Below, one piece after another: positions 1-43,530 of a stretch of 43,530 bases of DNA; the first letter of the stretch is position 1; each line of letters opens with the position of its first letter. The position numbers were made by a program, and so were the translations under genes. Origin of the DNA: Euryarchaeota archaeon Ods01 (GTDB lineage: Archaea > Halobacteriota > Halobacteria > Halobacteriales > Halorutilaceae); contig JAQZCZ010000006.1 of the NCBI GenBank assembly GCA_028751095.1, positions 1 to 43,530 on the forward strand. The letters are read 5' to 3'. A model generated the notes under the pieces. It was not told the origin of the DNA. It was given only the letters and a program-made list of their open reading frames with translations, and did no database searches.

Positions 1-339
1 ACCGAACGGGTCAGCTTCCTCCGTATCGTCGAAGTCCTCGTCGTCTTCAGTTTCTTCTTCGAAGGGGTCGGCTTCGTCGTCGAACATCTCCTCGTCAGCC
101 TCGACATCATCCTCGTCAGCCTCGACATCATCCTCGTCAGCCTCACCGCCGTCGTCGTCGAGCATATCGCGCACATCGCGGCTGTCAAGGGCGTCGTCCA
201 TCTCGTCCTCTTCCTCAGCTTCCTCGGACGGGGCGTCGGATTCAGTTTCTTCTTCATCCTCCCCGAAGTCGTACACCTCGTCCTCGAAAAGGTCCTCTTC
301 CTCGTCCCCTTGGTCAGAATCTTTTTCGTTTTCGTCCAC
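1..339 (-). CDS. Very acidic low-complexity protein, partial (C-terminus beyond window)
   Basis: Open frame on the minus strand from GTG at 339 to the window edge: VDENEKDSDQGDEEEDLFEDEVYDFGEDEEETESDAPSEEAEEEDEMDDALDSRDVRDMLDDDGGEADEDDVEADEDDVEADEE...; not in the supplied ORF track because of GTG start/no stop. Confidence 0.6.
   Translation of the reverse strand, partial: MDENEKDSDQGDEEEDLFEDEVYDFGEDEEETESDAPSEEAEEEDEMDDALDSRDVRDMLDDDGGEADEDDVEADEDDVEADEEMFDDEADPFEEETEDDEDFDDTEEADPFG
90..144. repeat. 21-bp in-frame tandem repeat (about 2.6 copies)
   Basis: cctcgtcagcctcgacatcat at 90-110 and 111-131, partial third copy 132-144; encodes DDVEADE repeats. Confidence 0.85.
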
Positions 340-494
340 AGTTTATCACTTCTTCAGTCGGTTAGGTGGTTTACGTCCGTCTTACCCATAAGGGTTGTCC
401 CCGCAGGTATCGCTGTGGGCGTGATAATATCGGGAGTTAATTAAAGCTTTTGGGCGGTTAAGCGTTGCTGAAAGCTACGTAAGCCGGTCTTACG

Positions 495-725
495 TCACCG
501 GTTTCTCTTCTGTTCCGCCTCTTTGGCGATAGAGTCCTGCTTTATCGAGTTTATGCTCGACTCAAGCCGGTCGAGTTCGTCGTCGGTCATCTCAACCTGC
601 GACCGTAGCTCCTCGACCTCCTCCTGTAGCTGGCGGAGCCTGACGTACATCAGGTAGCTCATCCAGAGTGTTCCGACGAGCAGTACGGTGAGCAGTCCGA
701 TTATGATGCTGGTTGTCTCGACCAT
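495..725 (-). CDS. Small protein with N-terminal TM helix and coiled coil
   Basis: MVETTSIIIGLLTVLLVGTLWMSYLMYVRLRQLQEEVEELRSQVE...; 6 bp downstream of the MinD-like gene, same strand. Confidence 0.75.
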   Translation of the reverse strand: MVETTSIIIGLLTVLLVGTLWMSYLMYVRLRQLQEEVEELRSQVEMTDDELDRLESSINSIKQDSIAKEAEQKRNR

Positions 726-731
726 TGTTTA

Positions 732-1514
732 TCACCCGAATATCGCTTTCGCCATCTTCTGTGCGAATCCGTCGCCTTCCTCCTCGGTCTCGACCTCCTC
801 GACGAACTCCTCGTCGGCGAGCTTGTGCGCAAGCTTCTTGTACGCCTGTGAAGCCGGCGAGTCCGGCGAGTGGAGGACGACGGGCTTCTTGTACGAAGCC
901 GAGCGGCGTACCTCGGCGTCCTCGGGAACGGAGACGAGAACCTCCGCCTCCAGAAGGTCCTCGACACGCGTAACGTCAAGGTCGTCGCCGCTCGAACCCG
1001 CACGCGTCAGAACGATTCCGCCGACCTCGCTACCGACCTTGTCGGTCATGACACGTGTCTTGAGTCCGTCCGCCATACTCGAAAGCTCGGGGTTGACAAC
1101 GAGGAGAACCTCATCAGCGACCGCGAGAGGTATGACGCTGTCCTTGCTCAGACCTGCGGGCGCGTCGATGAGAAGATACTCGGTGTTGTCGATTATGTAC
1201 GAAAGCGCGTCCTGAAGCTTCTCGGGGTCCGCCTTCTGGAAGCCTTCGAGCGTCAGACCGGCGGGCACTACCTGAAGCCCCTCGGGACCCTCGTAGACCG
1301 CGTTCTTGATGCGCTGGTCGCCCGAAAGGACCTCGTGTAGCGTGACAGGTTCCTCCTCCAGACCGAGGAGAAGACCGAGGTTAGCCATACCGAGGTCAGC
1401 GTCCAACACAGTCGTCCTATGCCCCATCTGAGCCAGCGACGTTCCGAGGTTTATCGTCGTCGTCGTCTTTCCTGTTCCTCCCTTGCCGGAGGCGATAGTA
1501 TATACCTTTGCCAT
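732..1514 (-). CDS. minD: MinD/ParA-family P-loop ATPase
   Basis: Deviant Walker A GKGGTGKTTTTINLG, LLIDAPAGLSKDS, C-terminal short amphipathic segment GFAQKMAKAIFG. Confidence 0.92.
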   Translation of the reverse strand: MAKVYTIASGKGGTGKTTTTINLGTSLAQMGHRTTVLDADLGMANLGLLLGLEEEPVTLHEVLSGDQRIKNAVYEGPEGLQVVPAGLTLEGFQKADPEKLQDALSYIIDNTEYLLIDAPAGLSKDSVIPLAVADEVLLVVNPELSSMADGLKTRVMTDKVGSEVGGIVLTRAGSSGDDLDVTRVEDLLEAEVLVSVPEDAEVRRSASYKKPVVLHSPDSPASQAYKKLAHKLADEEFVEEVETEEEGDGFAQKMAKAIFG

Positions 1515-1680
1515 ACAGACCCTCTATTGTCTCAGTCTGTCTTAGACCCCTACGTTTAAAAAACTATGCGTCAACTCCCGTACCGTGGGACGTTCCGAAG
1601 CGCCGGACGGGCAGGAGAAGGTGACAAGTTATATACCGTCGTAACCCTTAACCGGAAATGGATACATAGGTGAAAAGAGA

Positions 1681-2619
1681 ATGCTCCCCGAGGGAGAATA
1701 CCTTTACAAAGATTTGAGTTCTGAGTTCGTGGACCTCGAAAAACTCCTTGACGAGATACGCGAGGAACAGACCTCGGGATATCTGAGCTTCGAGGGGGAT
1801 AACGACAGAGGCTTCGCCGTCCTCGACCGCGGTGAGACCGGACGTATCAAGATAAGCAAGAACGGTCACGAACGTATCAAGGAAGGCGAAGACGCGATAC
1901 GCGACATACTCGAAAACGGAAGCTACACGGTTCAGGTCGTCGACTGTAACGAGTCGGGGCGCGAGATAGTCGATATCAAGCTCGAAAACGAGGAGATAAA
2001 GTCGGGTATCGATACCGACGAGATAGATGTGGCGAGCTTCTTCGCCACCAATATCACCGACCAAGAAAACGACTGCCATATCATTCTTATCTCCGGCGAC
2101 TACTCGGGCGTAGTTACGATGGTAGACGGGATTCCAACTCAGGCTAAGCTTAGCACGCCCGACGAGATACTCGTCGGAAACGACGCCCTCGAAGACGCTC
2201 TCGGATACATCGAAGAGGGCGATGTCTCCATCGATATATACAGAATGTCGGAGAAGGAGGTCGAGGAACAGGATACGGGCGAGGAGGTCATCGACGAGAG
2301 GATGGAGGGCGAACTCGAAGGCATCTCCGACGACTTCGAGGACAAGGCGGACGACCTGCTCGACGACATGGGACTCGACTTCGGCGAAGGCGGCGATGAA
2401 GAGAGCGACGCCGACGGGGGTGACGAGGGCGACGAAGGAGGGAACGGCATGGACCTCGGCGAGGACGACCTCGACATAGGGATGGACGAGGGCGATATCG
2501 CCGACGAACTCGGTATCGACGAAGACGACGGCGACGAGGAGGAGGGACTCGAAACCGAGGAAGACGACGACGAAGGCGGCGACGTTTTCGACGAAATAGA
2601 AACGAGCCGCGACGAATAG
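1681..2619 (+). CDS. Conserved hypothetical protein, globular N-terminus with acidic low-complexity C-terminal tail
   Basis: 312-aa ORF, N-terminal LSSEFVDLEKLLDEIREEQTSGYLSFEG... (DUF4388-like appearance), C-terminal Asp/Glu/Gly-rich tail. Confidence 0.8.
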   Translation: MLPEGEYLYKDLSSEFVDLEKLLDEIREEQTSGYLSFEGDNDRGFAVLDRGETGRIKISKNGHERIKEGEDAIRDILENGSYTVQVVDCNESGREIVDIKLENEEIKSGIDTDEIDVASFFATNITDQENDCHIILISGDYSGVVTMVDGIPTQAKLSTPDEILVGNDALEDALGYIEEGDVSIDIYRMSEKEVEEQDTGEEVIDERMEGELEGISDDFEDKADDLLDDMGLDFGEGGDEESDADGGDEGDEGGNGMDLGEDDLDIGMDEGDIADELGIDEDDGDEEEGLETEEDDDEGGDVFDEIETSRDE

Positions 2620-2678
2620 CTTCCGTTTCGCGGCGTTTTGGTGGAAAGAGGTTTACATACGCAGTACGTATCGTGGTT

Positions 2679-2996
2679 ATGTTCGAGGACTTTTCCAGCG
2701 CGTACTACCTCGGACGGATGTACGTCGAGCCACACGACGGAGACCGTCCCGCGATGCAGTACGAAGACTTCGAGGCGGTCAGTCGGGACGTGTACGACGA
2801 GGAGAAGCCGCTCGTGATAAAGGTCGACAGGAAACACCTCGTCGTGGACGGCGACAACGGCGTTCCGCGTGGCACGCTCGGGGTGCCGCGTGAGATGGTA
2901 AAGGAACTCGACGTGCGTAATCCGCCGGCTCTCAAGGAGGTTCTTCTCGCTAAACGCGGGCACGCCGCCCGTATACTCGGGCTGAGCGGCGGCTAG
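2679..2996 (+). CDS. DUF5802-like small haloarchaeal protein
   Basis: MFEDFSSAYYLGRMYVEPHDGDRPAMQ...NPPALKEVLLAKRGHAARIL; ORF track starts at 2673, MFEDF start preferred. Confidence 0.8.
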   Translation: MFEDFSSAYYLGRMYVEPHDGDRPAMQYEDFEAVSRDVYDEEKPLVIKVDRKHLVVDGDNGVPRGTLGVPREMVKELDVRNPPALKEVLLAKRGHAARILGLSGG

Positions 2997-3730
2997 CGGT
3001 CGGCTACGCGTCCGACGAGACGGACGAGCGACTCGACCGCCTCCTCGTAGAGACGCGCGCCTTTCTCAGCCGTTGCCTCGGTAGCGTCGCCGACGACGCC
3101 GTTCTCCGTAAACTCGTCCGAGTCGTAAGCGAGAGGCGCGGACTCGGCGTACTCCCCCCATGCGTCGGCTCCATCGACGGGCGCGTCGACGAGGTCGGGG
3201 GCGAGATGGAGAAGGACCGAGGTCTCGACCGCTCCGGCGTGTCCCATGCTCAGGTCGACGGCGTCGAGGTCGACCGCTTCCCACCATGTCCAGTAGGTGG
3301 CGAACATGTCGCCGTCGCGCGTGAGTCGCGCGCAGGCTTCGCCGAGGGCGTCGGTGTTGCCGCCGTGTCCGTTGACTACGACGGCGCGGTTGGCAGGAGC
3401 GGAGCGGAGCGTCTCGGAGACGTAGGCGCGGAAGGTCGACGGCGAGACGTAGAGGGTGCCGTCGAAGCCGCGGTGTTCCTCCGAGACACCGACGGGGACG
3501 GTCGGGAGGACGGCGGCGGCGTCGCAACGTTCGGCGGCTTCGCGGACAACCTCTTCGGCTACGAGTGCATCGGTCGACAGCGGCGCGTGCGGACCGTGCT
3601 GTTCGGTGCTTCCGACGGGAAGTAGGACGACATCGACAGACGCGTCACGTACGTCGGTCCATGACGAGCTACCGAGGTTCACGGCAACCACCTTCGTGTA
3701 CGGCTTCGTTGTCTGGACATACTCACCCAA
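2993..3730 (-). CDS. Creatininase-family amidohydrolase (ArfB-like formamide hydrolase)
   Basis: VVLLPVGSTEQHGPHAPLSTDALVAEEV...VVVNGHGGNTDAL; true start may be internal (GTG near 3691). Confidence 0.88.
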   Translation of the reverse strand: MGEYVQTTKPYTKVVAVNLGSSSWTDVRDASVDVVLLPVGSTEQHGPHAPLSTDALVAEEVVREAAERCDAAAVLPTVPVGVSEEHRGFDGTLYVSPSTFRAYVSETLRSAPANRAVVVNGHGGNTDALGEACARLTRDGDMFATYWTWWEAVDLDAVDLSMGHAGAVETSVLLHLAPDLVDAPVDGADAWGEYAESAPLAYDSDEFTENGVVGDATEATAEKGARLYEEAVESLVRLVGRVADR

Positions 3731-3764
3731 AACCTATAATATTCGCCCGCCCCCATTAAGCTAT

Positions 3765-4130
3765 ATGTTAGGCTCGCTGGAAAAGGAAGTAGTAGCGGTG
3801 TTGGAGGACGAGAACGAAGCCACGATAAACGAGGTCGTCGAGTGCCTCAACGACAGGGATGTCGACGTGGCGTACACGACGGTCAGCACGGTTCTCGACA
3901 GGCTACACGGGAAGGAGATGGTCGACCGCAGGAAGGAGCCTTACCGCGGCGGTTCGCGTTACGTCTACGAATACGTCGACATACGCGACGAGTACCTGAC
4001 GCGCGTCGTCGACAACCTGACGACGGTCTTCGGCGAGAAGGCTGTCGCTAACCTCGTCAGCGAGGTAGAAGATATCGGCGAGGACGAGGAACAGGACCTG
4101 TCGAGCGTCAGGGACGAACTCGACCTTTAG
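3765..4130 (+). CDS. BlaI/MecI-type winged-helix transcriptional regulator
   Basis: MLGSLEKEVVAVLEDENEATINEVVECLNDRDVDVAYTTVSTVLDRLHGKEMVDRRKE; the 3456 start in the track is an upstream in-frame extension. Confidence 0.85.
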   Translation: MLGSLEKEVVAVLEDENEATINEVVECLNDRDVDVAYTTVSTVLDRLHGKEMVDRRKEPYRGGSRYVYEYVDIRDEYLTRVVDNLTTVFGEKAVANLVSEVEDIGEDEEQDLSSVRDELDL

Positions 4131-4178
4131 TCGGGACGAACCGTTTAGCTTTAACCGGAAGGTCCCGTACCCGCATCT

Positions 4179-4553
4179 ATGAAGTGGCAAGGACGTTCTA
4201 CACGTAAGAAGACGGGTGGACACAGAAAGCGCGGAAGGAAGAAGAGGAAGCACGAGCTTGGCGACGAGCCTACCGAGACACAGGTCGGTGACAAGAAGTA
4301 CAAGACGGTCGTCGTCCGCGGCGGTAAAAAGAAGACAAGCGTTCTAAAAACGAACGAGGCGAACTTTATCGACGGCGGCAACACCAACCGCGTCGAGATA
4401 GAGAACGTTATTGAGAACGGCGCGAACCCGAACTACGCACGGCGTGACATCATCACCAAGGGCGCTATCATAGAGACGCCCGAGGGACGCGCACGCGTCG
4501 TCTCGCGCCCGGGACAGGACGGCGTCGTTAACGCGGTCGCTGTCGAAGAGTGA
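4179..4553 (+). CDS. rps8e: 30S ribosomal protein eS8
   Basis: MKWQGRSTRKKTGGHRKRGRKKRKHELG...NPNYARRDIITKGAIIETPEGRARVVSRPGQDGVVNAV. Confidence 0.97.
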   Translation: MKWQGRSTRKKTGGHRKRGRKKRKHELGDEPTETQVGDKKYKTVVVRGGKKKTSVLKTNEANFIDGGNTNRVEIENVIENGANPNYARRDIITKGAIIETPEGRARVVSRPGQDGVVNAVAVEE

Positions 4554-5002
4554 GCCTTCGGCGCGTCGTAGCCGCCCCGTTTCTCCGGCGCGAAACCGAC
4601 GAAGCCACGCGTGCAGAGTTTATCTACAGTCTGACGAGGGACGCCGACTGGTTCGACACCGACGAAGCCGAGAAGGTTCTGGAAACCGGGGTTGAAGAAG
4701 GTCTTCTCAAAGCCGACGGAGACGACGTGCGTCCGGCTTTCGACGTTTCGGAGGTGGATGTTCCGGACGGCTTCTCGCCCTCGGCGCGGTCGCTCATCGG
4801 TGAGAACCGGGGCGTCTTCGAAAGGACGGTCGACCGTCTCGTTGAGGCTGGACACGACAAACGCGAGGCGGTAGCCGAAATTAACCGTCGGCACGCCGAG
4901 ATGGGCGACGTTGGCGTACAGGCGGCGGCGCTAATCGTGGCTAAGGAGAAAGGTCTGAGTGTCGCGGACCTCGCAGAAGAAGGTCTCGAAGAACTGAAGT
5001 AG
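4550..5002 (+). CDS. DUF2240-family protein
   Basis: GTG start overlapping eS8 stop by 4 bp; LRRVVAAPFLRRETDEATRAEFIYSLTRD... Confidence 0.85.
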   Translation: MSLRRVVAAPFLRRETDEATRAEFIYSLTRDADWFDTDEAEKVLETGVEEGLLKADGDDVRPAFDVSEVDVPDGFSPSARSLIGENRGVFERTVDRLVEAGHDKREAVAEINRRHAEMGDVGVQAAALIVAKEKGLSVADLAEEGLEELK

Positions 5003-5395
5003 CTACTCTTCGTCCTCGTCTTCCTCGTTCGCGCCAAGGAGGGAGTCTATATCCTCGTCGCCCTCCTCGACGACGCGCGTATTGAGCTGTACGGTAGCCT
5101 CGCCGACTTCGCCGCCGCGGACGGTGACGCGTCGGCGTTCGCCGTCACGCGTCGGGTTGAATCCGGTTCCGCCGCTGACCATGACCTCGGCGATACCCTG
5201 TCCTTCGACATCGCCACGCATAGGGCGTCCGGTGTCGTCGCTCCCGCCCGTGATTTCGAGCGTGTAGCCGTCGAGACCCACGGCGCTTCCGTCGACCTCG
5301 TCGCCTATCTCGTTGCCTGTGAACGCGTTCACGTCCGCCTCTACCTGATACGAGTCCCCTGTCTCGGGATTGGAGACTACGACCCTTACTGACAT
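5003..5395 (-). CDS. rps6e: 30S ribosomal protein eS6
   Basis: VRVVVSNPETGDSYQVEADVNAFTGNEIGDEVDGSAVGLDGYTLEITGGSDDTGRPMRGDV. Confidence 0.96.
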   Translation of the reverse strand: MSVRVVVSNPETGDSYQVEADVNAFTGNEIGDEVDGSAVGLDGYTLEITGGSDDTGRPMRGDVEGQGIAEVMVSGGTGFNPTRDGERRRVTVRGGEVGEATVQLNTRVVEEGDEDIDSLLGANEEDEDEE

Positions 5396-5519
5396 ATCCG
5401 GTCGTTGTCGTCTGCGAGTAATAAGTCTGCCGTCTCGACAGACGCGTCGCTACGCGTTTAGGCAGGAAAGAAAGGGTGTTCGGCGAACTGTTCTGAGAGG
5501 CTACCTGACGGCGAGAGCC

Positions 5520-8500
5520 TTACTCGTCCTGACGGCGGAGCGCGAGAAGCGCAACCGCTATCAGGGCGATGAGGGCAGCAACGGCGGTGAAGCCAGGCTG
5601 CTCCTCTTCAGGAGGCTCTTCGTCGTCAACCTCGTCGTCGTCATCGTCGTCTTCAAGCTGAGCTTCAAGCTCTGCGTTACGGTCTTCGAGGTCGTTGACT
5701 TCCTGCTGGAGGTCGTCACGCTCGGATTCGAGCTGAGCGACCTGGTCCTGAAGCTCTTCTATCTGCGCACGGAGTTCTCCGAGTTCGTCTTCAAGGCGTT
5801 CACCTTCAGCGAAGGTTCCTTCGGCGACGATGTCAACGGTGACCTCGTCGACGCGTTCACCATCGTCGGACTGGATGGTGTAGTTGCCAGGTTCGACTTC
5901 CTCGGGGACCTCAATCTCAACGTGCCAGACGCCGTCTTGTTCCCACTCGTCGGCGATGCCGACGTCGAGTTCAGCGATGGACGGTCCTTCCGTCGCCTCA
6001 ACGACTATCGTGGCGTCGTTGGGGTTGCGGTTCGTGGTACCGCGGATGACTGCCGTTTCGCCGACCTCGATGTCAGCAACTCCGGTGAGGTTCTCTTCGT
6101 ACTGCGTCGGGACAACGTCGTTTATCTGGGTGCGCGAGTCACTCGTGAGGCGGAACTGCTCCGCGACGAGGAGGTCGTCGCTACCTGCGGCTTCGACCGT
6201 CTCGTCAAGGAGTATCTCACGGACCTGGTCCTGTGTCAGGCTTCTGTCGAAGATAGCGTCGAAGTCGTCTTCGACAAGGTCAACGAGTCTGTCAGTAGTA
6301 GCGACGCTACCGTCCGAGAAGAGACCATCGCCGAAGCGACCGTCACGTCCCGGACTGACCGCGGTTGCCTGAACCGTACCGGTTCTGCGGTCACTGATGT
6401 CGAAGCCTTCCTCGTCGATGGTTCCGTCGCTGTCAGCGTCGAACGTGTCAGCGTCGGTTCCACCCTGAGTGTCGGTGAAGAGAACGACGTACTCTTCAGG
6501 TCCGATTAGGGTACCCTGCCAGTCGATTCCGTCGTCCTCGTAGACCTCACCGCCGAACGTCATGAAGTCGAGTTCGAGGGTGGGTTCAGCGACGCGGATG
6601 GACTGCTGGATGCTCGCTCCCGAACTGAAGTCCGAGGAGTCGAGTCCGTCGTCGCCGGTTACTGCGTCACCGGTGTTACGCGCCGCTATGTCGACATCAA
6701 CCGTGTCTATGACACCGTAGCGGTAGACACCGGGCTGTCCGAGTATGTCGGCAGCCTCCTCGGTGACACCGGATTCGGTGCGGTCACTGATGTCGATGTC
6801 AGTTTCTTCGTACGTGTCGTCCGTTGCGTCCACGGAGATGGTCTGAACGTGGAAGAAGTTGTCGCGGTCACGGACGAAGACCGAGACGTCGTCGACACCA
6901 CTCGAAGTGGTACCGTTAAGGTCGACTTCCTGACCGGGGACGTACGTGCGGTCAGGCGAGTCGATGGTTATCTCGGCTTCAGCGACGTTGAGGGTGTCGT
7001 CGTCCTCATCGTCGTTGAAGCTACTGCTGTCTTCGAAGAGGTTGGCGATAGCGCCTACGTGGTCACCGTCTTCGGCGGCGTCGAAGAGTTCGACATCAAC
7101 GCTCGCGTCGTCGAGGTACTTGGACCGTATCTGCGACTCAGCGACGCCGTCCTTCTCGACTACGGCGAAGACGCCTTCGAGGTCAGCTTCCTCGTTAGCA
7201 ACCAATTGAGCCGCGTCGCCGAGAGTACCTCCGACGTTAATGAGGTCTCCTCCAGCGTCAACTTCCCAGAGGTCTCCGAAGGCGTAGACGAAGTAGTCGT
7301 CTTCGTTAACGATGTTATCCTCCTGAGCCTCGAAGACGAGACCGCGCTCTTCACCTTCGTCGGTTAGACGGAAGGTGGACATCGCGTCGTTGAGCGCGTC
7401 TTCGTGGTCAGCCGGGAGAGGGTTGTCGTCACGGATGTCGTTGACATCCTCACGGAGGTCACCCTCGTCGATGAAGACGGCGTTCGAGTCCTCTTCGAAC
7501 GTGTTGAGGACTTCGTAGACTACGCGTTCACCCTGGTAGACATCGGTCTGGTCGAGTTCGATGTTAGGGTCGTCCTCACTTATGACGGTGAGGAGGCTAA
7601 GCGACGAGAACTCGTCGCGGTCGTACTCGTCGTCGTCAGTATCGAAGTCGTCCTCGTCAGGTTCGACACCGACTTCGTACGTTCCGGTGTCCTCGAAGTC
7701 AAGGTCGAAGACGATGTCGTACTCGTTACCGTCTTCAGCCTCCATGTTCGTTCCGTTCACGGTGACGGCTTCGGACGTGATGTCACGCTCGTCGTCGTCA
7801 AGGACTAGACCCTGAAGGTCAAGGTCCGCAGGGTCGAATCCTGTGCGGTAGTCGACTGCTACCTGAACCTGAGTGTCTTCCTCAACGGAGCCGCCACCGA
7901 TGCGGTTACCGTTGCGGTCGAGAACCCTCATACGGTCGGGCGAGGGTTCACGGACGCGGATGAACTCGTCGTTGTCGTCGTCACCCGCAAGGTAGTAGTT
8001 ACCTTCTTCGAGCGTCCAGCGGACGGGGTCGTCGCGTATCTCCTGTCCGTCAAACTCGAAGTCCTCTATGTCGTACTGCGCGATGTCCTCTATGAGTGTG
8101 AACTCCTTGTCCTCACCAAGGAAGACACGCGTCTCGTTGATGAGTTCACCGGCTCCACGGTCAACCGAGCCCTGAACATTCACGGACGGGTTGGTGTCGT
8201 AGACACCATCTCCGCCAGCCTGGAGACGGTTGACGGTTAGATCACCGTCATCGTCAACGGAGCCTACGAGGGGAACATCGCGCGTATCGTGGACGAAGTC
8301 ATGTGCGTTAAGCACGTTACCGTCCTCATCGACAGCGAAACCGTCAATAGTGCCGCCAGCCTCAACTTCTTCAGGTCCCTCGTTGATTGTCAGAGCGCCT
8401 TCCGCCGTGTCAGTGTCACCGTCGAAGCCATTGTCGTAGGTGACCGTGACATCGAGGTCATCACCAGCGTCTCCTTCTTGAGTGGTGTAGGTTATTACGT

Positions 8501-8798
8501 CATCAACTTCACCACCTGCCGTTACGTCCACGTCTTCCTGTGTCTCCACTACACCCTCTATGCCCTCTATCTCAAGCTCTACGTCATCGGTAGCACCTTC
8601 TTCACCACCAGTCTCGTTAAGCAGGTAGTCAACGGTGACTTCGTCACCTTCAGTTACCTCCTCAGGCGATACATCTTGGACTGTTACGTCCACATCTTGA
8701 GCCGCCGCTACGCCAGCGGCAGCCATTCCTACCAGTGCGAACACCGATAGGATTACCGCGATTCTATATGTTCTATCGTTCATGTTGTTATCTGTCAC
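5520..8798 (-). CDS. S-layer-like surface glycoprotein, PGF-CTERM anchored
   Basis: 1092 aa; signal peptide RIAVILSVFALVGMAAAGVAAAQ; acidic body; coiled coil; C-terminal PGFTAVAALIALIAVALLALRRQDE (PGF-CTERM pattern). Confidence 0.9.
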   Translation of the reverse strand: MTDNNMNDRTYRIAVILSVFALVGMAAAGVAAAQDVDVTVQDVSPEEVTEGDEVTVDYLLNETGGEEGATDDVELEIEGIEGVVETQEDVDVTAGGEVDDVITYTTQEGDAGDDLDVTVTYDNGFDGDTDTAEGALTINEGPEEVEAGGTIDGFAVDEDGNVLNAHDFVHDTRDVPLVGSVDDDGDLTVNRLQAGGDGVYDTNPSVNVQGSVDRGAGELINETRVFLGEDKEFTLIEDIAQYDIEDFEFDGQEIRDDPVRWTLEEGNYYLAGDDDNDEFIRVREPSPDRMRVLDRNGNRIGGGSVEEDTQVQVAVDYRTGFDPADLDLQGLVLDDDERDITSEAVTVNGTNMEAEDGNEYDIVFDLDFEDTGTYEVGVEPDEDDFDTDDDEYDRDEFSSLSLLTVISEDDPNIELDQTDVYQGERVVYEVLNTFEEDSNAVFIDEGDLREDVNDIRDDNPLPADHEDALNDAMSTFRLTDEGEERGLVFEAQEDNIVNEDDYFVYAFGDLWEVDAGGDLINVGGTLGDAAQLVANEEADLEGVFAVVEKDGVAESQIRSKYLDDASVDVELFDAAEDGDHVGAIANLFEDSSSFNDDEDDDTLNVAEAEITIDSPDRTYVPGQEVDLNGTTSSGVDDVSVFVRDRDNFFHVQTISVDATDDTYEETDIDISDRTESGVTEEAADILGQPGVYRYGVIDTVDVDIAARNTGDAVTGDDGLDSSDFSSGASIQQSIRVAEPTLELDFMTFGGEVYEDDGIDWQGTLIGPEEYVVLFTDTQGGTDADTFDADSDGTIDEEGFDISDRRTGTVQATAVSPGRDGRFGDGLFSDGSVATTDRLVDLVEDDFDAIFDRSLTQDQVREILLDETVEAAGSDDLLVAEQFRLTSDSRTQINDVVPTQYEENLTGVADIEVGETAVIRGTTNRNPNDATIVVEATEGPSIAELDVGIADEWEQDGVWHVEIEVPEEVEPGNYTIQSDDGERVDEVTVDIVAEGTFAEGERLEDELGELRAQIEELQDQVAQLESERDDLQQEVNDLEDRNAELEAQLEDDDDDDEVDDEEPPEEEQPGFTAVAALIALIAVALLALRRQDE

Positions 8799-8916
8799 CT
8801 CTGTTTACGCTGTGGTGATAGCGTGTCTGCAAGCCGTTACTTTCTGAAGTGTATGCGTCCATGCTTGTGGCTCCACCTCCATGGGGATTCGTACAGACGG
8901 AGGTTACGCCCAACAG

Positions 8917-8931
8917 CTTAAATGCTTTCTG
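8917..8931 (-). promoter_or_regulatory. Candidate BRE/TATA promoter element (proximal) for the S-layer-like gene
   Basis: Minus strand CAGAAAGCATTTAAG. Confidence 0.45.
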
Positions 8932-8991
8932 TTAGACGGTAACCCCGTGACTGCTGGGTTTCTACCCTATGCATACCAGAACCGAGAATCC

Positions 8992-9006
8992 CCTAAATAC
9001 TTTCTG
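8992..9006 (-). promoter_or_regulatory. Candidate BRE/TATA promoter element (distal), near-copy of the proximal one
   Basis: Minus strand CAGAAAGTATTTAGG, 13/15 identical to 8917-8931, 75 bp away. Confidence 0.4.
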
Positions 9007-9024
9007 GTGAATACCGGCAAGTTG

Positions 9025-9036
9025 TGACGCGCGTCA
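9025..9036. promoter_or_regulatory. 12-bp perfect palindrome upstream of NUDIX gene
   Basis: TGACGCGCGTCA. Confidence 0.35.
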
Positions 9037-9072
9037 GACAGGCTTTTGCGCCGGGCGCGCGAGGCTCGGGAT

Positions 9073-9636
9073 ATGAGCGACGGAGACTGGAAAGTACTGG
9101 ATTCACGCGTCGAGTACGAGACGGGATGGTACGACGGAGGCTACGACGAGGTTAGACAGCCCGACGGCACGACGAAACGTTACTACTGGGCGGAGCTACC
9201 CGACGCCGTCGTCGTGGTGGCGCACGACCGCGAGGCTGACGACGTAATCTTCGTCGAACAGTACCGTCCCGCGGTGCGCGAGACGCATCTCGAACTCGTC
9301 GCGGGTATCGTGGAGGACGGCGACGGGGGCGACGCGGGCGACGAAGGTAGATACGAGAAGGCGGCGCGGCGCGAACTGAGAGAGGAGACGGGGTACGTCG
9401 CGGGCGAGACGCGTCTCGTGGAGGAGTTCCGCGTCGCAACCGGCGTCCTGCGGCATACGCGCGCGGTCGTCTACGCCGAGGTTGTCGAGAGCGCTGAACC
9501 CGACCGCGACGAAAACGAGTTTCTGGAGGTGCGGCGTGTGCCGGCGGAGGACTCTCTAGATGTCGCGCGCGACGCGCCCGCGAACGACGCGACCCTCGAA
9601 GGACTGCTTCTGGCGCGCGAAGACGGCTTACTCTGA
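9073..9636 (+). CDS. NUDIX hydrolase (ADP-ribose pyrophosphatase-like)
   Basis: NUDIX-box-like GIVEDGDGG...AARRELREETGY; start ATG 9073 preferred over 9046. Confidence 0.92.
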   Translation: MSDGDWKVLDSRVEYETGWYDGGYDEVRQPDGTTKRYYWAELPDAVVVVAHDREADDVIFVEQYRPAVRETHLELVAGIVEDGDGGDAGDEGRYEKAARRELREETGYVAGETRLVEEFRVATGVLRHTRAVVYAEVVESAEPDRDENEFLEVRRVPAEDSLDVARDAPANDATLEGLLLAREDGLL

Positions 9637-9987
9637 GCCGTTGACCTCCTCCTCTATCTCCTCGACCTCCTCCTCAACCTCGCCGACGCGGCTTTCGACC
9701 TCGCCGACGCGTTCCTCGATACGCTCGTCCATGTCGCCGACCTGTTCGTCTACCTCTGTCGAGACCTGTCTCTCCTCCTCTGCGGAGACACGCTCTTCGA
9801 GTATCTGTTCGTAGGTCACCATCTTCTCCCAGACGTGGAGGAAGTAGCCTATCACGATACCGCCGACGAATCCGGCGGCGAGCGGCGTCATCTCATAGAT
9901 GAGGTAGACGACGGAGACGAAGAACAGGACGCCGTACAGTACGTCTATGTAGAACTGCGTCCGTCTTCCCTGCATCTTCTCGAACAT
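9628..9987 (-). CDS. Membrane protein with long cytosolic/extracytosolic coiled coil
   Basis: Two hydrophobic helices then EERVGEVESRVGEVEEEVEEIEEEV heptads. Confidence 0.8.
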   Translation of the reverse strand: MFEKMQGRRTQFYIDVLYGVLFFVSVVYLIYEMTPLAAGFVGGIVIGYFLHVWEKMVTYEQILEERVSAEEERQVSTEVDEQVGDMDERIEERVGEVESRVGEVEEEVEEIEEEVNGSE

Positions 9988-10025
9988 ACGGAAAGGATGG
10001 ACGCGCGCGGGTTTCTATCCTTCGC

Positions 10026-10634
10026 TCAGAGACGGCGCGCCGCGGCTACGGCAGACAGGGCGACCAGAGCCGCAACGAAGCCGAATCCGGGGAGACCCTC
10101 GCCGTCGTCGTCACCGTCGTCCGCCGTCTCGTTGAGACGGTCGGTCAGGTTCTCGTTCTCGCGTTCGAGTTCGTTCCTCCGCTCCTCTAGGTCGTCAACC
10201 TCGCCTTCGAGAGAACCGACGCGGTCTTCGAGGTCATCGACCAGACGGGCGGCGTCGGTCGCAGTCTCGGTCGGACGCGTCAGGGTGACCTCGTGGCTGA
10301 CCGTCGTTCCCTCAACGTCGGTAACCTCGGCTGTAAAGACCGTCTCCTGACCGACCGAGATGCTCTGTGACGCGTTGTAGGTTGTACGGTTGAGGGCGGC
10401 TATGCTCGACGACGTTCCCGCCTCGGTGCGGACCGACGAAAGCGTCGTACCGGAGTCGACGACCACGCGGACATCTACGGTTGCGTCCTCCACCTCAACC
10501 GTGTCGCCGTCATCGACCGACTCGCCGTCGACGTAGACAGAAACGTCGGGCGAAGCCGCAACGGCGGTAAGAGACGCGAACAGGACGGCTAAACATAAGC
10601 AGGCTGACAGAACCACGAGTCTTCTTGCGTTCAC
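10026..10634 (-). CDS. Secreted PGF-CTERM protein with coiled coil
   Basis: Signal peptide LVVLSACLCLAVLFASLTAVAASP; heptads LEDRVGSLEGEVDDLEERRNELERENENL; C-terminal LPGFGFVAALVALSAVAAARRL. Confidence 0.85.
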   Translation of the reverse strand: MNARRLVVLSACLCLAVLFASLTAVAASPDVSVYVDGESVDDGDTVEVEDATVDVRVVVDSGTTLSSVRTEAGTSSSIAALNRTTYNASQSISVGQETVFTAEVTDVEGTTVSHEVTLTRPTETATDAARLVDDLEDRVGSLEGEVDDLEERRNELERENENLTDRLNETADDGDDDGEGLPGFGFVAALVALSAVAAARRL

Positions 10635-10711
10635 GCGCGAGGGTATGCGGCGACGGCTAATGAAACTAACGTAGGCTCAAACGCGCGTTTCAGTTACGCC
10701 GCAACCGTAAT

Positions 10712-11236
10712 ATGTCCGGCGCGACGAGAACCGGTATGAAGACAGTCGAAGACGCCATGACGACCGACGTGGTGACGTGCGCCCCCGACGACGAGGTTAG
10801 CGTCGTCGCCAGACGGCTACGCGAAAACGACGTGAGCGGAGCGCCCGTCGTTGACGAGGAACGCGTCGTCGGCGTCGTGAGCGAAGCCGACCTCCTCGAC
10901 CTTCTCGACGCCAAACAGGAGGACACGAATATCTGGCTTCCGTCGCCTTTCGAGGCTTTCGAGCTTCCGTTACGCGCCTTCCCGTGGCGCGAGTGGGCGG
11001 GGAAACACGGCTTGCTCAAGGAGAGCATCGAGGACATCGGCGAGAAGCCGGTGCGCGACGTGATGTCTAAGAAGCCCCGTACCGTCTCGCCGACGACGCC
11101 GCTCGACGAGGCGGCTGGCGTGATGGTTCGGACGGGCTACAACAGGCTTCCCGTGGTGCGCGACGATGAACTCGTCGGAATACTGACGCGCGGCGACGCG
11201 CTCGACGGCATGTCGGGCGGTCAGAACTCCCAGTAG
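10712..11236 (+). CDS. Tandem CBS-domain protein
   Basis: TVEDAMTTDVVTCAPDDEVSVVARRLRENDVSGAPVVDE... and VRDVMSKKPRTVSPTTPLDEAAGVMVRTGYNRLPVV; start among several ATGs uncertain. Confidence 0.9.
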   Translation: MSGATRTGMKTVEDAMTTDVVTCAPDDEVSVVARRLRENDVSGAPVVDEERVVGVVSEADLLDLLDAKQEDTNIWLPSPFEAFELPLRAFPWREWAGKHGLLKESIEDIGEKPVRDVMSKKPRTVSPTTPLDEAAGVMVRTGYNRLPVVRDDELVGILTRGDALDGMSGGQNSQ

Positions 11237-12285
11237 TCGTCGAGGTTCTCCTTGACCTTGGCAACGGCGCGGTCGGCGCTCGGTCCGTCCGACGGCGGTT
11301 CGTAGGTCGCGGGTTCGCGGACGTTCGACGTGTCCATGCCCGCAAGCGACGCGATTACGCCGAGGTTGGTGTAAGGAAGACCGCCTTCGATTCCGTATCC
11401 GCCGGCAAGCGAGGCGACGAGCCGTCCGTCACATACCTCCGCCGCCGTCTCGACCGCCGCGTCCATCAGGTCGACGTAGCCCTGTGCGGTCACGCCGAGG
11501 TCGGTAATCGGGTCGGTGAAGTGGTTGTCCTGTCCCGCCTCGACGAAGATTAGGTCAGGGTCGTACTGGCGCGCTATAGGCTCGAACACCTCACGGACGA
11601 CCTGACGGTAGCCGTCGTCGCCCGTCTTGGGCATCAGAGGGACGTTGACGTTGTATCCTTCGCCGTCGCCCTCGCCTATCTCGTCGGAGTAACCCGTCCC
11701 GGGGAACAACGTCCGTCCGGTCTGGTGGGTCGACATCGTCAGGACCGACGGGTCGTCGTAGAATATCGACTGCGTGCCGTCGAAATGGTGGGCGTCCCAG
11801 TCCCAGAGGAGAATACGGTCAACGCCGTGGTCTTCCTGAGCCTTTCGGAGAGCGACCGCGGTGTTGTTGGTGAAACAGAAGCCGTGGGCGCTGTCGGCGA
11901 AGGCGTGGTGTCCGCCCGGACGCGACATCACGAACGAGGAGTCGTTTTCGCCGTCCAAGACGCGTTCTACGGCTTCGACCACGCCGCCCGCCGCGAGTAG
12001 CGCCGACCTCCACGTGTGTTCCGATACATGAGTGTCGGCGCTAAGCGCTCCTTCGCCCTCGTCCGAGAGATGTTTCAGCTTCTCTATGTACTCGCGCGTG
12101 TGTACGCGAGACATCTCTGACTCGTCAACGCGTTCGGGTTCGACGACCTCGACCGACGGATGTTTGAGAACGCCCTCCTCGCGCAGTTGGTCCATCGTAT
12201 ACGTAAGACGTTCGCGGCGCTCGGGATGTGTCGGCGTGTGTTCGTGGAGGAGGTAGTCCTCGTGGTAGACGAGAGCGACCGTCAT
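11221..12285 (-). CDS. Histone deacetylase / AcuC-like deacetylase
   Basis: HPERRERLTYTM, RPGGHHAFADSAHGFCFTNNTAVA, LLWDWDAHHFDGTQSIFYDDPSV. Confidence 0.93.
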   Translation of the reverse strand: MTVALVYHEDYLLHEHTPTHPERRERLTYTMDQLREEGVLKHPSVEVVEPERVDESEMSRVHTREYIEKLKHLSDEGEGALSADTHVSEHTWRSALLAAGGVVEAVERVLDGENDSSFVMSRPGGHHAFADSAHGFCFTNNTAVALRKAQEDHGVDRILLWDWDAHHFDGTQSIFYDDPSVLTMSTHQTGRTLFPGTGYSDEIGEGDGEGYNVNVPLMPKTGDDGYRQVVREVFEPIARQYDPDLIFVEAGQDNHFTDPITDLGVTAQGYVDLMDAAVETAAEVCDGRLVASLAGGYGIEGGLPYTNLGVIASLAGMDTSNVREPATYEPPSDGPSADRAVAKVKENLDDYWEF

Positions 12286-13811
12286 AGATACCGTCCCCCC
12301 GGCTCAGCCTGAGCCTCGGCGTCGACGATACTCCCGACGACACGTCCGTCCTCGACGACATCGAAGGAGCGGAACGAGGTTATCTCGACCTCGTCGGTCG
12401 TCGCGTCTCCGCCGGCGCGGCGCGTCGCCTCGGCTGTCTCGCGTGCGACGACCTCGCGCGCATCGTCTTCGTCGTACCTCCTTCCTTGCTCGACTTCTTC
12501 GACCTTCTCCTCTCCGGCAGAGGCAACCGTCATCTCACCCCGTGCCGTGTCGATATGGACGTTCGTCTTGACGCTGACACGGGCGACGGCGCATCCGACA
12601 GCGCCGCAGACATCGGCGTTGTCAGGAACGACTACCTCCGACGCCCAGCCGAGGCTATCGTCGAGAAGAGGAGCGACTGCGTCGGCAAGTGCCCCTCCTA
12701 CTACGACGGTTTCGGCGCGTCTTTCGAGCGAACCGGCTGCCTCTGTGACTGCGGTTACGAACTCGTCAACTACGTCGCGGGCTACCTCGTCGGGGTCGCC
12801 GAGCTTCGAGAGCGCGTCACGAGCCGCGTCCTCGTCTCCCTCGGTCGTCTCCCCAAGTACGCGGAGTGCGTCGGTCGGCGTGGGCGAAGGTCCTCCGAAG
12901 GCGGCGGCGGAGCCGTCGCGGACACCCGTCAGCCCGTCGTCGTCAACGCGGGTGTCACCCCCGACCGTCGCGTCGACCGAGACGACGCCGTCGTAGAACG
13001 TGCAGAGCTTGCCCGCTCCGACCGACTCGGTGAGCGCGGGAAAGCCGTCCTCAACGAGTGTAACGTCGGTCGTCGTGCCCCCGATATCGACACAGATGGC
13101 ATCCGAGACGGACGAAAGCGCGACAAGACCGAGACTGCTTGAGGCAGGACCGCTACGTAGCGTATGTGCGGGTGTAGCGCAGACGGCGCGGCGCGACAGC
13201 ATCGCGGCGTCACCCTTGAGGTAGTAGACGGGGGCGTCAACACCAGCATCGGCAAGGGCGGCGTACAACGTCGACTCGAACTCCTCGAAGACGGGCTTCG
13301 TCACTGCGTTAGCGACCGTCGTCTCGGCACGTGCCGGAAATCCGAGTCCTCCGCCCGATTCGTGTCCGACCGCGACGGTATCGGCATCGAGTGCGTCAGC
13401 GGCTTCGAGTTCGAGGGTAGGGTTTCGCGTGGAGAACTTAGCAGTGACGGCGACGACGGGGTTCGAAGGGTCGGCGTCGAGTTCAAGGGGTTCGGTGACA
13501 CGTCCGCGGTGGTCGACACATCCCCCTGCGACGATGTTCTCGTCTCCGGCATAGGCGAGTTCGGGAGAGAGTCCGACGCCCGGGACAAGGACGTTGGTGG
13601 AGTCGGGCAGTCTTTCTTGGACAGCGGCGTTGAGGACGCGCGTAGTGGAGACGACGACACGGTCGACCTCGTCGACCTCGGCTAGGAGTTCGTCGAGAAG
13701 ATTTCCAAAAGCACCGTCTTCGTCAGCCGGCTTCTTGGCAGTCGCCTCGACGCCGTCTTCGAGAGCCACGGCGTCGAAGTTAGTGCCTCCGGCGTCAACG
13801 CCGATTATCAT
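12282..13811 (-). CDS. Hydantoinase/oxoprolinase (HyuA)-family ASKHA protein, stand-alone
   Basis: IIGVDAGGTNFDAVAL, ICVDIGGTTTDVTLVEDG, LRSGPASSSLG; 4-bp overlap with downstream deacetylase gene. Confidence 0.88.
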   Translation of the reverse strand: MIIGVDAGGTNFDAVALEDGVEATAKKPADEDGAFGNLLDELLAEVDEVDRVVVSTTRVLNAAVQERLPDSTNVLVPGVGLSPELAYAGDENIVAGGCVDHRGRVTEPLELDADPSNPVVAVTAKFSTRNPTLELEAADALDADTVAVGHESGGGLGFPARAETTVANAVTKPVFEEFESTLYAALADAGVDAPVYYLKGDAAMLSRRAVCATPAHTLRSGPASSSLGLVALSSVSDAICVDIGGTTTDVTLVEDGFPALTESVGAGKLCTFYDGVVSVDATVGGDTRVDDDGLTGVRDGSAAAFGGPSPTPTDALRVLGETTEGDEDAARDALSKLGDPDEVARDVVDEFVTAVTEAAGSLERRAETVVVGGALADAVAPLLDDSLGWASEVVVPDNADVCGAVGCAVARVSVKTNVHIDTARGEMTVASAGEEKVEEVEQGRRYDEDDAREVVARETAEATRRAGGDATTDEVEITSFRSFDVVEDGRVVGSIVDAEAQAEPGGRYL

Positions 13812-13906
13812 TCATCCACGGTACGCGGAGGCGCCGCTTAACCTCTGTGGTACGGTACGGCGCGCCACGTCGAAACCGACTTGTCGGCTCGACGCCTATC
13901 TTCGTC

Positions 13907-14872
13907 GTGGAGTCTACCTGTGTACGCGTACCGCGAGAGAAGGGCGAGGGGACGCGTCAACATCTTGCCGACGAAGGCGTCCTGAACCGCGACCTACGTA
14001 TCCAAGAGGAGGACGGCTACCTCTACATACCCGTGACAGACGTGCCCGACGACCTGCCGACGACCGTACGGCGTTTCGACGAACGCGACGACGAGACCGA
14101 CGCCGACGAGATACTCGGTTACGAGCCGCGTTTCGAGACGGTTGGGGACGTTGCGCTACTTGAACCCGAGGAGGACGACGAAGCGGGCGAGGCGCTCGTC
14201 GAGGCGGACAACGGAATCTCCACCGCGCTACGTGTAGAGTCAGCGGTCGAAGGGCGTGAAAGAACGCGGCGTATGTCGTACGTCGCCGGAGAAGAGAAGA
14301 CACGCGCCGTCCACCGCGAGTACGGACGTGAGTTCGTCGTCGACCTTACCGACGTCTACTTTACGCCGCGTCTCGCCGAGGAGCGCGAACGTGTCGCGTC
14401 GCAGGTTTCGGCTGATGAGACCGTCTTCGACATGTTCGCGGGCGTAGGTCCGTTCACGGTCGCCGCGGCGGAAGCGGGCGCGGACGTAGTCGCTTCCGAC
14501 ATCAACGAGAGCGCGGTCGAACTCCTACGTGAGAACGCGGCAAGGAACAAGGTCGAGGACCGCGTGACGGCGTACAACGAGGACGCGCGTGAGGTGGCGC
14601 GACGTGTCGCGGGAACCGCCGACCGCGTCTACATGAACCTGCCGCACTCCGCCGACGGTTTCCTCGACGCGGCGTGCGAGGCGGCACGGGACGGCGCAGT
14701 CATACATTACTACGACATACGGCACGAGGACGACCTTTTCGACGGCGCGGTCGAGGAGATACGCGGTGCGGCAGCGGACGCCGGCTACGAAGTCGAGGTA
14801 CTCGACCGCGTCGTCGTCCGTTCGTACGCCCCCTACGACTACAACGTCTGCGTCGACGTACGTCTCGTCTAA
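13907..14872 (+). CDS. trm5: tRNA (guanine37-N1)-methyltransferase, Trm5-like
   Basis: CVRVPREKGEGTRQHLADEGVLNRDL; VFDMFAGVGPFTVAAAEAGADVVASDINESAVELLRENAARNKV; VYMNLPHSADGFLDAA. GTG 13907 proposed; longest ORF starts 13847. Confidence 0.92.
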   Translation: MESTCVRVPREKGEGTRQHLADEGVLNRDLRIQEEDGYLYIPVTDVPDDLPTTVRRFDERDDETDADEILGYEPRFETVGDVALLEPEEDDEAGEALVEADNGISTALRVESAVEGRERTRRMSYVAGEEKTRAVHREYGREFVVDLTDVYFTPRLAEERERVASQVSADETVFDMFAGVGPFTVAAAEAGADVVASDINESAVELLRENAARNKVEDRVTAYNEDAREVARRVAGTADRVYMNLPHSADGFLDAACEAARDGAVIHYYDIRHEDDLFDGAVEEIRGAAADAGYEVEVLDRVVVRSYAPYDYNVCVDVRLV

Positions 14873-14909
14873 CGACAGGCTTACTTCGGCGGCGCGCCTG
14901 CCGACCTGT

Positions 14910-16811
14910 ATGCGCATAGGCGTCGACGTAGGCGGGACATTCACCGACGTTACCTTGTCGACGGAAGACGGTGTGACGACGGCAAAGACGCCGACGACCG
15001 AGGACCAGAGCATCGGGGTGGTACGTGGCGTCGAAAAGGTCTGTGAGTCCGTCGGGGTCGAACCCGATGATATCGACGACCTTGTCCACGCAACGACCGT
15101 CGGGGTCAACGCGGTACTCGAACGCGACGGCGCACGTACAGCGCTTGTCACGACCGAAGGGTTCGAGGACGTTCTCGAAATCGGTAGGCAGACGCGCGAC
15201 GAACTCTACGACCTTTCTGCGGAACGTACTTCTCCACTCGTACCGAGAGAGAGACGTTTCGGTGTCGACGAACGCGTGACTGTTGACGGAGAGCGACGCG
15301 AGGTCGACGAGGAGGAGTTACGTAGCCTGCCGCTCGACGGGGTCGAAGCCGTCGCCGTCTGTTTCCTGCATTCGTACGCACACTCCGAGAACGAGCGCGA
15401 GGCGGCGCGTATTCTGAACGACGAGTTCGACGTTCACGTCTCGGCTTCGTCAGAGGTACTCGCCGAGTTTAGGGAGTACGAACGGGGTTCGACGACAGTA
15501 GTAGACGCCTACGTGACGCCGCCCGTCGAGTCGTACCTGAACCGTCTCGTCAAGCGCCTCGATGAAATCGGAGCGCCCGAGCCGAGGGTCATGTCGTCGA
15601 ACGGAGGCGTGGCACGTCCCGAGCGCGTCGCCGAGAGCGCGGTTCGAACGGTAATGTCAGGTCCGGCGGCGGGGGTCGTCGGGGCGTCGGAGTACGGCGA
15701 CCGAGTCGTCAGCTTCGACATGGGAGGTACGTCAACCGACGTAGGTATAGTACGTGACGGCGTCGAGAGGACGACCGAGACGCGTGTCGAAGGGGCGCAT
15801 GTCGGTGTTCCTTCAGTAGACGTTACGACCGTCGGTGCGGGGGGCGGAAGCGTCGCACGCGTGGACGAAGGGGGCGCGTTACGCGTCGGTCCCGAGTCGT
15901 CAGGGGCGGACCCCGGACCCGCCTGTTACGGACTCGGCGGCGAACGTCCGACAGTAACCGACGCCGACGTTGCGCTGGGGTACGTGAGGGACGGCAAAGA
16001 GCTAGGAGAGGAGGTCGTCATAGACGACGACGCGGCACGTGAAGCTCTCGGCTCACTAGGATTCGACGACACAACAGAGGCGGCTCTGGGAGTCCGGCGT
16101 GTCGCGGGAGAGAAGACGGCTCGCGCCGTCCGGTCGGTTACAGTCGAACGCGGATACGACCCGAGCGGATTCACGATGGTTGCCTTCGGGGGCGCGGGAC
16201 CGGCACACGCCGTAGATGTCGCCTCGTCGCTCGGTATCGAGCGTGTCGTAGTCCCGCGCGCCGCCGGAGTCCTTTCAGCCTACGGGCTTCTCTGCGCCGA
16301 CGAGAAGGCTGAGGCTTCGAGGACGGTAACCGAAGGGTACGACGCCGAGGCGGTGCTGGGCGAGCTTGAAGAGGAGGCGCGTGACGAACTCGGTAAGGAC
16401 GCTCCGACACGCCGTTACGCAGACGTGCGTTACGTCGGTCAGGGAACCGAACTCACCGTTCCCGTCGGTCGTCCCTTCGACGAGGAGGACGCTAAGGCGG
16501 CTTTCGAAAACGAACACGCGACGCGGTACGGGTATACGATGGACGAGGACGTGCGTGTCGTGTCGTTCCGCGCCGAGGCGGTAGTCGAGAACGACTCGCC
16601 CGAGGTGGGCGGGACGACGGAACCGTCGGTAGAGTGGCGCGAGACCGTCTTTGGCGGCGGCACGGAGGAGACAGCCTTCTACGACGGGGTTCCGGAAGGA
16701 AAGGTCGAAACGCCCGCCGTAGTCGAGTACGGAGAGACGACAGCGGTCGTCCCTTCGGGGTGGAAGGCGAGAGGCGACGGAGGCGACCTGTATATGGAGG
16801 ACGACGGATGA
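14910..16811 (+). CDS. hyuA: Hydantoinase/oxoprolinase subunit A
   Basis: MRIGVDVGGTFTDVTL; VHATTVGVNAVLER; VMSGPAAGVVGA; FDMGGTSTDVGIV. Confidence 0.93.
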   Translation: MRIGVDVGGTFTDVTLSTEDGVTTAKTPTTEDQSIGVVRGVEKVCESVGVEPDDIDDLVHATTVGVNAVLERDGARTALVTTEGFEDVLEIGRQTRDELYDLSAERTSPLVPRERRFGVDERVTVDGERREVDEEELRSLPLDGVEAVAVCFLHSYAHSENEREAARILNDEFDVHVSASSEVLAEFREYERGSTTVVDAYVTPPVESYLNRLVKRLDEIGAPEPRVMSSNGGVARPERVAESAVRTVMSGPAAGVVGASEYGDRVVSFDMGGTSTDVGIVRDGVERTTETRVEGAHVGVPSVDVTTVGAGGGSVARVDEGGALRVGPESSGADPGPACYGLGGERPTVTDADVALGYVRDGKELGEEVVIDDDAAREALGSLGFDDTTEAALGVRRVAGEKTARAVRSVTVERGYDPSGFTMVAFGGAGPAHAVDVASSLGIERVVVPRAAGVLSAYGLLCADEKAEASRTVTEGYDAEAVLGELEEEARDELGKDAPTRRYADVRYVGQGTELTVPVGRPFDEEDAKAAFENEHATRYGYTMDEDVRVVSFRAEAVVENDSPEVGGTTEPSVEWRETVFGGGTEETAFYDGVPEGKVETPAVVEYGETTAVVPSGWKARGDGGDLYMEDDG

Positions 16812-18316
16812 ATCCGGTCGAACTCGAAGTGGCGCGGAACCGTCTCGAAGGTATCGCCGAGGAGGTTGGCGACGTTCTCGTCTCGACGGCGTACTCGCCC
16901 AACATCAAAGAGCGCCGCGACTGCTCAGCCGCCCTGTTCGATGCCGAGGCGCAGTGTTTCGCACAGGCGGCGCATATACCCGTGCATCTCGGTGCTATGC
17001 CGGCGTCGGTTGAACGTGCGGCGCATCTCAAGCCCGAGGAGGGCGACGTAGTCGGAGTAAACGACCCGTTCGCCGGCGGAACACATCTACCCGACGTGAC
17101 GCTAGTCTCGCCCGTATTCGTCGAAGGCGAACACGTCGGATACGTTGCGACGCGTGCCCACCATGCCGACGTAGGCGGAACCGTCCCCGGGAGTATGCCC
17201 GCGGACTCAACGAGCATACACGACGAGGGGTTACGGGTTCCGCCGGTCCGTCTCGTCGAAGGCGGAGAGTCAAACGAGGCGTTTCTGGAGACTTTCCTCG
17301 CTAACGTTCGTGGTCCGGACGAAAGGCGTGCCGACCTTCGGGCGCAGGTTTCGGCGAACGAACGCGGCGTTGAACGCCTCTCCGAGTACGTAGAGAAGAA
17401 CGGTACGCAGGCGTTCGACGCCCTAATCGAGTACGCCGAGAAGAGGGCACGCGACGAACTCAGTGGGCTTGCCGACGGCGCGGGAGAAGCGACCGAGAGA
17501 ATGGACGGCGGTCCGCGTATAGAGGCAACGGTCGAGGTAGACGGCGACGAACTAGAGGTCGACTTTTCGGGTACGAGCGAGACACACGACGGCAACCTGA
17601 ACGCGCCCCGCGCGGTCGCAGAGAGCGCAGTTGCCTTCGTCGTCCGTTGTGTTACCAGCGACGACGTACCGGCGAACTCGGGGTCGGTCGCGCCCGTAGA
17701 AGTACGGATTCCGGAAGGTTCGTTACTCGACCCCGAACCTCCTGCGGCGGTAGCAGGCGGTAACGTCGAGACGAGTCAGCGCGTCGTTGACGCCGTCGTC
17801 GAGGCTCTCCGCGAGGCGACCAACGCGCCGTTACCCTCTCAGGGACAGGGAACGATGAACAGCGTGACGGTAGGAAACGACGGCTTCTCGCACTACGAGA
17901 CGGTCGGGGGCGGGGCGGGAGCGACGCCCGAACGCGACGGAACCGACGGCGTCCACGTCGGTATGACCAACACGCTTAACACGCCCGTCGAGGCGCTCGA
18001 ACGCGAGTATCCGTTACGCGTCGAAAAGTACGCGGTGCGCGACGGGAGCGGCGGAGGCGGAGCACAGGTGGGCGGCGACGGTATCGTCCGCCGGTTCATA
18101 GTTCTCGAAGACGCCTCTGTCTCGTTCCTGACCGATAGACGCGAAGGCGCACCGAAGGGCGCAGAGGGCGGTGGTAACGGCGATACGGGCGTCAACCTCG
18201 TCGACGGCGAGGAGGTCGGGGCGCGTGCGGTCGTTGAGGTTGAAGAAGGAACGAGCGTCGAGGTGAGGACGCCAGGGGGCGGCGGCTACGGCGGCGGAGA
18301 AGACGCAAACGATTAA
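16808..18316 (+). CDS. hyuB: Hydantoinase/oxoprolinase subunit B
   Basis: MNPVELEVARNRLEGIAEEVGDVLVSTAYSPNIKERRDCSAALFDAEAQCFAQAAHIPVHLGAMPASV; ATGA overlap with hyuA. Confidence 0.94.
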   Translation: MNPVELEVARNRLEGIAEEVGDVLVSTAYSPNIKERRDCSAALFDAEAQCFAQAAHIPVHLGAMPASVERAAHLKPEEGDVVGVNDPFAGGTHLPDVTLVSPVFVEGEHVGYVATRAHHADVGGTVPGSMPADSTSIHDEGLRVPPVRLVEGGESNEAFLETFLANVRGPDERRADLRAQVSANERGVERLSEYVEKNGTQAFDALIEYAEKRARDELSGLADGAGEATERMDGGPRIEATVEVDGDELEVDFSGTSETHDGNLNAPRAVAESAVAFVVRCVTSDDVPANSGSVAPVEVRIPEGSLLDPEPPAAVAGGNVETSQRVVDAVVEALREATNAPLPSQGQGTMNSVTVGNDGFSHYETVGGGAGATPERDGTDGVHVGMTNTLNTPVEALEREYPLRVEKYAVRDGSGGGGAQVGGDGIVRRFIVLEDASVSFLTDRREGAPKGAEGGGNGDTGVNLVDGEEVGARAVVEVEEGTSVEVRTPGGGGYGGGEDAND

Positions 18317-18339
18317 CGCGGCGCGCCTCAACCCCAAAC

Positions 18340-19254
18340 GTGAAACTTGCGGAAAAGGCGCGGACGGTAGCGGAGTTCACACGTATCGAGCATACGCTGT
18401 TCGCCCTTCCGTTCGCCTTCATGGGTGCGCTTCTCGCCGACGGCGGCGTTCCGGACGTGTGGCTTCTTTTCTGGATATTCGCCGGTCTGATAGGCGGCAG
18501 AAGCGCGTCGCTGATGATAAACGACATCGTGGACGAGCCGATTGACGCCGCCAATCCGCGTACCGAAGACCGTCCGCTACCGTCAGGCAGACTGTCGCGC
18601 GCCGAGGCGTACGTCCTCGTGGCGGTCGCGTCGGCGGTCCTGTTCTACAGCGCCTACCGTATCAACACGACGGCGTTCGTCCTTTCGCCGGTGATACTCG
18701 TCCACGCCTACATCTACCCGTACACCAAACGTTACACGACTGCGGCGCACTTCGTCCTCGGTCTGAACGGTTCGTACGCGCCTATCGGGGGATGGATAGC
18801 TGTCCGTGGCGCGGACACGGCGACGGTCATTGGCGGTCTGAGCGAGGTCGTCGGCTACCTCGGAACGCTGGAGTACTACCCGTCGCTCCTCCTTGGCGCG
18901 GCTCTCGTCTTCTGGTACGCCGGCTTCGACATCATCTACGCCTTCCAGGACGCCGACTTCGACCGCGAGCAGGGTCTCCGCTCAGTCCCCGCCGTCTACG
19001 GACGCGCGACTGCGCGACGCGTCAGCGCGGCGTGCCACGGCGTCATGGTCGTCTTCCTCGTCGCTCTCGTCGGCTGGACAGCAACCACCGGCTTCAACGC
19101 CACCGTCTTCGGTGCGGGCGTCGGTGTCGCGGCGGCGCTACTCGTCTACGAGCATATCGTCGCCGAACACGACATCGGTAAGGCGTTCTTCACGGTCAAC
19201 GCCGTGGTGAGCGGCGCGCTGTTCTTCTCCCTCGTAGCCGCCGTCTTACTCTGA
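18340..19254 (+). CDS. UbiA-family prenyltransferase (MqnP/UbiA-like)
   Basis: FTRIEHTLFALPFAFMGALL; NDIVDEPIDAANPRTEDRPLPSGRLS; YAFQDADFDREQGLRSVP; GTG start. Confidence 0.9.
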   Translation: MKLAEKARTVAEFTRIEHTLFALPFAFMGALLADGGVPDVWLLFWIFAGLIGGRSASLMINDIVDEPIDAANPRTEDRPLPSGRLSRAEAYVLVAVASAVLFYSAYRINTTAFVLSPVILVHAYIYPYTKRYTTAAHFVLGLNGSYAPIGGWIAVRGADTATVIGGLSEVVGYLGTLEYYPSLLLGAALVFWYAGFDIIYAFQDADFDREQGLRSVPAVYGRATARRVSAACHGVMVVFLVALVGWTATTGFNATVFGAGVGVAAALLVYEHIVAEHDIGKAFFTVNAVVSGALFFSLVAAVLL

Positions 19255-19893
19255 CTCGGCGCGTTCAACGGCGCGGAGGTAGGCATCGTGCGGCGAAACG
19301 TCGAGTTCGTCCGTCAGGGAGTCGAGTAGAACGTCGCCGTCGTAGAGAACTGTCAGACGGTCGACGGGATTGAACTCTTCGAGACTGTGTGTCGAGACGA
19401 GGGCGGCGTTTCCCTCGTCCGCGTAACCACCGACGAGTTCAACGAGACGGCGTTTCGAAACGTCGTCGAGGTCGGCGAGAGGTTCATCCATCAGGAGAAG
19501 ACCGGGTTCGTCGGCGAGGGCGAGCGCCGTGTCGAGCTTCTTACGGAATCCGCCCGAGAGCGCCGCCGCCCGTCTGTCGAGAACACGGTCGAGACGTAGC
19601 TCTTCGACGACTTCGAGGTCGTCGGCTCCGAAGACCGACAGGTTCTCGGCGACCGTCAGGTCGTCGAGGAGACGTGGCTCCTGAAACGCGCATCCGACCT
19701 CGGCGTTCCTTTCGACCGTCCCGGAGTCCGGAGCGACACGTCCAAGGGCGATATCGAGGAGCGTCGTCTTTCCGCTCCCGTTCGGTCCGGCAAGAGCGTG
19801 AACCTCCCCTTCGCGTACCGACAGGTCGACTGAGTCAAGCGCAACGGTGTCTCCGTACAGCTTGGTGACATCCCGCATCCGGAGGAGGGTCAT
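19246..19893 (-). CDS. ABC transporter ATP-binding protein
   Basis: Walker A GPNGSGKTT, signature LSGGFRKKLDTALALADEPGLLLMDEP. Confidence 0.94.
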   Translation of the reverse strand: MTLLRMRDVTKLYGDTVALDSVDLSVREGEVHALAGPNGSGKTTLLDIALGRVAPDSGTVERNAEVGCAFQEPRLLDDLTVAENLSVFGADDLEVVEELRLDRVLDRRAAALSGGFRKKLDTALALADEPGLLLMDEPLADLDDVSKRRLVELVGGYADEGNAALVSTHSLEEFNPVDRLTVLYDGDVLLDSLTDELDVSPHDAYLRAVERAESE

Positions 19894-20939
19894 GGCTCGT
19901 ACCTCCTCGCCGCGGCTACTAGGGCGACGAAGGTAAGGGTGGTGAAAGCCAAGATGGCGACGAAGACATCAGCGAACAGCGTCGCAGGCACATCCTTCGT
20001 CGCATGGCTCCTGACGGCAAGGGCTGAGTAATGCGTGGGAAGAAGGCGTGCGAAGTCACGTCGGAGCGACGAAAAGAATCCCACGGGATAAACGAGGTTA
20101 GAGAGAACTACGGCACCGAAGAGGAGGGAGACGTTGACAAAACGTCCGAGTGCGCCGAAGTCGGTGGCGAGCGTGACCGCGGACGAGAGGAAGGACAGGT
20201 AGACGAAGGTGACGACGAGGAAAGCGACGGCAGGTAGAGAGACGAAGACAGCGTCGTATCCAAGATAGACTGCGGCGAGATGGAAGACTGCGACAGGGAC
20301 GACGAGAAGGACGGAGTAGAAGGCAACCTTGGCGACGACGACGGAGACGAGAGAGGTTTCGAGGCGTAGACGTTCGACCGCGCCGCGTTCACGCCGAAGC
20401 TCGTGAGGGACGTACGTCAAGCCGAGGACGAGAACGAGGGAAACGAGTAGGACGGGTAGGAGGTACTCCGAAAGCTCGGTTTCGTCTCCGACGACGTTCC
20501 TTTCCACAGAGGCGTCGGTGCCGAGTCCCCTCAAGCCGCTGTCGAGTACGGAGACGATTATCCGTGACGGCTCGTCGAACGGAACGACGGAGCCGTGTAC
20601 GTGGACGACGAAGGTTCCGCCGGCGTCGTCGGCGAACTCGGGCGGAACTTCGACGGCAGCGTAGAACCTCTCGCGTTCAAGCGCCCTGTCGAGGTCGCCG
20701 TCGTAGGTCGAGGGTTCGGAGAACGCCGAAAGGACGCCCTCAACGGCTTCGAGTTCGTCGTCGGTCACGGTGTCATCGGAAGGGACGACCGCGATAGGCG
20801 AGTCTCGGGGGAGAACGTCCTCGAAGACGAGAGCCGCACCCGCGAAGACGGCAGGGAGGAGAACAAGCAGAATCAGAACGGTAGGGAGGCGGTTCTTGGC
20901 GGAGAACGCCTCCTTCTTCAGAAGTGCTGTCTTCTTCAC
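19890..20939 (-). CDS. ABC-2 type transporter permease
   Basis: N-terminal TM, extracytoplasmic domain, five to six C-terminal TM helices; 4-bp overlap with ATPase gene. Confidence 0.88.
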   Translation of the reverse strand: MKKTALLKKEAFSAKNRLPTVLILLVLLPAVFAGAALVFEDVLPRDSPIAVVPSDDTVTDDELEAVEGVLSAFSEPSTYDGDLDRALERERFYAAVEVPPEFADDAGGTFVVHVHGSVVPFDEPSRIIVSVLDSGLRGLGTDASVERNVVGDETELSEYLLPVLLVSLVLVLGLTYVPHELRRERGAVERLRLETSLVSVVVAKVAFYSVLLVVPVAVFHLAAVYLGYDAVFVSLPAVAFLVVTFVYLSFLSSAVTLATDFGALGRFVNVSLLFGAVVLSNLVYPVGFFSSLRRDFARLLPTHYSALAVRSHATKDVPATLFADVFVAILAFTTLTFVALVAAARRYEP

Positions 20940-20963
20940 TGTGCTACCTTCGGAGCGGGGCGG

Positions 20964-22184
20964 TTAGCCGCCGAACTCTTCCTCGAAGGCTTCCTCGAAC
21001 TCGTCTTCACCGAAGCCGTCTTCGAGTTCATCTTCGAACTCTTCCTCAAGCTCCTCTTCGAACTCCTCAGCGTCGTCGGCAAAGTCGTCGTCCAGCTCCT
21101 CGCCGAAGTCGTCTTCGGCGCCTTCATCGAACTCGCCAGGTGGCTGAGCGGGACCGGGTCCGGCAGGTTCGAGGTCGTCGAGTTCCTCCATCGTCTCGAT
21201 AATGTCGTCAACCGTGGTTTCGTACGAGACCACGACGGTCGAGTCCTCGCGTTCGATATCTATCTCGTCGAGGAAGTCGTCGAGAGCTTCGACCTCACCC
21301 GTCAGGGTTCCGGCGAAGAACAGGATGCCGTCTATAGCGCTCTCGATGTCCTCGGCGTCTTCCTCGGTAGCAGTCCGGAGATTGAAGCTCGTTCCAAGCG
21401 TGTCGTCGTCGGTGTAGTACGAGCCGGAGACGACATCTATCTCGTCAAAGGCTCCGAGGTCAAGGTCAGGTGCCGTAGGGTCGTCAGCCAGCTCGTCACC
21501 CAAGTCGTAGTCGGGTGTCGACATGGCGAATCTGACGTGGTCTCCTTCGAGACGGTCGAGTTCGTCGCGGAGTTCTCCGGAGAGGGCTTCGGAGTCTCCG
21601 ACGGCGACATCGACCGTGTCACGGACGGCTTCCTCCTCTCCTACGCTGAAGGTGCCCTGAGCGAGTCCGGCAAGGTAGTACGTGTCTTCGAGTTCGTCGT
21701 CAGGCTCGACCTCGTAGAACGGACGGTCGTTGTACTCGTCGGCTTCGACGGTTGCGTTCCGTTCTATCGCGTCGAGGAGTTCGTCTTCGTCCCAGTCAGC
21801 GCTGACTACCGCGGCGGCGTACTCGTCGTCTTCCGCCTCAATCGGGTCGTCGGGGACCTCGGAGAAGAAGACGAACTCGTGTAGGTCACGCGGCTCAAGG
21901 TCGATACCTTCCTCGTCGAGTTCCTCAGCTATCTCGTCCCATACCTCGTCGTAGCTCTCGGGTCCGTCGTAGTCTTCACCTTCTTCCTCCATCTCCATAT
22001 CTATCATCGCGTTAGCCAGCTGTTCAGTGGTATCGTCTTCGAGAACATCCATGTCGACGTGTACGACTGCGTCGGCTTGTTCGGGGACGTACTCCTCAAC
22101 GTCTTCGGCGTCGTCAAGGGCGTCTATACATCCCGAAAGGACAACGAGCGCAAGAACGCCCGCTACCAGCAGTTTCCGGTTCAT
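20964..22184 (-). CDS. Acidic lipoprotein (lipobox), uncharacterised
   Basis: MNRKLLVAGVLALVVLSGCIDALDD lipobox LSGC; Glu/Asp-rich C-terminus EEFEEELEEEFEDELEDGF. Confidence 0.85.
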   Translation of the reverse strand: MNRKLLVAGVLALVVLSGCIDALDDAEDVEEYVPEQADAVVHVDMDVLEDDTTEQLANAMIDMEMEEEGEDYDGPESYDEVWDEIAEELDEEGIDLEPRDLHEFVFFSEVPDDPIEAEDDEYAAAVVSADWDEDELLDAIERNATVEADEYNDRPFYEVEPDDELEDTYYLAGLAQGTFSVGEEEAVRDTVDVAVGDSEALSGELRDELDRLEGDHVRFAMSTPDYDLGDELADDPTAPDLDLGAFDEIDVVSGSYYTDDDTLGTSFNLRTATEEDAEDIESAIDGILFFAGTLTGEVEALDDFLDEIDIEREDSTVVVSYETTVDDIIETMEELDDLEPAGPGPAQPPGEFDEGAEDDFGEELDDDFADDAEEFEEELEEEFEDELEDGFGEDEFEEAFEEEFGG

Positions 22185-22223
22185 TCTGTTTTTGTCAGGT
22201 CGAGAGGGAACAAAAGAATTTCG

Positions 22224-23465
22224 TTACGTGCCGTGTTGCCACGAAGACATATATTCGTGCTGTTCGTCGCTGAGGTCGTCGGTCTCTATACCGAGGGCAT
22301 CGAGCTTTATTTCGGCGACGCGGCGGTCGACGTCGTCGGGGACATCGTGGACGCCGGCGTCATAGCCGTCTTCGAGGACGCGTTCGACGGCGAGAGCCTG
22401 TACGCCGAAAGACTGGTCCATGACCTCGACCGGATGTCCGAGAGAGACGGGGGTAGCGAGGTTGACGAGGCGTCCTTCGGCGAGGACGTTCAGGCGGCGT
22501 CCGTCGGGGGTCTCGTACTCACGGACGCCGTCGCGTACTTCACGCGTCTCAACGGCGTACTCGTTGAGGGCGTCGAGGTCTATCTCTACGTCAAAATGCC
22601 CCGCGTTGGCGAGTACGACGCCGTCCTTCATACGCTCGAAGTCGTCGCGGGTCACTACGTCGCGGTTCCCTGTCGTGGTTACGACGACATCGGCGCGCTC
22701 CGCCGCGTCGTTCATCGGCATAACGTCGTAGCCCTCCATATGCGCCTCAAGGGCGAGACGTGGGTCGACCTCGGTCACGATTACGTTAGCGCCTAGACCG
22801 TCCGCCTTCTTGGCGACGCCGCGTCCGCAGTAGCCGTATCCCCCGACAACGACCGTCTTTCCGGCGAAAAGGAGGTTCGTGGTCATCGCTATGCTCGAAA
22901 GCGACGACTCGCCGGTTCCGTGAACGTTGTCGAACTGGCGTTTCATCGGCGTGTCGTTGACGGCGAAGACGGGGTAGCGCAGGGCGTCGTCGTCGTCCAT
23001 AGCGCGGAGACGGTGTACGCCCGTCGTTGTCTCCTCACAGCCTCCCGCGATACCGTCGAGGAGTTCGGGGTACTCTTCGTGTATACGGAAGATTAGGTCG
23101 CCCCCGTCGTCTACGGTAACGTCGGGTTCGTGGTCGATGACCGCGTCGAGTGCCTCGTAGTACTCGTCCTTGTCGACGCCGTGTTCGGCGTAACTGTGTA
23201 CGCCGTCGGTCGCGTCAAGAGCCGCCGAAACGTCGTCGTGGGTCGAAAGCGGGTTACATCCCGTGATAGCGACCTCGGCTCCGCCTTCGGCGAGGAGTTC
23301 GGCGAGTACGGCGGTCTTCGCCTCGACATGCATCGCCATTCCGACGACGACGCCGTCAAGCGGCTTCTCGTCGAGGTATCTCTCGCGGAGGTCCGCTAGA
23401 ATCGGCATATGTTCGCGCGCCCAGTCAATCTTACGTCTCCCTTCGTCAACGTCGGCTTGGGTCAT
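22224..23465 (-). CDS. ahcY: Adenosylhomocysteinase
   Basis: [65 protein letters not shown]. Confidence 0.97.
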
Positions 23466-23501
23466 GTCTGAGAATGGCGTGAACGCGTGTTAAGAATTCC
23501 G

Positions 23502-24320
23502 CTACCCGCGGACGACGGTGTCAGGAGATACGACGGGTTCGGCGTCCTTGCCGCGGAAGGTCCCGACGGCAACGGCTTCGCCGTCCGCCACGACGACGCA
23601 CCGTTCATCCTCGACGGCGTCACCTACGGAGACGACACCCGGCGGATACAGCGGCGCGCCGTTGGTCAAGGATTCGACGGCGTTCGTTTCGGCGCGGACG
23701 ACAGGGAGACGTTCGGCGAGGAGGTCAACGAGCGGCGTGACGAGAGCGTCGAAACGTTCGGGTTCATCGTCTCTCACGGCGACCGCATCGGCGAGGTCTT
23801 GGAGGTAGCAGGCGTCCTCAACCGCGAAGCCGCCGCTCCACGTCCGTCTTAGCTCCGCCATATGTCCGCCGACGCCGAGGGCGAGTCCGAGGTCGTGACA
23901 GAGCTTTCTGACGTACGTCCCCGCGCCGCATTCGACGCGCCCGAGGTAGCGGTTTTCGTCGCGTTCGAGGAGTTCGAGTCTCTCGATTTCGCGCTCGCGT
24001 AACTGACGTTTCGCCGAACCCTGTACGGGCGGGCGCTGGTAGACACGTCCCTCGAACTCGTCGAAGAGGTCGGCGACCGACCGCGTCGGTTCGCCGTGAA
24101 GTTCAAGGACGAAGACGTACCCCTTCGTTTCGTCTGCAAAAAGTCCGGAGACGCGCGCCGCCGGACCGAAGAGAACGGGGAGGCATCCGGTGACGCGCGG
24201 GTCGAGCGTGCCGGTATGCGCCGCCTTGTCAACGTCGAGTATCCGCGCCACCCAGTCAGCGACCTCGTGGCTCGTCGGTCCGGCGGGCTTGTCGATAACG
24301 ACGACGCCTTTGTCGTGCAT
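23502..24320 (-). CDS. cbf5: tRNA/rRNA pseudouridine synthase Cbf5/TruB
   Basis: MHDKGVVVIDKPAGPTSHEVADWVARILDVDKAAHTGTLDPRVTGCLPV; YQRPPVQGSAKRQLRER; PUA-like C-terminus. ATG at 24320, longer ORF rejected. Confidence 0.94.
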   Translation of the reverse strand: MHDKGVVVIDKPAGPTSHEVADWVARILDVDKAAHTGTLDPRVTGCLPVLFGPAARVSGLFADETKGYVFVLELHGEPTRSVADLFDEFEGRVYQRPPVQGSAKRQLREREIERLELLERDENRYLGRVECGAGTYVRKLCHDLGLALGVGGHMAELRRTWSGGFAVEDACYLQDLADAVAVRDDEPERFDALVTPLVDLLAERLPVVRAETNAVESLTNGAPLYPPGVVSVGDAVEDERCVVVADGEAVAVGTFRGKDAEPVVSPDTVVRG

Positions 24321-24841
24321 CAGAGGCGTTCGACCGCTGTCGTGGCTATCTCGGCGACGCCTTCCTTGTCCCACCGCGAGGTATCGACGACGAGGTCGTA
24401 GATGGTCAGGTCGTCTATATTAATTCCGTGTATCTCCTCGTACCGTTTTGCCTCGCTCGCCTCGCGCCCGACGATTTCGTCACGTGCCTCATCGACGGTC
24501 TGTCCTTCGCGGTCGGCGACACGTTCGGCGCGTATATCGGCGGGCGCGTCGAGCCAGATACGTGCGTCGGCTTCGTCAGCCATCCAGCCCGACAGGCGTC
24601 CTTCAAGGACAATATCGTCGTTCTCGCGGGCTATCTCGCTCTGGCGCTCGTCGATTTGGCGGTCGATTTCCGGGTCTTCCTCGGCGATACGTCCGAACTC
24701 GGCGAGCGTGACGCCGCGTTCCTCCGCCATCGACCGGAAGACATCGCCGCTGGAGACGTGTTCGAGGTCGAAACGTGAAGACAGAGCCTCGGCGAGCGTC
24801 GTCGTCCCGCTTCCGGGAGGACCGCTTACGGTTATTCTCAT
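24320..24841 (-). CDS. cmk: Cytidylate kinase
   Basis: MRITVSGPPGSGTTTLAEALSSRFDLEHVSSGDVFRSMA; TGATG junction with cbf5. Confidence 0.93.
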   Translation of the reverse strand: MRITVSGPPGSGTTTLAEALSSRFDLEHVSSGDVFRSMAEERGVTLAEFGRIAEEDPEIDRQIDERQSEIARENDDIVLEGRLSGWMADEADARIWLDAPADIRAERVADREGQTVDEARDEIVGREASEAKRYEEIHGINIDDLTIYDLVVDTSRWDKEGVAEIATTAVERL

Positions 24842-24861
24842 GCCAGAACTTCGGGAACGCG

Positions 24862-26034
24862 CTAATCAAGCTTTACGTTTCTAAACTGCTCCTCAACCGT
24901 CTCGCGTTCGCGTATGAGTTCGATGCCGTCGTCGATAAGAACCTCGGCGGGGAGCGGGCGCGAGTTGTAACGCGACGCCATGACGAAGCCGTACGCGCCC
25001 GTCGTTTGGAAGGCGAGCAGGTCGCCCTCGCGCGGCTTGGCGATTTCGCGCCCGTGGGCGAGGTAGTCACCCGACTCGCAGATGGGTCCCGCGATGTCGT
25101 ACTCGGCGACGGGGAAGTCGCGCGAGAGGTTGGTGACGGCATGGTAGGCGTCGTACATCGCGGGGCGCAGTAGGACGTTAAATCCGGCATCCACGCCAAC
25201 GACACCGTCGCCGACGGTATTGACGCGCGTGACGAGTACGGTTGACTCCGCCACGAGGTAACGTCCGGGTTCGACGACGAGCGTCGCGTCTACGTTGAAG
25301 GCGTCGCGCACCTGTTCGCCGAGCGCCGCAACGTCGAGCGGTTCCTCGCCCTCGCGGTACGGAACGCCGAGACCGCCGCCGATATCGACGTACTCGGGCG
25401 TGACGGGCAGGTCGCCGACGACCTCGCAGAGACGTTCGGTGGCGCGGACCAAGGGTTCGGGTTCGGTGAAGCCGCTTCCGATATGTGCGTGGAGGCAGGC
25501 GGGGTCGGCGCCCGCACCGACGGCGCGTTCGAAGAGCGCCGCGGCTTCGTCGGGCGAGACGCCGAAACGCGCGCCCTTTCCGCCCGTTACGACCTCGTCG
25601 CTGTGTCCCGCGCCCACCCCCGGATTGACACGTACACCGACGCGGTCGGCACCCGCTTCGAGTACCGTCTCCATCTGTCCCGCCGAGTCGACGTTGACGA
25701 GTACGCCGCGGTCGACAACCTCGGCGAGTTCATCGGGCGACGGCGCGTACGAGGTGTACATCATCTCGTCGCCCCCGAATCCCGCGCGCTCTCCGGCAAC
25801 GACCTCGCCGAGCGAGACGGTGTCAAGCGCCGCGCCTCGTTCGCGTAACAGACGTAGTATACGCGGATTCGTGTTCGCCTTCGCGGCGTACTGAATCCGG
25901 GCGTCGGGAAAGGCGTCACGGAGACGGTCGAACCTGTCGCGGACGGTCGCCGCCGAGGTTACGTACGTCGGCGTTCCGTGTCGGTCAGCTACGTCGGCTA
26001 CCGTGTCGTCGTCGATATCTTCGGGAAGTTCCAT
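24862..26034 (-). CDS. lysA: Diaminopimelate decarboxylase
   Basis: IQYAAKANTNPRILRLLRERGAALDTVSLGE; HAHIGSGF; YVDIGGGLGVPY; GPICESGDYLA. Confidence 0.94.
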   Translation of the reverse strand: MELPEDIDDDTVADVADRHGTPTYVTSAATVRDRFDRLRDAFPDARIQYAAKANTNPRILRLLRERGAALDTVSLGEVVAGERAGFGGDEMMYTSYAPSPDELAEVVDRGVLVNVDSAGQMETVLEAGADRVGVRVNPGVGAGHSDEVVTGGKGARFGVSPDEAAALFERAVGAGADPACLHAHIGSGFTEPEPLVRATERLCEVVGDLPVTPEYVDIGGGLGVPYREGEEPLDVAALGEQVRDAFNVDATLVVEPGRYLVAESTVLVTRVNTVGDGVVGVDAGFNVLLRPAMYDAYHAVTNLSRDFPVAEYDIAGPICESGDYLAHGREIAKPREGDLLAFQTTGAYGFVMASRYNSRPLPAEVLIDDGIELIRERETVEEQFRNVKLD

Positions 26035-26136
26035 TACGCGCGGTACGTCCGTCCCGTCTTAATGGTTTGTGGTTGTCGGTTCGACGGTCGTCGTACAAAG
26101 GTTTATTACATTGACAGCTTAACGAACGTCCAACGT

Positions 26137-26808
26137 ATGTCAGAGTCCGTCAAGTCGGTCTCCGCATCCCCCTGTTCTGTCGAGGAAGAAAGTCGGGAAG
26201 CGGTCTTGGACAAGTTCGAGGACTTCATGGAGGAGATAATCGACGACGCCCTCTCGGAGTTCGAACCCCTGCGTATCGTCAACATGAACCGCCTTCCGGG
26301 GAACAGCACCGCCAAGTCGGTCGTACGTCCCGTGATACGCGAGGAACTCAACTTCTTCCGCGCCAACATCGAACAGCAGTTCGAGGTCGTCATGGACTAC
26401 GCCGAGACGGGGAACGTCGACAAAAACCGGCGCAGGTTCCTGCGCTCCGATATCTTCTACCAGAACTTCGAGGGAAGCGAACGCCGCCAGCTCGAACGCG
26501 ACCTGACACGGAGGATGCGTAACATGGGCGACGACATGGCACCCCTCATCGAGACGGGCGAGGATAACTTCTGGGATGCCGCCGTCGCCGCCTACGACGA
26601 GGACGAGGCGCGCGAGATGCTTCCCAAGCATTTCGCGTACACCGACACCGTCCGCGAGTACCAAGACGACCTATCCCTCACCGTCGAGATAGGCGGACGC
26701 GTCCTCGGAACCGAGATAGAGTATACGGACGAGGCTATGCGCGTCCTCGACATCGCCGAGACCAACCTCCGAAACGACCTAGAGAGACGCGTCGAGCAGG
26801 TCTACTGA
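26137..26808 (+). CDS. Uncharacterised protein, paralog A of tandem pair
   Basis: 223 aa; LPGNSTAKSVVRPVIREELNFFRANIEQQFEVVMDYAE... aligns with next gene along nearly full length. Confidence 0.85.
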   Translation: MSESVKSVSASPCSVEEESREAVLDKFEDFMEEIIDDALSEFEPLRIVNMNRLPGNSTAKSVVRPVIREELNFFRANIEQQFEVVMDYAETGNVDKNRRRFLRSDIFYQNFEGSERRQLERDLTRRMRNMGDDMAPLIETGEDNFWDAAVAAYDEDEAREMLPKHFAYTDTVREYQDDLSLTVEIGGRVLGTEIEYTDEAMRVLDIAETNLRNDLERRVEQVY

Positions 26809-26827
26809 CGCGTTAACTGACGCGTTA
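26804..26827 (+). repeat. 12-bp perfect tandem direct repeat ACTGACGCGTTA x2
   Basis: actgacgcgtta at 26804-26815 and 26816-26827; first copy contains the paralog A stop codon. Confidence 0.9.
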
Positions 26828-26893
26828 GCTTCGTTTCCCGAACGGGTTCACGGAAAGAGTTATACCGTAGGAATTATATAATTAGACGAAACC

Positions 26894-27667
26894 ATGGGTA
26901 AAGAAGCAGTACGGGACCAGTTACACGTCTTCTTGGGGGACGTGACCGAGTACGCCTTGGAGGAGTTCAAGCCGCTCGCGGTCGTCGGTCTCGGCTTCCT
27001 CCCGGGAAACAGGGTTGCCAAGTTCGTCCTGAGTCCTATAATCGACAGCGAGATTAGCACCATCAAGATTAGCCTCCAGAACGAGTTCAACCTCATAATG
27101 GACTACTCGGAGGAGATAGCCGAGGGGAACGACCCCGATATCGAGGAGTACCGCGACCGGTTCCTCCAGTCCGACTTCTTCTACCAGCACTACGAGGGCG
27201 AAAAGACCGAGGAGTTCGAGGAGGTCATGATGCAACGTCTCGACGAGGTCGCGCGCGACATGGCTCCGCTCGTCGAGGTCGAGACCGACGACTTCTGGGA
27301 AGCGCTCGAAGAGGCGTACGACAGACGCGAAGCGGAAGAGGTTCTCAAGTACCACTTCAGCTTCACCGACAAGATAGTCGAGGAGTTCGGAGACGGACTC
27401 AAGATAAAGATAAACATCGGACCTATCGGTATCGGATACACCGACGAGGCTATGCGCGTCATGCCTATGGCTGAGGGACACCTCCGGCGCGAACTAGTCG
27501 ACAAGCTCGACGAAATTTACGAGGAAGAAGGTGGGGCAGAGGATGAAAAAGACCTCGAAGAACTCGAAGAGGAAAACGAGAAGCTCCGTGAGGAACTCGA
27601 AAGGCTACGTGAGGAAGAGGAAGACGACGAGGGACAAGAAGACGTAGGCGCGGAAGCCGAAGACTGA
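26894..27667 (+). CDS. Uncharacterised protein, paralog B of tandem pair, with C-terminal charged coiled coil
   Basis: 257 aa; LPGNRVAKFVLSPIIDSEISTIKISLQNEFNLIMDYSE...; tail DLEELEEENEKLREELERLREEEE; AT-rich promoter-like tataccgtaggaattatataatt upstream. Confidence 0.85.
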   Translation: MGKEAVRDQLHVFLGDVTEYALEEFKPLAVVGLGFLPGNRVAKFVLSPIIDSEISTIKISLQNEFNLIMDYSEEIAEGNDPDIEEYRDRFLQSDFFYQHYEGEKTEEFEEVMMQRLDEVARDMAPLVEVETDDFWEALEEAYDRREAEEVLKYHFSFTDKIVEEFGDGLKIKINIGPIGIGYTDEAMRVMPMAEGHLRRELVDKLDEIYEEEGGAEDEKDLEELEEENEKLREELERLREEEEDDEGQEDVGAEAED

Positions 27668-28882
27668 CTACAGGAGACCGTTCTGCTTAGCGACCGTATT
27701 GAGCTGTATCTCGTCGGTGCCTTCGACAATACGTAGGATACGTGCGAGATGTAGATGCTCCATGAACGGACTGTCCTCCGATAGACCGCTCGCGCCGTGT
27801 ATCTGAACGGCGTCGTCGGCTATCTGCCAGAACGTGTCGGTTGCGAACCATTTGAAGATTGACGACTGCTCCACGGTCCCCTGTCCTTCGTCCATCTGCC
27901 ACGCGAGACGTGTACCCGCGGCGTCGGCGGCGTAGTTCCGTGCGCGTCCCTTCGCCACCATGTTCGATATCTGCTGGTACTTACCGATAGGGCGTCCGAA
28001 TGCTTCGCGGTCGCCCGCGTACTCCTTGCACAGGTCAAGGAGATGGCGCGACATACCGACCGCGGTCGCTCCGAGTTCAAGACGTCCGAGCGAGAGGAAC
28101 GACATCGCGTTGTAGAATGCGCCGTCACGGGTTCCGAGGATACGGTCGTTGGGGACACGTACGTCGTCAAGGACGATTTCCGCCTGTAGTCCCTCCAAGC
28201 CGACGGCGTTGTTACGCGAACCTAACTCGAACTCGTCGCGCTCGACGAGGAAACACGTAATCCCGCCGTACCTTCCCGCTTCGTCCTGTGGCGTCGTGCG
28301 TGCGAAGACCTGTGCGAAGTCACAGTGGGGGGCGTTCGTAATCCACTGCTTCGTCCCGTTCAGGACCCATTCGTCGCCCTTCTTCTCGGCGGTCGTCTTC
28401 ATGCTCGGTGCGTCTGAGCCGACCGAGGGTTCGGTGAGCGCGAACGCCGTCGTCTTCTCGCCACGTATACAGGGTTCGAGGTAACGCTCAACCTGTTCGC
28501 CCTCCGCCTGTAAGAGGAGAGGCTTCGGTCCCTCGGGACCCGCGAGCATGAACTCCGACAGACCGCGCCCCTTCTCGGCGACGCGACGTTTAGCGAAGTA
28601 CCACGTCACGTTCGAAACGTCGTCGCCGCCGTACTCCTCGGGCATGTTCATGGCGTAGAAGCCCGCCTCGGCGCTCTTCCGCCGGACCTCGTCGACCGCA
28701 TCGATTACCTCGTCAGCGACCGCTCCGTTCGGTGCGTTACGTAGACGCGGGTTGTCGAAAGTCTCGCCGAGTTCCTTCTCGCGCGGCTTTACTTCCTGTT
28801 CGATGAACTCGTCTATGCTGTCCAAAATCAGGCGCGTCTCCTCGTCGGGCGCAAAGGAGACGCCTCCGTGTTGTTCGGTCAC
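27668..28882 (-). CDS. Acyl-CoA dehydrogenase
   Basis: AFALTEPSVGSDAPSMKTTAEKKGDEWVLNGTKQWITNA; C-terminal RILRIVEGTDEIQLNTVA. Confidence 0.95.
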   Translation of the reverse strand: MTEQHGGVSFAPDEETRLILDSIDEFIEQEVKPREKELGETFDNPRLRNAPNGAVADEVIDAVDEVRRKSAEAGFYAMNMPEEYGGDDVSNVTWYFAKRRVAEKGRGLSEFMLAGPEGPKPLLLQAEGEQVERYLEPCIRGEKTTAFALTEPSVGSDAPSMKTTAEKKGDEWVLNGTKQWITNAPHCDFAQVFARTTPQDEAGRYGGITCFLVERDEFELGSRNNAVGLEGLQAEIVLDDVRVPNDRILGTRDGAFYNAMSFLSLGRLELGATAVGMSRHLLDLCKEYAGDREAFGRPIGKYQQISNMVAKGRARNYAADAAGTRLAWQMDEGQGTVEQSSIFKWFATDTFWQIADDAVQIHGASGLSEDSPFMEHLHLARILRIVEGTDEIQLNTVAKQNGLL

Positions 28883-28932
28883 AACTCACAAAGAACCCGT
28901 GGTAATATATAGATTAGCCCGCAACGTCCCCC

Positions 28933-30069
28933 ATGCTCGACGGAATACGTGTCGTAGACCTGACAGGTCTTCTCCCAGGACCGTACGCGACGCAGATGCT
29001 CGCGGACCTCGGCGCTGACGTGGTGAAGATAGAGGCACCCGAGGGCGACCACGCGCGTTACGCGACACCGCGTCTCGACGGCGAGGGCGGCGTCTTCTCG
29101 ATGGTGAACCGCGGCAAGAGAAGCGTGAAGCTCAACCTCAAGGACGACGACGCACTCAACGCCTTCTACGCGCTCGTGGACGAGGACGGATGGGACGCCG
29201 ACGCCGTCGTCGAAGGCTTCCGTCCGGGTGTCGCCGACCGTCTCGGGGTTGGCTACGACGACGTGCGCAAGCGTAACGAGGATATCGTCTACTGCTCGCT
29301 CTCAGGATACGGACAGGAGGGCGAGGCGGCGGACGAGGCGGGGCACGACCTGAACTACGCCGCTTACGCCGGTCTGCTCGATATGACGCGGACGGGTGAC
29401 GGTGGCGAAGCCGCGATACCCGGCTTCCCCGTCGGCGATATGGCAGGCGGCGTCTTCGCGGCGCTCTCGGTCGTCTCTGCGCTTCTCGGACGAGAACGCG
29501 GCGCGGGCGGCGAGTATATCGACGCCTCGATGGCTGAGTCGCTCCTGTCGTTCTCGCAGGCGGTCGTACCCGACGCTCTCGCGGACGACTCCGAGGCGGC
29601 GGCGGGAGAAACGGCGCTGACGGGCGGGTACGCCTGCTACGGTATCTACGAGACGGCGGACGGCGAGGACGTGACGCTCGCGGCGCTCGAACCCAAGTTC
29701 TGGGCGGAGTTCTGCGAGACGGTGGGACGCGACGACCTCGTAGCCGACCATCCCGGGGACAACGAGACGCGTGCCGAGGTCGCCGAAATCTTCGGGTCGC
29801 GGACGCTCGACGAATGGCGCGAGACCTTCGACAGCACCGACGTTCCTTTCCGCGCCGTACGTTCGCTTGACGAGGCGCTGGAGGACGACGACGTGCGCGA
29901 ACGTCTGTTACGCGGAGGCGACGGCACGCCGCCGCGTGTCGGCTTTCCGGCGAAGACGCTGTCGGGCGTCGAACGCGAGACGGACGAGGCGCTTCCGTCG
30001 CACGGCGAGCATACCGACGAGGTTCTGCGTGAAGCAGGCTTAAGCGACGAGGAGATAGACGCGCTCTAG
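28933..30069 (+). CDS. CoA-transferase family III protein, probable alpha-methylacyl-CoA racemase
   Basis: GIRVVDLTGLLPGPYATQMLADLGADVVKIE; AMACR-like catalytic positions GHDLNYAAYAG (His), VGDMAGG (Asp), LEPKFW (Glu). Confidence 0.88.
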   Translation: MLDGIRVVDLTGLLPGPYATQMLADLGADVVKIEAPEGDHARYATPRLDGEGGVFSMVNRGKRSVKLNLKDDDALNAFYALVDEDGWDADAVVEGFRPGVADRLGVGYDDVRKRNEDIVYCSLSGYGQEGEAADEAGHDLNYAAYAGLLDMTRTGDGGEAAIPGFPVGDMAGGVFAALSVVSALLGRERGAGGEYIDASMAESLLSFSQAVVPDALADDSEAAAGETALTGGYACYGIYETADGEDVTLAALEPKFWAEFCETVGRDDLVADHPGDNETRAEVAEIFGSRTLDEWRETFDSTDVPFRAVRSLDEALEDDDVRERLLRGGDGTPPRVGFPAKTLSGVERETDEALPSHGEHTDEVLREAGLSDEEIDAL

Positions 30070-30842
30070 AACGAGAACAGGTCGATTCCGCCCGTGACGC
30101 CGACGACCTGCCCTGTCACGTAGTTCGCCTGTTCGCTCGACAGATAGGCGATGAGGTTGGCGACATCTTCCTCGGTACCGAGCTTACGCATCGGCGTCGC
30201 CTTGGCTATACGCGCGAAGTACTCGTCCATCTGTTCGAGCTGTTCGATATCCATGTCGGCGAGGGCACCGACGACGATATTCGGTGCGATGATGTTCGAC
30301 GTTACGCCGTGCTGAGCGCCTTCGAGGGCGAGCGTCTTACCGAATCCGACCATCGCCGCCTTGGTCGACGAGTACGACGCCTGTCCGAATCCTCCGTGCG
30401 TCCCTGCCATCGACGACATATTGACGACGCGTCCCCAGCCGCGTTCACACATCTCGGGGAAGATTTCGCGGGTGATATTGTACGTGCCCGTAAGGTTGAC
30501 CTCGATATCGCGGTCCCAGATTTCGTCGTCGAAGTCCTTCATCTGGTCGCGGGCATCGACCATCGCGGCGTTGTTGACGAGAACATCGACGCCGCCCGTC
30601 TCGTCACGTACGTCGGCGACCGTATCCTCGACATCCTCGCGGTCGGTGAGGTCACATTTGACCGCGAACGCTTCGCCGCCGTCGTCGCGTATTCCCTCGG
30701 CGACGTTTTCGGCGGAGTCCTCGTCAACGTCGAGAACGACGACCTCAGCGCCTTCCTGAGCGAGTATCTCGCAGTCTACGCTTCCTATACGTCCGGCTCC
30801 TCCTGTGACTAAGGCGGTCTTACCGTCGAGTCCGAAGTCCAT
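30066..30842 (-). CDS. SDR-family 3-oxoacyl/3-hydroxyacyl reductase/dehydrogenase
   Basis: GKTALVTGGAGRIGSVDCEILAQEGAEVVVLDVD; LVNNAAMV; Ser...YSSTKAA. Confidence 0.93.
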   Translation of the reverse strand: MDFGLDGKTALVTGGAGRIGSVDCEILAQEGAEVVVLDVDEDSAENVAEGIRDDGGEAFAVKCDLTDREDVEDTVADVRDETGGVDVLVNNAAMVDARDQMKDFDDEIWDRDIEVNLTGTYNITREIFPEMCERGWGRVVNMSSMAGTHGGFGQASYSSTKAAMVGFGKTLALEGAQHGVTSNIIAPNIVVGALADMDIEQLEQMDEYFARIAKATPMRKLGTEEDVANLIAYLSSEQANYVTGQVVGVTGGIDLFSF

Positions 30843-30954
30843 GGTTTGTCAGGGACAGCAACGGGCATAAATCTTCTGCGGGTTATGCGCGGCAGACATC
30901 CTTGGGAATAGTTACCATAGTCAAGTTTAAGAGAAAGGGACGCAACGGTAGCCG

Positions 30955-30963
30955 TAAGGAGGT
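30955..30963 (+). promoter_or_regulatory. Strong Shine-Dalgarno sequence
   Basis: TAAGGAGGT ending 5 nt before ATG 30969. Confidence 0.7.
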
Positions 30964-30968
30964 AAATA

Positions 30969-31421
30969 ATGACAGTAGATTTCCCGAGCGACGAATGGAT
31001 AGACGAGTGGAAGGAACAGCTCAACAGCAACGACGAGTACGCCGAGAAGGCGAGCGACTGGGGTGTCGGATGGAACGGTGACTTCATCTTTACCATAGAG
31101 GTTGACGAGGAAGCACAGGAGGAGTTTCCCGAACTCGTAGGCGACAACGAGAAGGTACATTACTTCATCGGACTCGAAGGCGGCGAATGTACCGAGGCGT
31201 ATCAGGTTGACGACCTCGAAGGGGTCGAGTACGGCTTCGAAATCATCGGACCGTACGAGAACTGGAAGGCTCTCGCACAGGGCGAGATAGGAGCTATCGA
31301 CAGCCTGATGAGCGGTAAGTTCGAGCTTCAGGGCGACATGCAACGGGTCATGCAGTACAGCGACGGCGCTGTCGAGATGGTCGAGACCGCAACCGACATC
31401 GAGACTAACTTCATCTACTGA
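30969..31421 (+). CDS. SCP-2-like sterol/lipid-carrier domain protein
   Basis: EYAEKASDWGVGWNGDFIFTIEVD...YENWKALAQGEIGAIDSLMSGKFELQGDMQRVMQYSDGAVEMV. Confidence 0.82.
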   Translation: MTVDFPSDEWIDEWKEQLNSNDEYAEKASDWGVGWNGDFIFTIEVDEEAQEEFPELVGDNEKVHYFIGLEGGECTEAYQVDDLEGVEYGFEIIGPYENWKALAQGEIGAIDSLMSGKFELQGDMQRVMQYSDGAVEMVETATDIETNFIY

Positions 31422-32518
31422 TGTCTTTCGGAAAGGTCGTGACGCTCGCTGGGGAGCGTGAGACGGAGATAAAGGAGATAGAACACAAGCCCGATATCGA
31501 GGACGACGCCGTCTTCACCGAGGTCGTCCAGACCAACGTCTGCGGGAGCGAGGTGCATTTCTGGAAGGGCGAGTTCCCCGTCCCGAACGGGGCGGTGCTG
31601 GGACACGAAGCGGTTCTACGTGTTGACGAACTCGGAGACAACGTTACGACCGACTCCGCAGGAAACCGAGTTGAGGAAGGAGACCTTGTTACGCCGGTCT
31701 ACTTCCAGCCGTGCGGCGAATGTGCGGGCTGTTCAAACGGACAGTTCTACGCGTGTGAGGTCGTCAAGAGTACCGGCGAATGGATGCAGCCACATTCGAT
31801 ACCGCCGCATTTCCGCGGGACTTTTGCGACTCATTACTACATCAACCCCGACCAGCGTTTCTACAAGGTCCCCGACGGCGTCCCCAATCACGTAGCCGCA
31901 GGGGCTAACTGCGCCCTTTCGCAGGTCATCTTCGGGCTTGACCGCGCCAACCTGACACAGGGCGAGACTGTTCTCGTGCAGGGAGCGGGCGGACTCGGTC
32001 TGAACGCCATCGCGGTCGCAAAGGAGACGGGTGCCGAGGTAGTCGTCGTCGAAGGCGCACCTGGACGTATCGAACGCGCCAAGGAGTTCGGAGCGGACCA
32101 CGTCGTCGATATGAAGGAGTACGAGGACTCGGGCGAACGTATACGCCGCGTGCAGGAGGTAACGGGCGGAGACGGCGCGGACGTGGGAATCGAGGTCGCC
32201 GGAATCCCCGCGGCGTTCAAGGAGGGCGTCAGTATGCTCCGTAACGGCGCTCGGTACGTCGAGATGGGTAATATCGCCACCGAACTAACGACGGAGTTCA
32301 GCCCCGCCGACCTCACCGTGAAACGTATCAACGTCAAGTCGCTCCTGTTCTACCAGCCGTGGTACCTCGAAAAGGCGCTTGACTTCCTCGAAAGGAACGC
32401 CGACGACTATCCGTACGATGACCTGCTTGACGCCAAGTTCCCACTCGAAGATGCTCAGGAGGCTCTCGAAGGAAGCGCCAACCAAGAGTTCACTCGTGCA
32501 AGCCTAATTCCCGAGTAG
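31421..32518 (+). CDS. Zinc-dependent alcohol dehydrogenase (MDR family)
   Basis: TNVCGSEVHFWKGEFPVPNGAVLGHEAV; CGECAGCSNGQFYAC; VLVQGAGGLGLNAIAVAKETGA; TGATG overlap with SCP-2 gene. Confidence 0.93.
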   Translation: MSFGKVVTLAGERETEIKEIEHKPDIEDDAVFTEVVQTNVCGSEVHFWKGEFPVPNGAVLGHEAVLRVDELGDNVTTDSAGNRVEEGDLVTPVYFQPCGECAGCSNGQFYACEVVKSTGEWMQPHSIPPHFRGTFATHYYINPDQRFYKVPDGVPNHVAAGANCALSQVIFGLDRANLTQGETVLVQGAGGLGLNAIAVAKETGAEVVVVEGAPGRIERAKEFGADHVVDMKEYEDSGERIRRVQEVTGGDGADVGIEVAGIPAAFKEGVSMLRNGARYVEMGNIATELTTEFSPADLTVKRINVKSLLFYQPWYLEKALDFLERNADDYPYDDLLDAKFPLEDAQEALEGSANQEFTRASLIPE

Positions 32519-32569
32519 CCGGAGAAAACCGGAGAAAGGCTTTTTCCCCTGTCGCGCGTCGTGTAGACC

Positions 32570-34537
32570 ATGTCATCAGACTGGCGTGACGCTGAGAAGG
32601 AGTACGAGGACGAGGTAACGGGGTGGAATACGGTTCCCGAGGCGATAGACGAGGCGGCGGAACGTCGTCCCGACGCCGAGGCGAGCATGTACAAGGGCGG
32701 TGTATACGACAGAACCTTGACCCCCGAGGCTCTGGACGAAGCGCCGGATGACGGGTTTGCGTCGCTGACCTACGGGGAGTTCCAGAGCCTGTACCGTCGT
32801 TTAACGGCGGGTTTCGACGAACTGGGCGTCGAAAAAGGCGACCGTGTCGGTATCTTCTCGAACACACGTGTCGAATGGGCACTCTCCGACTTCGCGCTCC
32901 TGTCGCGCGGCGCTACCGTCACCACCGTCTACTCCTCGTCGTCGCCTCGGCAGACGCGCTATCTGCTCGACGACCCCGACGCCTCGGGTGTAGTCGTCGA
33001 AAACGAGGAGCTTCTGGAACGCGTCCTTGAGGTCGAGGACGAACTGTCGCTTGAGTTCATCGTCACCATGGACGAAGTCGACGACGGTTACCTCGAACGC
33101 GACGACGTTCACACGCTCGCGGATGTCTACTCCTTCGGCGAGGAATCCTACGACGATAGTAGTTTCGACGGCTGGCTAAGCTCTATCGATATCGACGACC
33201 TCGCCACCCTCATCTATACCTCCGGTACCACCGGTCAGCCTAAGGGCGTCCGTCTGGAGCATCGGAACTTCAGGTCGTCGATAAACCAAGCACGGAAACG
33301 TTTCGGACCTCGTCCCGACAAGGACGACGACCTGCCGACAATAGACGAAAACGACCGTGTCGTCTCTTTCCTGCCTCTCGCACACGCTTTCGAGAGGTTC
33401 TCGTCTTTCCTGATGTACGCGAGCGGAGCGACGGTCGCCTACGCCGAGAGTCCAGACACTCTCAAGGAAGACTTCAGCGCGGTGAGTCCGACTACGGGGA
33501 CAAGCGTGCCGCGGGTCTACGAGAAGGTATACGACGCGATACGGGAAGAAGCGAGCAGTTCGCCGGTGAAGAAGAAGATATTCGACTGGGCGACCAAAGT
33601 CGGCGCGGAGTACCACAAGGCGGAGTCGGCGGGCTTCGTTCTGGAGACGAAACACAGCCTCGCCGACAAGCTCGTCTTCTCAAACGTCCGCGAAGCGCTC
33701 GGCGGCGAGCTTGAGTTCATGATAAGCGGCGGCGGTAGCCTGTCCGCCGACCTGTGTGCGCTCTACCACGGAATGGGGATGCCGATACTCGAAGGATACG
33801 GTCTGACGGAGACAGCGCCCATCGTCTCAGCCAACCCGCCAGAGAACCCTAAGATAGGTACTATCGGTCCGCCCGTTCCCGATATCGAGGTAAAGCTCGA
33901 CGAGGACGCCGCGCCGCCCGAGGTCCGTAACGGCGACGTGGGCGAACTCCTCGTCCGTGGACCCAACGTCACCGAGGGCTACTGGGAGAAGCCGGAAGAG
34001 ACGGAGGCGGCGTTTACCGAAGCCGACGATGGAGGCGACCCGTGGTTCCGGACAGGCGACGTTGTCCGTATCGACGACGACGGCTATCTGAAGTTCGTCG
34101 ACCGAGTCAAGGAGCTAATCGTCCTCTCGACGGGAAAGAACGTTCCGCCCCAGCCAATCGAGGACTCGTTCTCAACCTCCGCACTCGTCGAACAGTGCAT
34201 GGTAATGGGAAACGACGAGAAGTTTATCTCGGCATTAATCGTGCCCAACTTCGAAGGCGTCCGTAAACGCGCCGAGAAGGAAGGCATGGACCTGCCGGAA
34301 GACGACGAGGCTCTCGTCGACGACGACAGGGTGCGTGGATGGATAGAGGAAGAGGTCGAAGAGGTCAACCGGAACTTCGAGAAGTACGAGACTATCAAGA
34401 AGTTCGAGTTGGTCGCCGAGGAGTGGACCGACGAGAACGACATGCTGACGCCGAGCCTCAAGAAGAAACGTCGTAACATACTCGACGAACACGCCGACAA
34501 GGTAGAGAAGATATACGCCGAAGCCGAGGAGGAGTAG
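32570..34537 (+). CDS. Long-chain acyl-CoA synthetase (AMP-forming)
   Basis: ATLIYTSGTTGQPKGVRLEHRNF; EGYGLTETAPIVSAN; GYLKFVDRVKELIVLSTGKNVPPQPIE. Confidence 0.96.
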   Translation: MSSDWRDAEKEYEDEVTGWNTVPEAIDEAAERRPDAEASMYKGGVYDRTLTPEALDEAPDDGFASLTYGEFQSLYRRLTAGFDELGVEKGDRVGIFSNTRVEWALSDFALLSRGATVTTVYSSSSPRQTRYLLDDPDASGVVVENEELLERVLEVEDELSLEFIVTMDEVDDGYLERDDVHTLADVYSFGEESYDDSSFDGWLSSIDIDDLATLIYTSGTTGQPKGVRLEHRNFRSSINQARKRFGPRPDKDDDLPTIDENDRVVSFLPLAHAFERFSSFLMYASGATVAYAESPDTLKEDFSAVSPTTGTSVPRVYEKVYDAIREEASSSPVKKKIFDWATKVGAEYHKAESAGFVLETKHSLADKLVFSNVREALGGELEFMISGGGSLSADLCALYHGMGMPILEGYGLTETAPIVSANPPENPKIGTIGPPVPDIEVKLDEDAAPPEVRNGDVGELLVRGPNVTEGYWEKPEETEAAFTEADDGGDPWFRTGDVVRIDDDGYLKFVDRVKELIVLSTGKNVPPQPIEDSFSTSALVEQCMVMGNDEKFISALIVPNFEGVRKRAEKEGMDLPEDDEALVDDDRVRGWIEEEVEEVNRNFEKYETIKKFELVAEEWTDENDMLTPSLKKKRRNILDEHADKVEKIYAEAEEE

Positions 34538-34780
34538 TCAGCCGGATTCGGTGTCTGAGACCGCTTTCGACGCCTGTCTGACCGCCGACACCACCAAGTA
34601 GAGGAAAGCCCCGACGAACAGAGCCGTAGGGAGAATTACGTATCCGAACTCGCCCACAACACCGAGAGCGGCGTAGTCGTCCGACCAGACGTGGCTCTCG
34701 GAGCCGCGGACCAACGCCGTCAGAGGGAGTAGCAGTAGGGCTACGCCTCGGTTGATACTGCGCCGTAGTTCGTCCGTCAT
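34538..34780 (-). CDS. Small membrane protein
   Basis: 80 aa with two hydrophobic segments. Confidence 0.6.
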   Translation of the reverse strand: MTDELRRSINRGVALLLLPLTALVRGSESHVWSDDYAALGVVGEFGYVILPTALFVGAFLYLVVSAVRQASKAVSDTESG

Positions 34781-34805
34781 ACCCCTGTCACAGGAACGCC
34801 GTCGA

Positions 34806-35714
34806 CTAATATTCGTCGGTCAGAAGCTTTTCGACCATCCTGACCGCAGAGGGGGCGTCCTCAGCGATAACGTACGCGACGGGTTCGACACCGAATCCGC
34901 CGCGGTGGTAGGCTACGTCGGGAACCCCGTCAGCGAACGCCTCGGCAAGTGCGTCGCGGCGCTCGTCGCGGTCAGGGTCAAACTCAACGGCGCGCATGCC
35001 GGCATCTTCGGCGGCGGAGAGTAGTTCGTCAGAGGTAGCGAGGTTGAGCGCCCCGCGTTTCGACGGTTCGGTACGGGCGGCGGCAAGAACGACCGCTGAG
35101 ACGTTCTTCGACGCGCCGAACTCGGGGTTCGCGGGGACGTGTACGCGTCCGTTCATCGCGTAGAGGCGTCCTGGAACGGCGGCAACGTCGGCTGTGGATT
35201 CGGCGTCCGAGAGAGCCTGCGCGACGTTCGTTCCGACGTTGGGGACATGCGAGGCGACGTTGGGAACGTTCTTGAAACGCCTGACAGCACGACGTACGTC
35301 GTGAAGGGTCTCGTTCTCCTCCAAGAGACGGGAGTCGCCGCCCGCTACACAGAGGTCACAGCCGGTGCCTCGGAGCGCCGGTGCCTCCCGTTCGTGGACC
35401 TCGCAGATAGGTCCGCGGTCTTCGAGAGCGCGGACGAGTCCGATAACCTCGGAAAGAGCCTCGTACTCGTTGAGGCTGTCGTCGTCGAACCCTTCGGCGA
35501 CGCGTTCGGCTGTATCACGGACGCGGCTGTCACGCGCTATAACCTCCTCAACCTCAACCTCACCCGCGACGTACTTGCTGACGGCAGGCTGGGATATACT
35601 CATCCGTTCGGCTATCTCCTGTTGGGTAAAGCCGCGTTCGTCGAGTTCGGAGGCGAGTAAGGCACGGAAGGTCGGAAGAAAGGAGTCCACGACTATCTCG
35701 CTGGGTAGCTTCAT
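34806..35714 (-). CDS. thiR: HTH + ThiN-domain regulator (ThiR-like)
   Basis: N-terminal HTH FTQQEIAERMSISQPAVSKYVAG; C-terminal ThiN-like VPNVGTNVAQALSDAESTADVAAVPGRLYAMNGRVHVPANPEFGASKNVSAVVLAA; ATG at 35714 preferred. Confidence 0.87.
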   Translation of the reverse strand: MKLPSEIVVDSFLPTFRALLASELDERGFTQQEIAERMSISQPAVSKYVAGEVEVEEVIARDSRVRDTAERVAEGFDDDSLNEYEALSEVIGLVRALEDRGPICEVHEREAPALRGTGCDLCVAGGDSRLLEENETLHDVRRAVRRFKNVPNVASHVPNVGTNVAQALSDAESTADVAAVPGRLYAMNGRVHVPANPEFGASKNVSAVVLAAARTEPSKRGALNLATSDELLSAAEDAGMRAVEFDPDRDERRDALAEAFADGVPDVAYHRGGFGVEPVAYVIAEDAPSAVRMVEKLLTDEY

Positions 35715-35796
35715 AGAGGACGTAGAGGACCGGCGATAATAAACGTCCCCGACATACCGGCGCAAGCTACATACCGAAGCGGCGACAAGTTCGGGC

Positions 35797-36987
35797 ATGG
35801 CTGAGAACGACGCTTATATCGTAGACGCTGTACGGACGCCGTTCGGGAAGGAAGACGGGGTCTTCAAAGACACCCATCCGCAGGACCTCGGGGCGGAGCC
35901 TCTGAAGGCTCTGGAGGACCGCGTCGGATTCGACCCTGCGGACGACATCGAGGATATCCATTACGGCTGTGTGACTCCGAAGGGAGAGCAGGGCTACAAC
36001 ATCGCTCGTCTCCTGCCGCTCGTCGCCGGATGGGATGTCGACGTACCCGGTGTCCAGCTGAACAGGCAGTGCGGCTCGGGACAGCAGGCGGTCAACTTCG
36101 CGGCGGCGAACGTCAAGAGCGGTATGCACGACTGCGTAATCGCGGGGGGCGTCGAGCATATGACGCGCGAACCGATGGGAAGTGACGGCGACTTCGGCTC
36201 CTTCAGCGAGACGTACAGCGACCGTTTCAAGATAGTCCCTCAGGGAGAGAGTGCCGAGCTTATCGCGGACGAATGGGGGATATCACGTGACGACGTAGAC
36301 GACCTCGCTTTCGACTCGCAGATGCGTATGAAGGAGGCGGTGGAGGACGGAAGATACGAGAGTCAGCTTGTTCCGGTAGAGACGGAGGTTGAGCGCGAGG
36401 ACGACGACGGCGAGACGACGGTGGAGGAAATCGTCGTCGAAGAGGACGAGCATCCGCGCCCCAACACGACGCGGGACAAGTTTGAGAAGCTACCGACCGT
36501 CTTCCGTGGTCCAGGGGACGGCGTCATCACGCCCGGGAACTCATCGGGTATCGTCGATGGCTCGTCAGCGATGGTCGTTGCCTCGGGCGAGAAGGTCGAG
36601 GAAGAAGGCTGGGAGCCGAAGGCACGTATCGTGGACGTGGCGCTCGCGGGCGTCGACCCCGTTATGATGCTGACGGGTCCGATTCCTGCTACCGAGAAGG
36701 TTCTGGACAAGACGGATATGACGGTCGACGACATCGACCTGTTCGAATGTAACGAGGCTTTCTCTTCGGTCGTACACGCGTGGCTAGAGGAGACGGGCGC
36801 GCCGTGGGACAGGACGAACGTGAACGGCGGGGCTATCGCGCACGGACATCCGCTCGGTGCTACGGGTAGCGCGCTCATCACGAAGCTGGTCCACGAACTC
36901 GAACGTACAGGAGGACGGTACGGTCTCTCGACGATGTGTATAGGATTCGGTCAGGGAATAGCGACGATAGTCGAACGCGTCGAGTAG
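35797..36987 (+). CDS. Thiolase (acetyl-CoA acyltransferase)
   Basis: VDAVRTPFGKEDGVF; LNRQCGSGQQAVNFAA; NVNGGAIAHGHPLGATGSALI; MCIGFGQGIATIVE. Confidence 0.96.
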   Translation: MAENDAYIVDAVRTPFGKEDGVFKDTHPQDLGAEPLKALEDRVGFDPADDIEDIHYGCVTPKGEQGYNIARLLPLVAGWDVDVPGVQLNRQCGSGQQAVNFAAANVKSGMHDCVIAGGVEHMTREPMGSDGDFGSFSETYSDRFKIVPQGESAELIADEWGISRDDVDDLAFDSQMRMKEAVEDGRYESQLVPVETEVEREDDDGETTVEEIVVEEDEHPRPNTTRDKFEKLPTVFRGPGDGVITPGNSSGIVDGSSAMVVASGEKVEEEGWEPKARIVDVALAGVDPVMMLTGPIPATEKVLDKTDMTVDDIDLFECNEAFSSVVHAWLEETGAPWDRTNVNGGAIAHGHPLGATGSALITKLVHELERTGGRYGLSTMCIGFGQGIATIVERVE

Positions 36988-36989
36988 AG

Positions 36990-37970
36990 CTAGTCGAAAC
37001 GCGGCTCGGAGACTGCGATTAGCACGAGCGCCGGAATCCCGAGCGGCGATACGAAGACGGTGGCAACGACGGCGGCGAAGACGGCGCTGTACCATCTTTT
37101 CGCGTGGTAGCTCCACCATCCGCCGGCAAGGACAACGAGAGAGAGAAGTACGACACCCACGCTAGACGCGAGAAGGGCGGCGTCGGCTACGGGCGCGGCG
37201 AGTCTGACCCCAGGGGACGCCGTAACTGCGGCGACGACGACGCCCGCGACGAGACCGAGGAGTCCGGCAAAGCCGAGTAGTGCGCCCGCGGCTTTCGCAG
37301 GACGGTCGGAGCCGGTGTCTTCGTCGGACGCCTCTGCCGTGCGGAGTTCGAGGTCACGCTCACGTCTTTCGATTTCTTCTTCCTTCTGTCCGAGTTCGTC
37401 GCGGAGGCGTTCGAGACGCGCCTCTTTACGGCGTAGCTCTGTTTCAAGCTCTTCAAGCTTTCCGCGCCTGCCTCGTTCCCCGGTTGGCTCCCTCACGGTA
37501 CGGTCGGGTCGGCTTCGGGAACGGTCCTCGTCGACGGTTTCGGATGTACGGGTATCGGACCGCGTCGGCTGGTCGTCTTCCGATATGCCGGTCGTGTCAG
37601 AACCCGTTTCGTCCCGTGTCCCGGATAGGTCGGAGCCGGTGCCGGAATCCGCGCCCGTTACGTCGCGCGTCTCCGTGTCGTCTTCCCGCGTAGGTTTGTC
37701 TTCGTCGTCCTCCTCGTCTCCCGTGCGGGTCCCGACTTCCGAGACAGGCTCGGGGAAGTCGTCGGTAGACCCGTCATCATCCTCCGGTGAGTCATCCGTT
37801 TCGTAGGAGTCTCCGGCGTCAGGGGTCCCCGCCGACCCCGTTTCTTCGTCGCCTCGGCTCTCCGTTTCGTCGTCCTCCCACGAAAGCCCGTCGTCCCCGT
37901 CGTCTTCGTCGTCGTCGGTATCAGGGAGCCACGGGTCATCGTCCTCGTCAGGTTGGTCTTTGCGTCCCAT
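36990..37970 (-). CDS. Membrane protein with long acidic disordered N-terminus and coiled coil
   Basis: Asp/Glu/Ser/Thr-rich first half, coiled coil LEELETELRRKEARLERLRDELGQKEEEIERRERDLE, then TM helices. Confidence 0.75.
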   Translation of the reverse strand: MGRKDQPDEDDDPWLPDTDDDEDDGDDGLSWEDDETESRGDEETGSAGTPDAGDSYETDDSPEDDDGSTDDFPEPVSEVGTRTGDEEDDEDKPTREDDTETRDVTGADSGTGSDLSGTRDETGSDTTGISEDDQPTRSDTRTSETVDEDRSRSRPDRTVREPTGERGRRGKLEELETELRRKEARLERLRDELGQKEEEIERRERDLELRTAEASDEDTGSDRPAKAAGALLGFAGLLGLVAGVVVAAVTASPGVRLAAPVADAALLASSVGVVLLSLVVLAGGWWSYHAKRWYSAVFAAVVATVFVSPLGIPALVLIAVSEPRFD

Positions 37971-38057
37971 CTTTGGAGTCTAACGGACAGGGGGACGGAA
38001 TACTTTTTGGTGGTCAGGCGTCGCAGATACGTCCGAAAATAGCCTCAACGACAGGTC

Positions 38058-38513
38058 TCAGGTAGTCGTCATTTCGCCCGTCTTTACCACCATCACCCTT
38101 GTATCAACCGACCTCATTACGGTTTCGGTGACGCTCCCCAGAATATCCGAGTACCTTTCCGGCTTCTTTTTCGTAGCCATAACTACGAGGTCAGGGGTCT
38201 CCGACTCGGCATACTCGACTATCTCCTCCTCCGGACGCCCTTGCCTGATGACAACCTCAGTCTCTACACCCTTTTCGGCACAGTTCTGTTCGACTTCGGA
38301 AGCCGCTTCCTCGCCCTTCTCAGCAAGAGTCTCCTCGACCCGTTCAGGGTCCGCTGAAGGGTCAGCCGAGAGGAGAGCATCAACGGCGGACTCGTTAACC
38401 ACATGCAGAACGTGTACCCTAGCGTCGTGGAGGGAGGCTATCTGAGAAACGTCCTCCACGGCTTTCTCGTCCGTCTTCGTTGCGTCGGTCGGGAAAAGTA
38501 TCTCGTCGTACAT
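38058..38513 (-). CDS. Universal stress protein (UspA family)
   Basis: MYDEILFPTDATKTDEKAVEDVSQIASLHDARVHVLHVV; start at MYDEILF preferred over 38531. Confidence 0.92.
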   Translation of the reverse strand: MYDEILFPTDATKTDEKAVEDVSQIASLHDARVHVLHVVNESAVDALLSADPSADPERVEETLAEKGEEAASEVEQNCAEKGVETEVVIRQGRPEEEIVEYAESETPDLVVMATKKKPERYSDILGSVTETVMRSVDTRVMVVKTGEMTTT

Positions 38514-38556
38514 CCTGAGGGATATAGCCAAGGAATCTTAATAAGACCAGTGGGGT

Positions 38557-40176
38557 TCAGGCGTCGCGGAGACGTTCTACGACGAAGTCGCGGTCAAGGG
38601 CACCGAGGAGTGGTCCAAGCTTGGGACCCGAGTCCTGTCCGAGGAAGAGGCGGTAGCCGTCGGAGAAGAAGTCGCCGACACCGAGGTCATGGTCGCGGGC
38701 GGTCTCGAAGACGGCGTTCTGTATCTCGTCGGGCGACGCGCCGCTCTCGACCACATCGGCGAGGTCCTCGAAGGCGGCGAGGGTATCGTCGGCAAACTCT
38801 ACGTCGGGCGTCTCGTCAAGGACGCGGACGGCGTACTGGTTGTCGTGGTCGAGCGCCCAGTTACGGGCGAGTTCGACGCGGCGTAACGCGTCTTGCTTCT
38901 GGGGTTCGGTGGCGTCCTCGGGGAGATGTCCCGAACGCCGGAGGGTGTCGAGACGTGCCTCGTCGGAAGAGGCGACGCCTACCATCGCGGCGAATGTGTA
39001 CGGCGGACGTATGGGTTCGTGGTCGGCGGTAACGAGGTCTTCGTAGACGCGTTCGGCATACAGGCGCTCGGTCTCGTCGGCGGGTTCCTCGCGTCCGTAG
39101 TGTGCGTCCTCAACACGGTCGAAGTCGTTGACGAGATGCTGTACCTCGGCGAGCGATAGGTCGCGCTGTTTCTTGGGGTCGAGAGCGAAGAAGTACCGTA
39201 GTACGGGCGGTTCGACGTATTCGAGAACGTCGGAGACCGTGTAGACGTTGCCCTCGCTCGCGGACATCTTATCGCCGTCAACGAGGAAGAACTCGTAGAC
39301 GAGGGGTTCGGGCGGTTCGGTTCCGTAGACCTCCTCGGCTATCTCGACGCCGCTTTCCCACGAGCCTTCGGCGTGGTCCTTTCCGAAGGGTTCGAAGCCA
39401 ACGTTAAGCGTCGCCCACTGAGCGGGCCACTCGAAACGCCACGGTAGCTTTCCTTCGCGGAACGTCGCAGTGCCACGGTGTCCGCATCCTTCTACCGTCT
39501 CGCCGCCAAGGTCGGCGGAGTCGCAGACGTAGTCAACCGTCTCATCGTCAAGGTTTACATCGGTGACCGTCGGGGTTATACGTCCGCATTCCTCGCAGAC
39601 AGGCATGAACGGGACGTAGTCCTCGTCCGCGGTCCTTTGGTGGCGTGCGATAACCTCGCGTGAGGTTTCGAGGTTCGATAGGGCGGCGTAGACGGCGTCG
39701 TCGAACTCTCCGCCGCAGTACATCTCGTCGTTCGAGACGAAGTCGACGGGAACGTCGAGACGTTCGGCGTCGTCACGTAGGAAGGATGCGAAATGGTCCG
39801 CCCATGAACCGTCGCCGAACGGCGAGGGGACATCGACGTACGGCTTGCCGAGATGGTCGCGTAGTTCGTCGCGCTCTTCGTCACCGAGTTCGACGAGTTC
39901 CCCCTCGGGAGACAGGACGGTTTGGGGGACGCGCCGGAGTGGGTCACGGTCGTCGCTCGTGAAGACCTGTCGCGCGCCGTCGATGTCGTCACGTCTTTCG
40001 AGCGCGCGGACGACGAACGCGCCACGCAGTACCTCGTTGAAGTTGCCTATATGCGGGACCCCCGACGGCGAGACGCCGCCCTTGACGACGGGCGGACGGT
40101 CGTTTTCGGCGACGCGGCGCGCCGCTTCGTCCGCCCAGAACTCGGTGGTAACGTCGGGTGTATCCTCAGAAGTCAT
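38557..40176 (-). CDS. lysK: Lysyl-tRNA synthetase, class I
   Basis: GVSPSGVPHIGNFNEV (HIGH-like), DGDKMSASEGNVYT (KMSKS-like); longest ORF from 40185. Confidence 0.95.
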   Translation of the reverse strand: MTSEDTPDVTTEFWADEAARRVAENDRPPVVKGGVSPSGVPHIGNFNEVLRGAFVVRALERRDDIDGARQVFTSDDRDPLRRVPQTVLSPEGELVELGDEERDELRDHLGKPYVDVPSPFGDGSWADHFASFLRDDAERLDVPVDFVSNDEMYCGGEFDDAVYAALSNLETSREVIARHQRTADEDYVPFMPVCEECGRITPTVTDVNLDDETVDYVCDSADLGGETVEGCGHRGTATFREGKLPWRFEWPAQWATLNVGFEPFGKDHAEGSWESGVEIAEEVYGTEPPEPLVYEFFLVDGDKMSASEGNVYTVSDVLEYVEPPVLRYFFALDPKKQRDLSLAEVQHLVNDFDRVEDAHYGREEPADETERLYAERVYEDLVTADHEPIRPPYTFAAMVGVASSDEARLDTLRRSGHLPEDATEPQKQDALRRVELARNWALDHDNQYAVRVLDETPDVEFADDTLAAFEDLADVVESGASPDEIQNAVFETARDHDLGVGDFFSDGYRLFLGQDSGPKLGPLLGALDRDFVVERLRDA

Positions 40177-40882
40177 CGAGGGCACCCTGTTCCTCGTCGG
40201 TTTCTTCGGGGAGTATCTCAGTACCGTCGTGGACTCCGTCGAGTACGGCGCGTTCTATGTCGGTCGGGTCGGAGCCGTCGAGGACTATCGTATGCATTCC
40301 GCTTCTCTCGATTATCTTCGCCGCGAGTGCGTCAACGACCGAGTTCGTACCTGCGTCCATCTGTGTCTTCATCACTATCTCGATGAGTTCCTCGGGGGTA
40401 AGGCGTTCGAGCTTCTGAGCGTCGTCGTCCGTCGACGGGTCGGCGGTGTAGACGCCGTCGACGCTCGTGGCGTAGACGAGGAGGTCGGCGTCAGTGTACT
40501 CGGAGAAGACGGCGGCGACGGCGTCGGTCGTCTGCCCGGGTGCGGTTCCGCCCATGACGGGAACCTTTTCGTCGGCGAGCGCATCCTCGGCTTCGCGGTA
40601 CGACGTAGGGGGTTCGGGGTACGCCGTTCCTTCGAGAGCCGCGATAAGGAGACGGGCGTTGATACGTGTCACGTCCATCCCGAGGTAGTCACACATAGCG
40701 TCGTTGGAGCCGAGTTCGCGTGCGACGCCGATGTAGTCACGCGCCGTCTTCCCGCCGCCGACGACGAGAGTCACCGAATGTTCTTCGGCGATTTTCTCGA
40801 CGACGCGCGCGAACTCCGAGACGCGTTCGGCGGATATTTCGGGTACAAGAACCGAACCGCCGACTGAGATTACGATATCCAT
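40166..40882 (-). CDS. pyrH: UMP kinase
   Basis: MDIVISVGGSVLVPEISAERV; LVVGGGKTARDYIGVARELGSNDAMCDYLGMDVTRINARLLI; VMGGTAPGQTTDAVAAV. Confidence 0.95.
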   Translation of the reverse strand: MDIVISVGGSVLVPEISAERVSEFARVVEKIAEEHSVTLVVGGGKTARDYIGVARELGSNDAMCDYLGMDVTRINARLLIAALEGTAYPEPPTSYREAEDALADEKVPVMGGTAPGQTTDAVAAVFSEYTDADLLVYATSVDGVYTADPSTDDDAQKLERLTPEELIEIVMKTQMDAGTNSVVDALAAKIIERSGMHTIVLDGSDPTDIERAVLDGVHDGTEILPEETDEEQGALDDF

Positions 40883-40944
40883 TTGTCCCGACTTCGGGTG
40901 TTCGGGACTTAACGGTTTTGAGAAACGGAAAGGTGAGATAGAAG

Positions 40945-41514
40945 TCAGTCGTCGAACGCCGAGGGGAGCGAAACTTGGTAACGTCCGTCTTCCTGTAGCG
41001 CGATTATCTTCTCGTCCTCTTCGTACAGGTTCATCAGGTTGAGTTCATAGCTCCCGGGTTCAACGATACGTATCGTCTCGAACTGGTCCATGAGTTCGCG
41101 GCGCGCCTCGTCGGCGCGGGCACGCCTGAATCCGGCGTCGTCGCCGTCCACCTCAGATATTTCGTCGGACGTGTCTTCGTCTCCGCTGTCGTCGAGCTTT
41201 CCGCCGAAGGCTCGCTCGTACTCCGAGTCGGCTTCGACGATATCGTCGTCGCCCCCCATGCCGGTCTGAGTCTCGGCAACGGGTTTCTTGGTCTCGGCTG
41301 GCTGTGTCTCCGCCGAGAGGGTCTCGGAAGGAGAGGTTGGTTCGGAAGCCTCAGAACCCGACGGAGTAGTCTCGGAACTCGACGGTTCGGAGCTGACTTC
41401 CTTGACGTAGAAGAACTTGGTGGCTCCGCAAGACGGACAGCCTTCGAATACCTCGTCGGAGCCGTCGTCGAAGACATCGCCGCATTCGACGCATTCGTGA
41501 GGCACGCGTCTCAC
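40945..41514 (-). CDS. oapC: Zinc-ribbon protein, OapC-like
   Basis: VPHECVECGDVFDDGSDEVFEGCPSCGATKFFYVKE; C-terminal FETIRIVEPGSYELNLMNLYEEDEKIIALQEDGRYQVSLPSAF. Confidence 0.88.
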   Translation of the reverse strand: MRRVPHECVECGDVFDDGSDEVFEGCPSCGATKFFYVKEVSSEPSSSETTPSGSEASEPTSPSETLSAETQPAETKKPVAETQTGMGGDDDIVEADSEYERAFGGKLDDSGDEDTSDEISEVDGDDAGFRRARADEARRELMDQFETIRIVEPGSYELNLMNLYEEDEKIIALQEDGRYQVSLPSAFDD

Positions 41515-41906
41515 CTCGCCGAGACGACGGCGCTGATTAGCTCGCTGTCCTTGTGGAGTGTCTCTATCTGGTTCGCGGGACCGATGACGGTCATCTTCGA
41601 CTCGTCCTCTCCGAGTATACGGTCGAGGAATCCGCTCTTGGGGGACTCCTTGGGGTACGACTCTATCTCTATACCCGAGAACCCGTCGGGCGAGATTTCG
41701 GTCATAGTAACCTCGATAAGCTTCGCTTCCTCGTCGGGCGAAAGACCGGCTTCTAGTATGACGACCTTCCCCTCGCGGACGCCGTCGAGTATGAAATGTA
41801 TCTTCTCCATGCTCGTCATCTCGTCCATCCTGCCCGCGCTAATCATATCTATCTGGACGCCGCCTTCGCCGTCGTCGTGTTTGACTTGTTCCGGCATGGT
41901 TATCAC
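41511..41906 (-). CDS. oapB: OapB-like (DUF2073) protein
   Basis: GVQIDMISAGRMDEMTSMEKIHFILDGVREGKVVILEAGLSPDEEAKLIEVTMTEI; 4-bp overlaps with both neighbours. Confidence 0.88.
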   Translation of the reverse strand: MITMPEQVKHDDGEGGVQIDMISAGRMDEMTSMEKIHFILDGVREGKVVILEAGLSPDEEAKLIEVTMTEISPDGFSGIEIESYPKESPKSGFLDRILGEDESKMTVIGPANQIETLHKDSELISAVVSAR

Positions 41907-42544
41907 CCGAACTGCTCCGCTATTTTCTCATACAGCTCGTCCGTGTTATCGCCTTCCAGACCGCTCAGCGGAACCGTCTCGTGCTGAGGGAAGGCTTGGT
42001 CGATACGCTGAGGCGAGGCGTCTTCGAGGTCGACCTTGTTGGCGATAATGAGTATCGGAAGGTCGCGCGACTCGATGATACCTGTCAGCATCGTGTTGAC
42101 CTGCGTGAACGGGTCGAGCGACGAGTCGAGGACGTAGATGACGCCGTCGATATCCTCCTTGAGCCAGTGCATCGCCTCAGCGACACCCTCGGTCGCCTCC
42201 CTCGACCGCTCGATGGCGTCGTCCTCATCCATCCCGAAGTCGACGAACTCCTGGTAGTCGACCTTGGTCGAGACGCCCGGCGTGTCGACTATATCGAGCG
42301 TTACGGAGTTCCCGTTTCTCTCGATGGTAACGTCTTCTTTTCTCTGTGCGCGCCGTGTCTCGTGAGGAATCTGCGACTCGGCACCCATCGCCTCGCCCGT
42401 CCAGTCGCGCGCTATACGGTTCGCAAGTGTCGTCTTGCCGGCGTTAGGGGGACCGTAGATACCGATACGTGCGGTCCCGTCGTCGGCGAATATCCCGTTT
42501 ACAGTCTGGGATATGCTGTTTCTTATTTCAGTTATTATACCCAT
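41903..42544 (-). CDS. oapA: Era-like small GTPase, OapA-like
   Basis: ARIGIYGPPNAGKTTLANRIARDW (G1), IVDTPGVSTKVDYQEF (G3), IIANKVDLED (G4). Confidence 0.92.
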   Translation of the reverse strand: MGIITEIRNSISQTVNGIFADDGTARIGIYGPPNAGKTTLANRIARDWTGEAMGAESQIPHETRRAQRKEDVTIERNGNSVTLDIVDTPGVSTKVDYQEFVDFGMDEDDAIERSREATEGVAEAMHWLKEDIDGVIYVLDSSLDPFTQVNTMLTGIIESRDLPILIIANKVDLEDASPQRIDQAFPQHETVPLSGLEGDNTDELYEKIAEQFG

Positions 42545-42634
42545 GTTATCCCTGCCGTGGCTGTCCGGCGGCGTTACGGTATGATGAAGTCAGAAACCAA
42601 GGTTAATAAATCTGCGTCAGACACGGGTCATACA

Positions 42635-42653
42635 CCCCTTTGTTTCGACTGGA
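42635..42653 (-). repeat. ORB-like origin repeat a
   Basis: Plus strand cccctttgtttcgactgga = TCCAGTCGAAACAAAGGGG on minus. Confidence 0.8.
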
Positions 42654-42738
42654 GAACTCAAGAGTCAAAACGCAGGAATGCTCTACGACAGGAGTTCGGT
42701 AAGAGGTGTGTGTTTAAGAGGTTATGAGAGGGATGAAT

Positions 42739-42811
42739 AAGAGGAAAAGAGGAGGGAAGAGGGGGGGAGGAGGGGAAGGAGAAGGAGAAGGAGAAGGAGA
42801 AGGAGAAGAAG
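42739..42811 (+). repeat. 73-nt uninterrupted polypurine tract
   Basis: No pyrimidine between 42739 and 42811. Confidence 0.95.
42775..42810 (+). repeat. GAAGGA hexanucleotide microsatellite (5 perfect copies + 1 with one mismatch)
   Basis: gaaggagaaggagaaggagaaggagaaggagaagaa. Confidence 0.95.
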
Positions 42812-43009
42812 CTGGGGGTGAAAAAGCTCAGAGAGAACGCGAACACGCCCATTTTTGTTAAGAATGGTTTTGAACGGGTTGTAGTCCATAGTAAACGAGG
42901 TGTGGTCCATACGCTCAAATATGCATATATCCTTCAACATCAACAGCCAAAAGAAAGCCCCCGCTGGTCTCGGATGAGTTCCGGGATACGTTGGAAATGA
43001 ACACCCCCA

Positions 43010-43029
43010 CCCCCTTTGTTTCGGGTGGA
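43010..43029 (-). repeat. ORB-like origin repeat b
   Basis: Plus strand ccccctttgtttcgggtgga = TCCACCCGAAACAAAGGGGG on minus. Confidence 0.85.
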
Positions 43030-43080
43030 GAGGAGAATATAGAGGGGGTGGGGAACGAAACGGATGTAAGCGTTAGCACC

Positions 43081-43270
43081 TAGGATAAAATTATATTCTA
43101 ATAATGTCAGAAATGTTATACTTTTGGACAGGCTCGGGTCTTTTACCGATAAGTCTACGAGCATATATTTTCGATAAGGGACTTAATACTTTCTATTTTT
43201 GTTTCTTGTTCTAATCTTCTAATCTGTTTTCATTCCTCATTCTTCTGTGTATCATCTCCATTACATTCCG
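43081..43270. other. AT-rich candidate duplex-unwinding element
   Basis: taggataaaattatattctaataatg...gcatatattttcgataagggacttaatactttctatttttg, between inverted ORB-like repeats b and c. Confidence 0.6.
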
Positions 43271-43305
43271 CGTTTCTATTCCTATTCTTTCTTAGCCTTC
43301 TTTTT

Positions 43306-43336
43306 CCCCACCCCCCACCCCTCCCCCACCCCTCCC
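43306..43336 (-). other. Candidate G-quadruplex motif (minus strand)
   Basis: Plus ccccaccccccacccctcccccacccctccc; minus GGGAGGGGTGGGGGAGGGGTGGGGGGTGGGG. Confidence 0.7.
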
Positions 43337-43349
43337 TTAATTCTAAGTC

Positions 43350-43372
43350 TCCACTCGAAAAGAATGGGTGGG
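43350..43372 (+). repeat. ORB-like origin repeat c (inverted relative to a, b, d)
   Basis: tccactcgaaaagaatgggtggg. Confidence 0.75.
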
Positions 43373-43435
43373 TGTGTTTCTCAGAGCGGTTCCAGATGGT
43401 ACCTGACCATCGGAAAATATTTAACCCATGCTATA

Positions 43436-43452
43436 CCTTTGTTTCGAGTGGA
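43436..43452 (-). repeat. ORB-like origin repeat d
   Basis: Plus strand cctttgtttcgagtgga = TCCACTCGAAACAAAGG on minus. Confidence 0.8.
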
Positions 43453-43530
43453 TATCTTGCACCCTATCCCGACCCATTTGCCGACCCGTTTGCTCGGGAT
43501 ATTCGGGGGCTGGAACCGAAACAGCTCGGA

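Follow-up and report, generated by a model that had tools for sequence, protein, structure and literature searches.

The window, by which we mean the whole stretch of 43,530 nucleotides analysed here, covers positions 1 to 43,530 (forward strand) of contig JAQZCZ010000006.1. It is contig C31 of the assembly of Euryarchaeota archaeon Ods01 (GCA_028751095.1; 1.87 Mb, 133 contigs, 89% complete), a member of the Halorutilaceae that belongs to the same genus as Halorutilus salinus. Two adjacent genes, referred to as A and B, are found on the forward strand of the window with the following features; the function of the two promoter-like elements is putative.

26095–26108, forward strand: BRE/TATA-like element of A (ACAAAGG + TTTATTA), some 32 nt upstream of the ATG; the Halorutilus orthologue has a similar element.
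26137–26808, forward strand: gene A, 223 aa, pI 4.4; family core with a 17-aa N-terminal extension.
26805–26828, forward strand: terminator-like hairpin after A, corresponding to a perfect 11-bp direct repeat (two copies of CTGACGCGTTA); pattern scan, consensus match only.
26851–26866, forward strand: BRE/TATA-like element of B (CGGAAAGAG + TTATACC), some 31 nt upstream of the ATG.
26894–27667, forward strand: gene B, 257 aa, pI 4.1; core (residues 1–210), then a zipper-like helix and an acidic tail.
27554–27622, forward strand: zipper-like segment of B, residues 221–243 (LEELEEENEKLREELERLREEEE); assessed by heptad count, shuffles, structure model, and alignment.

Gene coordinates include the stop codons, and both open reading frames are intact. 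The start codons at ATG 26137 (A) and ATG 26894 (B) are taken as correct because the orthologues start at the same place (MSESV... and MGKEAVR..., respectively). GTG 25978, given as the start of A in the program-made list of open reading frames, was rejected, as it reaches into the start of lysA and the Halorutilus orthologue opens with MSESV at the site of ATG 26137. The products of A and B share 40% identity and 64% positives over 212 aa (BLASTP, E = 3e-50), far beyond chance; the near end-to-end paralogy proposed in the initial annotation is thus confirmed, and the motif pairs quoted there are present in this alignment.

The 60 nt before A and before B have a GC content of 46.7% and 40.0%, respectively, against 60.8% for the window, in agreement with the AT-rich upstream regions described initially; of all 60-nt windows, only 3.5% have a GC content as low as that before A and 0.8% one as low as that before B. 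As to the independent regulation suggested on these grounds, each gene has a BRE/TATA-like element of its own, which is clear in the window and in Halorutilus and partial in the second sampled genus of the family; for B, Halorutilus has conserved the element block, which can also be recognised, as CGCGAAAGTTTTAAAA, in the second genus. The first copy of the direct repeat CTGACGCGTTA contains the stop codon of A; in Halorutilus, a T-run (GAGGTTTTTC) follows the A gene in place of the hairpin. Separate, leaderless transcripts for A and B are plausible from these sequence elements. An Rfam scan of the window returned no RNA.

A and B belong to a hitherto undescribed family that is almost wholly restricted to Halobacteria, defined here as the haloarchaeal W-E-R-E helical family. 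Both carry the features by which membership was judged, i.e., invariant Trp, Glu, Arg, and Glu residues and a [FY]T(D/E)EA motif. Matches to the family profile are full-length (A, 6e-80; B, 4e-74; other Ods01 paralogs, 1e-72 to 1e-62); this profile contained A, B, and paralog rows, and the pairwise E value of A and B given above is independent of it. Duplication in the Halorutilaceae has multiplied the family to about six or seven lines, and every line has a chromosomal neighbourhood of its own. Seven paralogs are present in Ods01: A, B, a second tandem pair on contig C111 (C111a and C111b), and single genes on contigs C62, C34, and C84; six copies were found in Halorutilus, five in the second genus, and two in a relative with a 64% complete genome. 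The C111a, C111b, C62, C34, and C84 paralogs have the same domain (28–33% identity to B) and fall in a common clade with A and B; they differ from B in lacking a zipper tail and in their neighbourhoods.

The gene is present in 81 of 394 Halobacteriales genomes (about one in five), nearly always as exactly one copy outside the Halorutilaceae, and a phylum-wide sample of 295 genomes gave matches from the same order only. The single-copy proteins (Haloarcula sp. JP-L23, QIO25201.1; Haloarcula sebkhae, Halovenus, and Natronococcus loci) were found by profile search and aligned jointly with A and B. They share with these the core of about 210–230 aa, the invariant W, E, R, and E, and a [FY]TDEAxR motif; unlike A and B, they occur once per genome, have an extra loop before the hairpin (IDPGEVLGG), and lie in other neighbourhoods; unlike B, they lack a zipper tail. 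One homologue is carried on a Haloarcula plasmid. Among Nanohaloarchaeota, one of 28 genomes was positive (QJJ-5 bin.20; locus L104, 5868–6509); its homologue, recovered with a profile built from an alignment of the single-copy subset, is full-length like A and B and branches beside the Halorutilaceae clade. Given this single occurrence, the copy was probably acquired from a haloarchaeon (host-to-symbiont transfer) or mis-binned. Viral contigs of IMG/VR and phages yielded no relatives of the family.

The initial annotation recognised no known family for A and B, and sequence and fold searches bear this out. Matches in Pfam, NCBIfam, PADLOC, and PHROGs were scattered and below threshold, none being common to more than two of 25 members; those to AbiEii, FUSC-like proteins, and GpsB were weak, single-member matches, attributed to coiled coil or chance. 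Searching solved structures by sequence gave no convincing PDB match for A or B. AlphaFold models were obtained with a pLDDT of 91 and pTM of 0.84 (A) and a pLDDT of 89 and pTM of 0.76 (B). Their common layout runs from a first helix through a long second one (36–38 residues) and several shorter ones to a beta-hairpin and, finally, another long helix; an all-helical bundle with one beta-hairpin is thus predicted with high confidence. Foldseek comparison of these models with the PDB, a check proposed at the outset, returned no significant match (best E value 0.66 for B, 0.34 for A). The top match of A, a designed helical barrel (E = 0.34), is not significant; the top matches of B, terpene synthases, are generic helix matches (TM about 0.2, probability 0.12). 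Against viral structure models, the best match of B (E = 0.005, TM 0.16) is not meaningful. The models thus represent a confidently predicted, unmatched helical fold. Family proteins are acidic, about 210 residues long, and predicted to be cytoplasmic. The invariant residues are as follows.

A numbering: W146, E199, R202, E208.
B numbering: W135, E185, R188, E194.

In sets of 25 and 42 diverse members, all four (W135, E185, R188, and E194 of B) are invariant; in a set of 56, the first Glu and the Arg are invariant, and the Trp and second Glu are conserved in over 90%. In the model of B, W135 is located on a short helix and E185, R188, and E194 at the start of the last helix, all with high confidence. 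Conserved Cys or His residues were looked for among family members and none was found.

B continues beyond the core in a tail with Leu at a/d positions and Asn at an a position (LEELEEENEKLREELERL), modelled as part of one continuous helix (residues 183–248). Such a tail is present in the B orthologues of three genomes and absent from A. Of the eight a/d positions, six are filled in the window and, in the same register, in Halorutilus; all eight are filled in the second genus, where the register is longer. Shuffled tails reached the observed score in 35 of 2000 cases for the window and in 1 of 2000 for each of the two other orthologues. The Leu heptad and a-position Asn are as in bZIP zippers (PF00170); bZIP proteins have a basic DNA-binding region, which is lacking in the B tail (27 D/E vs. 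5 K/R), and B scores 11.2 bits against PF00170, below the Pfam cut-off of 27.6. An Asn at a zipper a position favours parallel dimers (as in GCN4); that of the B tail is probably buried. The heptad pattern suggests that the tail would serve to form B homodimers, not to pair A with B.

A maximum-likelihood tree was inferred from 40 proteins (support values in brackets). Halorutilaceae paralogs and the nanohaloarchaeal copy form one clade (100/99), apart from the single-copy haloarchaeal genes. Orthologues of A are monophyletic (95/91), as are those of B (100/99); each clade covers both sampled genera, so A and B are older than the split of these genera. The nearest paralogs of B are the C111 types (91/89), not A. 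Gene order around the pair (TruB, cmk, and lysA; A and B; acyl-CoA dehydrogenase, CaiB/BaiF, SDR, SCP2, and ADH) is kept in all three genomes that have A and B. Flanking genes were identified by Pfam; lysA, the archaeal CMP kinase, and the alcohol dehydrogenase type by a separate scan. The tandem has been co-inherited in these three genomes of two genera; the fourth Halorutilaceae genome (64% complete) has neither gene. Values of dN/dS against Halorutilus are about 0.15 for A and 0.11 for B, indicating purifying selection, and are only rough because dS is near 1.1. Conserved order and flanks together with low dN/dS identify A and B as functional genes, not remnants; that they might be unrelated lineage-specific fragments, an outcome the initial annotation had allowed for, is refuted by these full-length, syntenic orthologues under purifying selection. 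The phyletic distribution and synteny envisaged there as a check have accordingly been established, with A–B order and flanks kept in three genomes and the family mostly single-copy elsewhere.

Surroundings of the Halorutilaceae paralogs are stable for each paralog and different from locus to locus. The C111-type paralog is found near AhpC/TSA, glutaredoxin, and MsrA genes; the C62-type paralog near an alpha/beta hydrolase gene and genes which, named by eye from sequence, we take to be MutL/MutS-like; the C84-type paralog near metallo-beta-lactamase-fold proteins and a small membrane coiled-coil protein. Of the tandem pair C111a/C111b, two relatives retain one member each. A small, divergently placed acidic protein of 120 aa (motif DEMYRLSEVxxGNVSRTVFRxP) adjoins the C111-type paralogs in Ods01 and Halorutilus (loci L107 and L112); at the C111 locus it has no Pfam match, and in the second genus a homologue with an expanded acidic tail adjoins that genus's family copy.

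Elsewhere in haloarchaea, neighbours of the single-copy gene (F) were called with a codon-usage gene caller. Genes for UbiA, DUF547, and/or AhpC/TSA proteins adjoin F in about 20 loci of several haloarchaeal families, in at least three orders: redoxin-F-DUF547-UbiA (Halovenus type), DUF547-UbiA-F-redoxin (Natrialbaceae type), and F-redoxin-UbiA-DUF547. The UbiA neighbour is MenA-like, but far below the equivalog cut-off. That these genes stay together though reshuffled hints at a functional link, and their identity is a weak hint at quinone or redox work of the single-copy gene. The DUF547-UbiA pair occurs also without the family gene; in Haloarcula, the gene has other neighbours, presumably of the queuosine type (QueCDE), as judged by eye; and Halorutilaceae genomes were found to contain no DUF547 and no close UbiA.

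The reading we put forward, tentatively and at somewhat less than even odds, is that the family consists of non-enzymatic helical adaptors, with B acting as a homodimer. Each paralog would bind its own partner as an adaptor or scaffold; B would dimerise via its own parallel zipper, placing two cores side by side; separate promoters would allow A and B to be expressed independently. The single-copy protein may, to go by its gene neighbourhoods, act with the MenA-like UbiA prenyltransferase, the DUF547 protein, and the thioredoxin-fold AhpC/TSA protein. A non-enzymatic role is preferred because conserved Cys or His and matches to enzyme families are lacking; conserved acidic residues and an Arg nevertheless leave room for catalysis. 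An enzyme of unspecified kind, with an active site made of the invariant Trp, Glu, Arg, and Glu and a nearly invariant Asp, is weighed here as an unlikely alternative: the strict conservation of the four invariant residues in the sets of 25 and 42 members, and of the Glu and Arg (nearly so of the Trp) in that of 56, would agree with it, but a network of structural salt bridges about the hairpin and the final helix would suit the same residues, and neither Cys/His conservation nor a sequence or fold match points to an enzyme.

The obligate heteromer of diverged partners that the initial annotation saw in A and B is improbable to a like degree. Tandem order kept in every genome having the pair and purifying selection on both genes are what such partners would show, and A and B may touch through their cores; as a special pair, however, they find no support, being two of seven paralogs, with B sister to the C111 group rather than to A and the zipper confined to B. 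Moreover, the other tandem pair has been cut to one member in relatives, and single-copy homologues manage without a partner paralog. A role in redox or quinone processes together with UbiA, DUF547, and AhpC/TSA, the Halorutilaceae copies having been redeployed after loss of the cluster, is a rather doubtful reading; it draws on adjacency in about 20 loci and at least three arrangements and, near the C111-type paralog, on the genes for AhpC/TSA, glutaredoxin, and MsrA, but members of the cluster are found where the family gene is missing, the reverse is also seen, and shared ancestry of gene order may account for part of the adjacency. Least credible, with hardly any weight assigned to it, is a mobile-element, defence, or toxin-antitoxin pair: A and B are small adjacent genes of no known family, and one homologue is on a plasmid, yet the pair is held in vertical synteny with core genes, its members are homologous to each other, and neither viral contigs or phages nor PADLOC and PHROGs gave a match of note.

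Halorutilales have been described as abundant, widespread, and streamlined haloarchaea (PMC10134839). Retention of five to seven diverged copies in such a lineage suggests that the process served is important to the Halorutilaceae. Streamlined genomes seldom keep many copies of one gene family. The adaptor reading could be extended to seven specialised adaptors in a streamlined lineage, each for a different process, and to a link of the ancestral single copy with quinone/redox chemistry at the membrane; we hold this extension to be speculative and improbable. The novelty lies in an orphan family with a lineage-specific expansion, which alone does not amount to a system of a new kind; absence of a database match does not imply a new mechanism. 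Haloarchaea with the single-copy form include culturable ones that are in part tractable.

Three further features of the window, all on the reverse strand, were recorded. OapB (PF09846), a small GTPase, and a zinc-ribbon-like protein are encoded in a row at 40948–42544; in several MAGs of haloarchaea (L071, L077, L091, L099, L100), similar genes adjoin the single-copy member of the family, possibly by coincidence. Encoded at 498–725 is a protein of 76 aa that has a coiled coil and, apparently, a single membrane segment; it adjoins a MinD/ParA-type ATPase (735–1514, reverse strand); a homologue (57% identity) lies beside the C84-type paralog in all four Halorutilaceae genomes. A secreted protein of 1068 aa (5523–8726) contains a coiled-coil stretch and, at its C terminus, a PGF-CTERM sorting motif.
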